A stretch of DNA of 57,984 nt, taken from assembly GCA_001799735.1 (NCBI GenBank), contig MGUA01000035.1, positions 1 through 57,984 on the forward strand. Direction: 5' to 3'. Under the pieces are notes generated by a model, which was given only the letters and a program-made list of their open reading frames with translations, did not search any database and was not told where the DNA came from. Numbering within the stretch: the first letter of the stretch is position 1; each line of letters begins with the position of its first letter. Position numbers and translations under genes: made by a program. The stretch is from Elusimicrobia bacterium GWB2_63_22 (lineage in GTDB: Bacteria; Elusimicrobiota; Elusimicrobia; Elusimicrobiales; UBA9959). Positions 1 through 57,984 of this stretch are shown here, in pieces.

Positions 1-1
1 C

Positions 2-1981
2 ATCTTCATGCAGGCGGCGGGCTTTACCATCAACACCATGACGCTGCTGGGCCTCACCATCGCCGTCGGCATCGTCGTAGACGACGCCATCGTCATGCTG
101 GAGAACATCTACCGCCACATGGAGGAGCACAAGATGAGCCCGCTGAAGGCGGCGCAGGACGGCTCCCGCGAAATAGGATTTGCCGTGGTGGCCATGTCGG
201 CGGCACTCCTGGTCATCTTCATCCCGCTGGCGTACATGGGCGGCATCATCGGCCGTTTCCTCAAGAGCTACGGCCTCACCATCGCCTTCGCCGTCTCCAT
301 CAGCGTCTTCGTGGCGCTGACACTGACGCCCATGCTCTGCTCGCTGTTCCTCAAGATCAAGCCGGGCGCCAAGACCCGCCTTGAGAAGTTCACCGACCAC
401 ATCAACGAGTACCTGGCGGCCAAGTACATCCTGATGCTGGAGTGGGCCCTGGCCCGCCGCAAGCAGATGGTGGCCTACGCCGTGATCATCATGATCTCCA
501 TGGTGCCGCTGTTCATGTTCCTCGGCAAGGACTTCATGCCGGCCGACGACACCGGCCTGTACCAGATCAACATCACCGCGCCAGAAGGCACGAGCCTCGG
601 CATGATGAAGCAGATCTTCGCCCAGGTGGAGACCGAGACGCGCCAGCTGCCGCACGTAAAAAGCATCCTGTCCTCCATCGGCACCGGCGTGGGCGGCCAC
701 TTCGGCGGGTCCACCACCAACGAGGGCTACGTGCTGGTGGAACTGGACGACCTGGCGGACCGCGACCTGCCCATGCAGAAGCTGCTGCTCGCCTCGCGCG
801 AGATGATGTCGAAGTACAAGGGCCTGCGCGTGGCCGTGGTGCCGGCGGGCGGTTTCGGCGGCGGCGACTCCGAGCTGATGTACAACATCTCCGGCCCCGA
901 CCTGAAGAAGCTGGAGGAGTACTCCAACGCCGTGGCCGAGCGCCTGCGCAAGATCAAGGGCGCCGTTGACGTGGACACCTCCTTCTCCTACGCCAAGCCC
1001 GAATACCGCGTGGAAATAGACCGCAGCCGCGCCCACGACCTGGGCGTGAAGGTGGAGGACATCGCCACGTCGCTGCGGACGCTGGTGGGCGGCGAAGAGG
1101 ACATTACCAAGTTCAAGGACGGCGACGAGCTGTACCAGGTGCGCCTGCGCGCCGAGGAAGCCTTCCGCGACCGGAAGGAAGCCATAGAGGCGCTGATGGT
1201 GCCCGCCAGCCTGGGGCGCGTGACGCGGCTCGACAGCGTGGCCAAGGTGGTGGAGGGCGTAGGCCCCACCCAGATCGCCCGCTTCAACCGCCAGCGCAAC
1301 GTGCAGGTGTTGGCCAACGTGGACAATATCCCGGTCAACCGGCTCATCGCCGAGGCGGAGAAGGCCTTTAAAGAGCTGAACGCCCCCCCGGAATACAAAG
1401 CCGGCATCTACGGCAGGGCCAAAGAGCTCGGCAAGATGCTTAACGAATTCGGCATCGCCTTCGTCCTGGCCTTCATCTTCATCTACATCGTGCTGGCCAG
1501 CCAGTTCGAGAGCTTCGTCTACCCGGTCTCCATCATGATCGTGCTGCCGCTGACCATCCCGTTCGCCATCATCTCGCTGTTCATCACGGGCCAGAACCTG
1601 ACGCTGTTCGCCATCATGGGCATGTTCATGCTGTTCGGCATCGTCACCAAGAACTCCATCCTGCAGGTGGACTACACCAACACCCTGCGGGCCAAGGGCA
1701 TGCCCCGGCACCAGGCGATGATAGAGGCCAACCGCACCCGGCTGCGCCCCATCCTCATGACCACGCTGACGCTGATAGCCGGCATGATCCCGACGGCGCT
1801 GGGCACCGGCGCGGGCTCCGGCACGCGCCGCACCATGGCCATGGTCATCATCGGCGGCCAGACGCTGTCGCTGCTGATCACGCTGCTAATGACGCCGGTG
1901 ACCTACTCGCTGATGGACGACCTGGAGATCTGGTTCCGGAAGAAATACATGGGCGGGGCGAAGGCCGGGAGCGAAGCCTAG
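2..1981 (+). CDS. RND efflux transporter inner-membrane subunit (HAE1/AcrB type), 5'-truncated by window edge
   Basis: This is the C-terminal two thirds of a proton-driven RND pump. The reading frame is open from base 2, so the first methionine at base 8 is internal, and about 660 codons of the usual 1,030-1,060 remain. The fragment begins in the fourth transmembrane helix, which carries the Asp pair of the proton relay (VGIVVDDAIVMLEN). The family block FIPLAYMGGIIGRF follows, then the second periplasmic porter domain, and finally the last helices with the conserved Lys (GIVTKNSILQVDY). The pump would sit in the inner membrane and work with an adaptor and an outer-membrane channel, presumably encoded upstream. 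Substrate cannot be predicted. A strong hairpin terminator follows the stop codon. Confidence 0.95.
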   Translation: MFMQAAGFTINTMTLLGLTIAVGIVVDDAIVMLENIYRHMEEHKMSPLKAAQDGSREIGFAVVAMSAALLVIFIPLAYMGGIIGRFLKSYGLTIAFAVSISVFVALTLTPMLCSLFLKIKPGAKTRLEKFTDHINEYLAAKYILMLEWALARRKQMVAYAVIIMISMVPLFMFLGKDFMPADDTGLYQINITAPEGTSLGMMKQIFAQVETETRQLPHVKSILSSIGTGVGGHFGGSTTNEGYVLVELDDLADRDLPMQKLLLASREMMSKYKGLRVAVVPAGGFGGGDSELMYNISGPDLKKLEEYSNAVAERLRKIKGAVDVDTSFSYAKPEYRVEIDRSRAHDLGVKVEDIATSLRTLVGGEEDITKFKDGDELYQVRLRAEEAFRDRKEAIEALMVPASLGRVTRLDSVAKVVEGVGPTQIARFNRQRNVQVLANVDNIPVNRLIAEAEKAFKELNAPPEYKAGIYGRAKELGKMLNEFGIAFVLAFIFIYIVLASQFESFVYPVSIMIVLPLTIPFAIISLFITGQNLTLFAIMGMFMLFGIVTKNSILQVDYTNTLRAKGMPRHQAMIEANRTRLRPILMTTLTLIAGMIPTALGTGAGSGTRRTMAMVIIGGQTLSLLITLLMTPVTYSLMDDLEIWFRKKYMGGAKAGSEA

Positions 1982-1998
1982 CACCGTCCGGCACAAAT

Positions 1999-2027
1999 AA
2001 AAAGGGAAGCGAGAGCTTCCCTTTTTT
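1999..2027. terminator. bidirectional intrinsic terminator
   Basis: The stem AAAAGGGAAGC / GCTTCCCTTTT with a GAGA loop is flanked by A and T runs, so it can terminate on either strand. It lies between the convergent RND gene and the membrane-protein gene that ends the minus-strand operon. Confidence 0.9.
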
Positions 2028-2043
2028 ATTGCCTGTCCGCGCT

Positions 2044-2724
2044 TCAGCCGGCTCGCCCGCGCAGCGCTCCCCTTATAGTCAGGGCGGCGGCGGCCAGGAT
2101 CAGCGCTTCGCCCAGGCCGAACAGCGCCCAGTTGTACCGGGTCGGCACGTACTGCGCCAGCGCCTGCAGGCCCGCCTCGCCCCCACCCGCCGCTGCCAAG
2201 CCGTCCCTGAGGAACGTATAAAGAATAAGCGCGGTGCCGCCGGCGAGCAGCCCCAGCCGCGCGGGGGTCGCCCGCACCTCGCGGCCGTTCTCCAGGCCGG
2301 CTCCGGCCAGGCCGGAAAGCAGCACCATGGTCAGCGCGCAGAGCAAAGGCGCAAGGACCGGGGCCAGCCAGGGGACCGGGATCAGAAACAGCACGTCCCA
2401 GGTCAGCAGCGAGGCCGGCCAGCCCAGGAAGTACCTGAGGCCCGCGTAGTAAAAAATATCCCAGGCGCCGAAGGAGAAAAAGAAATACGCCAGCTTCCGG
2501 GGCAGGTCCCTGCCGGCCAGCACGCCGGCGCAGGCGAGCATCACTATGGTGGCGGCCTCCCTTATGACCTCCACGGAGATCATTTCCTGCGGCAGCCCGG
2601 ACAGCGGGAAACCGAAGCCCAGGGGATAATAAAGCCGCCGCAGGTAGACCACTACCGCGGCCTCAAGTATCCCCATAGCCGCGGCAAAGACGCCCAGCGT
2701 AAGAAAAGTGCCGTATTTTTTCAT
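2044..2724 (-). CDS. hypothetical integral membrane protein, about 6 helices
   Basis: I do not recognise a family for this 226-residue protein. It is very hydrophobic, with roughly six predicted transmembrane segments. Conserved-looking aromatic patches occur around residues 85-100 (FFSFGAWDIFYYAGLRYFLG) and near the C-terminus (PTRYNWALFGLGEAL). It starts about 29 bp after the glgA stop, so it is probably the last gene of the site-2 protease-trpS-scpAB-galT-glgA operon. The SD is weak, which suggests reinitiation or coupling. No catalytic motif is visible, and a role in envelope or carbohydrate metabolism would be a guess from position only. Confidence 0.75.
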   Translation of the reverse strand: MKKYGTFLTLGVFAAAMGILEAAVVVYLRRLYYPLGFGFPLSGLPQEMISVEVIREAATIVMLACAGVLAGRDLPRKLAYFFFSFGAWDIFYYAGLRYFLGWPASLLTWDVLFLIPVPWLAPVLAPLLCALTMVLLSGLAGAGLENGREVRATPARLGLLAGGTALILYTFLRDGLAAAGGGEAGLQALAQYVPTRYNWALFGLGEALILAAAALTIRGALRGRAG

Positions 2725-2753
2725 CGGTCCGCCAGGCCCTGGAAGGGCCGGAA

Positions 2754-4211
2754 CTACAGCTGCCTGCGCTGGGCGGCGATGCCGAAGAGCTTGATGTAGG
2801 CTTCGGCCGACTTGTGCCAGGCGTAGTCGCCCTTCATGGCGTTGCGCACCATCATGTTCCAGTTCTCGCGCCAGCCGTAGAGGGAAACTATGTGGCCCAG
2901 CACCGAGCGCAGCTGGCCGTCGTCCGCGTGGTCTATGGCGAAGCCGTTGGAATCCTTGGGCTCGCCGTTGTAGAACACGGTGTCCTTCAGCCCGCCGGTG
3001 CGCGTCACCACGGGCAGCGCGCCGTAGCGCATGGCTATCATCTGGGAGAGGCCGCAGGGCTCGAAGCGGGAAGGCATGAGGAAGATGTCGGAGGCGCCGT
3101 AGATCTTGTGGGCCAGGGCCTCGTCGAAGCCGGACTTGAAGGCCACCCGTTTGGGGTTGCCCTCCGCCAGCGCCGTAAAGGCGTCCGACAGGCCCGGGTC
3201 CCCGGCGCCCAGCACCACGAACTGCATTTTATCCGCGAATTCCGGGGCGACGCGCAGCAGGGTGTCCAGGCCCTTCTGCTGGTCCAGGCGGCTCACCACG
3301 CCGGCGAGGATGAGGTCCTTGTTGTCCTCCAGTCCCAGCTCTTTCTGCAGGGCTTTCTTGGCCGCGGCCTTGCCGCGCTGAAAGCTCTTGAGCTCGTAGC
3401 CGCGCTCGAGGAAGGTGTCGGTAGAGGGGTCCCAGATCTCCTCGTCTATACCGTTGAGGATGCCGAACAGGTCGGAGGTGCGGTGCTTCAGCACGCCCTC
3501 CAGGCCGTGGCCGAACTCCGGGCGGTACTGGATCTCGCTGGCGTAGGTCGGGCTGACGGTGGTGACCAGGTCGGCATAGACCAGGGCGGACTTCATAAAA
3601 TTTATGCCGCCGTAGAATTCCAGCTTCTCGGGCGTGAAGTCCAGCCAGGAGAAGCCCGCCTTCAGCAGGGTCTCGCGCGGGAACATGCCCTGGTAGGCGA
3701 TATTGTGGATGGTGAAGACGGAGGCCGTCTTGGCGTAGAAAGAGTCTATCTTGTAGAGCGTGCGCAGGTAGGCCGGCACCAGGCCGGTCTGCCAGTCGTG
3801 GCAGTGGATCACGTCGGGCTTGAAGCCGATGAACTTGGCGCCCTCCAGCACGGCGCGCGAGAAGAAGATGAAGCGCTCGTCGTTGTCCTCGTAGTCGCCG
3901 GAGGGCATGCGGTACATGCCGGGCCGGTCGAAATACTTGGGGTTCTCTATAAAGTACACGGCCACCTTGCCCCACTGCACGCGGCTCATGGTGGCGGTCT
4001 CCACGCGGTTGCCCACCGGGATTAGGAAGCTGCCGCCCGCGGCCTTAAGCGAGAAGGCCCCGCCGCCCACGTTGCGGTAGCGCGGCAGGAACAGCACCAC
4101 CTCGGCGTCGGGCGCCTTGGCGAACACCTGCGACAGGGCGCCGGTCACGTCGGCGAGGCCGCCGGTCTTGCAGAAAGGGAAAGCTTCGCTGGCCGCGATG
4201 AGTATCTTCAT
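2754..4211 (-). CDS. glgA: glycogen synthase (GT5, ADP-glucose dependent type)
   Basis: Glycogen synthase transfers glucose from a nucleotide sugar to the growing alpha-1,4-glucan. At 485 residues it is full length. The N-terminal nucleotide-sugar loop KTGGLADV has Lys15. The C-terminal GT-B half carries EPCGLSQMIAMRYGALPVV, with the catalytic-region Glu, followed by RTGGLKDTV. The ATG at 4211 is preceded by AGGAG, which sits directly after the galT stop 10 bp upstream, so the two genes are cotranscribed and probably coupled. Pairing with galT suggests that hexose-1-phosphate interconversion feeds glycogen storage. Confidence 0.96.
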   Translation of the reverse strand: MKILIAASEAFPFCKTGGLADVTGALSQVFAKAPDAEVVLFLPRYRNVGGGAFSLKAAGGSFLIPVGNRVETATMSRVQWGKVAVYFIENPKYFDRPGMYRMPSGDYEDNDERFIFFSRAVLEGAKFIGFKPDVIHCHDWQTGLVPAYLRTLYKIDSFYAKTASVFTIHNIAYQGMFPRETLLKAGFSWLDFTPEKLEFYGGINFMKSALVYADLVTTVSPTYASEIQYRPEFGHGLEGVLKHRTSDLFGILNGIDEEIWDPSTDTFLERGYELKSFQRGKAAAKKALQKELGLEDNKDLILAGVVSRLDQQKGLDTLLRVAPEFADKMQFVVLGAGDPGLSDAFTALAEGNPKRVAFKSGFDEALAHKIYGASDIFLMPSRFEPCGLSQMIAMRYGALPVVTRTGGLKDTVFYNGEPKDSNGFAIDHADDGQLRSVLGHIVSLYGWRENWNMMVRNAMKGDYAWHKSAEAYIKLFGIAAQRRQL

Positions 4212-4221
4212 AGGGTCTCCT

Positions 4222-5205
4222 CTAAACCTTGTACGTCTTCCCCGCGTTCAGGATCTCGGCCGCTTCCTCCGGGGAAACGGCGTTGATGTAAAATCCGGTG
4301 CCCCATTCGAAGCCGGCCACGTGGGTCAGCTTGGGCATGATCTCGATATGCCAGTGGTAATGCTCCGACTCCGCCTCTTTCACTGGCATGGTATGCACGA
4401 TCAAATTGTAAGAGAGGTCGCTGAGCGAGGCCGACAGCTTGCCCAGCGTAGTCTTAAGCACTTCGGCCAGTGCTCCGGCCCGGTCCTCGGGCATAGTCTC
4501 GAAATGGCTGGCGTGCTCCTTGGGCAGGATCCAGGTCTCGAAGGAGAAGCGGCTGGCGTAGGGCGTGACGGCGAGAAAGTCGTCGTTCTCGGCCACGACC
4601 CGTTTCCTGAACTGGGCCTCTTCCTTCACGATGTCGCAGAACACGCAGGTGCCGCGCTCCAGGTGGTATTCGGCGGCGCCGTCTATCTCCTGCTTCACGC
4701 GCAGCGGGGCCATGGGCATGGCGATGATCTGGGAATGGGGGTGCTGCAGGGTGGCCCCGGCGTTGCGGCCGTGGTTCTTGAAGACCATCACGTACTTGAT
4801 GCGCGGGTCCTTCTTGATCTCCCGGATGCGCAGCATAAAGGTCTTCACCACGTCGGCCACGGCGTCGGCGGGCATCTCCTCCAGCACGCGGCCGTGCTCG
4901 GGGGTCTCTATGACCACCTCGTGGATGCCCATGCCGTCCATGCTGTCGTAGATCCCGTCGCGGCGGTTGTCTACGGCGCCTTCGGACACCAGCGCCGGGT
5001 ACTTGTTGCGCACCACGCGCAGGCGCCAGCCCCCGGCGGGGCCGGGCAGGGAGTAGATCACGGGCGGGGTGAGGTCCTCGTTGCCGGGGCAGAAAGGGCA
5101 GACGTGGTCGCCGGGCGCCCCGCGGAAGTCGTTGGGGCGCAGGCCCCGCTCCGAGGCGATGATCACCCAGCGGCCGAAGACGGGATCTTTTCTGATTTCA
5201 GGCAT
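4222..5205 (-). CDS. galT: galactose-1-phosphate uridylyltransferase (HIT-like)
   Basis: GalT swaps UMP between UDP-glucose and galactose-1-phosphate in the Leloir pathway. Visible features are the N-terminal RKDPVFGRWVIIA, a zinc-type CPFC pair near residue 35, and the active-site HPHSQ near residue 155, whose second His is the uridylylated nucleophile. Later come FETWILPKEHASHFE and a C-terminal HYHWHIEIMPKL that completes the metal and active sites. I placed the start at the ATG at 5205, which gives the usual MPEIRKDP start. An in-frame TTG at 5223, 4 bp after the scpB stop, would add six residues. It lies within the scpB-galT-glgA operon. Confidence 0.94.
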   Translation of the reverse strand: MPEIRKDPVFGRWVIIASERGLRPNDFRGAPGDHVCPFCPGNEDLTPPVIYSLPGPAGGWRLRVVRNKYPALVSEGAVDNRRDGIYDSMDGMGIHEVVIETPEHGRVLEEMPADAVADVVKTFMLRIREIKKDPRIKYVMVFKNHGRNAGATLQHPHSQIIAMPMAPLRVKQEIDGAAEYHLERGTCVFCDIVKEEAQFRKRVVAENDDFLAVTPYASRFSFETWILPKEHASHFETMPEDRAGALAEVLKTTLGKLSASLSDLSYNLIVHTMPVKEAESEHYHWHIEIMPKLTHVAGFEWGTGFYINAVSPEEAAEILNAGKTYKV

Positions 5206-5227
5206 TGTTTTACGGCGCGGCAAAGCT

Positions 5228-6043
5228 TCAGTTGTTCCCTTGGGGCTCTTCCGGTTCGGCGGGCTGCTCCGTAACGGCCGCCTCTACGGGGGCCTCTTCG
5301 GCCAGGGCCTGCTCGGGAGCGGCTTCGGGCTCCGCGGGGAGCTCTTCGGCCGGCGCTTCGGGGGCCTGGGCCGACAGGTCGGCGGCCTCGGAGGGTTCTT
5401 CCTGTGCCCCCATGGCGGCCTGGGCCGGGTCCTGCGGCGGCTCGCCTTCGGCCACCGGCTCGGGGATAGAGTCCTGCTCTATCAGCTCCACGGCGGTGCT
5501 CTGCGCGGCGGCGGCCACGTTCTCTATGTTAAAGCTTTCCAGTTTGGGCAGGTCGTCGAGGGAGTTCAGGCCGAACTGGCGCAGGAACTCGCTGGTGGTG
5601 CCGTAAAGGATGGGGCGGCCTATGCTCTCGCGGCGGCCCACTACGGTGATCAGCCGGCGCTGGGTGAGGGTCTCCAGCGGCCCTATCACTTCCACGCCGC
5701 GGATGGCTTCCACCTCGGCGCGGGTGAGCGGCTGCTTGTAGGCGATGATGCAGAGGGTCTCGAGCGCGGCCTGGGTCAGGCGCACGGTCATTTTGTTCTG
5801 GTAGAGCTTGCGCACCCACAGGCCGTATTCGGGCCGGGTGGCCAGCTGCCAGCCGCCCGCCACCTGCATGATCTGCAGGGCGCGGCCTTCCTCGTCGTAG
5901 CTCTTGCGGAGCTCCTGCAGCAGGGTCTCCAGCCGCTCCTTGTTCTTTATCTCGCACAGCTGGGAGATGCGGCTCACCGGCAGCGGGGCGTCGGTGATGA
6001 ACAGCAGGGTTTCGAGCACTTTTTTAAGTTCGGCGTCTTCCAT
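5228..6043 (-). CDS. scpB: segregation and condensation protein B
   Basis: ScpB is the winged-helix (kite) subunit of the SMC-ScpAB condensin that compacts and segregates the chromosome. Residues 1-180 contain the two winged-helix domains, with the typical LETLLFITDAPLPVSRI start and ALETLCIIAYKQPLTRAEVEAIRG core. Residues from about 185 to 271 form a low-complexity Ala/Pro/Glu tail that most ScpB proteins lack and that is probably disordered. The start at 6043 has a GAGG SD. scpA lies 27 bp upstream, the standard scpA-scpB order. Confidence 0.95.
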   Translation of the reverse strand: MEDAELKKVLETLLFITDAPLPVSRISQLCEIKNKERLETLLQELRKSYDEEGRALQIMQVAGGWQLATRPEYGLWVRKLYQNKMTVRLTQAALETLCIIAYKQPLTRAEVEAIRGVEVIGPLETLTQRRLITVVGRRESIGRPILYGTTSEFLRQFGLNSLDDLPKLESFNIENVAAAAQSTAVELIEQDSIPEPVAEGEPPQDPAQAAMGAQEEPSEAADLSAQAPEAPAEELPAEPEAAPEQALAEEAPVEAAVTEQPAEPEEPQGNN

Positions 6044-6070
6044 ATTACCTCGTGAAGCGTTAGATTGAAA

Positions 6071-6865
6071 TCAGTTCTGGGTGCCGGCCTCGGCCGGCGG
6101 CACGGGCGTTTCCGCGGGGGTCTCAGGCACCGCGGCCACAGCCGCGGGTTCCACAGGCAGCTGGTGCGAGACGGGCGCGGGGTAGATGCGCACTTCGGTG
6201 TAGGCCTCGTCCTGCGAGATCACTATCTTTCTCTGTTTGACCAGCTCCAGCAGGGCCATGAAGCAGGTGATCACGCCCAGGCGCTTGGTCTCGCTGGAGA
6301 AAACCTCGTCGAGCAGCAGCCATTCGCGGCCTTCCAGCATCTTCTCTATCTTGGCCACGCGGGATTCTATGGGGAACTGGTCGGCCTCCACCTCGCGGCT
6401 GGGCTCGGCGCGCTGGAAGGCTTTCTTCACCGCGTCCATCAGGGCGTAGAAATCCAGGTCCAGGTACTTCTCCTCGCTGGAGAACACGGGGGAGCCGCGG
6501 TAGAAAGCGTCCTTGTGCTTATGGAAGCGCCCGTTCATCTCCTTGGAGGCTTCCTTGTAGCGCTGGTATTCCTCGAGCATGCTCACCAGGGCGCCGCGCG
6601 GGTCGGGGCCTCCCTCGCCCTCGGGCTGCTCGGGAGCGGGCAGCAGCATCTTGGCCTTTATCTGCATCAGCGTGGCGGCCATCACCAGGAATTCCCCGGC
6701 TACCTCCAGGTTGAGGTTCTTCATCATGTCGAGGTACTGCAGGTACTCCGAGGTGATGTTGGAGATCGGGATGTCGTAGATATCAAGATTGTTCTTCTTG
6801 ATCAAATGCATCAGCAGGTCGAGCGGACCTTCAAAATTCTCGAGGTGTATGTCTATGGCGGTCAT
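6071..6865 (-). CDS. scpA: segregation and condensation protein A
   Basis: ScpA is the kleisin subunit that bridges the SMC heads in the bacterial condensin complex. The N-terminal signature is present (LENFEGPLDLLMHLIKKNNL, DIYDIPISNITSEYLQYL), followed by a charged middle and a C-terminal winged helix (VITCFMALLELVKQRKI) that contacts the SMC ATPase head. The last 35 or so residues are Pro/Ala rich. Its ATG overlaps the trpS stop as ATGA, so translation is coupled to trpS. Confidence 0.95.
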   Translation of the reverse strand: MTAIDIHLENFEGPLDLLMHLIKKNNLDIYDIPISNITSEYLQYLDMMKNLNLEVAGEFLVMAATLMQIKAKMLLPAPEQPEGEGGPDPRGALVSMLEEYQRYKEASKEMNGRFHKHKDAFYRGSPVFSSEEKYLDLDFYALMDAVKKAFQRAEPSREVEADQFPIESRVAKIEKMLEGREWLLLDEVFSSETKRLGVITCFMALLELVKQRKIVISQDEAYTEVRIYPAPVSHQLPVEPAAVAAVPETPAETPVPPAEAGTQN

Positions 6866-7953
6866 ATAAGTCCGGCCGCCTTGGAGGCGGCGGCCATTTT
6901 CCTGGAGGCCACGGCCCGGGCCCGGGCGGCGCCGTCGGCCAGGGTCTTCTCCACGTCCACCGAGGCGGCGAACTGCGCCCGGCGCGCGCGGAAAGCGCCC
7001 ACTTCCTTCTCCATCAGCTCTATCAAAAGCTTCTTGCAGGCGCCGCAGCCGGTGGTACCCGCGCGGCAGGCGTCCTCCTGGACCTTCCAGTCCGCGTTAT
7101 AAAGCTTGTGAAAGGCGCACACCACGCAGCCCTCGGGGTGGCCCTTGTCGTCCACCTTTATCTTGAGCGGGTCGGTGTACATCTTCTTCACTTTGGCTTC
7201 CAGGCTCTTGGCGTCCTCGCCCAGCGAGATGGTGTTGCCGTAGGACTTGGACATTTTGCGGCCGTCCAGGCCGGGCACCGACGGGGAGCTGGTGAACAGC
7301 GGCTCGGGCTCGCACAGCACCTGGGCGCCGAACATGTGGTTGAAGCGGCGCACCATGTCGCGCGTCAGCTCCAGGTGCGGCAGCTGGTCCTTGCCTATGG
7401 GAACGAATTTCGCGTCGTAAAGCAGTATGTCGGAGGCCATCAGCACGGGGTAGCCGAGGAAGCCTATCACGGCCATGTCGGAGTGCAGCGCGGTAACCTC
7501 GGCGTCCTCGCCATGGGCCTCGGCGAGCTGCCGGGTCACGCCCTCGGCCTTCTTCATCTTGTCTTCCTGGCCCTTATACTTGGCCTTGTGCAGCTCCTGC
7601 AGCTGCTCTTTGAAAGTGGGATTGCGCAGCAGCCAGCTGATAGGCGTCACCATGCCCAGCAGCAGCGTGAGCTCGGCGTGTTCCTTCACGTCCGACTGCC
7701 GGAAAAAGACGCACTTGGCGGGGTCCAGGCCCAGCGCCAGCCAGTCCAGCACCATCTCGCGGGTGTTCTGGGCGATATTCTCGCTCTTGTCGGCGCCGGT
7801 GGTCAGGGCGTGCCAGTCGGCCACGAAGAAGTAGCATTCGTACTTGTTCTGCAGTTCCACCCAGTTCTTGAGGGTGCCCCAGTAATTGCCGAGGTGCAGC
7901 CGGCCCGTGGGCCTGGCGCCTGAAACCACTACCGCTTTTTTTTCATTTTCCAT
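6862..7953 (-). CDS. trpS: tryptophanyl-tRNA synthetase
   Basis: This class I synthetase charges tRNA-Trp. The HIGH-type motif is HLGN at residues 20-23 after SGARPTGRL, and the KMSKS loop is GRKMSKSYGN near residue 232. At 363 residues it is slightly longer than the usual 330 or so. A Cys-rich stretch occurs near the C-terminus (CRAGTTGCGACKK), with a further Cys pair just before it (GCVVCAFHK). It starts 1 nt downstream of the site-2 protease stop and overlaps scpA by 4 nt, inside the minus-strand operon. Confidence 0.96.
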   Translation of the reverse strand: MENEKKAVVVSGARPTGRLHLGNYWGTLKNWVELQNKYECYFFVADWHALTTGADKSENIAQNTREMVLDWLALGLDPAKCVFFRQSDVKEHAELTLLLGMVTPISWLLRNPTFKEQLQELHKAKYKGQEDKMKKAEGVTRQLAEAHGEDAEVTALHSDMAVIGFLGYPVLMASDILLYDAKFVPIGKDQLPHLELTRDMVRRFNHMFGAQVLCEPEPLFTSSPSVPGLDGRKMSKSYGNTISLGEDAKSLEAKVKKMYTDPLKIKVDDKGHPEGCVVCAFHKLYNADWKVQEDACRAGTTGCGACKKLLIELMEKEVGAFRARRAQFAASVDVEKTLADGAARARAVASRKMAAASKAAGLI

Positions 7954-7954
7954 T

Positions 7955-8593
7955 TTATATGCCTATCGGGATACCGAGTTGGGCCAGGAGCTGCAGCGCC
8001 AGGTACAGCGGGGGCAGTATGAGGTATTTCACCAGCCCGGTAAAGACCAGCGCCACAATGATCATCCAGCCGTACGGCAGGTGCTTCTCGTAGATCTCCA
8101 GGGCGCGGCCCTTGAGCACGCCCAGCGCTATCTGGCTGCCGTCGAGAGGATAGACCGGGACCAGGTTGAACATCGCCAGCGCCAGGTTGATCAGCACGGC
8201 GAAACCGAACATCTTCATCAGGGTATAGGTAAGGTCGGCCGGCAGTAAGCCGAAGGTCAGCAGCTTGAAGATAAGGGCGGAGGCGACGGCCAGCAGCAGG
8301 TTGGAGAGCGGGCCGCTGAAGGCCACCATGGCCATGTCGCTGCGCGGGTTGTTGAGGCGGTAAGGGTTGACCGGCACGGGCTTGGCCCAGCCGATGGCCG
8401 GGAACCCCATGAAGATGCAGGCGGCCGGCAGGATGACGGTGCCAACGGGATCTATATGCGGAATGGGATTAAAGGACAGCCGGCCGGAAAGGTAGGCCGT
8501 ATCGTCCCCGCGCCTGTGGGCGGCGAACCCATGCGCGAACTCGTGGAAGATCACGGAAAAAAAGAGTACCGGCAGCTGCAATATCCACTCCAT
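7955..8593 (-). CDS. site-2 protease family membrane metalloprotease (M50)
   Basis: This is an intramembrane zinc metalloprotease. The first helix carries HEFAH at residues 17-21, and a later helix has NLVPVYPLDG, whose Asp supplies the third zinc ligand. At 212 residues and with no PDZ or CBS domain it belongs to the minimal FwdE/YwhC-like M50B group, whose substrates are mostly unknown. It is the first gene of the operon running to 2044. No SD is visible. A TATAAT at 8603-8608 ends 9 nt before the ATG, suggesting a leaderless or nearly leaderless transcript. Confidence 0.92.
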   Translation of the reverse strand: MEWILQLPVLFFSVIFHEFAHGFAAHRRGDDTAYLSGRLSFNPIPHIDPVGTVILPAACIFMGFPAIGWAKPVPVNPYRLNNPRSDMAMVAFSGPLSNLLLAVASALIFKLLTFGLLPADLTYTLMKMFGFAVLINLALAMFNLVPVYPLDGSQIALGVLKGRALEIYEKHLPYGWMIIVALVFTGLVKYLILPPLYLALQLLAQLGIPIGI

Positions 8594-8602
8594 AGAATGT
8601 TA

Positions 8603-8608
8603 ATTATA
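8603..8608 (-). promoter_or_regulatory. -10 box (TATAAT) of the site-2 protease operon
   Basis: A consensus TATAAT on the minus strand lies in an AT-rich stretch (8594-8625) just before the ATG at 8593. No convincing -35 is seen. The spacing implies transcription starting at or within a few bases of the start codon. Confidence 0.5.
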
Positions 8609-8669
8609 TTAAATATATAACCTACAAGAGAAATCCCGGCCCATTCCGTGCTATTTATCCCTCTCTATA

Positions 8670-8802
8670 GCGACCGGCCGGTGGGCCCCTCCTGAACCCC
8701 GGCTGACCGCAGGGAAACCGTTGCGCGGTTTCCCCCCCGCGGGAAATTAAGCGGGGCCCCCCTTTCCCCAAGGGGTTCAGGAGGGGCCCACCGGCCAATC
8801 GC
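8670..8802. repeat. long inverted-repeat element with nested hairpins
   Basis: Arms of 31 nt at 8670-8700 and 8772-8802 are reverse complements at 29 of 31 positions. Between them lie smaller hairpins: GGGAAACCG / CGGTTTCCC at about 8712-8733, and CCCGC / GCGGG at about 8736-8755. The element is non-coding, very GC rich, and has no open frame resembling a protein. It could be a non-autonomous palindromic element or a structured transcript. No second copy is present in the window. Confidence 0.7.
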
Positions 8803-8829
8803 TAAGTTCCAAACAGTTGCAAGACGCTG

Positions 8830-8965
8830 AGGGCTGACGGGCGAGGAGGGTTAACAAAACCGTCTCGGAGGCCGAGGCTTGCGTAAGCGACGAGGCCGAG
8901 AGACGAGGCGCGGCCACGGTGTGGCCGACGCCGTGTTTTGGGAACCCTCCCCGCCCGGCGGCCCT
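8830..8965. other. multi-arm structured element, candidate ncRNA or leader
   Basis: A 23-nt outer stem (8830-8852 with 8943-8965, 20 of 23 paired) and an inner CAAAAC / GTTTTG stem (8855-8860 with 8935-8940) enclose two arms. One arm has the stem CGTCT / AGACG (8861-8905) tipped by CTTGCGTAAG. The other is GGCGCGGCCAC / GTGGCCGACGCC (8907-8932). The result is a closed multi-branch junction. It lies 85 bp upstream of the nucleotide-sugar dehydrogenase start and above that gene's -10 box, so it is either a separate transcript or a DNA element. Confidence 0.55.
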
Positions 8966-9020
8966 ACACCCAAGGAAGCCTGGCCGCGCCTGCCCGGCTA
9001 GGGGAAATCGGGTTTTATAG

Positions 9021-9026
9021 TATAAT
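9021..9026 (+). promoter_or_regulatory. -10 box (TATAAT) for the sugar dehydrogenase-histidine kinase pair
   Basis: An exact TATAAT lies 24 nt before the ATG at 9051, and an AAGGGG SD lies between them. A -35 is not clear. This is the likely promoter for the two genes running to 12181. Confidence 0.5.
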
Positions 9027-9050
9027 TTTAATGTATAAAGGGGTTTATAA

Positions 9051-10349
9051 ATGGATAAGGTTAAAAAGCTGATCGCGTCGCGCAAGGCGGCTATAGGGAT
9101 TGTCGGCATGGGCTATGTAGGCCTGCCGCTGGCCATGGAATTCGCCAAGGGCGGGTTCTCTGTAACCGGTTTCGAAGTCGACTCCCAGAAAGTGCGCGAC
9201 CTTAAGGCCGGCGTCTCCTACATCGGCGACGTCTCCACCGAGGAAGTCTCCCGCTTCGTCAAGAAACGCCTCCTCACCGCCACCCTCGATTTCTCCCAGC
9301 TCAAAAAGATGGACGCCGTCATCATCTGCGTCCCCACCCCCCTGCGCAAAAGCAAAGACCCCGACGTTTCCTACATAGTCGCCTCCGTGCAGGAAGTCCG
9401 CAAGTTCCTCAAGCGCGGCCAGGTCATCATCCTCGAAAGCACCACCTATCCCGGCACCACCAAAGAGCTGGTAAAACCCATGCTCGAAGCCGGCGGCATG
9501 AAGGCCGGCAAAGACTTCTACCTCGCCTTCTCCCCCGAGCGCGTAGACCCGGGCAACCCCAAGTACGGCGTAAAGAACACCCCCAAGGTGGTCGGCGGCC
9601 TCACCCCCGCCTGCACCCAGCTCGCCGGCCTCCTCTACAGCGCCGTCATAGACAAGGTCCTGCTGGTGTCGAGCACCGAAGCCGCCGAGCTGGTAAAGCT
9701 CCTCGAGAACACCTTCCGCGCCGTCAACATCGGCATGATCAACGAGATGGCCCTCATGTGCAACAAGCTCGGCCTCGACGTCTGGGAAGTCATCAACGCC
9801 GCCGCCTCCAAGCCGTTCGGCTTTATGCCTTTCTACCCCGGCCCCGGCATAGGCGGCCACTGCATCCCGCTCGACCCCCATTACCTCGGCTGGAAGATGA
9901 AGACCCTCAACTTCGAGCCGCGCTTTATAGAGCTCGCCGGCGCCATCAACTCCACCATGCCCAACCACGTGGTGGCCCGCCTGGGCGAACTGCTCAACAC
10001 CAAGGGTAAAGCCCTCAGCCGCTCCCGGGTGCTGATGGTCGGCATGGCCTACAAGCCCGACATCTCCGACCCGCGCGAAAGCCCCGCCCACGACGTGCTG
10101 CTGCTGCTGGAGAAGACCGGCGCCAAGGCCGACTACTACGACCCCTACGTCGCCGAAGTGGTGCTGGAAGGCGAGGTCCGCCGCTCCCGCCGGGACGCGC
10201 TCAAAAAAATCAAAGATTACGACTGCGTAATGATAGTCACCCCGCACTCCTGCATCGATTACGCCGACATCGCCAAACGCGCGCGCATGGTGTTCGACAC
10301 CAGGAACGCCACGAAAGGCCTTAAAGGAAAGAACCTCTTCCGCCTATGA
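9051..10349 (+). CDS. nucleotide-sugar dehydrogenase (UDP-GlcNAc/UDP-Glc 6-dehydrogenase, WbpA-like)
   Basis: This NAD-dependent four-electron oxidation of a UDP-sugar to the uronate supplies surface polysaccharide. The N-terminal Rossmann motif is GIVGMGYVGLPLA. ESTTYPGTTKEL and FSPERVDPGN follow, then the central helical domain (ENTFRAVNIGMINE). The catalytic Cys271 lies in GPGIGGHCIPLDPHYLGWK, a form closer to WbpA/TviB UDP-HexNAc enzymes than to plain UDP-glucose dehydrogenase. The C-terminal UDP-binding domain ends at residue 432. SD AAGGGG. The stop overlaps the following kinase gene as ATGA. Confidence 0.92.
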   Translation: MDKVKKLIASRKAAIGIVGMGYVGLPLAMEFAKGGFSVTGFEVDSQKVRDLKAGVSYIGDVSTEEVSRFVKKRLLTATLDFSQLKKMDAVIICVPTPLRKSKDPDVSYIVASVQEVRKFLKRGQVIILESTTYPGTTKELVKPMLEAGGMKAGKDFYLAFSPERVDPGNPKYGVKNTPKVVGGLTPACTQLAGLLYSAVIDKVLLVSSTEAAELVKLLENTFRAVNIGMINEMALMCNKLGLDVWEVINAAASKPFGFMPFYPGPGIGGHCIPLDPHYLGWKMKTLNFEPRFIELAGAINSTMPNHVVARLGELLNTKGKALSRSRVLMVGMAYKPDISDPRESPAHDVLLLLEKTGAKADYYDPYVAEVVLEGEVRRSRRDALKKIKDYDCVMIVTPHSCIDYADIAKRARMVFDTRNATKGLKGKNLFRL

Positions 10350-12181
10350 GCGACACTCCCGACCAGAAACTGCTGGCGCTTAACTTCCTGAAGGCCTTCA
10401 CCCGGGCCCTCGTGCAGATAAACCTCTACAAGCCGGAGCACCCCCAGGTGCGCCAGGCGCTGGAGGAGGGCCAGGCCGCGCTCGCCCAGATAGCCGAAGC
10501 GCTGGGCGGCGGGGATTTCTCCCTCACCCTCGACAACGACAAGCTGCTGGTCAACGGCGTCCAACTGCTCACCGCCGACAAGCTGCCAAACTCGCTGAGG
10601 AACCTCTTCACCAAGTTCCGCATCCAGACCATCACCTTCTCCCAGGGCGTCACCGGCGACGACATCCTGTCCCTCTGCCAGGTGCAGGCCTACAAGGGCG
10701 AAGCCAAAGATTTCATCAAAGAGCGCAACATTACCAAGATAACGCTAAATGAAGCCGTCTACGCCAAGGTAGACGCGGCCGCCCCGCAGGCAGCTGTCGC
10801 CCAGGCGCCCTCCGCGGGAGCGCAGGCCCCCGCCTCGCCCGCCACCCAGGCGGACGTGCGGATGGCCGAGAAGATAGCCGGCCAGAACCTGGAATCGGCT
10901 TTTTCCACCGTGGTCAGCCGGGCCACCTCGGACCCCGCCGAGCAGAAGCGCATCCTGGACATCCTCGCCGCCAAGTTCCGCCAGGAGCTGGAAGAGAGCG
11001 TGAGCCGCGCGCTGGAGGAAGTGCGCCGCGAGAAGAAGCGCGTAGAGAACGACATGGCGCGCACCGAGTCCGTGATGACCAGCATGGCCGAAGGCGTGGT
11101 GGTGGTGGACAAGGACGGCAAGATCCTGATGATGAACCCGCAGGCGGAAGCCATCTCCGGCAAGCCGCTCTCCGAGCTCTCCGGCAAGATGATCATGGAC
11201 CTCTCCGAGCTGGAGAGCCAGGTGGTCTCGCTGGCCAGGGAGATCAAGTCCGAGAACAAAGAGGATATTTCCAAAGAGGTGGCCAAAGCCGGCCCCGCCG
11301 CTCTGGCCGACACCGTAAAAAAAGCCACCGCCATCATCCAGAACGAGGACGGCAAGATAGTCGGCTCGGTCTCCATTCCCACGGACGCCGTAAAGCTCAA
11401 GCAGATGGAGCAGCTGCAGCAGGACTTCATCGCCAACATGACGCACGAGCTGCGCTCGCCGCTGACCTCCATAAAGGCCGCCCTGGAACTGCTCAGCCGA
11501 GACGTGGAGAAGGATCCCGCGGCCAAGAGCATGCTCAACACCGCGGTGCGCAACGCCGAGCGCCTCAACTCCATCATCACCGACATCCTGGATTTCTCCA
11601 AGCTGCAGTCCGGCAAGCTGGTCTTCCACCAGGAAGAGGTCGCCCCCGAGGAGATAGCCCGGGAGGCCGTGGACTCCATGAAGCCCTGGGCCAACTCCAA
11701 GAGCCTGCGCCTGGAGGCCAAGGCCGAGCCCAACATGCCGCGCATCTACGCCGACCGGCGCCGCACCGTGCAGGTGCTCATCAACCTGATCTCCAACTCC
11801 ATCAAGTTCACCCCGCAGGGCGGGCTGATAGAGGTTTCCGCCGACGCCGGCAAGGAAGCCCTCTCCGGCTTCGTCTTCTTCTCGGTCAAGGACACCGGCT
11901 GCGGCATTAAAAAAGAGGACCAGGGCAAGGTCTTCGAGAAGTTCGTGCAGGTGGCCGCCGGCGAGAAAGTGGGCGGCACCGGCCTGGGCCTGGCCATCAC
12001 CAAGGCCATGGTGGTCATGCAGAGCGGCCGGCTCACGCTGGAAAGCGAGCCCGGCCGCGGCTCCACCTTCCGGGTGGGCATGCCGCTGTACCGCGGCCAG
12101 ACCGAACAGCCCGTTTTCGAGCAGCTGCCCGAGATGAAATCCGACGAGAAAGCCTGGTGGAAGAAACTGCTGGGGATGTAG
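10346..12181 (+). CDS. cytoplasmic PAS sensor histidine kinase with novel N-terminal domain
   Basis: Residues 1-145 form an alpha/beta domain I cannot place with certainty. It begins with a helical NFLKAFTRALVQINLYKPEHP and resembles regions seen before signalling domains. An Ala/Pro linker and a coiled coil (about 190-235) lead to a PAS domain (about 236-345; MAEGVVVVDKDGKILMMNPQ). HisKA follows with the phospho-acceptor His367 (MTHELRSPL). The HATPase has an N box (LINLISNSIKF), G1 (DTGCGI), F box (FEKFVQV) and G2 (GTGLGLAI). No transmembrane segment is seen, so it senses an internal signal. It is coupled by ATGA to the sugar dehydrogenase. No partner response regulator is adjacent. Confidence 0.92.
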   Translation: MSDTPDQKLLALNFLKAFTRALVQINLYKPEHPQVRQALEEGQAALAQIAEALGGGDFSLTLDNDKLLVNGVQLLTADKLPNSLRNLFTKFRIQTITFSQGVTGDDILSLCQVQAYKGEAKDFIKERNITKITLNEAVYAKVDAAAPQAAVAQAPSAGAQAPASPATQADVRMAEKIAGQNLESAFSTVVSRATSDPAEQKRILDILAAKFRQELEESVSRALEEVRREKKRVENDMARTESVMTSMAEGVVVVDKDGKILMMNPQAEAISGKPLSELSGKMIMDLSELESQVVSLAREIKSENKEDISKEVAKAGPAALADTVKKATAIIQNEDGKIVGSVSIPTDAVKLKQMEQLQQDFIANMTHELRSPLTSIKAALELLSRDVEKDPAAKSMLNTAVRNAERLNSIITDILDFSKLQSGKLVFHQEEVAPEEIAREAVDSMKPWANSKSLRLEAKAEPNMPRIYADRRRTVQVLINLISNSIKFTPQGGLIEVSADAGKEALSGFVFFSVKDTGCGIKKEDQGKVFEKFVQVAAGEKVGGTGLGLAITKAMVVMQSGRLTLESEPGRGSTFRVGMPLYRGQTEQPVFEQLPEMKSDEKAWWKKLLGM

Positions 12182-12199
12182 GCCCGGCGGGGGCGAGTA

Positions 12200-12228
12200 T
12201 TGTTATACCCCTCCATAAATTATAAAAT
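12200..12228 (+). promoter_or_regulatory. promoter of tRNA-Arg
   Basis: TTGTTA at 12200-12205 and TAAAAT at 12223-12228 are separated by 17 bp. The predicted start lies about 20 nt before the tRNA. Confidence 0.5.
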
Positions 12229-12253
12229 ATACCTTCAGTCGTATTAGTTCGCC

Positions 12254-12328
12254 GCGCTCGTATCTCAACGGATAGAGTCCCGCCCTGCGAAGGCGGTTAT
12301 ACAGGTTCGATTCCTGTCGAGCGCACCA
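12254..12328 (+). tRNA. tRNA-Arg (anticodon GCG), CCA encoded
   Basis: The acceptor GCGCTCG pairs perfectly with CGAGCGC, followed by discriminator A and an encoded CCA. The anticodon stem is CCGCC / GGCGG with loop CTGCGAA, placing GCG at 12287-12289, which reads CGC and CGU. The T arm is ACAGG-TTCGATT-CCTGT. The gene is 75 nt with a short variable loop. Most bacteria use an ACG anticodon edited to inosine for these codons, so the GCG form is unusual. Confidence 0.93.
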
Positions 12329-12347
12329 AATTTAGACCCTTTCTCTT

Positions 12348-12542
12348 ATGTCCGACGACAAAGAAAACAAAAAAACCGAAAGCAAGACCGGCAAATACGT
12401 CTACGACGCCAAGCTCGGCAAAGTGGTCAAGGTTTCCGACGACATTCCCGGCATCAAGAAAGCCGGCGGCGCCGAAGGCGGCGGCTGCCCCCTGAACCCG
12501 GGCGGCCACAAGTGCGGCGGCGGCTGCGGCTGCGGCGGCTAA
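12348..12542 (+). CDS. small Cys/Gly-rich protein, unknown
   Basis: This 64-residue protein has a charged Lys/Asp/Glu N-terminal half containing GKYVYDAKLGKVVKVS. The Gly-rich tail has four cysteines (GGGCPLNPGG, KCGGGCGCGG) that could bind metal. It lies 19 nt after the tRNA and has no clear SD. A hairpin follows it. The biased composition and downstream hairpin favour a real gene, perhaps cotranscribed with the tRNA. I recognise no family. Confidence 0.6.
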   Translation: MSDDKENKKTESKTGKYVYDAKLGKVVKVSDDIPGIKKAGGAEGGGCPLNPGGHKCGGGCGCGG

Positions 12543-12560
12543 ACTCTCCAAGAACTTAAA

Positions 12561-12581
12561 CGGCCCGGGACTCCCGGGCCG
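12561..12581 (+). terminator. GC-rich hairpin after the Cys/Gly-rich gene
   Basis: CGGCCCGGGA and TCCCGGGCCG form a near-perfect dyad 18 bp after the stop. No strong U tract follows, so termination is uncertain. Confidence 0.45.
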
Positions 12582-12609
12582 AACTTTATCCGTAGTCTCA
12601 AAGGACAAC

Positions 12610-14124
12610 ATGGAAAAGAAATTCGAAGAACTTCGTAAGCGCTGCGAGGATATGGCCGCTTTGGGTTCGGCCGGCGCGCTGCTGGGCTGGGACCAGAACA
12701 CCTACATGCCCTCCGGCGGCGCCGAGGCCCGGGGCAAAACGCTGGCCGTCATCAGCGAGCTCGCCCACCACCAGCTCACCTGCAAAGAGACCGGGGCGCT
12801 CATCGCCGACCTGCACGATTGGGCGCAGGCCAAGGGCCACGACAGCTTCGAGGGCTCTTTCCTGCGGGCCCTCAAGCGTTCCTACGACCAGGAAGTAAAG
12901 ATCCCCGCCGAGCTGGTAAAAGAGCTCTCGCTGGCCACCACCGCCGCTTTCGAGGCCTGGCATAAAGCCAGGGCGGCCTCTGACTTCGCCATGTTCGCCC
13001 CGCACCTGGAGAAGGTGGCCGAGCTGAACCTGCGCAAGGCCGAAGCCCTGGGCTTCAAGAACTCGCCCTACGACGCGCTGCTCGACCTCTACGACGCCGG
13101 CATGGCGCGCGAAAAGCTGGACGCCATCTTCGCCGAGCTGACCGCCGGCCTCAAGCCCGTGATCAAGGCCATCAACGAAAGGGCGGACAAAGTCTCCAAC
13201 GCCCCCTTCAAGGGCGACTTCGCCCCCGAGACCCAGCTGAAGCTTTCCCTGGAGATAGCCAAAGCCCTGGGCTACGACCTTACCCGCGGCCGCCAGGACC
13301 TGTCGGCTCACCCCTTCTCCTCCGGCATCAGCTCCCCCGACGACGCGCGCATCACCACCCGCGCGCTGCGCGACTGGCTGCCGGCCTGCGTCTACGCCTC
13401 CATCCACGAAACGGGCCACGCCCTCTACGAGCAGGGCTTCCCCAAAGAGTTCGCCTTCACGCCGCTGGCCGGCGCCGCCTCCCTGGGCATGCACGAGTCG
13501 CAGTCGCGCTTCTGGGAGAACCTCATAGGCCGCAGCCGGCCCTTCGCCGCCTGGGCCCTGCCGCTGTACCGCAAACATTTCCCGGGCAAGTTCGACAGCT
13601 GCACCCCCGAGGACATCTACCGGGCGGCCAACCGCTCCGAGGCCTCGCTGATACGCGTAGAGGCCGACGAGGTTACCTACAACCTGCACATCGCCCTGCG
13701 CTACGAGATAGAGACCCAGCTGCTCGACGGCAGTCTGAAGGTAAAGGACGCGCCGGAACTGTGGAACGCCAAGATGCAGGAATACCTGGGCGTAAAGCCC
13801 GCCAAGGATTCCGAAGGCATCCTGCAGGACGTGCACTGGGGCTTCGGCATGATCGGCTACTTCCCCTCCTACACCGTCGGCAACCTCATCTCGGCCCAGC
13901 TGCACGCCGCGGCCAGGAAGGACCTGCCCGGCATGGACGGCCTGATAGCCAAGGGCGACTTCGCCCCGATCCTGGCCTGGCTGAGGGCAAAGGTGCACAC
14001 GCAGGGCGCCAAGTACAAGCCCGAGGAACTGCTGCAGCGCGCCATCGGCGAGGAGCTCAGCGTGGCGCCTTTCGTGAATTACATCAAGACCAAGTATTCG
14101 GAACTGTACGGCTTTAAAGCCTGA
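12610..14124 (+). CDS. M32 family metallocarboxypeptidase (Taq carboxypeptidase type)
   Basis: This zinc or cobalt carboxypeptidase removes C-terminal residues from peptides in the cytoplasm. The HETGH motif lies at residues 266-270, followed by the M32 blocks [17 protein letters not shown] and [18 protein letters not shown]. The C-terminal [14 protein letters not shown] is also typical. At 504 residues it is full length and it lacks a signal peptide. SD AAGGA precedes the ATG. It is followed 16 bp later by ppnP, which has its own SD. Confidence 0.95.
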
Positions 14125-14140
14125 CCCCAACGGAGGAAAC

Positions 14141-14425
14141 ATGTTCAAGACCAACGAGTATTTCGACGGCAAAGTTAAATCCATAGCCTTCACCGCCGAC
14201 GGCGGCCCGGCCACCGTGGGCGTGATGGCCCCGGGCGACTACGAGTTCGGCACCGGCAAGAAGGAAATAATGAGCGTAGTGAGCGGCAAGCTGACAGTTA
14301 AGCTGCCCGGCGCCGCGGACTGGCAGGACTTCCCCAAGGGCAGCGTCTTCACCGTGGCCCCCGACTCCAAGTTCCAGCTCAAAGTGGCCGAAGACACCGC
14401 CTACCTCTGCCTCTACGTGGACTAA
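14141..14425 (+). CDS. ppnP: pyrimidine/purine nucleoside phosphorylase, PpnP family
   Basis: This small single-domain cupin catalyses phosphorolysis of several nucleosides to base plus ribose-1-phosphate. At 94 residues it matches the family length. The family pattern runs from [13 protein letters not shown] through [20 protein letters not shown] to [19 protein letters not shown] and a C-terminal YLCLYVD. SD GGAGG lies 5 nt before the ATG. It is probably in an operon with the M32 peptidase, and hairpins follow it. Confidence 0.93.
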
Positions 14426-14480
14426 AAAGGTAGCAGCTGCCTTTTACAATGAAAAAGCCCCGGGACAACCCGGGGCTTTT
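14424..14480 (+). terminator. tandem hairpin terminators after ppnP
   Basis: A first dyad, AAAAGGTAGC / GCTGCCTTTT (14424-14446), is followed by AAAAGCCCCGGG / CCCGGGGCTTTT with loop ACAA (14453-14480). Both end in short T runs. The second is symmetric enough to work for either strand. Confidence 0.75.
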
Positions 14481-14483
14481 CTT

Positions 14484-14544
14484 CGTCACCCCGGCGTATG
14501 CCGGGGTCCAGGCAGACTGGATTCCGGCTTTCGCCGGAATGACG
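14484..14544. repeat. dispersed palindromic repeat (CCCCGGC/CCGGAAT type)
   Basis: The outer dyad is CGTCA...TGACG. Two inner hairpins are ACCCCGGCGTATGCCGGGGT and ATTCCGGCTTTCGCCGGAAT, joined by CCAGGCAGACTGG. This layout is common to widely dispersed intergenic palindromes in environmental bacterial genomes. An apparent 63-codon frame over it (14449-14640) is an artefact of the repeat. Confidence 0.75.
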
Positions 14545-14552
14545 GATGCAGT

Positions 14553-16001
14553 TTATTCCTCCAGGCCGGACAGGTTGAGCGGGATGCTCTTGGCCTTCAG
14601 CGCCGCCACGAAGGCCGCCTTGTCCACGGCCTTTATATAGGCCTCTTCGGGCTCCACGACCTTGTCCAGCACCAGTTTGAACAGCACGTCGTTAAGCACG
14701 GTCATGCCCTGCTTCTTGCCGGTCTGCATGATGGACGGGATCTGGTAGATCTTGCCCTCGCGGATCAGATTGGAGACGGCGCTGTTTACGAACAGCGCCT
14801 CCATGGCGGCCACGCGGCCGCCGCCTATCTTCTTGCACAGCGTCTGCGAGATCACGCCTTTAAGAGACGTCGCGAGCATGGTCCTTATCTGCGCCTGCCG
14901 GTCGGCCGGGAACTGGTCTATAATGCGGTCCACGGTAGAGGCGGCCGTGGTGGTGTGCAGCGTGCCGAACACCAGGTGGCCGGTCTCGGCGGTCTCAATA
15001 GCTATCGCGATGGTCTCCAGGTCGCGCATTTCGCCTACGAGGACGATGTCCGGGTCCTCGCGCAGCGCCGCGCGCAGGGCGTGGGAGAAAGACTTGGTGT
15101 GCACGTGGATCTCGCGCTGGTTGATCAGGCAGCTCTTGCGCTGGTGCACGAACTCTATCGGGTCCTCGATGGTGATGATGTGGTCCTTGCGGTTGCGGTT
15201 GATAAAGTCCACCAGCGCGCAGAGCGTGGTGGATTTGCCGGAACCGGTGGGGCCGGTCACCAGCACCAGGCCCTTGGACAGGTAGCAGAGGTCCAGTATT
15301 TCCTTGGAGAGGCCCAGCTTCTCGGCGGTGACTATCTCCATCGGGATCTGCCGGAACACCGCGCCCATGCCGAACCGGTCCATGAACACGTTCACGCGGA
15401 AGCGCGCCAGCCCCCCGATCTCGTGAGCGAAGTCGGTGTCGTGCGTCTCCTCGTACTGGACGACGTTGTGCGGCGGCATTATGCCGGCCAGCAGCGCGTC
15501 CACTTTTTTATCTTTCAGGACGGGCTCGTCGGCCAGCTCCTTCATGTCGCCGTGCACGCGCACCAGCGGGCGGTGACCGGAAGTGAGGTGCAGGTCCGAG
15601 GCGTTCATCTTGAACATCTTGCGCAGCAGGTGGTTTATCTCGGGCTCCGGGCCCTGGCCCGCGGCAGCGGCGGCCGGCGCCGCGGCCCGGGCCGCCGCGA
15701 CCTTCCCGCCGTTGGCCAGCAGGGTGGCCGTAGCCTGCCCGTTCTCCACGGAAAAACTGACAGCCACCGTCCTGGAGGAAAAGGCATACTCAAACTGCAC
15801 CGGTTTGCTCTGCGCCACCAGTTCCCTGGCGAAAGCCGGGGCGATCTCCCCCACCAGCGCGAAGATCTGGGCGGCGGTAAGCTGCTGGGTCACCATCGGG
15901 GAAGCGCCGCCCTCGCCTTTGAGCATGGGAGTTTTGCCGCTTTCCAGGATTATCTCCTGGCCGGCCTGCAGTTTTTCTATAAGTTTATCGAGTTGAGCCA
16001 T
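14553..16001 (-). CDS. pilT: PilT-like type IV pilus retraction ATPase with N-terminal extension
   Basis: This secretion-superfamily hexameric ATPase depolymerises type IV pili. The PilT body covers about residues 120-482, with NASDLHLTSGHRPLVRVHG at its start. Walker A GPTGSGKST lies near residue 250, followed by the Asp box EDPIEFVHQ, Walker B DPDIVLVGEMRD, the His box TGHLVFGTLHTT, and SNLIREGK near the C-terminus (equivalent of the AIRNLIRE retraction motif). The first 110 residues are an extra domain plus an Ala-rich linker, making it about 120 residues longer than ordinary PilT. No other pilus gene is nearby. Confidence 0.9.
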   Translation of the reverse strand: MAQLDKLIEKLQAGQEIILESGKTPMLKGEGGASPMVTQQLTAAQIFALVGEIAPAFARELVAQSKPVQFEYAFSSRTVAVSFSVENGQATATLLANGGKVAAARAAAPAAAAAGQGPEPEINHLLRKMFKMNASDLHLTSGHRPLVRVHGDMKELADEPVLKDKKVDALLAGIMPPHNVVQYEETHDTDFAHEIGGLARFRVNVFMDRFGMGAVFRQIPMEIVTAEKLGLSKEILDLCYLSKGLVLVTGPTGSGKSTTLCALVDFINRNRKDHIITIEDPIEFVHQRKSCLINQREIHVHTKSFSHALRAALREDPDIVLVGEMRDLETIAIAIETAETGHLVFGTLHTTTAASTVDRIIDQFPADRQAQIRTMLATSLKGVISQTLCKKIGGGRVAAMEALFVNSAVSNLIREGKIYQIPSIMQTGKKQGMTVLNDVLFKLVLDKVVEPEEAYIKAVDKAAFVAALKAKSIPLNLSGLEE

Positions 16002-16024
16002 ATTTCCCCTGTCCCCCCGTTAAT

Positions 16025-16252
16025 TCAACCGCCCGAATAGATATGCGAGATCACCACGCGGTCCCCGTCCTCTATCGCGTCGCCCGCGCCCACCGCACGG
16101 CCGTTGCGGGTGATGATAGTGGGGCGCTTCTTGTCTATCTTAACGTAGGCCGACAGTTCCGCGGCCGTCATCGGGCCGGGCAGGTCCAGCACTTTTTCAC
16201 TGAACCCGCCTTCGTAGATCAGCGGGCCGATAAGTTTCACCGTCACCTTCAT
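16025..16252 (-). CDS. MoaD/ThiS-family sulfur carrier protein, AOR-associated
   Basis: This 75-residue beta-grasp ubiquitin-like protein ends in the required Gly-Gly (HIYSGG), the site of thiocarboxylate formation. The N-terminus MKVTVKLIGPLIYEGG and the internal GDAIEDGDRVVIS are typical of the small ThiS/MoaD proteins encoded beside aldehyde:ferredoxin oxidoreductases. It probably donates sulfur for the pterin dithiolene. Its ATG overlaps the AOR stop by 1 nt (TAATG), so the two are made together. No moaE is present in the window. Confidence 0.88.
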   Translation of the reverse strand: MKVTVKLIGPLIYEGGFSEKVLDLPGPMTAAELSAYVKIDKKRPTIITRNGRAVGAGDAIEDGDRVVISHIYSGG

Positions 16253-18090
16253 TAATTGAGCTTAGCCGCCTTGGCGGCCGCCGCGGCCTCGGCCTCGAGG
16301 CCAAGATTCTTAAGCGTCGCCAGGGTAGGAATGCCGCGCTTATCGTAGCCGCGAGCATCGTAGTAATGCTGCAGCAGCGAGTCGTACTTGTCGTACTCCA
16401 GCACCACGCCCTTCTGCGGGCCCTCGGTGTCGGCGTTGGCCTTGTCGAACCAGACCGCCGGCGGGTAATCGTCCCTGCGGGTGGCGTTCGGGAACTCGCG
16501 CAGGTAGTGCAGCTTTATCATGGCGTAGGCGCGGTCGGCCGCCGTCCAGAAATTATCCAGCGTCCAGTCCAGGCCGGTGACGGCGTTGAAGAACTTGGGA
16601 TAGTTCTCCAGCTCGTAGCCCACCTCCACCCACGGGAAGCGGCAGGCCACCAGCATCTCGAACAACCCGCCGCGTATGCGCTGCAGCTCTATAACTTTCG
16701 CCGCCTTCTCGGGACCGTAGGATTCGCGTTTGCTGTGCTTGAGCTCGAAGGTGATGATCCAGGCTTCGCGGTGGTGGCCGCCTATGGCCGCCACTCCGAA
16801 GGCCAGCGCCTGGCCGGGGATGGACTTGCAGTTGTAGGCCGCCATCTCCAGGCCCTTCACCTGCATGGCGTAGTCGGCGGAATTCTTGCCGTAGGTCTTG
16901 GCGGCCTTCAGGGCGCCGTCGGCCAGGAGATTACCCGCTTCCCCGCCGCGGGTGGCGATGTCCCAGAGCAGGGTCTTGCCCTTCTCGGCGTCGCCGAACT
17001 TAAAGTCGCCCTTCGTGGCGCCGCGCTCTATGGCGTCGCCGTAAAAACCCAGCACCGCGCCGGCGGAGATGGTGTCGAGGCCGTAATCGTCGCACAAATA
17101 ATTCAGCGAGCCCACCTGCTTGAGGTCGAACACGTTGATGTTCGGCCCCAGCATGCCGATGTTCTCGTAGTCCAGCTCGCTCTCGCGGCCTTCCTTGTCG
17201 TGGATGGTGATGCCGCAGTGCATGGTGCAGCTGGGGCAGCCGTAGGTGGCGATGCGCGCGTCGTTAAGGCGCTCGCCGTCTATCTTGTGCGCCTCGGGGT
17301 GGGAGGTCTTGCGCATGTTCTGCACCGGCAAACCGTTAACCTCGTTGCACCAGGCCAGCACGGCGTTGGTGCTCTGTTTGCTCCAGCCGCTCGCCTGGTC
17401 CAACTCGCGGGCCTTCTTCAGGCCTTCGATGCCGAGCTTGCGCATCAGGTCGGGATCGTGCTGCGGGATCTGCCTGGTGCCTTTTACGACTATGGCTTTG
17501 AGCAGCTTGGAGCCCATCACGGCGCCTATGCCCGGCCTGCCGCCCGCGCGGCCTTCCAGGCTGCGGATCACGGCGAAGAGCACCTTGTTCTCGCCGGCCT
17601 GGCCGATATTGAGCACGCCGGCGTTCCGGCCGTGCTTCTTATAGATCCAGTCGTTGCCGAAGTAGGTGCCCTTGCCCCACATCTCGGCGGCGTCGAGGAA
17701 TTCCACCTTGTCGTCCTCGATGCTGAGATAGGTGGGTTTGTCGGCTTTGCCCTCCACTATCAGAGCGTCATAGCCGGCCTTGCGCAGCTGGCTCGACACG
17801 TTGGAGCCCAGGTTGCCGTCGCCGTAGAAACCGGTGAGCGGGCTCTTGGCCGCCACCACCACCTTGCCGGTGTTGGGGGCCGGGATGCCGGCTATGGGGC
17901 CCAGGGCCACTACCAGCTTATTCTCGGGGCCCAGCGGGTCTATGCCGGGCTTGAGCTCGTCAAAAAGTATTTTGGCCGCGAAGCCGCGCCCGCCCACCCA
18001 CTTCTGCGCGAATTCTTCGGTAAAGGATTCTTTCTTCCAGGTCTTGTCGGTAAGGTTTACCCTGAGGATATAGCCGGTCCAGCCTTTCAT
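16252..18090 (-). CDS. aldehyde:ferredoxin oxidoreductase (tungstopterin enzyme)
   Basis: This enzyme oxidises aldehydes to acids with ferredoxin as electron partner, using a bis-pterin tungsten centre and a [4Fe-4S] cluster. At 612 residues it is full length. The N-terminal AOR domain has VNLTDKTW, GGRGFAAKILFDEL and a pterin-binding GRAGGRPGIGAVMGSK. The cluster Cys triad CPSCTMHC lies near residues 285-295, and a later Cys completes the set. SD GGAGG. The promoter lies within 18100-18160, separate from the cofactor operon. Downstream it is coupled to a MoaD-like protein. The native aldehyde is not predictable. Confidence 0.94.
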   Translation of the reverse strand: MKGWTGYILRVNLTDKTWKKESFTEEFAQKWVGGRGFAAKILFDELKPGIDPLGPENKLVVALGPIAGIPAPNTGKVVVAAKSPLTGFYGDGNLGSNVSSQLRKAGYDALIVEGKADKPTYLSIEDDKVEFLDAAEMWGKGTYFGNDWIYKKHGRNAGVLNIGQAGENKVLFAVIRSLEGRAGGRPGIGAVMGSKLLKAIVVKGTRQIPQHDPDLMRKLGIEGLKKARELDQASGWSKQSTNAVLAWCNEVNGLPVQNMRKTSHPEAHKIDGERLNDARIATYGCPSCTMHCGITIHDKEGRESELDYENIGMLGPNINVFDLKQVGSLNYLCDDYGLDTISAGAVLGFYGDAIERGATKGDFKFGDAEKGKTLLWDIATRGGEAGNLLADGALKAAKTYGKNSADYAMQVKGLEMAAYNCKSIPGQALAFGVAAIGGHHREAWIITFELKHSKRESYGPEKAAKVIELQRIRGGLFEMLVACRFPWVEVGYELENYPKFFNAVTGLDWTLDNFWTAADRAYAMIKLHYLREFPNATRRDDYPPAVWFDKANADTEGPQKGVVLEYDKYDSLLQHYYDARGYDKRGIPTLATLKNLGLEAEAAAAAKAAKLN

Positions 18091-18162
18091 GTTAGCCTCC
18101 GTCCTATGGATGTCGTTAAATATAAGTAGATTCTACCCTTTTAAAATCGGCTTTGGAAAGGA

Positions 18163-18193
18163 CAGGGGGCGCTGATGTCATCAGCGTCCCCTG
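18163..18193 (-). terminator. hairpin at the end of the tungsten-cofactor operon
   Basis: CAGGGGGCGCTGATG at 18163-18177 pairs with CATCAGCGTCCCCTG at 18179-18193 at 14 of 15 positions. It lies just downstream of the exported-protein gene ending at 18216. No U run is present, so it may be a transcript-stabilising or insulating hairpin rather than a terminator. Confidence 0.5.
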
Positions 18194-18215
18194 ATACTGG
18201 TCAGAGCGGCTGTTT

Positions 18216-18908
18216 TCAGCCGCCGGTGAAGAGGCGGCCGGTGATGACATAGAGTTCCTTGCCGTTCGCCTCGGTCCAGATCTCGCTGTAGTCGAAATGC
18301 AGGCCGTCCACCTTTATGGTGGTGACGATGCCGACGTTCTCGCTGTAGGCCTCGTTAAGCGTTACAACGTTGTTCTCGTAGGAACCCGCCACCTGGCCGT
18401 CCTCGGCTATCAGCTGCGTTCCCTGCTTGGCGAACTTCGCCGGCTCGGAGGCCAGCCCCACGAAACCGCAGTCGAAATAGCCGCCCTTGCGTTCCAGGTA
18501 GTCTTTGGTATCCACGAATTCAAGGTTCATGTAGCAGTGGGCGCCGGAGCCCTGGTAGGTCCACTCGCCCTGCCCCAGCCATTTGCCGGTAAGGCCGTCG
18601 GGCTTGGCCCGGGAGCCGCCCACTATGGGCATGTAGGTTCCGCCAGGCAGCACGTAGCCGGAGCCGTTGAAAGCGGCCGGCTGGAACTTGCCGCTGGCCG
18701 CAAAAATGAAGCCGCCGCCAACCGGGAGAACCACCTCCGCCCGGCCGGTGCGCGGGTCGAGCAGCAGCAGCGTGCCTTTGGTCTCGGGCGCCGAGGCCTG
18801 CGGCACGGCCGCCTGCGGCAGGTCCCCCAACTGGGCGAGCGCCGCGGTCTGCGCGGAGCCGGAGACAGGCAGCAGGGCCAGCGCGGCGGTTAAAAATATC
18901 TTTATCAT
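18216..18908 (-). CDS. exported hypothetical protein at the end of the cofactor operon
   Basis: The protein has 230 residues with a Sec signal peptide (MIKIFLTAALALLPVSGSAQ, cleavage near residue 20). The mature protein is beta rich, with two cysteines (GAHCYMNLEF and GGYFDCGFVG) that could form a disulfide. I recognise no family. SD AAGGAG precedes the ATG. It starts 15 bp after the MoaB/Mog stop, so it may be cotranscribed with the cofactor genes, but nothing in the sequence ties it to tungsten chemistry. Confidence 0.75.
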   Translation of the reverse strand: MIKIFLTAALALLPVSGSAQTAALAQLGDLPQAAVPQASAPETKGTLLLLDPRTGRAEVVLPVGGGFIFAASGKFQPAAFNGSGYVLPGGTYMPIVGGSRAKPDGLTGKWLGQGEWTYQGSGAHCYMNLEFVDTKDYLERKGGYFDCGFVGLASEPAKFAKQGTQLIAEDGQVAGSYENNVVTLNEAYSENVGIVTTIKVDGLHFDYSEIWTEANGKELYVITGRLFTGG

Positions 18909-18923
18909 AACGCTCCTTCTACT

Positions 18924-19406
18924 TTAATGGCCGCCGCCCTTGAGCATCTCAAGGGAGTGCGGGATGAGGTCCAGTATGGCCTCGAGATTTTCTTTTACCG
19001 CCTTGGGGCTGCCGGGCAGGTTGATGATGATGGTGTTCTTGCGTATGCCCGCTATGCCGCGCGAGAGCACGGCTTTTTTAGTCTTTTTCAGGCCCTCGGC
19101 GCGCATCAGTTCCGGCAGGCCGGGGATATTGCGCTCTATCACCTGGGCGGTGGCCTCGGGGGTGACGTCGCGGCCGCTGAAGCCGGTACCGCCGGTAGTG
19201 AGGACCACGTTGACGGCGAGTTGATCGCAGTAATGCAGAAGTTTTTCTTTTATGGCGGCTAGCTCGTCGGGGACGATGTCGTAGGCGGCGGTGCGGGCGC
19301 CGATGGTCTTGATCATTTCGGAGATCAGGCGGCCGCTGACGTCTTCGGCTTCGCCCTTGGAGCAGCGGTCGCTGGAGGTGAGCACGGCTATTTCAATATA
19401 AGACAA
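18924..19406 (-). CDS. MoaB/Mog family molybdopterin adenylyltransferase
   Basis: This protein activates molybdopterin by adenylylation before metal insertion. The binding loop TTGGTGFSGRDVTPEAT and the C-terminal NLPGSPKAVKENLEA are the family signatures, and 160 residues is normal. The start is a TTG at 19406 (first codons SYIEIAVLTSSDR), with a good GGAGA SD 7 nt upstream. It overlaps the end of the MOSC gene by 14 nt. It acts with MoeA, encoded further upstream in the same operon. Confidence 0.9.
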   Translation of the reverse strand: MSYIEIAVLTSSDRCSKGEAEDVSGRLISEMIKTIGARTAAYDIVPDELAAIKEKLLHYCDQLAVNVVLTTGGTGFSGRDVTPEATAQVIERNIPGLPELMRAEGLKKTKKAVLSRGIAGIRKNTIIINLPGSPKAVKENLEAILDLIPHSLEMLKGGGH

Positions 19407-19842
19407 TTGGGTCTCCTACGGCTATGTCGCCGCCTTCCAGCACTTCGGCGAAGATGCCTTTCTTGGGCATAATGCACTCGCCTACCTGGTGGTAGATGGC
19501 GCAGCGGCTGTGGCATTCTTTGCCGATCTTCGAGATCCGCAGCACGGCGGTGCCGCCGACGCGCAGCAGGTCGCCTATCTTAAGGGCGGCCAGGTTTACG
19601 CCTTCGGTGGTGAGGTTCTCGGCGTAGACGCCGGGGCGGATGACGACGGTGGCTTTCTTGGCCGCGGCGTCGGCTATCTGGCCGCGCACGCTTTCCATGT
19701 CGAGCAGGCTGACCTGGCGGACCGGGGTGCCGGCGTGGGCGTCGTCCTTAATGCCGTGGCCTTTGACGAGCACGGCCTTCAGCACGTTCTCTTTAGGCAC
19801 GCCCTTAGCGGCGCTGCAGTTTATTGAGAAGATCTTGCCCAT
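19393..19842 (-). CDS. MOSC domain protein
   Basis: This 149-residue stand-alone MOSC domain has the pattern DDAHAGTPVRQVSLLDMES followed by GVYAENLTTEGV and a conserved Cys in GKECHSRCAIY. MOSC proteins bind the molybdenum/tungsten cofactor or relay sulfur. Small ones such as this commonly sit inside moa operons. I chose the ATG at 19842, which overlaps the moaC stop as TAATG. A longer frame to 19932 would run through moaC and is rejected. Confidence 0.9.
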   Translation of the reverse strand: MGKIFSINCSAAKGVPKENVLKAVLVKGHGIKDDAHAGTPVRQVSLLDMESVRGQIADAAAKKATVVIRPGVYAENLTTEGVNLAALKIGDLLRVGGTAVLRISKIGKECHSRCAIYHQVGECIMPKKGIFAEVLEGGDIAVGDPIVLY

Positions 19843-20270
19843 TACTTCCGTTTGTAGTGACCGCTTTTGCCGCCGAGTTTTTCGAGGAGGAAGACGTCTT
19901 TTATCTCCAGGTCCTGGGCGAACATTTTGCACATGTCGTAAATGGTGAGGGCGGCGGTGGAGGCGGCGACCAGGGCCTCCATCTCTACGCCGGTCTTGCC
20001 GGTGCAGCGGGCTTCGGCGGTGACAAGGATGCCGGTCTTGTCTAGCTTAAACTCCACGCCGACGAAATTAAGCGGGAGGTTGTGGCAGAGAGGGATGAGG
20101 CCGGCGGTATTCTTGGCGGCGAGGATGCCGGCAAAGCGGGCGGCCTCGAGCACGTTGCCCTTGGGCAGCTTGCCCGCCCTTATGATGCCGATGATCTTGG
20201 GGTTGAGCTTTATGTAAGCCTGCGCCCTGGCTATGCGCTTAGTGTCTTTTTTTTCTCCGACGTCTATCAT
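19842..20270 (-). CDS. moaC: cyclic pyranopterin monophosphate synthase
   Basis: MoaC converts the MoaA product to cyclic pyranopterin monophosphate. The protein is 142 residues, slightly short at the N-terminus (MIDVGEKKDTKRIARAQ). It carries KGNVLEAARFAGILAAKNT, the active-site IPLCHNLPL, then TGVEMEALVAASTAALTIYD and a C-terminal KSG. SD AAAGG. It lies 9 bp after the moaA stop and overlaps the MOSC gene by one base. Confidence 0.95.
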   Translation of the reverse strand: MIDVGEKKDTKRIARAQAYIKLNPKIIGIIRAGKLPKGNVLEAARFAGILAAKNTAGLIPLCHNLPLNFVGVEFKLDKTGILVTAEARCTGKTGVEMEALVAASTAALTIYDMCKMFAQDLEIKDVFLLEKLGGKSGHYKRK

Positions 20271-20279
20271 TTTTACCTT

Positions 20280-21233
20280 TTAACCGCCCAGGCTGCTCAT
20301 CTCTATGTGGCCGGCGGTGGAGGAGTCTTTCTTGTAGTTAGATTTTACTAAAAATATCTTTCTTATATAGTCGGCCAGGGCCTCGTCCGGGGCGCCGGCG
20401 CGCAGCAGGTCCTTAAGGCTGTGGGTGGCGGGCGAGAACAGGCAGGGGTAAACCCGGCCGGTGCAGTCCATGCGCACGCGGTTGCAGGCGCCGCAGAAAT
20501 AGCTGCTGCGGCCGCTGATAAAGCCGATCTTGCCTTTGGCGCCGGGCAGCTTATACACGCGGGCGGGGCCGTCGCTCCTGGCGGCGGGCAGCTCCTCCAG
20601 CGGGCCCAGCGCGTCCTCTATGCTCCTCTTGGTCTCGGCGGTGGTGAACAGGGCTCCCTTCAGGCGGGCGGCCCTGGCGTTGGCCGGGTAAAATTCTATG
20701 AACCGCACGGTCAGCGGCCGCTCCCCGGTAAGCCGGGCGAAGTCGGGCGCCTCCCCGGAGTTAACCCCCTTCATCAGTACGGCGTTGAGCTTGACTTCGC
20801 TGAACCCGGCGGCCAGGGAGGCGTTTATCCCTTCCCACACCCGGGCCAGCCCGTCGGAGCCGGTTATCTCCTGGAAGGTCTTCCGGCGCAGGGTGTCGAG
20901 GCTGATGTTCACGCGGTCCAGGCCGGCGGCGCGCAGCTCCGGAGCCAGCGGCCCCAGCAGCAGGCCGTTGGTAGTGAGCGCCAGCTCCTTCAGGCCGGGG
21001 ATGGCCCGCAGCAGGTGGACCAGGCCGACTATGTTCCTCTTGAGCAGCGGCTCGCCGCCGGTGAGGCGGATCTTGGTGACGCCGGCCCGTACGAAGGCCG
21101 CGGCCGCCCGGGCGAGCTCCTCGTGGCGCAGCAGTTCGTCATGCTTTAAAAAGCCGGCTTTCTCCAGCGGCGTACAGTACACGCAGTTGAGGTTGCACCT
21201 GTCGGTGAGGGATAAGCGCAGGTAGTCTACCAT
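20280..21233 (-). CDS. moaA: GTP 3',8-cyclase (radical SAM)
   Basis: MoaA starts molybdopterin synthesis from GTP. The SAM cluster is C13-x3-C17-x2-C20 (DRCNLNCVYC). The second, substrate-binding cluster lies in FCGACNRVRMDC and YPCLFS. The C-terminus ends in the conserved Gly-Gly (EMSSLGG). At 317 residues it is complete, though the N-terminus is a few residues shorter than common homologues. It overlaps the moeA end by 7 nt. Confidence 0.95.
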   Translation of the reverse strand: MVDYLRLSLTDRCNLNCVYCTPLEKAGFLKHDELLRHEELARAAAAFVRAGVTKIRLTGGEPLLKRNIVGLVHLLRAIPGLKELALTTNGLLLGPLAPELRAAGLDRVNISLDTLRRKTFQEITGSDGLARVWEGINASLAAGFSEVKLNAVLMKGVNSGEAPDFARLTGERPLTVRFIEFYPANARAARLKGALFTTAETKRSIEDALGPLEELPAARSDGPARVYKLPGAKGKIGFISGRSSYFCGACNRVRMDCTGRVYPCLFSPATHSLKDLLRAGAPDEALADYIRKIFLVKSNYKKDSSTAGHIEMSSLGG

Positions 21234-22401
21234 CGCAGGAATTTTGCCGAGCCGCCTTTCTTTACCGAGCCCTTCTCTTTTATCATCGTAAAACAGTTGG
21301 CTTCGGCCAGCGCCAGGATATCGGCCGAGCCGTTATTGTCTATGCCGTAGAGGGCGTACTTGTTCCTCGCGCAGACTTTAGACAGCACCAGGGCGCGGCG
21401 GGGCGTGCGCGGCTCGAACTTTACGGCGCACTCGCCGTCCCGGAATTTGGGCGCGCAGTCGGGCCGCGAGGCCAGGGAGCGTATGGCCGGGCGGATATAG
21501 GCCAGGTAGGCCATGAAGTTGGCCACCGGGTTGCCCGGTATGCCGAAGACGAGTTTGCGGCCTTTCACGCCGAAGAACATGGGCTTGCCGGGACGCACGC
21601 GCACCTTATGGAAGAGCTGTTTAACGCCCAGGGCTTTAAGTGTGCCGGGTACCAGGTCATAGTCGCCCATGGAGACGCCGCCGGAAACCAGTACGATATC
21701 CGCCTTGAGGGCCCTGGCCAGCGCGGCCCGCAGGGCCTTCGGCTCGTCGCGCGCTATCACGGGCGCGGCGTGCACGCCGTCGGTCCTGAGCATGGCCGCC
21801 AGCATGGGGCCGTTGCTGTTGTAGATGCGGTTCCGGCCGAGGAGTCGGCCGGGAGGAACTATTTCTCCGCCGGTATTTACCAGCGCGACCGAAGGCAGGG
21901 CGCCGGTCTTCACCTCGGCCCGGCCCGCGGCCGCCAGCGCCGCTATATGCTCTATGGAAATTACGGTGCCCCGGCGCAGTATCCGCTGCCCCCGCTTAAC
22001 GTCCTCGCCGCGGCGGGCTATGTTGTCGCCCCGGCCTATGCCCGCCGAAAATTTCACCAGGCCGTTCTTTTCCAGAGTATACTCCACCATCACCACGGCG
22101 TCCGCGCCGGCCGGCACCGGGGCGCCGGTCATTATCTTCACGCATTCCCCGGAGCGCAGGGGGCGTTTAAAATCAGCACCGGCCTGTATCAGCCCGCGGC
22201 AGGGCAGCTCAACTCCGGGCTTAACCCCGGCGGCGCGCACGGCGTAGCCGTCCACGGCGCTTTTGTCGAAAGGCGGCATGTCGGTGGCGGAGGCCACGTC
22301 CTCCAGCAGGGTGCGGCCCACCGCGTCTTCTATCCTCGTCAGCACCGGCGGCAGGGGCCTGGCGTGCTTAAGGACGGTCTCCATGGCTTCTTCAAAACTT
22401 A

Positions 22402-22405
<4 letters not shown>
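21227..22405 (-). CDS. moeA: molybdopterin molybdenum/tungstentransferase
   Basis: MoeA inserts the metal into adenylylated molybdopterin. Given the neighbouring tungstate transporter, tungsten is the likely metal here. The protein has 392 residues with DMPPFDKSAVDGYAVRA, TGAPVPAGADAVV, VSGGVSMGDYDLV, GIPGNPVANFMAYLAY and a C-terminal beta-barrel domain. I chose the ATG at 22405, which overlaps the tupC stop as ATGA. An upstream extension to 22528 overlaps tupC and is not credible. Confidence 0.94.
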
Positions 22406-23462
<1,057 letters not shown>

Positions 23463-23466
<4 letters not shown>

Positions 23467-24161
23467 CGGGCCACCCGCCTCTGCTGGATCAGCGTCAGCG
23501 CCAGGTTGACCGCGAAGCTTAAAGAGAGCAGGATGAGGCCCAGGGCGATGGCCGTGTCAAAATTGCCCATCTGCGTTTCCATCACCGTGGCGGTGGTGAG
23601 CATGCGGGTCTGGTGGCGGATATTGCCGCCCACTATCATCACCGCCCCCACCTCGGCTACCAGGCGCCCGAAGCCGGCTATCACGGCGGCCAGCACGGTG
23701 AGGCGCAGCTCCTTGAGGCACACCCGGATCGCCTGGGCGTCGCTGGCGCCCAGCGCCAGGATCTGCCGGTAGAATTTAGGGTCCACGCTCTGCATGGCCG
23801 AGATGGAGAGCGCGGTGATGATGGGCAGGGCGATTATGGTCTGGGCTATCACCATGCCGGCCGGGGTATAGAGCCAGTTAAGAAAGCCCAGGGGCCCGTT
23901 GCGCGACAGAAACAGCATCACCACCAGGCCCGCCACCACGGGCGGCAGGCCCATGCCGGTATTGGCCAGCGCGATCAGGAGCTTTTTGAGCGGGAATTTC
24001 TTTACGGCGATCGCGCTGCCCAGCGGCACGCCCACCAGCACCGCCGCCGCCGTGGCGCCCAGCGACACGGCCAGCGACAGCCGCGCTATGGCGAAGACCT
24101 CGGCGTCGCCGGAGAAAACCAGCGCCGCGCCTTTTTGAAAGCCTGAAATTATGAAGTCCAT
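23463..24161 (-). CDS. tupB: tungstate ABC transporter permease
   Basis: This 232-residue permease has about five transmembrane helices, the TupB/ModB size. The cytoplasmic EAA-type loop reads RLVAEVGAVMIVGGNIRHQT, a form typical of tungstate permeases. The upstream VGVPLGSAIAVKKFPLKK and GMGLPPVVAGLVV match the family. It lies between tupA and tupC, 30 bp after the tupA stop. Confidence 0.9.
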
Positions 24162-24191
24162 TATTGCCAGCGGACGGGCCGCGCGCGCGGC

Positions 24192-25013
24192 CTAGATCCG
24201 GTAATCGTAGAAGAACAGCTGCTGCCCGTACTTCTCCTTGCCGTAGCCCTCTATTATTTTTTGAGCCGGGGCGGACAGGACGAAGTTGAAAAAGTCCTTG
24301 GCGCCCTCCGAATTGACGGTGGTGAATTTTGCCGGGTTCACCAGGATAAGGCTGTAGCGGTTTATCAGGCTCTCGTCGCCCTCCAGCAGGATCACCAGGG
24401 AGACGTTCTTCTTCATCGAGAGATAGGTGGAGCGGTCGGTCAGCGTGTAGCCTTTTTTTTCGTCGGCGACGGACAGCACCGCGGCCATGCCCTGGCCGGT
24501 CTCCAGGTACCTGTCGGCGGCGGGCTTGGCGTCGGCGGCCTGCCAGAGCATGAGTTCTTTTTTATGCGTGCCGCTCTTGTCGGCGCGCGACACGAACAGC
24601 GCGCCCTTGCCGGCTATCTTAGCGAAGGCCTCTGCCGCTTTTTTCGCGGTCTTTACCCCGGCCGGGTCGGCCTCGGGGCCCACCAGTACGAAATCGTTGT
24701 GCATGAACGTGGTGCGCGCCAGGCCGAAGCCGTCGTCCACGAACTGTTTCTCGTCGGCCGGGCTGTGCACCAGCAGCAGGTCGGCCTCGCCGTTGCGGCC
24801 CAGCTGCATGGCCTGGCCGGAGCCCACGGCTATGTCCTGCAGCTTATAGGCGGAATTCTCCCGGTAGGCCTTCAGCAGCTCGTCGAGCAGGCCGCTGTCG
24901 CGCACGCTGGTAGTGGTGGCCAGGCGCACGGTCACCTGCGAAGGCCCGCTCTGCCCGCAGGCCGCCAGCAGCAGGGCCACAGCTCCGGCCGCGAAGAATT
25001 TAAAGTTTTTCAT
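24192..25013 (-). CDS. tupA: tungstate-binding lipoprotein TupA
   Basis: This substrate-binding protein captures tungstate outside the inner membrane. A lipobox LLLAAC places the lipidated Cys at residue 19. The mature protein opens with ATTTSVRDSGLLDELL, the TTTS motif that distinguishes TupA from ModA. DLLLVHSPADE, NDFVLVGPEADPAG and SRADKSGTHKKEL are the other family blocks. It has 273 residues and lies 47 bp after the oxidoreductase-fold gene. Confidence 0.93.
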   Translation of the reverse strand: MKNFKFFAAGAVALLLAACGQSGPSQVTVRLATTTSVRDSGLLDELLKAYRENSAYKLQDIAVGSGQAMQLGRNGEADLLLVHSPADEKQFVDDGFGLARTTFMHNDFVLVGPEADPAGVKTAKKAAEAFAKIAGKGALFVSRADKSGTHKKELMLWQAADAKPAADRYLETGQGMAAVLSVADEKKGYTLTDRSTYLSMKKNVSLVILLEGDESLINRYSLILVNPAKFTTVNSEGAKDFFNFVLSAPAQKIIEGYGKEKYGQQLFFYDYRI

Positions 25014-25060
25014 AACGTTACCTCTTCATAGGGAATTCTCTTTCTAAATGATATCAAATC

Positions 25061-26068
25061 CTATATTTTAAGTATCTCCACTTTATCCATGGAGCGCACG
25101 TTGCGGTCCACGAAGAAATCGGAGGCGGAGAACAGCGCGAAGCGGCCGTCCTCCCCCTGCCCCTTATCCAGCACGAGCAGGTCCGCGTTGTCGTTGCGGT
25201 TCATGATCTCGGCCAGGCTGAAAGCGGCGCGGTAGGAGTCCCTGGAGGACACTACCACCAGCGACGAGCCCGAGTCCTGGGGCCGGGCGCCGGCCGCGGC
25301 CAGCACTTCCTTCAGCACAAAGCCGTCGGCCGCCTTTACGCCTTTAAAGCCGGTGCCGTGCCCGTAGGCCGCGTCCAGGTAGGAACGTTTGGCCGCCAGC
25401 CGGGAAGGGTCGGAGACCACCGTGGTCTTGCCGCCGGCCACCACGCGGAACTCCGGCGTGAAGAGCAGCTGGTGCTTTTTGCCGGGAAAAACCCCGGCCA
25501 CCGACTTTACCGTTATCTTCGTGGGGTTATTTATGAAGCGCGTATTGTACAGGTCGGAGGAGCAGACCAGGCGGGACCCTTCCGGCAGCGGCCAGTCCTT
25601 GTTCTTCTTGGGCGCCGTCACCGAGCGGGCCGACCTGGCGATCAGGGCCTTGAAGTTGTCCCTGGCGTAGTAGATCTCACCCCAGCTGAACACGGCCTTG
25701 TCGCCCTTGTCGTTCTCCACCACTACGTACAGGTCGGTTTCGGGCGAGAAATCCGAATTCACCTTGTTGACCGGCCTGGCGTTGAGGATATCGTAGAGGG
25801 AATAACCGGTAAAGAAGTAGGCGCCCTTGAACGCCTCCTTTCCCCCTTCAAAAGCCACCTCTTTTACCGCCACGCTGCGCAGCGGCAGGCCGGCCAGCTC
25901 AACGGGCCCGGGGTTGCGCACCTCGCCGCCCACGTATACGCTCTTGACCGGGTAGTCCTTAGCCGGACCGCGCTCGAAAAAGCTGTTCACCGGCGCTATC
26001 TCCTGCGCCGCCAACGGCAGCCCCGGCAGCGCGAACCCCGCCAGCAGCGCTAATAGTTTTAATTTCAT
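25061..26068 (-). CDS. exported molybdopterin-oxidoreductase-fold protein, probably duplicated
   Basis: This 335-residue protein has a signal peptide (ALLAGFALPGLPLAAQ). Two halves each resemble the sulfite-oxidase-type cofactor-binding fold: residues about 40-190 (YVGGEVRNPGPVELAGLPL, FTGYSLYDILN) and about 220-335 (GFVLKEVLAAAG, SRDSYRAAFSLAEIM). The conserved cofactor Cys of sulfite oxidases is not evident. The position at the head of the tungstate operon, directly before tupA, suggests a periplasmic tungsten- or cofactor-related role, for example binding or sensing. The fold match is from pattern only, so function is open. Confidence 0.65.
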   Translation of the reverse strand: MKLKLLALLAGFALPGLPLAAQEIAPVNSFFERGPAKDYPVKSVYVGGEVRNPGPVELAGLPLRSVAVKEVAFEGGKEAFKGAYFFTGYSLYDILNARPVNKVNSDFSPETDLYVVVENDKGDKAVFSWGEIYYARDNFKALIARSARSVTAPKKNKDWPLPEGSRLVCSSDLYNTRFINNPTKITVKSVAGVFPGKKHQLLFTPEFRVVAGGKTTVVSDPSRLAAKRSYLDAAYGHGTGFKGVKAADGFVLKEVLAAAGARPQDSGSSLVVVSSRDSYRAAFSLAEIMNRNDNADLLVLDKGQGEDGRFALFSASDFFVDRNVRSMDKVEILKI

Positions 26069-26085
26069 CTTTTTCTCCTCCGGAT

Positions 26086-26988
26086 CTAAGCGCGTTCCAG
26101 CTGGGCGGTCTTTATGTTCTTCAGGTAGCCCAGTAAATTGCGGTGCCGTTCCAGGCCGGCCTTGCCGGTCTTCTGGTAGACGTAGAAATTGTCCTCCAGC
26201 AGTTTGAGCTGCGGGAAGACGTTGACCAGCGTGCGGGCCTTGAACTCCTTGAGCACGCAGTACCTGGGCACAAAGCCCACGCCCAGGCCTTCCATGGCGG
26301 CGTTGATGATGGCCCTGATATGGTTAAGCTCGGTGATATTCTTGAATTCCGGTCTTTCGGCCGCCGGCAGGGCGCCCAGGAAATTCCCCCACCAGGCCCC
26401 GGCCTTATCCATGGACAGCACCGGGCAGCGCCCCAGGTCCTGCGGCCGCCGCACCTTATGCGCCCGGAGGAACTCGCGGGAGGCTATCACCGCGTAGTCC
26501 TCGCGGAACAGCGGGGTTTTCTCCAGGCCCTCGGCCTTGTGGTTCCTGCAGTCTATCACCAGGTCCAGCTCGTCGTTAAGCAGCGGGCGCAGCAGCTCGT
26601 GGCGGAACTGGAAGTCCACGTGCACGCCGGGATTCTTCTTTATGAAGCCTTTGAGGTACTTCACCAGCAGCGTGGTGCCGAACTCCACCGTGGCCCCAAG
26701 CTTTATAGTGCCGGTATTGCGGCCCCTTGCCGCGGCTATCTGCTCCTCGGCCCGCTCCAGCTCGTAGAACACCGCCTCACAGGCCTTGTAGAGGATCTTG
26801 CCGCTCCCGGTGAGCGCCAGCCGGCCGCCGGCCTTGCCAAAAAGGTCGTCCCCGGCGCTTTTAGCCAGCGTGGCCACGGCGTGGCTGACCGCCGACTGCG
26901 TGACGTAGAGCCGCCTGGCCGCCTCGGTATAGTTCAGCGTCTGCGCCACGGCAAAGAAGGCCTTAAGCTGGTTGAGGTTAAGCGCCAT
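26086..26988 (-). CDS. LysR-type transcriptional regulator
   Basis: This 300-residue protein has an N-terminal winged helix-turn-helix (LNQLKAFFAVAQTLNYTEAA, LYVTQSAVSHAVATL) and a C-terminal periplasmic-binding-like effector domain starting near residue 90. It reads toward the tungstate operon, with only 17 bp before the next gene, so it is likely the first gene of that transcript. It is divergent from the P5C dehydrogenase gene across a 91-bp gap with a dyad. It may control either or both. The effector is unknown. Confidence 0.9.
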   Translation of the reverse strand: MALNLNQLKAFFAVAQTLNYTEAARRLYVTQSAVSHAVATLAKSAGDDLFGKAGGRLALTGSGKILYKACEAVFYELERAEEQIAAARGRNTGTIKLGATVEFGTTLLVKYLKGFIKKNPGVHVDFQFRHELLRPLLNDELDLVIDCRNHKAEGLEKTPLFREDYAVIASREFLRAHKVRRPQDLGRCPVLSMDKAGAWWGNFLGALPAAERPEFKNITELNHIRAIINAAMEGLGVGFVPRYCVLKEFKARTLVNVFPQLKLLEDNFYVYQKTGKAGLERHRNLLGYLKNIKTAQLERA

Positions 26989-27000
26989 GATGAATTTTGC

Positions 27001-27056
27001 TCATATCTACCATGAATATTATGAATTATACTAATATCGCGGCCTCTTGCTAACAT
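27001..27056. promoter_or_regulatory. divergent control region: dyad plus extended -10
   Basis: TCATA at 27001-27005 and TATGA at 27020-27024 form an interrupted dyad of the size LysR proteins bind, in an AT-rich stretch between the LysR gene and the P5C dehydrogenase gene. TGCTAACAT at 27048-27056 is an extended -10 (TGnTAnnnT) reading toward the dehydrogenase, whose GGAGGA SD follows at 27071. Confidence 0.45.
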
Positions 27057-27079
27057 AGTTAAAACAGCCTGGAGGAACC

Positions 27080-28717
27080 ATGAACACCCTGAACACTATT
27101 TTCCAGATCCCCGAGCCCGTAAACGAGCCTATACTGGGCTACGCCCCCGGCAGCAGGGAGCGCGCGGAACTAAAAGCGAAGCTAACCGAGCTGCGGGGCC
27201 AGGTAGTAGACATCCCGCTGCTGATAGGCGGCAAGGAGGTGCGCACCGGCCGCACCGCGGACATAGTGATCCCGCACGAGAACAGGAAGGTGATAGGCCG
27301 CTTCCATAAAGCCGGCCCCAAAGAGGTGGAGCTGGCCGTGAAGGCCGCGGCCGACGCCCGCCAGACCTGGGGCCGCATGCCCTGGCACGCCCGCGCCGCC
27401 GTCTTCCTGAAGGCCGGAGAGCTGCTGGCCACCACCTGGCGCCAGACTCTGAACGCCGCCACCATGATAGGCCAGAGCAAGAACCCCTACCAGGCCGAAA
27501 TAGACTCCGCCTGCGAGCTCGTGGACTTCTACCGCTTCAACACCTGGTTCGCCGAGCAGATCCACAGCCAGCAGCCGCTCTCGCCGTCGGGCAGCTGGAA
27601 CTACGTGGACTACCGCCCGCTAGAAGGCTTCGTCTTCGCTGTAACGCCGTTCAACTTCACCTCCATCGCCGGCAACCTCCCCACCGCGCCGGCCATCATG
27701 GGCAATACCGTCATCTGGAAGCCGGCCTCCAGCGCCGTCTACTCCGCCTACTTCCTCGCGAAGCTGTGGGAGGCGGCTGGCCTGCCCGCCGGCGCCATCA
27801 ACATGCTGCCCGGCTCCGGCGGGGAGGTAGGCAACCCGGTCATAGCCAGCCGCGACCTGATGGGCCTGCATTTCACCGGCTCCACCGGCGTCTTCAACGG
27901 CATGTGGTCGTCCATCACCGGCAACTTCAGCCGGTACCGCGGCTACCCGCGCGTGGTGGGCGAGACCGGCGGCAAGGACTTCATCTTCGCGCACGAGAGC
28001 TGCGACCCCGAGGCGCTTAAGTGCGCCCTGATCCGCGGCGCCTACGAGTACCAGGGGCAGAAATGCTCGGCGGCCAGCCGCTCCTATATCCCGCGCTCCG
28101 TCTGGAACGCCATCAAGGACGACCTGGTCTCGCAGATCAAAGGGATAAAGATGGGCCCGGCCGAAGACTTCACCAACTTCTTCAACGCCGTCATAGACAA
28201 GGGCGCCTTCACGACCATAAAGGGCTATATAGACTTCGCCAGGTCAGCGCCGGACGCCAAAATACTGGCGGGAGGGAGCTGCGACGACTCCGAAGGGTAC
28301 TTCATACAGCCCACCTTGATAGAGACCACCAACCCCAGGTTCAAGACCATGGAGGAGGAGATCTTCGGGCCGGTGATGACGGTATACGTCTACGAGGACG
28401 GCAAATTCGACGAGACGCTAAAACTTTGCGACGAGACCTCGACCTACGCCCTCACCGGGGCCATCTTCGCGCAGGACCGGGCGGCCGTGCTGCGGGCGGA
28501 GGACGCGCTGCGCAACGCGGCGGGCAACTTCTACATCAACGACAAGCCCACCGGCGCCGTGGTGGGCCAGCAGCCTTTCGGCGGGGCCCGCGCCAGCGGC
28601 ACCAACGACAAGGCCGGCTCCATCCTCAACATGATGCGCTGGACTTCGCCGCGCGCGGTGAAGGAGAACTTCACCCCGCCGCACGACTACCGCTACCCGT
28701 TCATGCTGGAAAAATAG
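27080..28717 (+). CDS. pruA: L-glutamate gamma-semialdehyde (1-pyrroline-5-carboxylate) dehydrogenase
   Basis: This NAD-dependent enzyme is the last step of proline or arginine catabolism to glutamate. The 545-residue length and N-terminus (NEPILGYAPGSRERAEL) are those of the stand-alone P5C dehydrogenase group. The cofactor loop is FTGSTGVF. The general base is Glu295 in GETGGKDFIF and the catalytic Cys329 lies in YQGQKCSAASR. C-terminal blocks are EEIFGPVMTVYVY and GQQPFGGARASGTNDKAG. SD GGAGGA. No proline dehydrogenase is adjacent. A strong terminator follows. Confidence 0.94.
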   Translation: MNTLNTIFQIPEPVNEPILGYAPGSRERAELKAKLTELRGQVVDIPLLIGGKEVRTGRTADIVIPHENRKVIGRFHKAGPKEVELAVKAAADARQTWGRMPWHARAAVFLKAGELLATTWRQTLNAATMIGQSKNPYQAEIDSACELVDFYRFNTWFAEQIHSQQPLSPSGSWNYVDYRPLEGFVFAVTPFNFTSIAGNLPTAPAIMGNTVIWKPASSAVYSAYFLAKLWEAAGLPAGAINMLPGSGGEVGNPVIASRDLMGLHFTGSTGVFNGMWSSITGNFSRYRGYPRVVGETGGKDFIFAHESCDPEALKCALIRGAYEYQGQKCSAASRSYIPRSVWNAIKDDLVSQIKGIKMGPAEDFTNFFNAVIDKGAFTTIKGYIDFARSAPDAKILAGGSCDDSEGYFIQPTLIETTNPRFKTMEEEIFGPVMTVYVYEDGKFDETLKLCDETSTYALTGAIFAQDRAAVLRAEDALRNAAGNFYINDKPTGAVVGQQPFGGARASGTNDKAGSILNMMRWTSPRAVKENFTPPHDYRYPFMLEK

Positions 28718-28732
28718 GAACGCCGGGGCGCA

Positions 28733-28764
28733 AAAAAACCGGAGGGACCGCCCTCCGGTTTTTT
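28733..28764. terminator. bidirectional terminator
   Basis: AAAAAACCGGAGGG / CCCTCCGGTTTTTT with loop ACCG. It separates the convergent P5C dehydrogenase and anchored-protein genes. The same stem is used at 43640-43673. Confidence 0.92.
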
Positions 28765-28780
28765 CAGCGGGAGAAGCCCT

Positions 28781-29428
28781 TTACCGGGGTCCGTTCATGC
28801 CGCTGGTAAAACCCTTGTCCACGTAGTAGGCGCGCGCCGCCAGCTCGCAGGCGTCGCTGATGCCGGCGTCGTGCCAGAAAGTCAGCACCAGGCCGGCCTT
28901 CCTAAGCGCCACCCCGGGGCGCATCATCGGCGCGGAGACCGCGGCGGATTCGGCATTCTTGAACTGCAGCACCCACACGCCGGTCTTGTGGCCGGCGTCG
29001 TCGGCAAACAGCACCGCGCCCGCCTGCGACACGTCTATCAGCGGGATCGTGCCGAAACCGGACATAGCCACGAAGTCCACCAGCTCCGGCTTTTCGGTTA
29101 TGAAGGGGTTCGCGTCGGCCGGGAAATAGGCGGAAGGGTCCATCTTCTTGACCATTTTACAGAGGTCGCGCAGCCGGGAGTCCGGCACGGCGAGGTTCTC
29201 GGCGATCTTTACGGTGCCGAGCGCGCCTTTGGCCAGGCCGGCCAGGCCCAGCGTGTCCTGCACGGTCTGTTCGCTCTGCGCCGCCGGGGCCGCCTCGGGG
29301 GCGGGGCCGGGCTGCATGGACTGCGCCGGGGCGGAAGGCCCCCTGGTGGCGGGACCCGCCATTTTGACGGCAAAATAAACGGCCGCCGCGAATATCACTA
29401 AGCCGATAATTAATTTGGTTTTCCCCAT
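28781..29428 (-). CDS. membrane-anchored hypothetical protein
   Basis: This 215-residue protein has one N-terminal transmembrane anchor (KLIIGLVIFAAAVYFAVKM) and a Pro/Ala/Gln linker to about residue 55. A soluble domain follows and ends with DACELAARAYYVDKGF. I recognise no family. A GAGGAG SD precedes the ATG, and a shared terminator lies after the stop. The domain probably faces the periplasm. It stands alone between two terminator-bounded units. Confidence 0.72.
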   Translation of the reverse strand: MGKTKLIIGLVIFAAAVYFAVKMAGPATRGPSAPAQSMQPGPAPEAAPAAQSEQTVQDTLGLAGLAKGALGTVKIAENLAVPDSRLRDLCKMVKKMDPSAYFPADANPFITEKPELVDFVAMSGFGTIPLIDVSQAGAVLFADDAGHKTGVWVLQFKNAESAAVSAPMMRPGVALRKAGLVLTFWHDAGISDACELAARAYYVDKGFTSGMNGPR

Positions 29429-29501
29429 ATTCTCCTCGCCGATAGTGGATCTAAGGATATTTTCCCAGACTTGCGCCCAAATGTCAACTGCGGGCCCGCG
29501 C

Positions 29502-30398
29502 TCAGGCCAGGCCGAAGATCAGCCCGGCGGCCAGCGCGAAAGCCAGCCAGAAAGCCGCGTACACCAGCACGCCGCGCCGCCCGATAAGTTTTTGCGACAT
29601 GATCATGGTGGGAATGCAGGTCCCCACCGACCCCAGCAGGAAGGCGAAGGCCGGCCCGGGCCCGAGGCCCAGCTTCATCAGCGACAGCGTCAGCGGGATC
29701 TCCTCGCCCTCGCAGACGTACAGCGGCACGCCCGCCAGGGTGGCGGCCAGGTAGGCCAGCGGGCCGGAGGCGCCGATGTAGCGCATGATAAAACCGGCCG
29801 GCAGCAGCACGGTGAGCAGCGAGGCGATGGCCATGCCCAGCACAAAATATTTACCCAGTTCCTTCAGGATGTCGATGAAGACGGGCCAGAATTTTCTGGG
29901 CGCCTCCGCCTCTTCCCCGCTCCCGCAGCCGCAGCCCGAACAGCATTTCTTGGCTGGCGCTCCCGCCGGGATATCAAGGAAGCCGGGCCGACGCTCCAGC
30001 CAGAGAAAAAGAACGCCTATCAGGATCGCCCCTAAAAAGGCCGCCAGCGCGCGCGCCAGGGTGAATTTCCAGCCGAGCACGGCGTAGGTCAGCACCAGCG
30101 TCTGCGGGCTCACCAGCGGCGAGGCCAGCAGAAAACTGGTCACCGTGCCCAGGTCCGCGCCCTTGCGGCGCAGGCCCTCGGCCATCGGCATGGTGGCGCA
30201 GGAGCAGCCCGGCATCACCATGCCCAGCAGCGCGGCCTTGGCCATGGAACCCCAGCCGCCGCCCAGGTGCTTCAGGGCGAACTCCGGCTTCACAAAAACG
30301 TCCAGCGCGGCCCCGAAGGCAGCCCCGCCCAGGAAGTAGGGCAGCACCATCCAGGTGAGCGTTAAAAATTCTTTGGCAAAAGCGTAGAGGTAAGCCAT
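29502..30398 (-). CDS. permease of the DUF318/ArsP-YraQ type, possible metal efflux
   Basis: This 298-residue protein has about eight to ten transmembrane helices in two inverted halves. The half motifs are GMVMPGCSCATMPMAEGLRR and PLYVCEGEEIPLTLSLM. The cytosolic loop near residues 150-165 holds a Cys cluster (KKCCSGCGCGSG) that probably binds a soft metal. Relatives export arsenicals or Cu/Zn, so efflux of a thiophilic metal is a fair inference, though the substrate is unproven. A TAAAAT box (30405-30410) ends 6 nt before the ATG with no SD, implying a leaderless mRNA. Confidence 0.85.
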   Translation of the reverse strand: MAYLYAFAKEFLTLTWMVLPYFLGGAAFGAALDVFVKPEFALKHLGGGWGSMAKAALLGMVMPGCSCATMPMAEGLRRKGADLGTVTSFLLASPLVSPQTLVLTYAVLGWKFTLARALAAFLGAILIGVLFLWLERRPGFLDIPAGAPAKKCCSGCGCGSGEEAEAPRKFWPVFIDILKELGKYFVLGMAIASLLTVLLPAGFIMRYIGASGPLAYLAATLAGVPLYVCEGEEIPLTLSLMKLGLGPGPAFAFLLGSVGTCIPTMIMSQKLIGRRGVLVYAAFWLAFALAAGLIFGLA

Positions 30399-30404
30399 GC
30401 CTAT

Positions 30405-30410
30405 ATTTTA
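30405..30410 (-). promoter_or_regulatory. -10 box (TAAAAT) positioned for leaderless transcription
   Basis: It lies exactly 6 nt from the permease ATG at 30398, so transcription would begin at the A of ATG. Confidence 0.5.
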
Positions 30411-30441
30411 CCAGAGTCGGACCCGCCGCGTGACGGCGTGA

Positions 30442-30858
30442 CTATTTCTTTTCCCGGTAAACTATCTGCAGCAGGGCTTTGTCCTTGCCGCCGGAGGCCT
30501 TGGCCCGGTAGGGCCGGGTGGCGGCGTTGATGTAGGCTTCAAAACCTTTAGCCGTCTCCAGCGCGTTCTGCCCGGCCTTCAGGGCCAGCATGATGTTCCA
30601 GCCGGCCACGTGGTTCACGGTGCCGTCGGGGCGCATGTAGCGGAAGATGGACAGCCACAGGCTCATGGTGCCGTCTATGCCGGCGCCTTCCCGGCCAAAA
30701 GCCTCGCCGGTAAATTCCACCACCCCGGCCTTGCCGCCGACGGTAACTTTCCCCGCCGGCACGGCCACGCCCTGCGTTTTATCGTAAGATTCCGCCGTCA
30801 GGTCGGCCCCCTTGGCCAGTTCCGCGTCCGGATTATATTTGTCGTTCTTTTTTTTCAC
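30442..30858 (-). CDS. hypothetical protein
   Basis: I recognise no family for this protein of about 138 residues. It is soluble, with no signal peptide. The start is Lys-rich (KKKNDKYNPDAELAKG), followed by beta-rich sequence and a C-terminal basic stretch. I prefer the GTG at 30858, which follows a GGGGGG SD-like run. A TTG at 30879 would add seven residues. It may share a transcript with the permease, whose start lies 43 bp downstream, but that gene appears to have its own promoter. Confidence 0.6.
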   Translation of the reverse strand: MKKKNDKYNPDAELAKGADLTAESYDKTQGVAVPAGKVTVGGKAGVVEFTGEAFGREGAGIDGTMSLWLSIFRYMRPDGTVNHVAGWNIMLALKAGQNALETAKGFEAYINAATRPYRAKASGGKDKALLQIVYREKK

Positions 30859-30927
30859 AAGCCCCCCAAACCTGCCCAAAGTCTACAAAATTTCCGGGGC
30901 GGCCCCGCAACAGCCCGCCGCCATGTT

Positions 30928-30936
30928 TGCTAAACT
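30928..30936 (+). promoter_or_regulatory. extended -10 (TGCTAAACT) of the exported-protein gene
   Basis: A TGnTAnnnT element lies 31 nt before the ATG at 30968, with an AGGGAGG SD between them. The paralogous gene at 42270 has the near-identical TGCTACACT. Confidence 0.5.
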
Positions 30937-30967
30937 GTCTATATTCCATAAACTTTAGGGAGGCAAC

Positions 30968-32329
30968 ATGAGAACAAAACTTTTAACAGCCATCCTGGCC
31001 GCCGCGGCTCTCTGCATGAGCACAGGCGCCTGGGCAAAGTTCAAACTGCCCGACACGGGCCGCGTAGGCGGTCCCGGCACCACCACCCCCAAATACATCA
31101 TGGACCTGGAATCCGCCAGTTCGGCCTTGCGGACCCTGGACCAGGACGCGCGCACGCTCTACAGCGACCAGTCCGCGCTGATAGTACGCGTGGACAACAT
31201 AAAGAATTTCCTGCACACCTCCGCCAACCGGCTGGGGCTCATCTCCACGCTGGACGCCGACCTGAAGGCGCTCGAGGCCTCCCTCATCGCCATCAACACC
31301 GCCGCCACCAGCGCCGAGGCCATACCGCAGGCCAGGCCCAAGGCGCAGAAGATAAAGGAAACCCTGGCGCCCCTCAAGGCCAACGTCACCGCGGCGCGCC
31401 AGCGGGTGGACGCCATAAAGGCCAAGACCGAGCCCATCCGCCAGAAACTGGATAAAGCCGCCGACAAGGCCGAAAAGGTTAGCAAAGCCCTCTGGGTTGT
31501 TAACGAGGGTGCCATCGGCAATATGCGCTTCCCCATCAGCATAGCCGCCGGCTGCCTTAAGAAGCTGCCCGCCGACCGGCAGGCCTGCGCCGGCAAGAAC
31601 ATAGACGGTCTCGCCAACGAAGTGGACGGCGTGGTGCGCGAATACGACCACGTGGTGCGCCTGCTGCTGGCCAACCCCGAACCCTGGCTGCCCTCCATGC
31701 ATTTCTTCGACCCCTTCAGCGCCGACCTGGGCGAGCTGGACTCGCTGCGCCTGGAGATAGAGCGTATCGCCAGGAGCCTTAAAAGCCTGGCCGGCCAGCT
31801 GGGCAAGGTTAACGCGGTGCTGGGCATGGAGTTCGGGTTCTCCTTCCCCTACCCGAACCCCACCCTTACCGACCCGTTCCGCACCTCCAACTACGACGTC
31901 TCCATCAGCTTCAAGACCATCCTGGACGGCGTAAACGCCATCGAGAATAAAATTGAAGACAAGATCGGCGGCTTCCTCTGGGGCGTACTCAACGAACTCG
32001 GCGTAGGCAAATACGTCAAGCAGCTGCAGAACGAGGCCAACAACGCGGTTAACTCCGCCCTCAGCGCCCTCAACCTGGACATCGACGTCAACCTGCCGTC
32101 GCTCGATATCCTTGAGAAACTGGAAAAAGCCGAGCTCATCCTGTCGGCCGACCTGGACGCCCTGCACTTCCCCGAGATCGACACCAAGCTGCCCGCGTTC
32201 GGCTTCCCGGACGTGCCCGCCGGCATTAACTTCGGCAGGATAGACGCCTCCGTGAACTTCCTCAACCCCTCCGGCCTCGACTGGCGGGACGTCAACGTGT
32301 GCGAAGGCGCTACCTATGGCTGCAAGTAA
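30968..32329 (+). CDS. large exported protein, paralogue A of an unrecognised family
   Basis: This 453-residue protein has a Sec signal peptide (AILAAAALCMSTGAWA). The mature protein begins with a long helical, coiled-coil-like region (about 45-190) rich in Ala, Lys and Asp. A Cys pair follows (CLKKLPADRQAC). The strongly conserved core has FSFPYPNP, then GGFLWGVLNELGVGKYVKQL and DVNLPSLD. The C-terminus has NPSGLDW and two more Cys (VCEGATYGCK). The gene at 42270 encodes a clear paralogue over the whole length. The gene overlaps the next one by 14 nt, linking it to an outer-membrane barrel. Role unknown; periplasmic or surface placement inferred. Confidence 0.85.
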   Translation: MRTKLLTAILAAAALCMSTGAWAKFKLPDTGRVGGPGTTTPKYIMDLESASSALRTLDQDARTLYSDQSALIVRVDNIKNFLHTSANRLGLISTLDADLKALEASLIAINTAATSAEAIPQARPKAQKIKETLAPLKANVTAARQRVDAIKAKTEPIRQKLDKAADKAEKVSKALWVVNEGAIGNMRFPISIAAGCLKKLPADRQACAGKNIDGLANEVDGVVREYDHVVRLLLANPEPWLPSMHFFDPFSADLGELDSLRLEIERIARSLKSLAGQLGKVNAVLGMEFGFSFPYPNPTLTDPFRTSNYDVSISFKTILDGVNAIENKIEDKIGGFLWGVLNELGVGKYVKQLQNEANNAVNSALSALNLDIDVNLPSLDILEKLEKAELILSADLDALHFPEIDTKLPAFGFPDVPAGINFGRIDASVNFLNPSGLDWRDVNVCEGATYGCK

Positions 32330-33179
32330 AGCGGCCCTCCTGACCGCGGCCTGGCTGGCGCTGCTGCCGGCCGGCGCCGCCGCCGGAGAAGTCACCTGGG
32401 AAAAGGACCTCACCGTTTCCATGGGGTTCAGCCATTCCCGCAACCGCATCCACGTGGAGGGCCATTTTTACGACAAGGCCCGCACCACGCTGGAAGCCCG
32501 GCTGCGGGCCGAGGCGGACCGCAACGCCCCGTCCTCCAAGTGGGCCAACACCCTGCACCTGGACTATGCCTCCAGCTGGAGCAAGGACGAGACCTACGAA
32601 TGGGACAAGCCGCGCTGGCGGGAGAACCGCGACGAGCTGACGCTGGACTCGGTCTTCAACTTCAAGACCGGCTTCTTCGTGGACCCGTACGGCGCGGTGA
32701 ACCTGCAGACTTCCGTCCACAACACCCGGTCGGACACGGAGTTCAGGGCTTTCCAGCCGGTGCAGGTCAGGGAATCCGTGGGCCTGGTATTTACCCTGCT
32801 GGACACGCGCGCCCAGGAACTGTCGGTGCGCGGCGGCTTCTACAACCAGCATTACATCAACTCCCGCCTGTTCCACCACGACCACCACCACGGCGTGGAG
32901 GGCGTGCTGGAATACGACGGCAAACTGAACACCTCGGTGGAGTACACCATGAAAGCCGGCGTCTATACCGGCCTGGTGGAGACCGACGACTCCTGGAACC
33001 AGCTGACCGAGTCGCACAAGTGCGCGCTGGAATGGGACAACACCCTTACAGTCTCGCTGATGAAGCATTTGAAGCTCATCTTCAGCTTCAACATGGACAA
33101 CAAGGACGTCAGCTCCACGGAGATAGACTACGAGTGGGACCAGCGCACCAGCCTGGCCCTCTCCTGGAAAGTGCTGTAA
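32316..33179 (+). CDS. putative outer-membrane beta-barrel protein
   Basis: The protein has 287 residues and a signal peptide (LTAAWLALLPAGAAAG). The mature part is a succession of amphipathic strands with alternating aromatics (ANTLHLDYASSWSKDETYEW, FNFKTGFFVDPYGAVNLQTS) and ends in a barrel-like C-terminal strand (TSLALSWKVL). A His-rich turn (FHHDHHHG) lies near residue 190. It resembles the DUF481/DUF3078 type of barrels. Its start lies inside the end of the upstream exported-protein gene, so they are coupled and may act together at the outer membrane. Confidence 0.75.
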   Translation: MAASKAALLTAAWLALLPAGAAAGEVTWEKDLTVSMGFSHSRNRIHVEGHFYDKARTTLEARLRAEADRNAPSSKWANTLHLDYASSWSKDETYEWDKPRWRENRDELTLDSVFNFKTGFFVDPYGAVNLQTSVHNTRSDTEFRAFQPVQVRESVGLVFTLLDTRAQELSVRGGFYNQHYINSRLFHHDHHHGVEGVLEYDGKLNTSVEYTMKAGVYTGLVETDDSWNQLTESHKCALEWDNTLTVSLMKHLKLIFSFNMDNKDVSSTEIDYEWDQRTSLALSWKVL

Positions 33180-33193
33180 AAAATAAATAAAAT

Positions 33194-33232
33194 AAAAAAA
33201 AGACCGGGGGCGCAGGCCTCCGGTCTTTTTTT
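33194..33232. terminator. bidirectional terminator
   Basis: AAAAAAGACCGG / CCGGTCTTTTTT with a GC-rich internal loop and runs of A and T on both sides, between the convergent beta-barrel and ferritin-like genes. Confidence 0.88.
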
Positions 33233-33244
33233 GCGTTCGCCTTC

Positions 33245-33748
33245 TTACTTGTCGCCGCGCTTGACCATCAGGTCCAGGTCCTCGCGCAGGCTCTGCAGGT
33301 CTTCTTCGTGCTCCACTTCCTGCTCCAGAATGGTGAGCGCCATATTGTAGGTCACCATGTCCTTGTCCTTGGTGGCGTCCATCAGCGCCTTGTAGGTGGA
33401 GATGGCGCACTGCTCGCCGGCTATGTTCTGGTCCAGCAGCACGGCCACATAAGGGTCTGCCGGGGCGTCGTAGCTGCAGGGCGTCTCCTTCAGCCAGCCC
33501 TCGGGGCCCAGCACCGGCGTGCCGCCAAGCTGTATAATGCGCCCGGCCAGCAGCGTGGCGTGGCTTAATTCTTCGGTGGCGTGCAGCGTCAGCTCGGCCG
33601 CCACGGCGTCCTTCATGGGGCCTTTAATAACCTTGGCCCCCAGCCAGTACTGGTAATAGGCCAGCCATTCGCTGGCGAAAGCTTTATTAAGCATGGCCAG
33701 CAGCTTATCCACATCCATCCCTATAATTTCGCGTCCGCGAGTTCCCAT
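33245..33748 (-). CDS. ferritin-like protein of the DPSL (thioferritin) type
   Basis: This four-helix di-iron protein has 167 residues. Iron-ligand motifs are SEWLAYYQYW, ELTLHATEELSHATLLAG and ILEQEVEHEEDLQSL. Two cysteines (ETPCSYD and GEQCAISTY) fit the thioferritin motif of Dps-like (DPSL) proteins, which form 12-subunit cages that detoxify peroxide and store iron in anaerobes. SD AAGGAG precedes the ATG at 33748. The gene is monocistronic, with a terminator after it. Confidence 0.85.
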   Translation of the reverse strand: MGTRGREIIGMDVDKLLAMLNKAFASEWLAYYQYWLGAKVIKGPMKDAVAAELTLHATEELSHATLLAGRIIQLGGTPVLGPEGWLKETPCSYDAPADPYVAVLLDQNIAGEQCAISTYKALMDATKDKDMVTYNMALTILEQEVEHEEDLQSLREDLDLMVKRGDK

Positions 33749-33921
33749 AGTTTCTCCTTTTTCCGCGCCGGCGGCGCGGCCTTAACCCGCTCAAAGTCTA
33801 CAATATGCCCCCCGCCCGGCTCAACCGGCACCTGGCGGGGCCAATGGGCCCAGAAAAGCCTGGGCAACAATACTCCCCCGGGGCGGGACCTTGGCACCTT
33901 TTGGCCCCGCCCTTTATCCGT

Positions 33922-33927
33922 TAAACT
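33922..33927 (+). promoter_or_regulatory. -10 box (TAAACT) positioned for leaderless transcription
   Basis: It ends 6 nt before the ATG at 33934, and no SD is present. Upstream, GGGGCGGG (33880-33887) and CCCCGCCC (33905-33912) form a hairpin of unknown role. The rest of 33749-33920 is GC-rich non-coding sequence. Confidence 0.5.
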
Positions 33928-33933
33928 TTATAT

Positions 33934-35052
33934 ATGCTCAAAAGTTTCCTCATCCTTTTTTCGCTGGTCACCTTCCTTTCCCCTTTCGCCGCCGCCCAGG
34001 CCCTTAGCCCCTCGGACCTGCAGGCGCTTAACGCCGCGGCGGTACAGGCTATTGATTTAAACATACCGGAACTGCCCGCCGATAAAAAATGGGGCGTCAG
34101 CTACGTGCTCACCGGCGCGCTTACCATACGTGAAGACCGCGTCTTCCTCAACACCCCGGACGGCCGCGTGTTCGAGCTGGACCTCAGCGTGCGCCGGGCC
34201 CGCAAATTTGACGGCCAGAGCGTAAAGGTGGAAGCCAAGGCCAAACAGGCCGACGACATGTCCGTGCTGAAGGTCGACGGGATAACCGAATACGACGCCT
34301 CCGCCGAAATAAAATTGCCGCCCTACCTGGCCAAGCGCCGCCCGGCCAAACTTATAAACGAAGCCCCCGGCGCCCTGACCGTAGGCAATGTGCGTTGGCT
34401 CTATGGCCAGACCCCCGCCGCCGACAGCTTTGACTGGGCCACCGCCACCATAAAGCCCGAGCTGGTAAAAGAAGTCTATTTCGTAAAAAAGCCCTTCGCC
34501 CCCGAGTGGATAGCCGCGCATTCCCTGCTGGCCTTTACTTTTGAGAAAGGCGGCCTCACCGACGCCAACGGCAACGAGTCCACGGCGCTGGTGCTTACCA
34601 TAGAGGCCTTCCTGCGCGAGGGCCAGATCTACGACCTTAAGGCCGGGCTCAAAAAGAATTTCGGCATAGTGTGGCTGCTCACCTCCTGGGAAGACTATGT
34701 CACCCGCACGGTACAGACCGACAAGGCCCGCCTGATCCCCTACAAGGTGGAGCAGCTCTCCCAGGCCCAGAAAGCCGACATGGTGCGCCAGGCCGTGCGC
34801 CTGGCCGACGTGAACCGCGAGGGCGAGTACTACCACACCATCACCAATAACTGCACCAACAACCTGCTCATAGTGATAAACCGCGTGCTGCCCGAGAACC
34901 GGCGCATCCGCATGTGGACCATCCCCTACCTGGCCTACAACGTGCGCGCCACCATGCCGGTGATGGTACCTGGGTACCTGCAGGGCAAAGGCCTGCTCGG
35001 CCCGGAGCTAGGCGTGATCAACGAAACCAATTACCGCAACCCGCTGCCGTAA
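33934..35052 (+). CDS. exported DUF4105/Lnb-like protein
   Basis: This 372-residue protein has a signal peptide (ILFSLVTFLSPFAAAQA). Residues 45-130 form a beta-rich, OB-like part (GALTIREDRVFLNTPDGRVF). The C-terminal half resembles the DUF4105 domain, including the signature YHTITNNCTNNLLIVINRVL with the invariant Asn-Asn-Cys. DUF4105 proteins include Lnb, which N-acylates lipoproteins in some Gram-positives. Here an envelope acyl-transfer or Cys-peptidase-like role is inferred only. No SD; see the -10 at 33922. Confidence 0.78.
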   Translation: MLKSFLILFSLVTFLSPFAAAQALSPSDLQALNAAAVQAIDLNIPELPADKKWGVSYVLTGALTIREDRVFLNTPDGRVFELDLSVRRARKFDGQSVKVEAKAKQADDMSVLKVDGITEYDASAEIKLPPYLAKRRPAKLINEAPGALTVGNVRWLYGQTPAADSFDWATATIKPELVKEVYFVKKPFAPEWIAAHSLLAFTFEKGGLTDANGNESTALVLTIEAFLREGQIYDLKAGLKKNFGIVWLLTSWEDYVTRTVQTDKARLIPYKVEQLSQAQKADMVRQAVRLADVNREGEYYHTITNNCTNNLLIVINRVLPENRRIRMWTIPYLAYNVRATMPVMVPGYLQGKGLLGPELGVINETNYRNPLP

Positions 35053-35071
35053 ACGCGGCGGCTTAAAAGCG

Positions 35072-35105
35072 CGGCCGGGGCCCCCCAAGCCCCGGCCGTT
35101 CTTTT
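35072..35105 (+). terminator. intrinsic terminator
   Basis: CGGCCGGGG (35072-35080) pairs with CCCCGGCCG (35090-35098) and is followed by TTCTTTTT. It ends the DUF4105 unit and lies between convergent genes. Confidence 0.85.
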
Positions 35106-35112
35106 TACCGCT

Positions 35113-35625
35113 CTACTTTTTGCGCCCGGCCTTGCCCGGCCTGGCGGGAGCCGCCAGCGGCTCCTCTTCCCAGGCCGCGTCGGCCAGGTGCTCGCCGGGC
35201 GCGTGGTCCGGCGCGGGCCCGTCGGCCACGTGCTCCCCCGGCGCGTGGTCGGCCGGCCCTTCTTTCTCCCGCGGTTTGCCGCTCCCCACAAAGTCGAGAG
35301 CGTCCACATAGACCAGGGTCTTGCTATGGTGTTTACCGTCCTCTTTGCCGGTCCACTCCTCCATAGCCAGGTGGCCTTCTACGTAAACCTGCCGCCCCTT
35401 GGCCAACCGGCCGGCGAAATCCGCCAGTTTACGGCCGTTGTCGCGGTTGTAGGCCTTCAGTTCCACCCACACCGGCGCCTCCTCCCACTCGCCGGTGGCG
35501 GCGCTCTTGCGCCGGTTATGCACCACGAAGCCCAGGTGCGCCACCTTCCCCCCGTTGGCGAACTCTTTTATCTCCGGGTCGCGCGTCAGCCGCCCTATCA
35601 GCATCACCTTGTTCAAGTCGGACAT
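35113..35625 (-). CDS. ssb: single-stranded DNA-binding protein
   Basis: This 170-residue protein has an N-terminal OB fold (MLIGRLTRDPEIKEFANGGK, PVWVELKAYNRDNGRKLADF, KGRQVYVEGHLAMEEW). The tail holds a short internal repeat (DHAPGEH twice) and ends PARPGKAGRKK. The acidic DDDIPF-type tip used by ordinary SSBs to recruit partners is missing, so this may be an auxiliary SSB. The ATG at 35625 has a GAGGGGG SD. A longer frame to 36354 runs through the symporter gene and is false. Its promoter carries the CCCGACA palindrome. Confidence 0.92.
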   Translation of the reverse strand: MSDLNKVMLIGRLTRDPEIKEFANGGKVAHLGFVVHNRRKSAATGEWEEAPVWVELKAYNRDNGRKLADFAGRLAKGRQVYVEGHLAMEEWTGKEDGKHHSKTLVYVDALDFVGSGKPREKEGPADHAPGEHVADGPAPDHAPGEHLADAAWEEEPLAAPARPGKAGRKK

Positions 35626-35656
35626 AAAATACCCCCTCAGTGTTTTTCCGCAACAT

Positions 35657-35693
35657 AGCTTAGCAGGCCAACCCGACAGCGTAGTGTCGGGTT
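35657..35693 (-). promoter_or_regulatory. ssb promoter with palindromic operator, site 1
   Basis: The palindrome AACCCGACA-N6-TGTCGGGTT spans 35670-35693. Reading toward ssb, CTGTCG, a 16-bp spacer and TATGTT can serve as -35 and -10, and an extended TGCTAAGCT overlaps them. The palindrome covers the -35. Sites 2 (40672-40691) and 3 (57423-57446) have the same plan. Confidence 0.6.
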
Positions 35694-35716
35694 GAAATAA
35701 GTTAAAATTCAAGGCA

Positions 35717-37039
35717 ATGGAAAATTTAAACCTCCTCCTCGAGAAGGCCGGAGCCGCCGTGTGGGGCGCGCCGCTCATCATCCTGCTCTTCGGCACGCAC
35801 CTGTTCCTCACCTTCCGGCTGGGCTTCATACAGCGCCACATGTGGAAGGCCATAAAGCTCTCCTTCCGGCGCCAGGCCGAGGGCGAGGGCGACATCTCCC
35901 ATTTCGGCGCGCTCACCACGGCGCTGGCGGCCACCATCGGCACCGGCAACATAGTGGGCGTGGCCACCGCCGTGGCGGCGGGCGGGCCCGGCGCCGTGCT
36001 GTGGATGTGGCTTACCGGCGTGTTCGGCATAGCCACCAAGTACGCCGAGGCCCTGCTCGCCGTAAAATACCGCGTAGTCTCGCCCACCGGGGAATTCTCC
36101 GGCGGGCCCATGTACGTGCTGGAGCGCGGCCTTAACGCGCGCTGGCTGGGACTCATTTTCGCCTTCTTCACCGCCGTGGCCGCCTTCGGCATAGGCAACA
36201 TGGTGCAGGCCAACTCCATCTCGCAGATGCTGCACACCACCTTCGCCCTGCCGGTGTGGGCGTCCGGTTTAGTAATGACCGGTCTTACCGCCTTTGTAAT
36301 CCTGGGCGGCATAAAATCCATAGCCCGGTTCTGCGAACGGCTGGTGCCGTTCATGGCCGTGTTCTACACGCTGGGCTGCGCTATCATCTTGATAATTAAT
36401 TTCGACAAACTCCCCGCGACAATAAGCCTTATACTGTCCTCCGCCTTCAACGGCCAGGCGGCCGTGGGCGGCTTCCTGGGCGCCGGCATGAAAGAGGCCA
36501 TGCGCTACGGCATAGCGCGCGGCCTGTTCTCCAACGAGTCGGGCCTGGGCAGCGCCCCCATTGTAGCCGCGGCCGCACAGACCACCAACCCTGTGCGCCA
36601 GGCGCTGGTCTCCTCCACCGGCACTTTCTGGGACACCGTGGTGGTGTGCCTGCTGACCGGTCTGGTGATAGTAAGCGCCGGCGACTGGACTAGCGGCCTT
36701 AAGGGCGCGGCCCTCACCAAAAGCGCCTTCGCCCATATTCCTTATATCGGGCCCACGGTGCTCAGCCTGGGCCTGCTCACCTTCGTGTTCTCCACCATCA
36801 TCGGCTGGGAATATTACGGCGAAAAAGCCGCCGAGTACCTGCTCGGGGTGAAGGCTATTAAGCCCTATCGTTATTTGTGGATCGTCGCCGTTATGGTGGG
36901 CTCGGTGGCGGCCCTGCCGGCGGTGTGGAATTTCGCGGACATCTTTAACGGCCTGATGGCCGTCCCCAACCTGGTGTCCCTGCTGCTGCTGGCCCACGTA
37001 GTGGCGGCCGAGACCAAGAAACACATCAACGAAGAATAA
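35717..37039 (+). CDS. sodium:alanine/glycine symporter (AGCS family)
   Basis: This Na+-coupled importer of small neutral amino acids has 440 residues and about eleven helices. Family blocks are GALTTALAATIGTGNIVGVA with the substrate-contact TGTGN-type loop, GVFGIATKYAEALLAVKYR, and RGLFSNESGLGSAPIVAAAA. The start at 35717 has a weak AAGG SD. It is divergent from ssb, so the operator at 35670-35693 could also influence it, although the promoter elements point the other way. Confidence 0.93.
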   Translation: MENLNLLLEKAGAAVWGAPLIILLFGTHLFLTFRLGFIQRHMWKAIKLSFRRQAEGEGDISHFGALTTALAATIGTGNIVGVATAVAAGGPGAVLWMWLTGVFGIATKYAEALLAVKYRVVSPTGEFSGGPMYVLERGLNARWLGLIFAFFTAVAAFGIGNMVQANSISQMLHTTFALPVWASGLVMTGLTAFVILGGIKSIARFCERLVPFMAVFYTLGCAIILIINFDKLPATISLILSSAFNGQAAVGGFLGAGMKEAMRYGIARGLFSNESGLGSAPIVAAAAQTTNPVRQALVSSTGTFWDTVVVCLLTGLVIVSAGDWTSGLKGAALTKSAFAHIPYIGPTVLSLGLLTFVFSTIIGWEYYGEKAAEYLLGVKAIKPYRYLWIVAVMVGSVAALPAVWNFADIFNGLMAVPNLVSLLLLAHVVAAETKKHINEE

Positions 37040-37050
37040 AAGCCCCCGGC

Positions 37051-38628
37051 CTACAGCCAGGGGTACAACTTGCCCGCTATGCGGTCCATAAGCGTGGGCT
37101 TATAGTCCGTTATGCGCACGCTCTGCGGAATATCTTTGGCGAACATTTCCGCGCCGATAAATTCAGCCAGGCGCGCGTCCAGCACCACAACGTTAAGCTC
37201 GTGGTTGTTCTTCAGGCTGCGGCTGTCCAGGTTGGAAGAACCGAAGCTGCTCCACAACCCGTCGATGGTCACCACTTTCTGGTGCGCCATGCGGCCCTGG
37301 TATTCGTAGATCTCGGCGCCGGCGGCCAGCAGCTGCGGGTAGAAGGAACGCGAGCTCTGCATGGCGATAGCCTTGTTATTGAGCGCCGGGAAAACCAGCC
37401 GCACCTTAACGCCGCGGGCGGCCGCAGCACTTAGGGCGTCCACTACGTCCGGGTCGGCAAAATAGGGCGCGGCCGCGCTGATGCTCTTCTGCGCCGTGTG
37501 GAAGGCGCGCAGGTACATGGCCTTTATGTTGCGGTCCTCGTTGCCGGCGTGGTACACCACACGGGCCTCAATGCCGCCGGGGATCTCCCTCAGCTCGGGG
37601 TAGTACTCGGCCCTGTCGCGCAGCCCGCCGCCCGACTCGGCCCACTGCTCCAGGAAAGAATCCTGCAGGCGCGCCACGGCGGGACCGGCTATGCGGCTCT
37701 GCTGGTCATGCCAGTCCACCTGGTAATGGCCGCCTATGTTCATGCCGCCGGTAAAGCCCAGCACGCCGTCTATCACCATCACCTTGCGGTGGTCGCGGCT
37801 GCCCGTCCAGCGGGCGGAATCGTTGGTGAGGGCCTCGGCGCCGTTGTCGCGCAGGAAGGCCAGCAATTTCTGTATCTCCAGCCCCTTCTTCACGCCGGAG
37901 CCGTAGTAGTCCACCAGCAGGCGCACCTGCACCCCTTCCTTAGCCTTGGCCGCCAGCTTGCGCGCCAGGCCCCAGCCTATCTCGTCGGCCTGCAGCTGGT
38001 AAATTTCTATATGGATAGATTTTTTCGCCCCGTCTATGGCCGCCGCGGCCGCGGGCAGCACGGCGCCGTCTATCAGGAAATCAATTTTATTCAGGCCGGA
38101 ACTGCGCGAGCCGGTAACCGCGTCTATGTAGGCGCCCAGGCCGGTCCAGTCGCCGGGCACGGTGGCGGCCAGGTGGCGGTCGGCCAGCTTTTCTATGGCG
38201 GAGGGATAGGACAAGGCGCCGTGCAGCTTGAGGCGCCGCACATGGTAGTACAGCGCGTCAAAAGCGGCGGCGTCGGGGGCGGATTCAAAAAGGCGGTAGA
38301 GGGCGTTCTCGGTGTCCTGCTGGCGCCAGTCCGTGTCGCCGCCGTTCATCACCGGGTGGGAATCTTTAACCAGCGTGCGCAGCATAGCCAGGCGCTGTTC
38401 GGGCGTGGCCGCGGCCATCTGGGCGGCGCTCAGCCGGGCGATGTCGGAAGGAGAATTGGTGTCCACCACCGGCGGGGGCAACTTTGCCGGGGCGCCGGCC
38501 TGCGGCACAACAATATCGGACGGCGCCTGCGCGGCCAGGGCCCGGTAGGCGTCCTGCGCTGCGGCTTTCTGCAGTAGTAAGGGAAGAAGTACCAAAAGGG
38601 ATAAGGCGGGATAGAGCTTATTTCTCAT
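37051..38628 (-). CDS. exported phospholipase D/cardiolipin synthase-like protein
   Basis: This 525-residue protein has a signal peptide or anchor (LSLLVLLPLLLQKAAAQD). An N-terminal helical region of about 160 residues precedes two PLD halves. The HKD motifs are DHRKVMVIDGVLGFTGGMN and MAHQKVVTIDGLWSSFGSSN. This arrangement fits cardiolipin synthase or a periplasmic phosphatidyl-transferase or phospholipase. The extra N-terminal domain and exported location are unlike classic ClsA. The gene converges with the symporter, 11 bp apart, with no evident terminator between them. Confidence 0.9.
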   Translation of the reverse strand: MRNKLYPALSLLVLLPLLLQKAAAQDAYRALAAQAPSDIVVPQAGAPAKLPPPVVDTNSPSDIARLSAAQMAAATPEQRLAMLRTLVKDSHPVMNGGDTDWRQQDTENALYRLFESAPDAAAFDALYYHVRRLKLHGALSYPSAIEKLADRHLAATVPGDWTGLGAYIDAVTGSRSSGLNKIDFLIDGAVLPAAAAAIDGAKKSIHIEIYQLQADEIGWGLARKLAAKAKEGVQVRLLVDYYGSGVKKGLEIQKLLAFLRDNGAEALTNDSARWTGSRDHRKVMVIDGVLGFTGGMNIGGHYQVDWHDQQSRIAGPAVARLQDSFLEQWAESGGGLRDRAEYYPELREIPGGIEARVVYHAGNEDRNIKAMYLRAFHTAQKSISAAAPYFADPDVVDALSAAAARGVKVRLVFPALNNKAIAMQSSRSFYPQLLAAGAEIYEYQGRMAHQKVVTIDGLWSSFGSSNLDSRSLKNNHELNVVVLDARLAEFIGAEMFAKDIPQSVRITDYKPTLMDRIAGKLYPWL

Positions 38629-38719
38629 CCTTTAATTATCTCTTTATACAGGGGAGCCCCAATAGAGGCCAAAGGCCCAAGCCGCTGCAGCCATTGTGCC
38701 TATTAAAGGAAGGGGCCGG

Positions 38720-39088
38720 TCAGGGGGTCAGGGCTTTGCGCACGGCCTTAAGCAGCAGGGTTGTGCCGTCGGCCTTGCAGACAAAGGCGTCGCAGGAGCA
38801 GCCGCAATTGGTCTCGGGCTGTTCGGCTCCGCTGAGCATGATCACGGGGACATGCTTGAGCTCGGGAGAGCGTTTTATGGCGCAGCACACGGCCATCCCG
38901 TCTTCCGCGCCTATCTTAAGGTCCGCTATCACGCAATGCAGCCTTTCCTGCGCGGCCAGCTTAATGGCCGCGGCGCAGTTTTGCGCCTTCAACACGCGGT
39001 AACCCTCGGAGACCAGCAGCCGCTCCAGCAGCGAAAGCCAGTCCTCGTCATTATCCACCACAAGCACGGTTTTTTGGGGGTCGGTCAT
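38720..39088 (-). CDS. stand-alone Cys-rich receiver-domain response regulator
   Basis: This 122-residue CheY-like receiver has no output domain. Acid pocket VVDNDED, phospho-acceptor Asp56 (VIADLKIG), Ser in MLSGAE and Lys in VCKADG are present. Eight cysteines are unusual, notably ETNCGCSCDAFVC just before the conserved Lys, where a thiol or metal switch is conceivable. I chose the ATG at 39088; a TTG 6 nt earlier also opens the frame. No kinase is adjacent. Confidence 0.88.
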   Translation of the reverse strand: MTDPQKTVLVVDNDEDWLSLLERLLVSEGYRVLKAQNCAAAIKLAAQERLHCVIADLKIGAEDGMAVCCAIKRSPELKHVPVIMLSGAEQPETNCGCSCDAFVCKADGTTLLLKAVRKALTP

Positions 39089-39172
39089 AAACAAGAAGCC
39101 TTACATGGAAGTTGAAACTTATGTCAGATATTATAGCTTACAACCGAAAAAACAATACTGCACAAATGTTAC

Positions 39173-40099
39173 TTACCGCGCGGGGACCACTGCCGCCAGG
39201 TTAAAACCGAGTACTGGCCAGGCGGCGCCTTCGAGGCCTTTTACATAATCAAGCGCGTCCACGTCCATTACCTGCCGGCCCTGCGCCGCGTGGCGGATGA
39301 GCTTGCCGCGGGGCCCATCTAAAATTAACAGCTGATGCGTCACCAGCGTAGGCTTGTCGGCCCTGTCCTCGCGCACCACGCTGACCACGGTGCCGTCAGG
39401 GATGCGGGCCAGCAGCCGCGGCAGGTCGGCCAGCGGCACGTAATTTATATAGGCCTGCTGATCGCCGATATTTTCTCCCAGCGCGCGCAGGCGGGCCAGC
39501 CGGGCGGCGCGGGCCGCCGGGGCTTCCCAAGCGAAGCCAACCAAGTCGGCCTCGGTGCGGGCCCGGTACCAGGCTCGTTTGGAAATTATTTTAGACGCGG
39601 TGCGCAGGCGGGGGCCGGCCACGTCGCCGGTAATGTCGCGCAGAAAACCGGCCGCTATATTATTGGGCAGCCAGTCCAGCTCGGTAAAATGATTGCGGGT
39701 CTCGTAACTCACCAGGCCGTTCTGGTAGCGCACCTGGCGCAAGATGTCCAGCGCGCGCGGCTCGCTGTTGCCCAGGGCGAAGGCCATAGCCTGCTCTACA
39801 AAAGTGGTGCAGTCCAGGCCGGTATAGCTTACCAGCGGGTCGCGGTCAAACTCGCCGGCCGCGCCCTCGCCCAGCGCGCCCAGCACATAGGGCAGGCCTA
39901 AAAATCTGGAGCTGGCTTCAGCCAGGCCGGGGCCGGCGGCGCGGGCAGGGGCAGGGCCGGCGGGCAGCGGCACGGACGGAGCGTCAAAACGGAGGCCGCC
40001 ATAAACAGCGTTAGCGCGCAGGGCCCCCAGGGCGGCCGCGTAGGCCGCGTCGGGCGACGCTATAAGGAGAGCTATTATTATGGCGAGGATAGATTTCAC
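39173..40099 (-). CDS. exported DUF1460 family protein (NlpC/P60-like amidase)
   Basis: This 308-residue protein has a signal peptide (ILAIIIALLIASPDAAYA). The DUF1460 core is clear: GLDCTTFVEQAMAFALGN with the catalytic-type Cys, then VRYQNGLVSYETRNHFTELDWLPNN. The family is linked to peptidoglycan amidase activity in the periplasm. It starts with GTG at 40099. TACAAT at 40107-40112 ends 7 nt upstream and no SD is present, so leaderless translation from GTG is likely. Confidence 0.88.
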   Translation of the reverse strand: MKSILAIIIALLIASPDAAYAAALGALRANAVYGGLRFDAPSVPLPAGPAPARAAGPGLAEASSRFLGLPYVLGALGEGAAGEFDRDPLVSYTGLDCTTFVEQAMAFALGNSEPRALDILRQVRYQNGLVSYETRNHFTELDWLPNNIAAGFLRDITGDVAGPRLRTASKIISKRAWYRARTEADLVGFAWEAPAARAARLARLRALGENIGDQQAYINYVPLADLPRLLARIPDGTVVSVVREDRADKPTLVTHQLLILDGPRGKLIRHAAQGRQVMDVDALDYVKGLEGAAWPVLGFNLAAVVPAR

Positions 40100-40106
40100 T
40101 ATATAT

Positions 40107-40112
40107 ATTGTA
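40107..40112 (-). promoter_or_regulatory. -10 box (TACAAT) positioned for leaderless transcription
   Basis: It lies 7 nt before the GTG start of the DUF1460 gene. Confidence 0.45.
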
Positions 40113-40172
40113 GCCCGCGCCGGGGGAGCGCGTAAGTGACAATAGGCCCAGCCGGGCCCGGGCCTTAAAGCC

Positions 40173-40649
40173 CTAGTTCAGGAGGTCGCTCCGGCGCAGC
40201 AGGGCCACGTTATCGCGCAGCCAGCGGCGGCGGGCCTTGTAGGCGGGGCAGGCCGCCTCCACGTGCGCCCAGAATTTTTTGGAATGGTTCATCTCGCGCA
40301 GGTGGCAGAGCTCGTGGATGACCACGTAGTCCAGCGCCTCGGGCGGGGCCGCGGCCAGCCGCCAGTTGAAATTAAGATTGCGGCGCCCGGAGCAGCTGCC
40401 CCACATGGAGCGCTGGTTCTTGATGAAAACTTTTTTATACTCCAGCCCCAGCGCCCCGGCCCAATGGGCCACGCTGGCAGAAATTATCTCCCTGGCGCGC
40501 CGCCGTTGGGCGGCCGTAGGCCCGGTCAGCCGGGGCCGCATATAGCGGCGGCGGTAAACGGGGCGCGCCGGCGGAAAGACCTCGGGCAGGTCCCCGGCCA
40601 GGGTGCGCAGAAAATCGCGCACATCGCGGCAAACGCCTATCACGCTCAT
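40173..40649 (-). CDS. YgjP-like metallopeptidase-domain protein
   Basis: This 158-residue protein of the M48-like YgjP (DUF45) family has the zinc motif H112-E-L-C-H116 (VVIHELCHLREMNHSKKFW), preceded by SMWGSCSGRRNLNFNWRL, which is highly conserved in the family. Relatives are often encoded next to type I restriction systems; peptidase activity is not generally shown. It is divergent from the DUF2779 nuclease, and its TATAAT (40656-40661) ends 6 nt before the ATG. The -35 region falls on the shared palindrome. Confidence 0.9.
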   Translation of the reverse strand: MSVIGVCRDVRDFLRTLAGDLPEVFPPARPVYRRRYMRPRLTGPTAAQRRRAREIISASVAHWAGALGLEYKKVFIKNQRSMWGSCSGRRNLNFNWRLAAAPPEALDYVVIHELCHLREMNHSKKFWAHVEAACPAYKARRRWLRDNVALLRRSDLLN

Positions 40650-40655
40650 GGGTAA

Positions 40656-40711
40656 ATTATAACAAAACTACCCCGACACACCTTTGTCGGGTTGGTGTGC
40701 TAGACTATAAT
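40656..40711. promoter_or_regulatory. divergent promoters around palindromic operator, site 2
   Basis: CCCGACA (40672-40678), a 6-bp spacer and TGTCGGG (40685-40691) lie between two -10 boxes. One is TATAAT at 40656-40661 on the minus strand for the ygjP-like gene. The other is TATAAT at 40706-40711 on the plus strand, 16 bp from TTGTCG (40684-40689), for the DUF2779 gene. A TGCTAGACT extended -10 (40698-40706) overlaps the latter. One bound repressor could block both. Confidence 0.6.
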
Positions 40712-40724
40712 AGAGGACAAGGTT

Positions 40725-42203
40725 ATGGCAAAGCGCATTTCAAAATCACAGTTCATGATGGGGCTGCAATGCCCCAAGCGGCTCTGGCTGTACAACTACC
40801 GCAAAGAGCTCATCCCCCCCGTGGCCCCCGGCACGCAGCGCCTGTTCGACGAGGGTAAAGCCGTGGACGAGCTGAGCCGCGGTTACTTTAAAGACGGCAA
40901 GCTGGTGGCTTTCGACTTCCGCCAATTGCAGCACGCGCTAAAGCATACCGCCTGGCTCATAGAGAACGGGGCTAAACTTATTTACGAAGGCGCCTTCTGC
41001 TCCGGGGACGTGCTGATACGCTGCGATATCCTAAAGAAGAATCCGGACAACAGCTGGGACCTGATAGAAGTAAAAAGCTCCACCTCCGTTAAAGAGGAGC
41101 ATCTCCCGGACGCCGCCCTGCAGCGCTATGTGCTGGAGGCCGCTGGCCTGAAGATCAAAAAAACCTGGCTGATGCACATCAACAAGGAGTTCATTAAGCG
41201 GGGCCCCATAGACCCTAAAAAGTTTTTCAAACGCGAGAACATAACAGAGCAGACCACGGCGCTGCTGCCGGCCATCAAAGAAAACCTGGAGAAGTTCCTG
41301 GAGCTGCTGGCCGGGGAGACTCCGGAGATCGGCATTGGCCGCCACTGTTCCGAGCCGCATACCTGCGACTTCCGGGGCCATTGCTGGAAGAATGTGCCCG
41401 ACTATTCCATCTACGACGTACCCCGCCTGCCCTGGGAGAAGAAGAACCTGCTGAAGGCCATGGGCATAGTGCGGTTTGCCGACGTACCCGACACTTTTGA
41501 CTTGAGCACGGCCCAGAAACTTTACCTGCAGGTGGAGAAGACCGGCCGCCCGGCAGTAGACAAGCCCGCCCTTAAAGCTTTCCTCGGCACGCTGCAGTAC
41601 CCGCTCTGGCATATAGACTTCGAGACGCTGATGCCGGGCATACCGCTGTTCGACGCCTCCCGCCCCTATCAGCAGATCCCTTTCCAGGTCTCCATTCACG
41701 TGCAGGACGCGCCCGGCGCCGAGCCGCGCCACCTGGACTACCTGGCCAGCCCCGCCGGGGACCCGCGCCCCGGGCTGATAGCCTTTCTGGCGCGTAACAT
41801 CGGCACCGAAGGCTCGCTCCTCGCCTACAACTCCGCCTTCGAGGCCGCCCGCCTGCGCGAGATGGCCGCCGACTTCCCGGACTCTGCTCCCCCGCTGAAT
41901 AATTTTGCCGACCGGCTGGTAGACCTGATGGCGCCCTTTAAAGAACAGGCCTATGTGCTGCCGGAGTTCCGCGGCCATTACTCTATAAAGGTGCTGCTGC
42001 CGGCCATGATACCGGACATGACCTACGCGGGCCTGCCTATCGGCAACGGCGCCGACGCGCAGCTGGCCTTTGCCGCCATGGTGGCCGGCAAATTAAACCC
42101 GGACCAGGCCGCCAAGGCCCGCCGCGACCTGCTGGTGTACTGCGGCCAGGACACCCTGGCCATGGTAAAGATCCTCGCCAAACTCTACGCCGCGGCCGGC
42201 TGA
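40725..42203 (+). CDS. DUF2779 nuclease: RecB/Cas4-like plus DnaQ-like domains
   Basis: This 492-residue protein has an N-terminal PDDEXK-type part: LQCPKRLWLYNY with Cys16, then an active-site EVKSSTSVKEEHL near residue 113 and a Q motif ALQRYVLEAAG. Three more cysteines (HCSEPHTCDFRGHC, about 208-221) complete a probable Fe-S cluster as in Cas4/AddB. From residue 295 an RNase H-fold exonuclease-like domain begins at HIDFETLMP and ends with YCGQDTLAMVKIL. Both halves suggest DNA processing. The SOS-like palindrome at its promoter supports a repair role. Biochemical function is not established for the family. Confidence 0.85.
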   Translation: MAKRISKSQFMMGLQCPKRLWLYNYRKELIPPVAPGTQRLFDEGKAVDELSRGYFKDGKLVAFDFRQLQHALKHTAWLIENGAKLIYEGAFCSGDVLIRCDILKKNPDNSWDLIEVKSSTSVKEEHLPDAALQRYVLEAAGLKIKKTWLMHINKEFIKRGPIDPKKFFKRENITEQTTALLPAIKENLEKFLELLAGETPEIGIGRHCSEPHTCDFRGHCWKNVPDYSIYDVPRLPWEKKNLLKAMGIVRFADVPDTFDLSTAQKLYLQVEKTGRPAVDKPALKAFLGTLQYPLWHIDFETLMPGIPLFDASRPYQQIPFQVSIHVQDAPGAEPRHLDYLASPAGDPRPGLIAFLARNIGTEGSLLAYNSAFEAARLREMAADFPDSAPPLNNFADRLVDLMAPFKEQAYVLPEFRGHYSIKVLLPAMIPDMTYAGLPIGNGADAQLAFAAMVAGKLNPDQAAKARRDLLVYCGQDTLAMVKILAKLYAAAG

Positions 42204-42214
42204 GCGACCGCATT

Positions 42215-42223
42215 TGCTACACT
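42215..42223 (+). promoter_or_regulatory. extended -10 (TGCTACACT) of paralogue B
   Basis: A TGnTAnnnT element lies 46 nt before the ATG at 42270, matching TGCTAAACT upstream of paralogue A. Confidence 0.45.
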
Positions 42224-42269
42224 ATAGCCGCGGTTAGTGGGGTTTTAAAACTACAACTAAAGGACTTCA

Positions 42270-43622
42270 ATGAAAATTAAATACTTCGGCGCGGTAATTT
42301 CCGCGGCGCTCATAGCGGCCTGCGCCTTAACGGCTTCCGCCAAGATGCCGGACCTGTCAAAAATAGAAAAACCGCAGAGCGACGACATGTTCAGCCCGGT
42401 TGATAAAATGCCGGGCTCCGGCAAAAAGAACCCCAACGCCAAGCCCAGCGGTTCCACGGCGCTCCGGGACCTCGGCTACGACTCCCTTACCCTCTGCCGC
42501 GACCAGGGCACGCTGATACACCGGGTAGAGACCATAAAGACCACCCTCAGCCTCACGGCCAACGGCCTGGCCATGCTCTCCGTGCTGGAGGCCGACCTCA
42601 GGGCGCTGGAGCTCTCGGTGGACGCCCTTTACCTCTCCGCCCAGACGGCCGAGGTTATCCCCCAGGCCCGCCCCAAGGTGAAGCCCATAAAAGAATCCCT
42701 CGCCAGCGCCAGGGTCAGCATAAAGAAAGCGCGGATAACCATGACCGGCATCACCACCAAGACCGAGCCCATCCGCGTTAAACTTAAAAACGCGGCCGAC
42801 ACCGCCGAAAAGGTGGAGCTTGGCCTTACGGTCGCCAATATCATCCCCTGCACGGTCATGCCGGAAACCATCAAAATAGTAAAAGGCTGCCTGCCCAGGC
42901 TGCCGGCCGAAAAAAAAGACTGCATAACCGGAAAGGTGGACCAGAAGGCCAGGAATGCCGACGATCTCACAAAGGATTACGACGCCATGGTGCGCGTACT
43001 CATCTACCACCCCGAGGTCTCGCTGCCCAACCTCGACTTCGTAAACCCGTTCAACGCGGACCTGAAGGCGCTGGAAGACCTGCGCGCGCAGCTCAACGCC
43101 CTCACCTCCCGCCTGAACGGTCTCGCCTCCCAGCTGGGCAAGCTTAACGCCATCCTGGACCAGAGCTTCTCGTTCAGCTTCCCGTACCCCAACCCCACCA
43201 TTACCAACCCCGTAAGGATCTCCTACTACAACGTGGGCATAGGCTTCAGGACCATCATAGAAGGCGCCGGCGCCATAGAGAAGGCCATAGAGGACAGGCT
43301 CAGCGGCTTCCTCTGGGGCGTGCTCAAGGGCCTCGGCGTGGACCAGTTCGTAAAGCAGCTGGAGAACGCGGCCAACGGGGCGGTCAACGTCCTGCTCGAC
43401 GCCGTCAACTTCGACGTGGACGTGAACCTGCCTTCGCTGGACGCGCTGGACACCCTGAAGCTCGACGAGGTGGTGTTGGAGAGCGGCCTGGACTCGTTCA
43501 AGATCTCCGTAGACTCCATCGACCTCAAACAGCTGAACGTCCTGCAGCGGATCATGAACCCGACTGGCCTGTCCCTCGACGCCCCGGAGTTCTGCTCCAA
43601 AATGACCTTCGGCTGCAACTGA
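42270..43622 (+). CDS. large exported protein, paralogue B of an unrecognised family
   Basis: This 450-residue protein has a signal peptide (AVISAALIAACALTASA). The layout matches the protein at 30968. Shared elements are a helical region with IPQARPKVKPIKESLA, a Cys pair (CLPRLPAEKKDC), the core FSFPYPNPTITNPVR, GFLWGVLKGLGVDQFVKQLE, DVNLPSLD, and a C-terminal NPTGLSL plus two Cys (FCSKMTFGCN). Unlike paralogue A it is not followed by a barrel gene. A strong terminator lies 18 bp after the stop. The pair probably arose by duplication; function is unknown, and an envelope role is inferred from export. Confidence 0.85.
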   Translation: MKIKYFGAVISAALIAACALTASAKMPDLSKIEKPQSDDMFSPVDKMPGSGKKNPNAKPSGSTALRDLGYDSLTLCRDQGTLIHRVETIKTTLSLTANGLAMLSVLEADLRALELSVDALYLSAQTAEVIPQARPKVKPIKESLASARVSIKKARITMTGITTKTEPIRVKLKNAADTAEKVELGLTVANIIPCTVMPETIKIVKGCLPRLPAEKKDCITGKVDQKARNADDLTKDYDAMVRVLIYHPEVSLPNLDFVNPFNADLKALEDLRAQLNALTSRLNGLASQLGKLNAILDQSFSFSFPYPNPTITNPVRISYYNVGIGFRTIIEGAGAIEKAIEDRLSGFLWGVLKGLGVDQFVKQLENAANGAVNVLLDAVNFDVDVNLPSLDALDTLKLDEVVLESGLDSFKISVDSIDLKQLNVLQRIMNPTGLSLDAPEFCSKMTFGCN

Positions 43623-43639
43623 CCGCCCGCGGGAGCCGC

Positions 43640-43673
43640 AAAAAAACCGGAGGGATAGCCCTCCGGTTTTTTT
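43640..43673. terminator. bidirectional terminator
   Basis: AAAAAACCGGAGGG / CCCTCCGGTTTTTT with loop ATAG, between the convergent paralogue B and exported-protein genes. The stem is the same as at 28733-28764. Confidence 0.92.
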
Positions 43674-43694
43674 ATTGCCCGTAAAAATCCGTAA

Positions 43695-44273
43695 TTATTT
43701 TTCCTTCACCGTCCAGAAACCCTCAAAGACGTAGCCCACCTTAAAGCCCACGGCGGGCTTAAGGGTGGCGGCGCCGCTGCGGCCGGCGTTGTCCAGGTCT
43801 ATGTCCGTAAGCCGGTAGAAGAGGTCGAAGGTTACGCCCTTGGGAGTCTCGGCGGCCATGTCCGTGGTGTACAGAAACCCGGCCGTCAGCACCGGCGCCA
43901 CGAAGAACGTAGTATCCGACAAACCCAGGTCGCCTAAAGCGCCAAACCTGAACCGCATCGGCCGCTGGGTCCTGGGCGTCATATATTCCATGCCCAGCAG
44001 CAGCTCCAGCAGATAGAAACTGTCGCCGTCGGCCTTAACGCTCTGCAGCTGTATGCCGCCGGTCTTGGAGACAGTCTCGTTGCCCACGGCCCGCAGGCCG
44101 AACCCCCAGGGCTTAACGGTCTCCGTGCCGCCCGCGGCGAACTTAAGGTCCTGCGCAAGCGGCAGTATCATGTAATACTCGTTGGCCGACACCCAGCTCC
44201 ACACCGGCTTGGCGGCAGACGCGCGGCCCGCCCCCGCCAGCAGTACCGCCAGAATTAATAAAGTTTTTTTCAC
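43695..44273 (-). CDS. exported beta-rich hypothetical protein
   Basis: The protein has 192 residues with a signal peptide (LLILAVLLAGAGRASA). The mature part has alternating strands (FYLLELLLGMEYMT, RFRFGALGDLGLSDTTFFVA) and an aromatic C-terminus (GYVFEGFWTV), suggesting a small barrel or lipid-facing protein. I recognise no family. It starts with GTG at 44273 behind a GGGGGG SD, 15 bp after the membrane-protein gene, probably in an operon with it and mutT. Confidence 0.72.
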   Translation of the reverse strand: MKKTLLILAVLLAGAGRASAAKPVWSWVSANEYYMILPLAQDLKFAAGGTETVKPWGFGLRAVGNETVSKTGGIQLQSVKADGDSFYLLELLLGMEYMTPRTQRPMRFRFGALGDLGLSDTTFFVAPVLTAGFLYTTDMAAETPKGVTFDLFYRLTDIDLDNAGRSGAATLKPAVGFKVGYVFEGFWTVKEK

Positions 44274-44288
44274 ATTCCCCCCCGTGGT

Positions 44289-44792
44289 TTATCGCTGTCC
44301 GCTTTTCTTTAAATAGTATGAGGCCGCCCTACCCTTGAGCAGCAGCAGGATGGCGCTGGCGGCCGAGCCGGTAAGGGCGAAGGCGTCGTCGAAAGGGCCG
44401 GGGATATTTACCGGCAGCATCTCGTAGACGTAGATGAGCACCGGCAGCACCAGCCAGGTCTTCTTAAGCTCGCCGCGGTTCACAGCCAGCATGCAGACGG
44501 CCAGCATTAAGGCGGACCCGATAAAAGCCGGCGCCGAGAACAGGCTGACCCCGAAGCTGAAAGGCACCAGTATCAGCGACCAGATCACCGCGAACAGCAC
44601 CGGCAAGGCCGCGTCCACCGCGGTATAGCGCTTTGTAAGGATTATATTCACCAGGGCAGCGATAAAGAACAGGGTAAAGCAGACAGCCCCGGCCAGTATC
44701 CCAGTCCCGAGGTCTTTAACCGCCCAGCCGGCCACAAACCCCAGCAGCGCGGCCGGGACAGTAAGAAAGGTGAAGACAAAGGTGCGCCACAT
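44289..44792 (-). CDS. hypothetical integral membrane protein
   Basis: This protein of about 167 residues has five or six transmembrane helices and a short basic C-terminus (YYLKKSGQR). I chose the ATG at 44792, directly after the mutT stop; a GTG at 44804 inside mutT would add four residues. No motif is recognised. Coupling to mutT suggests cotranscription only. Confidence 0.7.
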   Translation of the reverse strand: MWRTFVFTFLTVPAALLGFVAGWAVKDLGTGILAGAVCFTLFFIAALVNIILTKRYTAVDAALPVLFAVIWSLILVPFSFGVSLFSAPAFIGSALMLAVCMLAVNRGELKKTWLVLPVLIYVYEMLPVNIPGPFDDAFALTGSAASAILLLLKGRAASYYLKKSGQR

Positions 44793-44793
44793 A

Positions 44794-45183
44794 TCAGCAG
44801 CCACCGCCCGCGGCCAGAAGTTTAACTACGGGGATATCCGCGCTGGAGAAATCGTAGCTGGCCAGGTCGGCGCGGGTCACCCATTCTATGCGGTCATGGT
44901 CGTTGAGGGTGAACTCCCCGGAGAGATGCTCGGCCCGGTACACCAGCAGTTCTATGGGCAGGTGCTTGTACTCGAATTTGCTGGAGCAGATAAAAGCGCC
45001 TATGCGGGTCTTCACGCCGAATTCTTCCATCAGCTCGCGCGCCAGGCAGGCCTCGGGCGTTTCGCCCGGCTCCAGCTTGCCGCCGGGGAATTCCCATTTG
45101 CCGGCCAGGGCGTCTCCCTGCCGGCGCTGGGCAATAAGGATCAGCCCGTCCTTCTCTATAACCGCGGCGGTAACTTGTTTCAT
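44794..45183 (-). CDS. mutT: Nudix hydrolase, MutT-type (8-oxo-dGTPase)
   Basis: This 129-residue Nudix enzyme removes oxidised nucleotides such as 8-oxo-dGTP. The Nudix box is complete (GGKLEPGETPEACLARELME followed by EFGV), preceded by LIAQRRQGDALAGKWEFP as in MutT. It is first of three minus-strand genes. No strong SD is seen before the ATG at 45183. Confidence 0.92.
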   Translation of the reverse strand: MKQVTAAVIEKDGLILIAQRRQGDALAGKWEFPGGKLEPGETPEACLARELMEEFGVKTRIGAFICSSKFEYKHLPIELLVYRAEHLSGEFTLNDHDRIEWVTRADLASYDFSSADIPVVKLLAAGGGC

Positions 45184-45222
45184 GCGTAGAACCTGCGGCG
45201 CTTGTCCTGCCTTAAAGCCATA

Positions 45223-45231
45223 TGCTATTTT
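45223..45231 (+). promoter_or_regulatory. extended -10 (TGCTATTTT) positioned for leaderless transcription
   Basis: The TATTTT hexamer (45226-45231), with an upstream TG, ends 6 nt before the ATG at 45238. No SD is present. Confidence 0.5.
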
Positions 45232-45237
45232 AGATAA

Positions 45238-45477
45238 ATGGTCACACTACCCCGACTCCGCTGCCCCGACTGCGGTAAAGCTATGGGCCCGATAAAAGCC
45301 AAAGAAGTGCCGCCGGCCAATAAATACGAAGACTGCCTGCGCCGCTGCCCCAATTGCCGGATAGGCGCCACCAACGCCAAGAACCCCGCTAAAGTTAAAT
45401 ACATCCGCGACGGCCAGCCTGTGGAACCCGCAGAGCCCACGCCCGCGGAACCAACGCCCCCGCCTACCAATCCGTAG
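45238..45477 (+). CDS. small zinc-ribbon protein
   Basis: This 79-residue protein has two Cys pairs ([11 protein letters not shown] and [14 protein letters not shown]) plus one extra Cys, fitting a zinc ribbon over residues 8-45. The last 20 residues are a Pro/Glu/Thr tail ([17 protein letters not shown]). It converges on the SDR gene with a 14-nt overlap at the ends. Family not recognised. Confidence 0.68.
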
Positions 45478-47023
45478 GCTGGTAATCCTTCAGGAACTTC
45501 CCCCACACATGCTCGCCGGTGTTAAAGCCGGCGATGATGGGATCCACTATGCGCGCCGCGCCGTCCACAATGTCGAGCGGCGGGTGAAAGCGGTGCTCCG
45601 CCGTTTTGCGCTCCGCTATGTGCACCGGATCCTCGTCCGTCACCCAGCCGGTGTCCACCGCGTTCATGTGGATGCCGTCAACATAATAATCCGCGGCCGC
45701 GGTGCGCGTCATCATATTCAGCGCGGCCTTGGCCATATTGGTATGCGGGTGGCGCGTGGTTTTGAACTTGCGGTAGAACTGCCCCTCCACGGCCGACACG
45801 TTTACTATGTGCTTGTCGCGCTCGGGTGTGCGCAGCATAAGCGGCTTTAACCGCGCGTTCAGGATGAACGGGGCGACGGCGTTGACCAGCTGCACTTCCA
45901 GCAGCTCCACGGCCGGCACCTCCGCCATCAGCATCCGCCAGGAATTGCGCCCGCGCAGGTCCACCTGCTGCAGGTCCTGGTCCAGCCGGCCCTGCGGGAA
46001 CAGGGCGCCCTGCGCCGTCAGCTCATCCGGCAATAGCGGCACCTGCGACAGCGCCGCCGCGTGGGTAAGCCCGGCGGTCTGCGCGTCGGCAGGCGTAAGT
46101 GCTGCCGCCAGCTCCTGCCCGGCGACGGGGCCTTCGGGCAGCAGGCTGTAGCCGCGCAGGCCCTCGTAGGCGCCCAGCAGCTTGCGGGCGGCCTCGGGCA
46201 GGTCGCGCAGCGGGCCCTGCTCGCGGTCCATCATGTGGCGGTAGAACTCCGGCGGCCGCCGCACGGTCTGGCAGGCGTTGTTTATGATGAAATCCAGCCG
46301 GGTGCGCGTGGCCAGCAGGTGGGCGCAGAAAGCCTCCACGCTGGGCGTGTGGCGCAGGTCCAGGCCAAAGATCTCCAGCCGGTGGCCCCAGTCCTTAAAA
46401 TCAGGTTCGGCCGCGTAGCGCAGGGCCGAGTCGCGCGGAAAGCGCGTGCTCACTATCAGCTGCGCCCCGGCGCGCAGCAGCTTTATGCCCGCCTGGTAGC
46501 CTATCTTCACGCGGCCGCCGGTCAGCAGGGCCACGCGGCCGCGCAGGTCGGCCGTCTCGGTGCGCTTGGTGTAGTTAACCTCGGCGCAGGCCGGGCAGAG
46601 CTGGTCGTAAAAATGGTGCAGCTGCGTGTAGTTGGTCTTGCAGATGTAGCAATTCTGCTCCTCGTGCGCGGCGCCGGGGGGCGGGGCGTCGGAGGGGCGG
46701 CCCTCCCAGGCCAGCGGCGGGGTTATGTTGGGCGTGGTGAACACGGACTGCCGGCGCAGCTTGCGGATGCCGGTCTCGTTAAGGGCGCTCTCGGCGCGCT
46801 CGGTGCGGGCGGCCTTGCGCCGGCGGATGGCGGCCTTTACCAGCTGCCGCCGCGCGCGGGCGTCCGGCCGGGAAATTTCCCCCGCGGCCTTAAGCAGGCG
46901 GGTGCTTTCGTCCTCGGCCACGCCGGCCAGCAGGCCGCGGTCGGCGGCTACCGCCTCCAGCAGCTCGGCGGCGGCCAGCAATTTTTCTTTAAAGCCCGGC
47001 AGGCCGGGTTTGTTGTCGTTCAT
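45464..47023 (-). CDS. atypical short-chain dehydrogenase with N-terminal Cys4 motif
   Basis: This 519-residue protein is twice the normal SDR size. Residues 1-120 are helical and charged. CYICKTNY and LCPACAEV (about 125-145) form a zinc-type Cys4 site. The Rossmann part follows with [12 protein letters not shown] (variant TGxxxGxG), the NNA-type INNACQT and a late MNAVDTGWV. The usual YxxxK is read as TNMAK, so the catalytic Tyr appears replaced by Thr. The insert after INNACQT adds about 100 residues. Oxidoreductase activity is therefore uncertain. It is coupled by ATGA to the adenylate cyclase gene. Confidence 0.85.
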
Positions 47024-48747
47024 TTTGGTTCCACCCGGTACAGCACCATCGGCTTGGATTTGCCCTTCATCAGCACCGGCGCGCCTTCCACAAAGTCGAA
47101 ACCGGGGAAATCTTTTTTATCCACGCCCTGCACCACCGCCTCGCTGATCAGGATCTGCGTGGTAATATCCTTGGTCTGGCTTTCTATGCGCGAAGCCACG
47201 TTAACGGTGTCGCCCAGCACGGTGTATTCCATCCGCTCGGCGGTACCTACGTTGCCGGCCACCAGCCCGCCGCTGTGCAGCCCCACCCCGAAGCCTACCT
47301 CGGGGTAGCGCTTCAACGCGTTAAATTCCCGCAGGGCCTCGCGCATGCCTATGGCGGCCTTTAAAGCCGCCTCCTGGTGGTTCTCCACCCCGAACACCGG
47401 GGAGAAGATGGCCATCACGGCGTCGCCCATGAATTTATTTATGACGCCCTTGTTGGCGGCTATCGGCTTGCCGATATAGGTGAAATATTCGTTGAGAAAG
47501 CGGATCAGCTCCACCGGCGGCAGCTTTTCGCTGAGCGGCGTAAAGCCCCGGATGTCGGAGAACAGCACCGTGGCGTGGATCTCTTCGCCGGCCAGGTTAA
47601 CACGCCCGCTCTTCATTATCTTCTCGGCTATCTCCATGGAGACGTAGCGGCCGAAGGTATCCTTTATATGGTCCCGCTCCAGCAGGCCGTCGAGCATCAT
47701 GTTGAAATGCCCTTTCAACTGGCCGAACTCGTCGGCGTACAGCACCGAGGTCTTGCAGCTGAAATCCCCCGCCGCCACGGCCTTCATGCGGCCCACCAGC
47801 GCGCTCACCGGGGCCTGCACGTTAAGCCGGTACAGCCAGATAGAGACCGCCTGGAAGATAAGGATCAGCACGGTCAGCACGCCCACTATGGCTATGGGCA
47901 CCAGCACGCGGATATGCTCGGCCAACAGCGCCAGGGCCTTGCCCTCCTCGCCGCTGGAGAAGATCTTCCAAAAAACGTCCAGGTTGGAATAGATGGGCAC
48001 GTACAGGCCCAGCAGCAGCGGCACCATGCCCAGCGAGAAGATCATAAGCGCGTAGCGCAGCGTAAGGCTTATGGCGAAGCCGCGCTTGAGGCCGTAGGGA
48101 TTGTTGGCCGCGAAGAAAGGCCGGGCCATGAACCGGCGTATGTACAGCCCGGTGAGCTCGAGATTTAAATAGCTGACAAAAGCGCCGAACAGCAGCGCCG
48201 ACACCGCAAAAACCAGCTTCACCCGGTCCGGCACGGCCCCGAACTGCTCCGCGTAGCCCGCCGCGCTGCTGAAATAACGCTGCACGGCTATCACCCAGCC
48301 CAGCACAAAGATGGCCAGCGGCAGATTTATAATGCGGCTCTCTATGCGGGCCAGGTCCTGCGGCTTGCGCGAGAAATAATGCCGGTACAGCGGCCACAGC
48401 CACAACACCAGCAGCAGGAAATACAACTGCAGGCCCCCGCCCTTGCCCTCGTAGCGGATCTCGTCGCGCAGCTCCCCCCGCACCCAGCGTTTTTCCACCC
48501 GCTTGTTTAGGTTGAGGGATCTGAAGAATTTGTCCCGGACGGTTTGCGAGGGGACGTAATCTTTCCCTTTCGCCCCGGCGTCCACGGAATGCTGCCATTC
48601 GGTCTTCACCAGGCCGGTATCCAGCAGCGAATACTTCTCAAAGAAGAAAGCAGTGATGCCGCCAAAGGACACCATCAGCGAAAAAAGGAAGTACAACCCC
48701 AGATGCAGCCGGCCGAACTTCCCCCAGAGTTTGGACAAGGTTTTCAT
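47020..48747 (-). CDS. membrane class III adenylate/guanylate cyclase
   Basis: This 575-residue protein has several N-terminal transmembrane helices with a periplasmic segment (about 45-95). A HAMP-like linker near 320-370 ([20 protein letters not shown]) precedes the cyclase domain. It has metal Asp residues in [12 protein letters not shown] and [12 protein letters not shown] and the later [13 protein letters not shown]. The Lys before FMGD and the Asp in LGDTVN fit ATP preference, so cAMP is likely. The ATG at 48747 lacks an SD. It is cotranscribed with the SDR through a 4-nt overlap, which may place the SDR in a cyclic-nucleotide pathway. Confidence 0.9.
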
Positions 48748-48811
48748 AGCAGTTATTTATTTTACCTTTAATGGGGCGCAATCTGGCAGCGGCTTGGCCT
48801 AACGTAAATCG

Positions 48812-48817
48812 TATAAT
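48812..48817 (+). promoter_or_regulatory. -10 box (TATAAT) positioned for leaderless transcription
   Basis: It ends 6 nt before the ATG at 48824 and no SD is present. Confidence 0.55.
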
Positions 48818-48823
48818 TTACAT

Positions 48824-49768
48824 ATGCGTAAGTTCCTCGGCTTGTTTTTGCTGCTGGCGGCCCTGGGCGCCGCCTGGTACCAGTGGCATACGCATAAGGC
48901 CCTTTACCGGGCGACGGCGCGCATACTGCAGGCCCGGCTGTTCCCCTGTTCTTTCCCCATCACTTATTCGCTGGGGGCCATAGACCCGGGCTACACCATA
49001 ACCCGGGAAGAATTAATAGACGCCCTGCGCGAGGCCGAAACCGCCTGGGAACTGCCGGCACGCAAGAACCTTTTTCAGCTGCAGGAGAGCAGCGGGGCAG
49101 TCACTGTCCTCATGGTTTACGACGACCGCCAGGCCGCGCTGGATAAACTGAAGGCGCTGGGCATTACCACCGACCAGACGCTGGACACCTACAAGGCGCT
49201 CAAAGCCCGCTACGAAACGCTGGCCGCCCAGGTGGACGCGCAGGAGACGCGGCTGAAAGCCATAGTGGGCCGCTACAAGGTTAGGGAAGCCGCCTACAAC
49301 GCCGAGGTAGGCCGCATGAACCAGCGGGGCAGCGCTCCCCCCGCCGCGGTGCGCAGCATCAACCGGGCCAAGGACGCGCTGGCCACACAGTTTGGCGGCA
49401 TAAAGATGATTGAGGGCACCCTGAACCAGAACGTGGACACCCTTAACGCGCTGGGCACTACGCTCAACCAGCTGATAGTGCAGCTTAATATAAAAGTGGC
49501 CCAGTACAACCGCACGGGTTCGGCCATAGGCCGGTACGAAGAAGGCCTGTACCGGGTTTCGGGCGGCATGCAGACCATAGAGATCTACAAGTACACCGAG
49601 CGCGCGCAGCTGGTGAACCTGCTGGCCCACGAGCTGGGCCACGCCCTGGGCCTGGAGCATGTAAAGGACCCGCAAAGCCTTATGTTCCCGGTAAACAGCG
49701 GCCGCGGCCTTAAATTAAACGCCGACGACATTGGCGAGCTTAACAGGGTTTGCAGACGGGGCAAGTAA
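48824..49768 (+). CDS. membrane-anchored matrixin-like zinc metalloprotease
   Basis: This 314-residue protein has an N-terminal signal anchor (FLGLFLLLAALGAAWYQW). A first catalytic-fold strand region (about 35-100) is interrupted by a long coiled-coil-like stretch (about 105-225). The zinc motif HELGHALGLEH uses His269, His273 and His279, with a Met-turn in SLMFP. The motif is that of metzincins (matrixins, M10-like). The coiled-coil insertion is unusual. It probably cleaves envelope or external proteins. Confidence 0.85.
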   Translation: MRKFLGLFLLLAALGAAWYQWHTHKALYRATARILQARLFPCSFPITYSLGAIDPGYTITREELIDALREAETAWELPARKNLFQLQESSGAVTVLMVYDDRQAALDKLKALGITTDQTLDTYKALKARYETLAAQVDAQETRLKAIVGRYKVREAAYNAEVGRMNQRGSAPPAAVRSINRAKDALATQFGGIKMIEGTLNQNVDTLNALGTTLNQLIVQLNIKVAQYNRTGSAIGRYEEGLYRVSGGMQTIEIYKYTERAQLVNLLAHELGHALGLEHVKDPQSLMFPVNSGRGLKLNADDIGELNRVCRRGK

Positions 49769-49799
49769 CTTCTAAGGGATACAAATCACGGGAGGCACG

Positions 49800-50024
49800 A
49801 TGGACAACTTTCATCTAAACGAAGGCGACATTGTTAAGAATTCACTTACCGGCGAGCTGCTCAAGATTGTAAGCTTTGGGCCGCGCACCGTGAAAGCCCT
49901 GAAGATAGGCGGGGTGCTGATAGAATACCAGCGGTCTTATTTAGCCCCGGCCACCCCCGCGGAGTGCGAAGGCGCGCAGGATAAGTTCGTCCGGGCCCCC
50001 CAGCCCGAAACCCCCAAAAAGTGA
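49800..50024 (+). CDS. small hypothetical protein
   Basis: This 74-residue soluble protein is beta rich at the N-terminus (GDIVKNSLTGELLKIVSFG) with a Pro/Lys tail. SD GGGAGG. It lies 31 bp after the metalloprotease stop, probably in the same operon. It ends adjacent to the convergent exonuclease gene. Family not recognised. Confidence 0.65.
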   Translation: MDNFHLNEGDIVKNSLTGELLKIVSFGPRTVKALKIGGVLIEYQRSYLAPATPAECEGAQDKFVRAPQPETPKK

Positions 50025-50669
50025 TCAGCCGGGGAGCTTTATTATCCCCAGCTGCTTTAATTCCCAGAAACATTTGGCGGTAGCCGCTACGTCGGCGGCC
50101 GCGTTGTGGGCGGCGTCGAAGTCCGCCCGGAACAGCTTTTGGTGCAGCTCCACCAGCTTGGGCCATTTGTAGCCGCGCGGCCCGGGGATGGCGCAGTACT
50201 CGGTGGTGCTGTGCATGGTGCAGATCTTGTGCTTGGTAGAAGGAATATCCGGCAGACCGTTGCGCAGCAGCTCGGCGCCCATTATCTTCTCGTCAAAACT
50301 CATGTTATGCGCCACCAGGTAGCGGGCCTGGTCCGTAAGCGCCTTAAAGTCCCTCAACACGCCGGCCAGCTCCCGGCCCTCTTTAAGCGCCCGCTCGGTG
50401 GTAATGCCGTGTATGCGCGCCGATTCCGCCGGGATGGTAAAACCCTCCGGCTTTATAAGGCAGTCAAAAGAGGAAAGCAGCGCGCCCTCGCTGTCGTAGG
50501 CCATATAGGCCAGCTGCACCAGCCGGGGCCAGTTGTCCAGCGCGGTTACCGGCGCGTTCCAGCTGCGCGGCAGCCCGGTGGTCTCGGTATCAAAGAACAG
50601 GTACACGGGCTCCACCAGCCGTTCGGTGAACAGTTCAAGCTGCATGTCGGATTTATTTGCCTGCGCCAT
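50025..50669 (-). CDS. DnaQ-like 3'-5' exonuclease (DEDDh)
   Basis: This 214-residue protein has ExoI FFDTETTGLP, ExoII VAHNMSFDEKIMG and ExoIII DAAHNAAADVAATAKC, with the catalytic His of the DEDDh class. It most resembles the epsilon or PolC-type proofreading and repair group. It is encoded 18 bp downstream of dinG. In Firmicutes the same two domains are fused in one DinG polypeptide. Confidence 0.92.
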   Translation of the reverse strand: MAQANKSDMQLELFTERLVEPVYLFFDTETTGLPRSWNAPVTALDNWPRLVQLAYMAYDSEGALLSSFDCLIKPEGFTIPAESARIHGITTERALKEGRELAGVLRDFKALTDQARYLVAHNMSFDEKIMGAELLRNGLPDIPSTKHKICTMHSTTEYCAIPGPRGYKWPKLVELHQKLFRADFDAAHNAAADVAATAKCFWELKQLGIIKLPG

Positions 50670-50687
50670 AGTGTAAATACAATTTTA

Positions 50688-52697
50688 TCAAATAGTCTGC
50701 CGCCGGCGGGCGGCGAAAAAGGCCTTGAGGTCTTTAAAATCCCCCAGGCGCGCGCAGCGGGGGATGGAGCGCACGAACTTGCCGCCGTAGCGCTTGGTCT
50801 GCACGCGCGGGTCCAGTATCACTATGGCGCCGAAGTCTTTTTTAGTGCGTATCAGCCGCCCCACGCCCTGGCGGAACTTCACCACCGCCTTGGGCAGGGT
50901 ATAGTCCACAAAGAAATTCTGGCCCTTGGCCGTCATCCACTCTTGGCGCGTCTCTTCCAGCGGCGTGTCGGGCGAAGTGAACGGCAGGCGGGCTATCACC
51001 ACGCAGGCCAGGGCCTGCCCGGGCACGTCCACGCCCTGCCAAAAAGTGTCGGTGGCCAGCAGCACGCCGTTGCCGGCATGTTTAAAATCCGCTATCAGCT
51101 TGGCCGGCAGCTCTTCGCCCTGCTTGAAGATAAGGCGGCCGCTTAACCTGCCCGCCAGCACGCGCGCGGCCCGCTCCAGCGACTGCCAGCTGGTAAAAAG
51201 CAGGAAGATGCCGCCCTCTACCGCGCCGCAGACCTTAACGCAGGCGTCCAGCACCGCGGCCTCGTAGGCAGCGGCCTCGGCGGCCGGGTCCGGCATGTCC
51301 TGCGGCACCAGGATGCCCGCCTGTTTAGTGTAATCGAAGGGCGAATCCAGCAGCAGCTCATTGCACTGGTCCAGCCCGATGCGGGCCTTCAGCATGCTAA
51401 AAGAGCCGTCCACCGCCAGCGTGGCCGAAGTCAGCAGCACCGGGTAATTGCGGCCGAATAAATTCTTGCGCAGGTCCTCGGACACGTCTACAGGGGACAT
51501 GTTCAGCGAGATCTCTTCTTTCTTCCTCGCGCTTTTCACCTCTACCCAGTAGGCGCAGGCCGCCTCTTTGCATTCCAGGAAAGTGTTAACCTGCGCGGCC
51601 AGCTCCAGGCAGCGCTTAAGGCAGGCCTTTACCTCGGCCTCTTCCATGTCCGACTGGCTATGCGGTATGGCCTGCGACAGCAGCACGCTCAGTTCCAGCA
51701 GCGGAGCCTGCAGCAGGTTGGCCACAATGCCGGGCTCGCGCACGCGGCAGGTTCTGGCGCGGCCGGCCGGTTGGGCGTTAAGTGCCAGTTTCTCTGTAAT
51801 TTCCCGGAAAAAATCTTTGGACGCGTGCCTGGTTTCAGAAACCGCGCCCTTAACGTCCTCTACCCAGCCGGTGGGCGGCCGCGACAGGCGGTGCGACAGG
51901 CCCTTGTTGGATTTGGGGGCAAAAATATCGTCCAGGAAGCGCTTCACCCGGCGGTCCGTGAGCGAGAAGCCCATAAAGTCCGCCGCCACTTCCTCCAGGT
52001 TATGCGCCTCGTCAAAGATGACGGCGTTAAAAGCCGGCAGCGGCATGCCGGCAAAGAACAGATGCTGGTTCACCACCACTATGTCGGCCTTGGCGGCGCG
52101 CGCCACGTCCTTGCGGTGAAAGCAGGCCGCCTTATGCGGGCATTTCTTGCCCAGGCACAGATCCGAGTCGCGGCAGACCTCGGCCCACAGGTGGTGAGGC
52201 ACGGCGAATGGCAGCTCGGCGCGGCTGCCGCTTTCTGCCCCATGTATCCAGGCCTGCAGCTGTTCCAGCGCGGCGCGCAGGCCTTCCTCGTCGAATAGTT
52301 CCGGCGCCTGCTTGCCGGCCCGGGCCAGGCGCGACAGGCAAAGATAATTGCTCGAGCCCATCAGCAGGAAATAACTTAGCGGCAGGCCCAGCTCTTGCAG
52401 CACGGCCTTTACCACGGGCAGGTCTTTCTTTACCAGCTGCGCCTGCAGGGCCTTGGTATGGGTAGCTACAACAACTTTTTTCTGATTGCGCGCGGCCCAG
52501 AGGGCGGCGGGAATAAGGTAGCCCAGGGATTTGCCTACGCCGGTGCCGGCCTCTACCACCAGGTGTTCGCCTTCGCCCACGGCTTGCGCCACGGCCGCGG
52601 CCATACGCGCCTGCTGGCCGCGCGGCTCAAAGCCCTTTATGGCCCTGGAGACGGCGCCCCCGGCGCCAAAGATGTCGGTGAATTCCGCGTTTTCCAT
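50688..52697 (-). CDS. dinG: DinG/XPD-family ATP-dependent helicase
   Basis: This 669-residue protein is a 5'-3' SF2 helicase for repair of structured DNA. Walker A is VVEAGTGVGKSLGY and the DEAH box is FDEAHNLEEVAADF. Cysteines for the Fe-S cluster lie in CRDSDLCLGKKCPHKAACF. Motif V/VI is TFWQGVDVPG and QGVGRLIRTKKD. It lies between the WalJ-like hydrolase (overlapping 1 nt as TAATG) and the exonuclease, so the three are coexpressed. Confidence 0.93.
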   Translation of the reverse strand: MENAEFTDIFGAGGAVSRAIKGFEPRGQQARMAAAVAQAVGEGEHLVVEAGTGVGKSLGYLIPAALWAARNQKKVVVATHTKALQAQLVKKDLPVVKAVLQELGLPLSYFLLMGSSNYLCLSRLARAGKQAPELFDEEGLRAALEQLQAWIHGAESGSRAELPFAVPHHLWAEVCRDSDLCLGKKCPHKAACFHRKDVARAAKADIVVVNQHLFFAGMPLPAFNAVIFDEAHNLEEVAADFMGFSLTDRRVKRFLDDIFAPKSNKGLSHRLSRPPTGWVEDVKGAVSETRHASKDFFREITEKLALNAQPAGRARTCRVREPGIVANLLQAPLLELSVLLSQAIPHSQSDMEEAEVKACLKRCLELAAQVNTFLECKEAACAYWVEVKSARKKEEISLNMSPVDVSEDLRKNLFGRNYPVLLTSATLAVDGSFSMLKARIGLDQCNELLLDSPFDYTKQAGILVPQDMPDPAAEAAAYEAAVLDACVKVCGAVEGGIFLLFTSWQSLERAARVLAGRLSGRLIFKQGEELPAKLIADFKHAGNGVLLATDTFWQGVDVPGQALACVVIARLPFTSPDTPLEETRQEWMTAKGQNFFVDYTLPKAVVKFRQGVGRLIRTKKDFGAIVILDPRVQTKRYGGKFVRSIPRCARLGDFKDLKAFFAARRRQTI

Positions 52698-53485
52698 TAT
52701 TTTATTACTATCACCGGGCCGGGCCCGCTGCGGTCGGCCAGGTGCACTTCAAATTTAACGGCCAGCTTCTTGCGGTTAAAATAGGCGGCTATTTCCAGGG
52801 CGGGCAGGTGCGGGCGGTTGCATTGCTCGCTCAGGTGGCCCAGCACCACCGCCTGCGGCTGCGCCCCGGCGCCGCAGGCCTTGTGCAGAAAACGCGCGGC
52901 CTGCAGGTTGGACAGGTGGAACTCCGAGCCGGGGTGGCCGAATTTCTTAAGCAGCTCCAGGTCGTGGTTGGCTTCCAGGAAAATAAAATCCGCGTCGGCC
53001 GCCGCGGCCACGTGTTCGTCGCTGAAATCGCTGAGGTCCGTGAACAAACAGACCTTGCGCCGGCGGCCCTCGCTTTTTGCGGTTATCACAAAAGCCGTGG
53101 TGCAGTAGTTGGGCGCGTGCGGCACACGCAGATGCGCCACTTTAAAATCCCCCGCGCTGACGCTACGCGGGAAGGGCGCCAGGCAGGGGCCCCACTCCAC
53201 GCCGTACCGCATGGTTATCTGCATGGCCACCTGGGGGTGGCAGCGCACCCGCAGGCCGGCCTCGCGCAGCACCTTGAGCGAATTGGCGTTAATGTGGTCC
53301 CCGTGGGCGTGCGTTACCAGCACGCTGTCTATGGCGGGGCAAAGGGCCCTGGCCTCTTCCAGCGCCTGGCGGCAGCTGCGCTGGCTGCCGGGGGCGAAGT
53401 CCAGCAGCAGCGCGCCGGTCCTGGTCCACAGCAGCGCGGCGTTGCCGCCGCTGCCGGAACAGAGTGATTTAAATCTCAGGGGCAT
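52697..53485 (-). CDS. metallo-beta-lactamase-fold hydrolase (YycJ/WalJ-like)
   Basis: This 262-residue MBL-fold protein has an N-terminal LCSGSGGNAALL and LLLDFAPGSQRSC as in YycJ/WalJ, then the metal motif VTHAHGDHINANSL. Relatives act on nucleic acids, with 5'-exonuclease activity in mismatch repair. The ATG at 53485 is preferred over the TTG codon just before it. It is coupled to dinG, consistent with a DNA-repair operon. Confidence 0.88.
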   Translation of the reverse strand: MPLRFKSLCSGSGGNAALLWTRTGALLLDFAPGSQRSCRQALEEARALCPAIDSVLVTHAHGDHINANSLKVLREAGLRVRCHPQVAMQITMRYGVEWGPCLAPFPRSVSAGDFKVAHLRVPHAPNYCTTAFVITAKSEGRRRKVCLFTDLSDFSDEHVAAAADADFIFLEANHDLELLKKFGHPGSEFHLSNLQAARFLHKACGAGAQPQAVVLGHLSEQCNRPHLPALEIAAYFNRKKLAVKFEVHLADRSGPGPVIVIK

Positions 53486-53503
53486 CAAATATGCGGGGAG
53501 CGG

Positions 53504-54793
53504 CTACGCGCTTTTTTTGGTTTCGGCGGCGGCCAGTTTTCGGGCTTTGGCGGAGTCGGCTTTGGCCAGGGCGTACTCGCCCATGTCCTGGTAGATGGCC
53601 CCGCGGCTGAGATAGGCTTCCTCGCAGCGCGGGTCTTCCTCTATGGCAAAGCCGTAGTCGGCCAGGGCGGACTTATAATCTTCCAGCGCAATATGCACCT
53701 GCGCCCTGTTGCAGAACAGCTCGGCGGCGGGCGGGTCCAGCTCTATGGCCTCGTTAAAGTCGGCCAAGGCCGCGGGCAGGTCGCCCAGGTAGTACTGGGC
53801 CATGCCGCGGCCGCCGTAATAAAGCCCGGTCTCCGGGTCCAGCGCTATCACCTTGTTAAAATCCTTCAGCGCCTGCTTTGGCTTGCCGGCCAGCAGGTAG
53901 GCACGGCCCCGGTTAAAAATGTACAGCGGGGCGTCCGGCTCGAGCTTAAGGGCGGCGGTAAAAAAGGCCGGGGCGTCCTTCTCTTTGCCCTCTATGTCCG
54001 AGAACAGCAGGCCCAGGTTGTTGTAGACGCTGCTTTCGTCAGGCGTAAGCCGCAGCGCTTTCTCCAGGTCCGCGTAGGCCTTGGCGTGTTCGCCCTGCTC
54101 CTGGTAAACCAGGCCCCGGTTGTTATAGGCGTAACCGCTTTTAGGGTCGGCCTGTATGATCTTGGTGAACTGGGCGATAGCCTTGTCCGGGTAGCCGAAC
54201 TCCTGGTAAACCTGGCCCAGGCTGCCCAGTATTTCCGCCGAGCCCGGCTCCAGCCGGAGCGCGGCTTCAAAATCCTTCACCGCTTTCTCCAGGTTATCCA
54301 GCTCCACGTAGGTCCAGCCGCGGTTAAGATAGGCAGCCGCGCTTTTAGGGTCCAGCTCTATGGCGCGGTCCAGGTCTTTAAGGGCCGCCTTAAAATCGCC
54401 GGTTTCCAGGTAGGCCTGCCCCTTGTTATTGTAGACGCTGGCCATGGCGGGGTCTATCTTAAGCGCGCGGTTGTAGTCCGCCTGGGCAAGCTCGTACTTA
54501 CCCTGTTCCGCGTAGGCGTCGCCCCGGTTGCCGTAAAGCGCCGGGTCGCCCGGGTTCATTTTGATGGCCCGGTTAAAATCCAGCAGCGCTTTCTCGGGCT
54601 GCTCCAGGTCCAGGTAGGCGCAGCCCCTGTCGCTGTACACCACGTAATCCGCCTTGCCGGCGTCTATCACCCGCGTGTAGGTACGCACGTCCTGCTGCCA
54701 GGCCTTGGCGTCCAGCGTCCCACCGGCGTCGTACCAGCTGAGCGCCCCCACGAAGTAGTTCTTTATATTAAACAGCAAATTCTTGGCTTTCAT
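53504..54793 (-). CDS. TPR repeat protein
   Basis: This protein has about 429 residues, almost wholly built of 11-12 tetratricopeptide repeats from about residue 40 (for example AYLNRGWTYVELDNLEKAVK and AYNNRGLVYQEQGEHAKAYA). It is a scaffold for protein contacts with no enzymatic domain. No signal peptide is seen. I chose the ATG at 54793, 8 nt after a TATACT (54802-54807). Earlier in-frame TTG and ATG codons at 54820 and 54811 overlap that promoter. Confidence 0.88.
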   Translation of the reverse strand: MKAKNLLFNIKNYFVGALSWYDAGGTLDAKAWQQDVRTYTRVIDAGKADYVVYSDRGCAYLDLEQPEKALLDFNRAIKMNPGDPALYGNRGDAYAEQGKYELAQADYNRALKIDPAMASVYNNKGQAYLETGDFKAALKDLDRAIELDPKSAAAYLNRGWTYVELDNLEKAVKDFEAALRLEPGSAEILGSLGQVYQEFGYPDKAIAQFTKIIQADPKSGYAYNNRGLVYQEQGEHAKAYADLEKALRLTPDESSVYNNLGLLFSDIEGKEKDAPAFFTAALKLEPDAPLYIFNRGRAYLLAGKPKQALKDFNKVIALDPETGLYYGGRGMAQYYLGDLPAALADFNEAIELDPPAAELFCNRAQVHIALEDYKSALADYGFAIEEDPRCEEAYLSRGAIYQDMGEYALAKADSAKARKLAAAETKKSA

Positions 54794-54801
54794 ACCCTTA
54801 A

Positions 54802-54807
54802 AGTATA
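54802..54807 (-). promoter_or_regulatory. -10 box (TATACT) of the TPR gene
   Basis: It ends 8 nt before the chosen ATG at 54793, consistent with a leaderless or very short leader. Confidence 0.45.
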
Positions 54808-54847
54808 TCATAGCGGGCAATACCGTGACCGGTGGCCATGCCTGGGC

Positions 54848-55237
54848 TCAGGGATGCTGCTCCGAGATCTCTTTATTGCACAGATGATGTACCAGGACCA
54901 ATTTGCTCATGCAGGCGTCAAAGCGCGCCTGGCTGTCGGCCCGGCAGCGCTCACAATCCGGGGCCATGCGCTTTTTCGCGTGGCGCTGCACTGTCTGCTG
55001 CCGCACCTCTATAGTCCCGGCGTAGGCGCAGGAATGGGCATAGGTGGTATGATGCACCCCGCCGTCATCTGTGATATCCCCGCCGCACCAGGCGCATTTT
55101 CGCCCGTCTCTCTGCGCCAGAAATTGTTTAACGTACGGGTTTCTTATAATGCGGCGCGCGAACTTAAGCCAAGGCTCCCTGTCGTAATCTTTTTCGCAAT
55201 CAGAGGCCGGCCGCGCCGGTACAATTTTAAGGTTCAT
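54848..55237 (-). CDS. HNH-type Cys/His protein, putative nuclease
   Basis: This protein of about 129 residues has CAWCGGDITDDGGVHHTTYA in the middle, where a CxxC pair precedes a His-His as in HNH cores. A second Cys pair (CERC) and a C-terminal LVHHLCNKEIS follow. The pattern fits a zinc-stabilised HNH endonuclease with about 20 extra residues between the halves. The ATG at 55237 overlaps the stop of the upstream gene (ATGA); a frame open to 55261 is less likely. Start of the accessory block. Confidence 0.7.
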   Translation of the reverse strand: MNLKIVPARPASDCEKDYDREPWLKFARRIIRNPYVKQFLAQRDGRKCAWCGGDITDDGGVHHTTYAHSCAYAGTIEVRQQTVQRHAKKRMAPDCERCRADSQARFDACMSKLVLVHHLCNKEISEQHP

Positions 55238-55533
55238 ATTTTTTTCCGCCAGGAGGCGCATTTGTTGGAGCGCCTGAAAATATCGGCGCTCAGCACTTCG
55301 CCATCGTAGACTATCAGGTCGCTAAAATCGTTGAGGTGTTTGGCCAGCCGCCCGTGGGCTATCTCGAACGGGTCTTTCTCCCGGTAAGAGTTCAGCAGGT
55401 CTATATACAGCGCCTGGTGCTTCTGCGCGAAGGCAAGAATGAACTCATGGCTGGTGAATTTATCCGGCAGCTGTTTTATTACTTCCACAAGCTGCTCATC
55501 AAACCAAGCGTCAAATTTAAATTTAAGTGACAT
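55234..55533 (-). CDS. hypothetical protein coupled to the HNH protein
   Basis: This 99-residue soluble protein contains PDKFTSHEFILAFAQKHQ and a basic C-terminus (FRRSNKCASWRKKI). Family not recognised. It ends with ATGA into the HNH gene, so the two are made together and may form a functional pair, perhaps binder plus nuclease. SD AAAAGGG. Confidence 0.65.
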   Translation of the reverse strand: MSLKFKFDAWFDEQLVEVIKQLPDKFTSHEFILAFAQKHQALYIDLLNSYREKDPFEIAHGRLAKHLNDFSDLIVYDGEVLSADIFRRSNKCASWRKKI

Positions 55534-55550
55534 AGTCGCGCCCTTTTTGA

Positions 55551-55817
55551 TTAGTGATGCTTATGTGTGGACGGGCGCACAAGATGTTCGTGTATCCACA
55601 TCTTTATCACGGCCTGCCTGGAAATATTGAGCTTCAGCGCTTCGTTATCAAGACGCTCTATCATCCAGACCGGGAAATCCACGTTGACCCGCTTCACCAC
55701 GGTCGCCTTCTTAAAATCCAGGAAGCCGGTTATATCCTCGCCGCGTTCGAACTTCCGGTCGAACTCTTCAGCGGTTATCTTGCCGCGCGCTTTGCCCTTA
55801 CCAGAGGTATTCTTCAT
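55551..55817 (-). CDS. BrnA/CopG-family antitoxin, apparently without its toxin
   Basis: This 88-residue protein has the linker ITAEEFDRKFERGEDITGFL and a ribbon-helix-helix domain (KRVNVDFPVWMIERLDNEAL, then SRQAVIKMWIHEHL), the pattern of BrnA antitoxins. BrnA normally follows brnT, but no BrnT-like frame is found upstream. The gene before it (55934-56242) is unrelated. Two palindromes in the promoter are probably its own operators. Confidence 0.82.
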   Translation of the reverse strand: MKNTSGKGKARGKITAEEFDRKFERGEDITGFLDFKKATVVKRVNVDFPVWMIERLDNEALKLNISRQAVIKMWIHEHLVRPSTHKHH

Positions 55818-55845
55818 AAATTCTCACCCACCGCCTGTCCGCCTT

Positions 55846-55883
55846 GTGATAACTTATCACTCACATTAGTATAACAGTTATAC
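55846..55883 (-). promoter_or_regulatory. two palindromic operators upstream of the antitoxin gene
   Basis: GTGATAACTTATCAC (55846-55860) and GTATAACAGTTATAC (55869-55883) are both dyad-symmetric, centred 23 bp apart on about the same face of DNA. TATACT promoter-like sequence overlaps the second. The layout fits autoregulation by a ribbon-helix-helix protein. Confidence 0.6.
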
Positions 55884-55933
55884 CAGAACAATCAGAGCCC
55901 GAAGCCCCTGGCCCAGGTTCTGCAGGTCGCGGA

Positions 55934-56242
55934 TTAGTCTTCCTCCGTATCCCACCAGTCTATCACTGTGCCCCCGCTATTGGGATAATACGGGCTAACC
56001 AGCCAGTTCATCCCTGGGCTGCGCAGCACCATGAATTCCCGGACCTTAAACGTCTTGTCTTCATGGATATCCAGCATTTCCGCGTCTAGTGACGGAACAG
56101 GGATAAACGGATAGAGCAGTTTAAGGACTTCTCCCTTTTTCTCTTCCGGGATGACATACGCGTCTACATACCCGCCCTCTACTTTTATCGGACGAGTGGG
56201 ATAAGGCAGCGGCAACTCATGCGGATAAGTGAATGTTTTCAT
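55934..56242 (-). CDS. hypothetical protein
   Basis: This 102-residue soluble protein begins MKTFTYPHELPLPYPTRPIK and ends in an acidic DWWDTEED. Family not recognised. A strong GGAGGG SD precedes the ATG. It lies 46 bp after the DUF1016 gene on the same strand. The proline-rich start and lack of Cys rule out a zinc motif. Confidence 0.65.
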   Translation of the reverse strand: MKTFTYPHELPLPYPTRPIKVEGGYVDAYVIPEEKKGEVLKLLYPFIPVPSLDAEMLDIHEDKTFKVREFMVLRSPGMNWLVSPYYPNSGGTVIDWWDTEED

Positions 56243-56288
56243 ATTCCCTCCTAACCTGTCTAAATATGGCGGATTCGCACAAATTACC

Positions 56289-57389
56289 CTATCCGCGCTT
56301 TCCCTCTTGTCTTCTGCGGAGTATGGCGGCCTGCTCTCGGGCGTGCTCTATAGCCTGGTGCAGGCGCGTCTGCAGAAGCGGCATGGGGGGCAGTTCGGTG
56401 AGGTATTCACTTACGCGGATATCTTTAGTGTCCAACCGGCAGAGCTCTACCTGCTCGGCGTCGGCCGAGGCGCATAATATCAGGCCGATAGGGGATTCTT
56501 CTCCGGGGGCGCGCTCATGCTTATCCAGCCAGCGCAGGTAGAACTCCATTTGCCCTACATGGGCCGGCTGGAAGGATTCCAGCTTTAACTCTATGGCAAT
56601 GAGCCTGCGTAAATGGCGATGGTAGAAGAGCAGGTCGAGATGAAAGTCGTCCTTCCCCACGCTCATGCGTTTTTGCCGTGCGACAAAGCTGAAGCCCGGG
56701 CCCATCTCCAGCAGAAAGCCCTCCATCTCGCGCAGGATTGCGCTTTCCAGGTCGCGTTCGCTGTAAGTTCCTTTCAGGCCCAGGCAATCCAGAATATACG
56801 GGTCACGAAAAACGGTTTCCGGAGTTACACGGCCCGCGCGCAGGTTACCGAGTTCCGCCGCGATCACCTCTTTGGTGTTCTTCGACAGGGCCGTGCGCTG
56901 ATAGAGCATGCCGCCTATCTTTTTGCGCAGTGTATGGACGCCCCGATGCTCGATCCGGCACATCTCTGCGTAGAAGTCACGGGCGAGCGGATCTTTGACG
57001 GGCAGTATCTCCATGAAATGGCTCCAGCTCAATTGTGTCGACAGTGTCGACACAATTGCCTCTTCTGGAAACAGTTGGACGAACTGTATCATTCTATTGA
57101 TCCCGGCGTAACTGAACCCTCCGCCAAACTCCAGGGTCAATTCTCGCGACACTGTCGCGAGAATTCGTTTTCCGTAAGCAGCCCGTCGATACTGAAGGTT
57201 CTCTTTTAATATGCGCCGTCCAACTTGCCAGCACACCATTGTGTGCGTGGAATTGGCCACAGTGGCCACACGCTGGCGGGCGGATTGAATGAGCGCGCGG
57301 AGATCGGAGAGAAGACTTGCCTCATCTACTACGTCCGGCGGCTGTGTCGCGGCTCGCACGATCTTATTTGCCTGCTTTTTCTTGGACAT
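56289..57389 (-). CDS. YhcG/DUF1016 family PDDEXK nuclease-domain protein
   Basis: This 366-residue protein has an N-terminal DUF1016 helical domain (GGGFSYAGINRMIQFVQLFP, LSWSHFMEIL) and a C-terminal nuclease-like domain. The latter has FHLDLLFYHRHLRRLIAIEL and KLESFQPAHVGQMEFYLRWL, whose Asp, Glu-x-Lys and Gln fit the PDDEXK site. Relatives are often found with restriction-modification loci. The ATG at 57389 has a GGGGGG SD; a longer start at 57407 is not needed. The promoter carries the CCCGACA palindrome (site 3). Confidence 0.9.
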   Translation of the reverse strand: MSKKKQANKIVRAATQPPDVVDEASLLSDLRALIQSARQRVATVANSTHTMVCWQVGRRILKENLQYRRAAYGKRILATVSRELTLEFGGGFSYAGINRMIQFVQLFPEEAIVSTLSTQLSWSHFMEILPVKDPLARDFYAEMCRIEHRGVHTLRKKIGGMLYQRTALSKNTKEVIAAELGNLRAGRVTPETVFRDPYILDCLGLKGTYSERDLESAILREMEGFLLEMGPGFSFVARQKRMSVGKDDFHLDLLFYHRHLRRLIAIELKLESFQPAHVGQMEFYLRWLDKHERAPGEESPIGLILCASADAEQVELCRLDTKDIRVSEYLTELPPMPLLQTRLHQAIEHAREQAAILRRRQEGKRG

Positions 57390-57409
57390 AATCCCCCCTT
57401 CCCACAAAT

Positions 57410-57446
57410 AGCATAGCAGACGAACCCGACAAGCGTGTGTCGGGTT
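57410..57446 (-). promoter_or_regulatory. DUF1016 nuclease promoter with palindromic operator, site 3
   Basis: AACCCGACA (57423-57431), a 6-bp spacer and TGTCGGGTT (57438-57446) precede TTGTCG, a 16-bp spacer and TATTTG. An extended TGCTATGCT (57410-57418 on the minus strand) overlaps. The layout is identical to site 1 at ssb. Confidence 0.6.
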
Positions 57447-57500
57447 GAGGAGGGCTACTTTTGGTATATCGAGGCGAGGCCTCGATAGGAATGCGACAGA

Positions 57501-57848
57501 TTAGCCGCCGACGCGGTTTGCCTCTAGCAACTCTGCGGGCATGGGGTGTTCCAGCTGCCAGACCATGGAGATGGGGCGTTCGCCGGTGTAGGTGACCTGC
57601 GAACCGCGGCCGAGAAACTGGAACGGGGCGGTCAAAGGCCCATTGTTGCGGTTCAACCGCACAAAGAGGTAGATGGAATAACCGCGGGCGGCGTGGTGCA
57701 CCAAATTCTGGCCGGTCACGCAGGCCTGCGTGGTGCCGCTTTGGGACTCCCAGTGCAGGCGAGTCAGATTTATGGGGTAGTCCTTGTACAAGGTGGTGGC
57801 AGGCACGTGCGGGAAGTCGTGCTCTATTTCTTCAAAACTTTCCGCAAC
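57501..57848 (-). pseudogene. C-terminal remnant of a DUF3427 helicase-type protein
   Basis: About 115 codons encode the end of a DUF3427 domain: NLTRLHWESQSGTTQ, IYLFVRLNRNN, FLGRGSQVTYTGERPISMVW. Intact proteins have about 1,000 residues, with helicase domains before this one. Here the frame is closed upstream by the in-frame TAG of another gene at 57849-57851. The only candidate start is a GTG at 57806. This is most simply a fragment left by a deletion or recombination. Confidence 0.75.
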
Positions 57849-57984
57849 CTAGAGCAGCTCCTCGCTGGCCAAGTCGTAATCTGTTTCGGAAAGCACGGCG
57901 TTGGTCTCTTCCAGGTCGAACAATTCCGGATCGAAGTCACCGCCTATCCAGTCCAGCATTTCTTTGTGCTGCGGATGTTTCTTG
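57849..57984 (-). CDS. pRiA4b ORF-3-like protein, 3' end only
   Basis: The last 44 codons of a gene entering from the right edge read KKHPQHKEMLDWIGGDFDPE, continue with LFDLEETNAVL and end in ASEELL before TAG. The WIGGDFDPE-x-FDLEE pattern is typical of the C-terminus of plasmid pRiA4b ORF-3 family proteins, whose function is unknown and which are common on mobile DNA. It lies in the same frame as, and directly abuts, the DUF3427 remnant. Confidence 0.7.
   Translation of the reverse strand, partial: KKHPQHKEMLDWIGGDFDPELFDLEETNAVLSETDYDLASEELL

Follow-up and report, generated by a model that had tools for sequence, protein, structure and literature searches.

What can a protein of the SDR fold do once the tyrosine of its active site has been replaced? 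In ordinary SDRs the catalytic Tyr gives or takes a proton and the Ser orients the substrate, the Lys binds the ribose and lowers the pKa of the Tyr, and the Asn holds a relay water. The question is raised by a gene on the minus strand (45464..47023) of contig MGUA01000035.1 from Elusimicrobia bacterium GWB2_63_22, a stretch of 57,984 nucleotides which is referred to here as the window. Its product of 519 aa combines an N-terminal helical region, a module of four cysteines (Cys4) and a split SDR domain featuring Thr at the Tyr site. An earlier note on this DNA had suggested either a non-catalytic NAD(P)-binding sensor or a protein using other chemistry, and both are still live readings after the analyses described here.

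The ORF starts with the ATG at 47023-47021, and the gene is present in a single copy in the genome. Full-length relatives align with the protein from residue 1, and dN is well below dS in comparisons with close relatives (e.g. 0.035 and 0.346, respectively, for locus L002), which together indicate a real gene under purifying selection. On the plus strand, a 79-codon ORF (45238-45477, with its ATG at 45238) meets the SDR gene tail to tail and overlaps its end; the small ORF carries two CxxC pairs and has no Pfam match, and four other Elusimicrobia (L004, L005, L007 and L010) have relatives 64-81% identical to it close to their SDR genes.

The earlier note had read in this protein a Rossmann domain of the SDR type, a TGGRVKIG cofactor loop, the sequence TNMAK in place of YxxxK, a long insertion and an N-terminal set of CxxC pairs, and all five features were recovered. 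The Pfam profiles adh_short (1.3e-13, above the cut-off) and adh_short_C2 (1.5e-12) place the protein in the SDR superfamily and match it in two pieces, at residues 164-255 and 367-469. These are separated by the insertion (about residues 254-347; 45983..46264, minus strand as for all the following features of the gene), which the alignment with ordinary SDRs from this genome puts after the NNA motif and before helix alphaE, and whose length varies among relatives. The AF2 model of the protein (mean pLDDT 70, pTM 0.67) agrees with this assignment, since residues 156-515 match NADP(H) SDR structures at Z about 22-23, as in the case of tropinone reductase 1ae1_B (Z 23.4, rmsd 3.6 A, 230 residues aligned). 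Confidence is low in much of the insertion, and pLDDT falls under 50 in the loop 414-424, at the centre of the presumed active site. A sequence search of the PDB for a solved relative of the family returned ordinary SDRs as its best matches. The helical region and the Cys4 module (C125-x2-C128 and C143-x2-C146, spaced as CxxC-x14-CxxC; 46586..46651), a presumed zinc site, precede the SDR domain. When folded alone, the N-terminal part (1-163) gave a pLDDT of 75.7 and a pTM of 0.31, with no Foldseek match at 0.001 and a best VIA match at Z 3.9 (rmsd 5.2, 72 aligned).

The relatives used to assess conservation come from several searches. A scan of genome contigs yielded 80 loci, 53-93% identical in their best segment, and none of its peptide patterns covers the TNMAK site, which excludes a selection for Thr428 in these loci; the viral scan used the pattern HPHTNMA, and the locus L154 is thus biased for this residue. 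The conservation set comprises 164 distinct rows from 211 loci, with 203 ORFs matched by the profile, and holds part of the matched genes (in the Gemmatimonadota sample, for example, only 30 matching places were fetched). By identity to the window protein, 123 rows are at 70% or above, 15 at 55-70% and 26 below 55%, so that in the counts that follow most of the weight is carried by the divergent rows.

When three ordinary SDRs from this genome are aligned with the protein, their Tyr comes to lie on T428, their Ser on A411, their Asn on N381 and their Lys on K432, so that the YxxxK position reads T428-N-M-A-K432. The earlier note had staked its interpretation on the Thr being fixed among homologues, none of which should carry a normal YxxxK. 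Thr428 (45740..45742) is present in 162/162 readable rows, down to 43% identity and across several phyla (L076 and L078 end before this residue), and YxxxK occurs in none of them. The position of the catalytic Ser is occupied by Ala411 (45791..45793) in 162 of 163 readable rows, the only Ser being that of L209. The window protein thus has neither the Tyr nor the Ser of classical SDRs, and the other two members of the tetrad are kept, namely Lys432 (45728..45730; 162/162 readable rows) and Asn381 (45881..45883; 163/164). The TGxxxGxG motif is likewise altered: in the cofactor loop (residues 168-175; 46499..46522) the second Gly is Lys173 (163/164, Gly only in L209), and R171 is invariant. D457-T-G-W460 (45644..45655) stands instead of the usual PG motif, with G459 in 161/161 readable rows. 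Divergent SDRs of the FabI type have their Tyr seven residues before the Lys, a position which is here His425. This residue is invariant, as are K421 and N429 (162/162 readable rows each), E413 (163/163), D457 (161/161) and, in 164/164 rows, R171, R194 and all four Cys.

Constraint is high at the pocket-lining segment 405-464 (beta5/alphaF/beta6), where 21 of 60 positions are fully invariant among 124 rows. The corresponding figures are 28/103 in 155-257, 16/55 in 465-519, 6/30 in 125-154, 7/38 in 367-404, 5/109 in 258-366 and 0/124 in the N-terminal region. The divergent member L209 has Ser at 411, Gly at 173 and a PG-type proline, yet retains Thr428; the Thr can thus hardly be the simple decay of a dead gene, and, as it persists even in the sole exception to Ala411 and Lys173, the absence of Tyr is the most constant mark of the family. 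L209 may also represent an intermediate between ordinary SDRs and the Thr428 family.

Judged by their sequences, these proteins form a conserved bacterial family built on a common NADP-binding fold, in which both standard catalytic residues have been replaced by equally fixed ones. With classical SDR reductases such as FabG, gluconate 5-dehydrogenase and tropinone reductase, the window protein shares the Rossmann fold, the order of motifs, the Asn and Lys of the tetrad and the NNA motif. It differs from them in the changes from Tyr to Thr, from Ser to Ala, from the second Gly of the cofactor loop to Lys and from PG to DTGW, as well as in the insertion of about 95 residues and in the N-terminal Cys4 module.

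We consider it probable, at roughly 0.58, that the protein is an NADP(H)-binding member of the SDR superfamily which still carries out redox chemistry with a re-made active site. R171 and K173, as well as R194, which follows strand beta2 and is invariant, suggest a preference for NADP(H). Hydride would pass from NADPH to the substrate, and the proton normally handled by the Tyr would be supplied or accepted either by a polar group of the substrate itself, or by His425, Asp457 or Thr428 together with a relay of Asn, Lys, ribose and water. The loops holding the invariant E413, K421, H425, N429 and D457 line the nicotinamide pocket in SDRs, and going by sequence position these residues would ring the same pocket; the Cys4 module would serve as a structural zinc site.

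This redox reading is made the most likely one by the SDR fold, the retention of Asn381 and Lys432, the family-wide replacement of Ser and Tyr, the conservation of the pocket segment and the precedent of eugenol synthase. The latter, an isoflavone-reductase-like SDR, reduces its substrate without a catalytic Tyr and with the Lys kept, a substrate hydroxyl lying near the place of the Tyr hydroxyl, according to its published description (PMC1991597). The two cases have in common the missing Tyr and the preserved Lys, and the likeness holds at the level of the superfamily, eugenol synthase belonging to a different subfamily. Against redox chemistry, Lys432 and Asn381 could be kept for cofactor binding or for the fold alone, a fixed role in binding a ligand or a partner would also give conservation, and no pathway is suggested by any gene neighbour. 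A more specific proposal is tentative: that NADPH chemistry proceeds via a set of proton-handling residues not used by known SDRs, in which the Asn-Lys relay with His425, Asp457 and Thr428 takes the place of Ser-Tyr, with the Cys4 metal site as an integral part and with a conserved substrate common to Elusimicrobia, Gemmatimonadota, Verrucomicrobiota, Acidobacteriota, actinobacteria, Stenotrophomonas and a Deinococcus.

The main rival to an enzymatic role is a non-catalytic sensor or scaffold for NADP(H), in which the SDR fold would sense the NADPH/NADP+ state and, by way of the Cys4 module and the insertion, communicate it to a partner, in a manner similar to NmrA and HSCARG; it predicts binding without turnover, and we regard it as rather unlikely. 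NmrA and HSCARG are SDR-type folds without the catalytic Tyr which are said to sense NADP(H), HSCARG having been named an NADPH sensor, and a comparable role would suit a family where the catalytic Ser and Tyr are both gone and the Cys4 module is unchanged in 164/164 rows. A difference is the catalytic Lys, which these proteins probably lack and which is invariant in the family studied here. Against the sensor reading, the Asn/Lys pair is kept and the segment lining the pocket is among the most conserved parts of the protein; the search for a conserved neighbour or partner gene was negative, and the linkage to the cyclase described below is not conserved.

A displaced Tyr supporting the usual reductase chemistry of SDRs is less probable still. 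The candidates are Tyr261, after the NNA motif, and Tyr417, eleven residues before Thr428, a spacing which we take to be that of the mitochondrial 2,4-dienoyl-CoA reductase. The 2,4-dienoyl-CoA reductases (DECR/pDCR) are SDR reductases with a non-standard catalytic set and, to our knowledge, with neither a Cys4 module nor a long insertion; pDCR (4fc6) is among the PDB matches of the window protein, the sequence match being weak (1.6e-4 over 160-252). Residue 417 is Tyr in 121/163 readable rows, but its place is taken by Ser, Gly, Ala, Asn, Asp, Thr or Gln in the remaining 42, and 20/162 members are devoid of any Tyr in 412-431; Tyr417 was consequently rejected as the catalytic residue. Tyr261 is Tyr in 163/164 rows, the exception being a Phe in L068. 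A different Tyr placed for catalysis, which the earlier note had named as counter-evidence, is hence improbable in the stretch next to Thr428, and the nearly invariant Tyr261 may still be a candidate. Tyr514 is conserved as well (158/159).

The gene adjacent to the SDR gene (47020..48747, minus strand) encodes a membrane protein that combines HAMP and class III cyclase domains, and its stop codon overlaps the SDR start codon as ATGA. The overlap is as the earlier note reported it; the coupling of the two proteins which the note proposed, and whose conservation it advised checking, did not extend to the family. The cyclase was searched by tblastn in the available loci (124 distinct ones, of which 93, window included, have at least 1.5 kb upstream). 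Its only matches are in the window (L001, L160) and in L005/L085, two loci with SDR copies of equal identity, presumably from one genome. There the cyclase is near the SDR gene in a different order, with an exonuclease gene in between. L002, 93% identical to the window protein, lacks this cyclase in the 6 kb flanking its gene on each side. The ATGA overlap is real but local, and a partnership with the cyclase was rejected as a family trait. Divergent from the cyclase gene, a matrixin-like peptidase (PF00413, 4.9e-10) is encoded at 48824-49768 on the plus strand.

Other neighbours provided no common partner. In an all-versus-all comparison of neighbouring ORFs from the 124 distinct loci, for which a simple ORF caller gave rough neighbour calls, no cluster appeared in more than 7 loci and no gene neighbour common to several lineages was found, the larger clusters being mostly those of close relatives. 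At a distance of up to 60 bp there were 65 co-directional neighbours, divided into 30/118 upstream and 35/118 downstream. Once four copies from Stenotrophomonas and six ORFs shorter than 115 aa had been removed, 55 remained, and 50 of these were put to Pfam (one each from L004, L010, L023, L079 and L105 was left out). Among the best 25 of 70 families, only RDD occurred in more than one neighbour (2/50); Guanylate_cyc was found in 1/50, the window's own cyclase, and EAL in 1/50. In five Stenotrophomonas (L055, L057, L059, L064 and L072) the next gene on the same strand, 14-37 bp downstream, is of the GAF-GGDEF-EAL type by reading. That the SDR protein is a regulatory module sensing NAD(P) for the membrane cyclase is accordingly very improbable: the ATGA overlap and the GGDEF-EAL type proteins, so labelled by reading, speak in its favour, but the cyclase accompanies the gene in just one other genome among the 93 loci, is missing from L002 and accounts for a single scanned neighbour, so that such a role across the family is largely refuted.

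PycC models hit the cyclase (best 1.7e-25), which may hold for class III cyclases in general. The 519-aa protein matches no PADLOC model; a Pycsar system, composed of a cyclase and a known effector, was rejected on this ground and on that of the non-conserved pairing, and a defence system in general on the first of these. A phage origin was also discarded, the 519-aa protein having no match in the phage collection at 1e-10. In the same collection L154, the one copy on an IMG/VR contig, where it lies near an integrase-like ORF (by reading), had no match at 1e-3, and L111 had one short match of 40.7% to an unannotated record. The FabG-like phrog_3142 matches the window protein at 9.7e-54, and three divergent members too. 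In a genome search, however, its profile scores 209 bits with ordinary SDRs and 102 + 81 bits, in two pieces, with the window gene, which identifies it as a broad SDR cluster and not as the Thr428 family.

The family is widespread. Protein or profile searches of whole-genome samples, with phylum names read from record titles and each sample including a centre genome chosen for having the gene, matched 20/198 genomes in the phylum of the window, 62/249 in Gemmatimonadota (around L048), 26/296 in Actinomycetota (L071), 12/247 in Acidobacteriota (L056), 4/240 in Verrucomicrobiota (L018) and 2/299 in Pseudomonadota (L055). Among its hosts are Stenotrophomonas and a Deinococcus. Two separate long matches, probably paralogues, were observed in 13 of the 62 positive Gemmatimonadota genomes. 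Divergent members are present on four plasmid records, and two plasmid-borne members are publicly annotated only as 'SDR family NAD(P)-dependent oxidoreductase'. Relaxing the threshold to 1e-7 added no further members in the plasmid collection, and the family is thus set apart from its other SDRs at that level. In a tree of 122 rows, the window protein groups with Elusimicrobia relatives adjoining Verrucomicrobiota rows, away from a second Elusimicrobia group, and horizontal transfer of the SDR-fold gene is possible. Two labels in the tree are doubtful, a 'Bacillus subtilis' contig (L054) falling among Stenotrophomonas and a 'Kuenenia' row (L053) among Gemmatimonadota.

No characterised member emerged from searches of the open-access literature on these proteins or on Tyr-lacking SDRs. 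The fold and the superfamily are known, and the family-wide replacement of Ser and Tyr in combination with a Cys4 module was not found described in the same literature. Ser-Tyr-Lys is the accepted signature of classical SDR enzymes, and this family has replaced the Ser and the Tyr and fixed the replacement across several phyla. It therefore constitutes a clear test case for an SDR working, or signalling, without these two residues, and with matches in 62/249 Gemmatimonadota and 26/296 actinobacterial genomes, cultured hosts included, it is common enough to matter.
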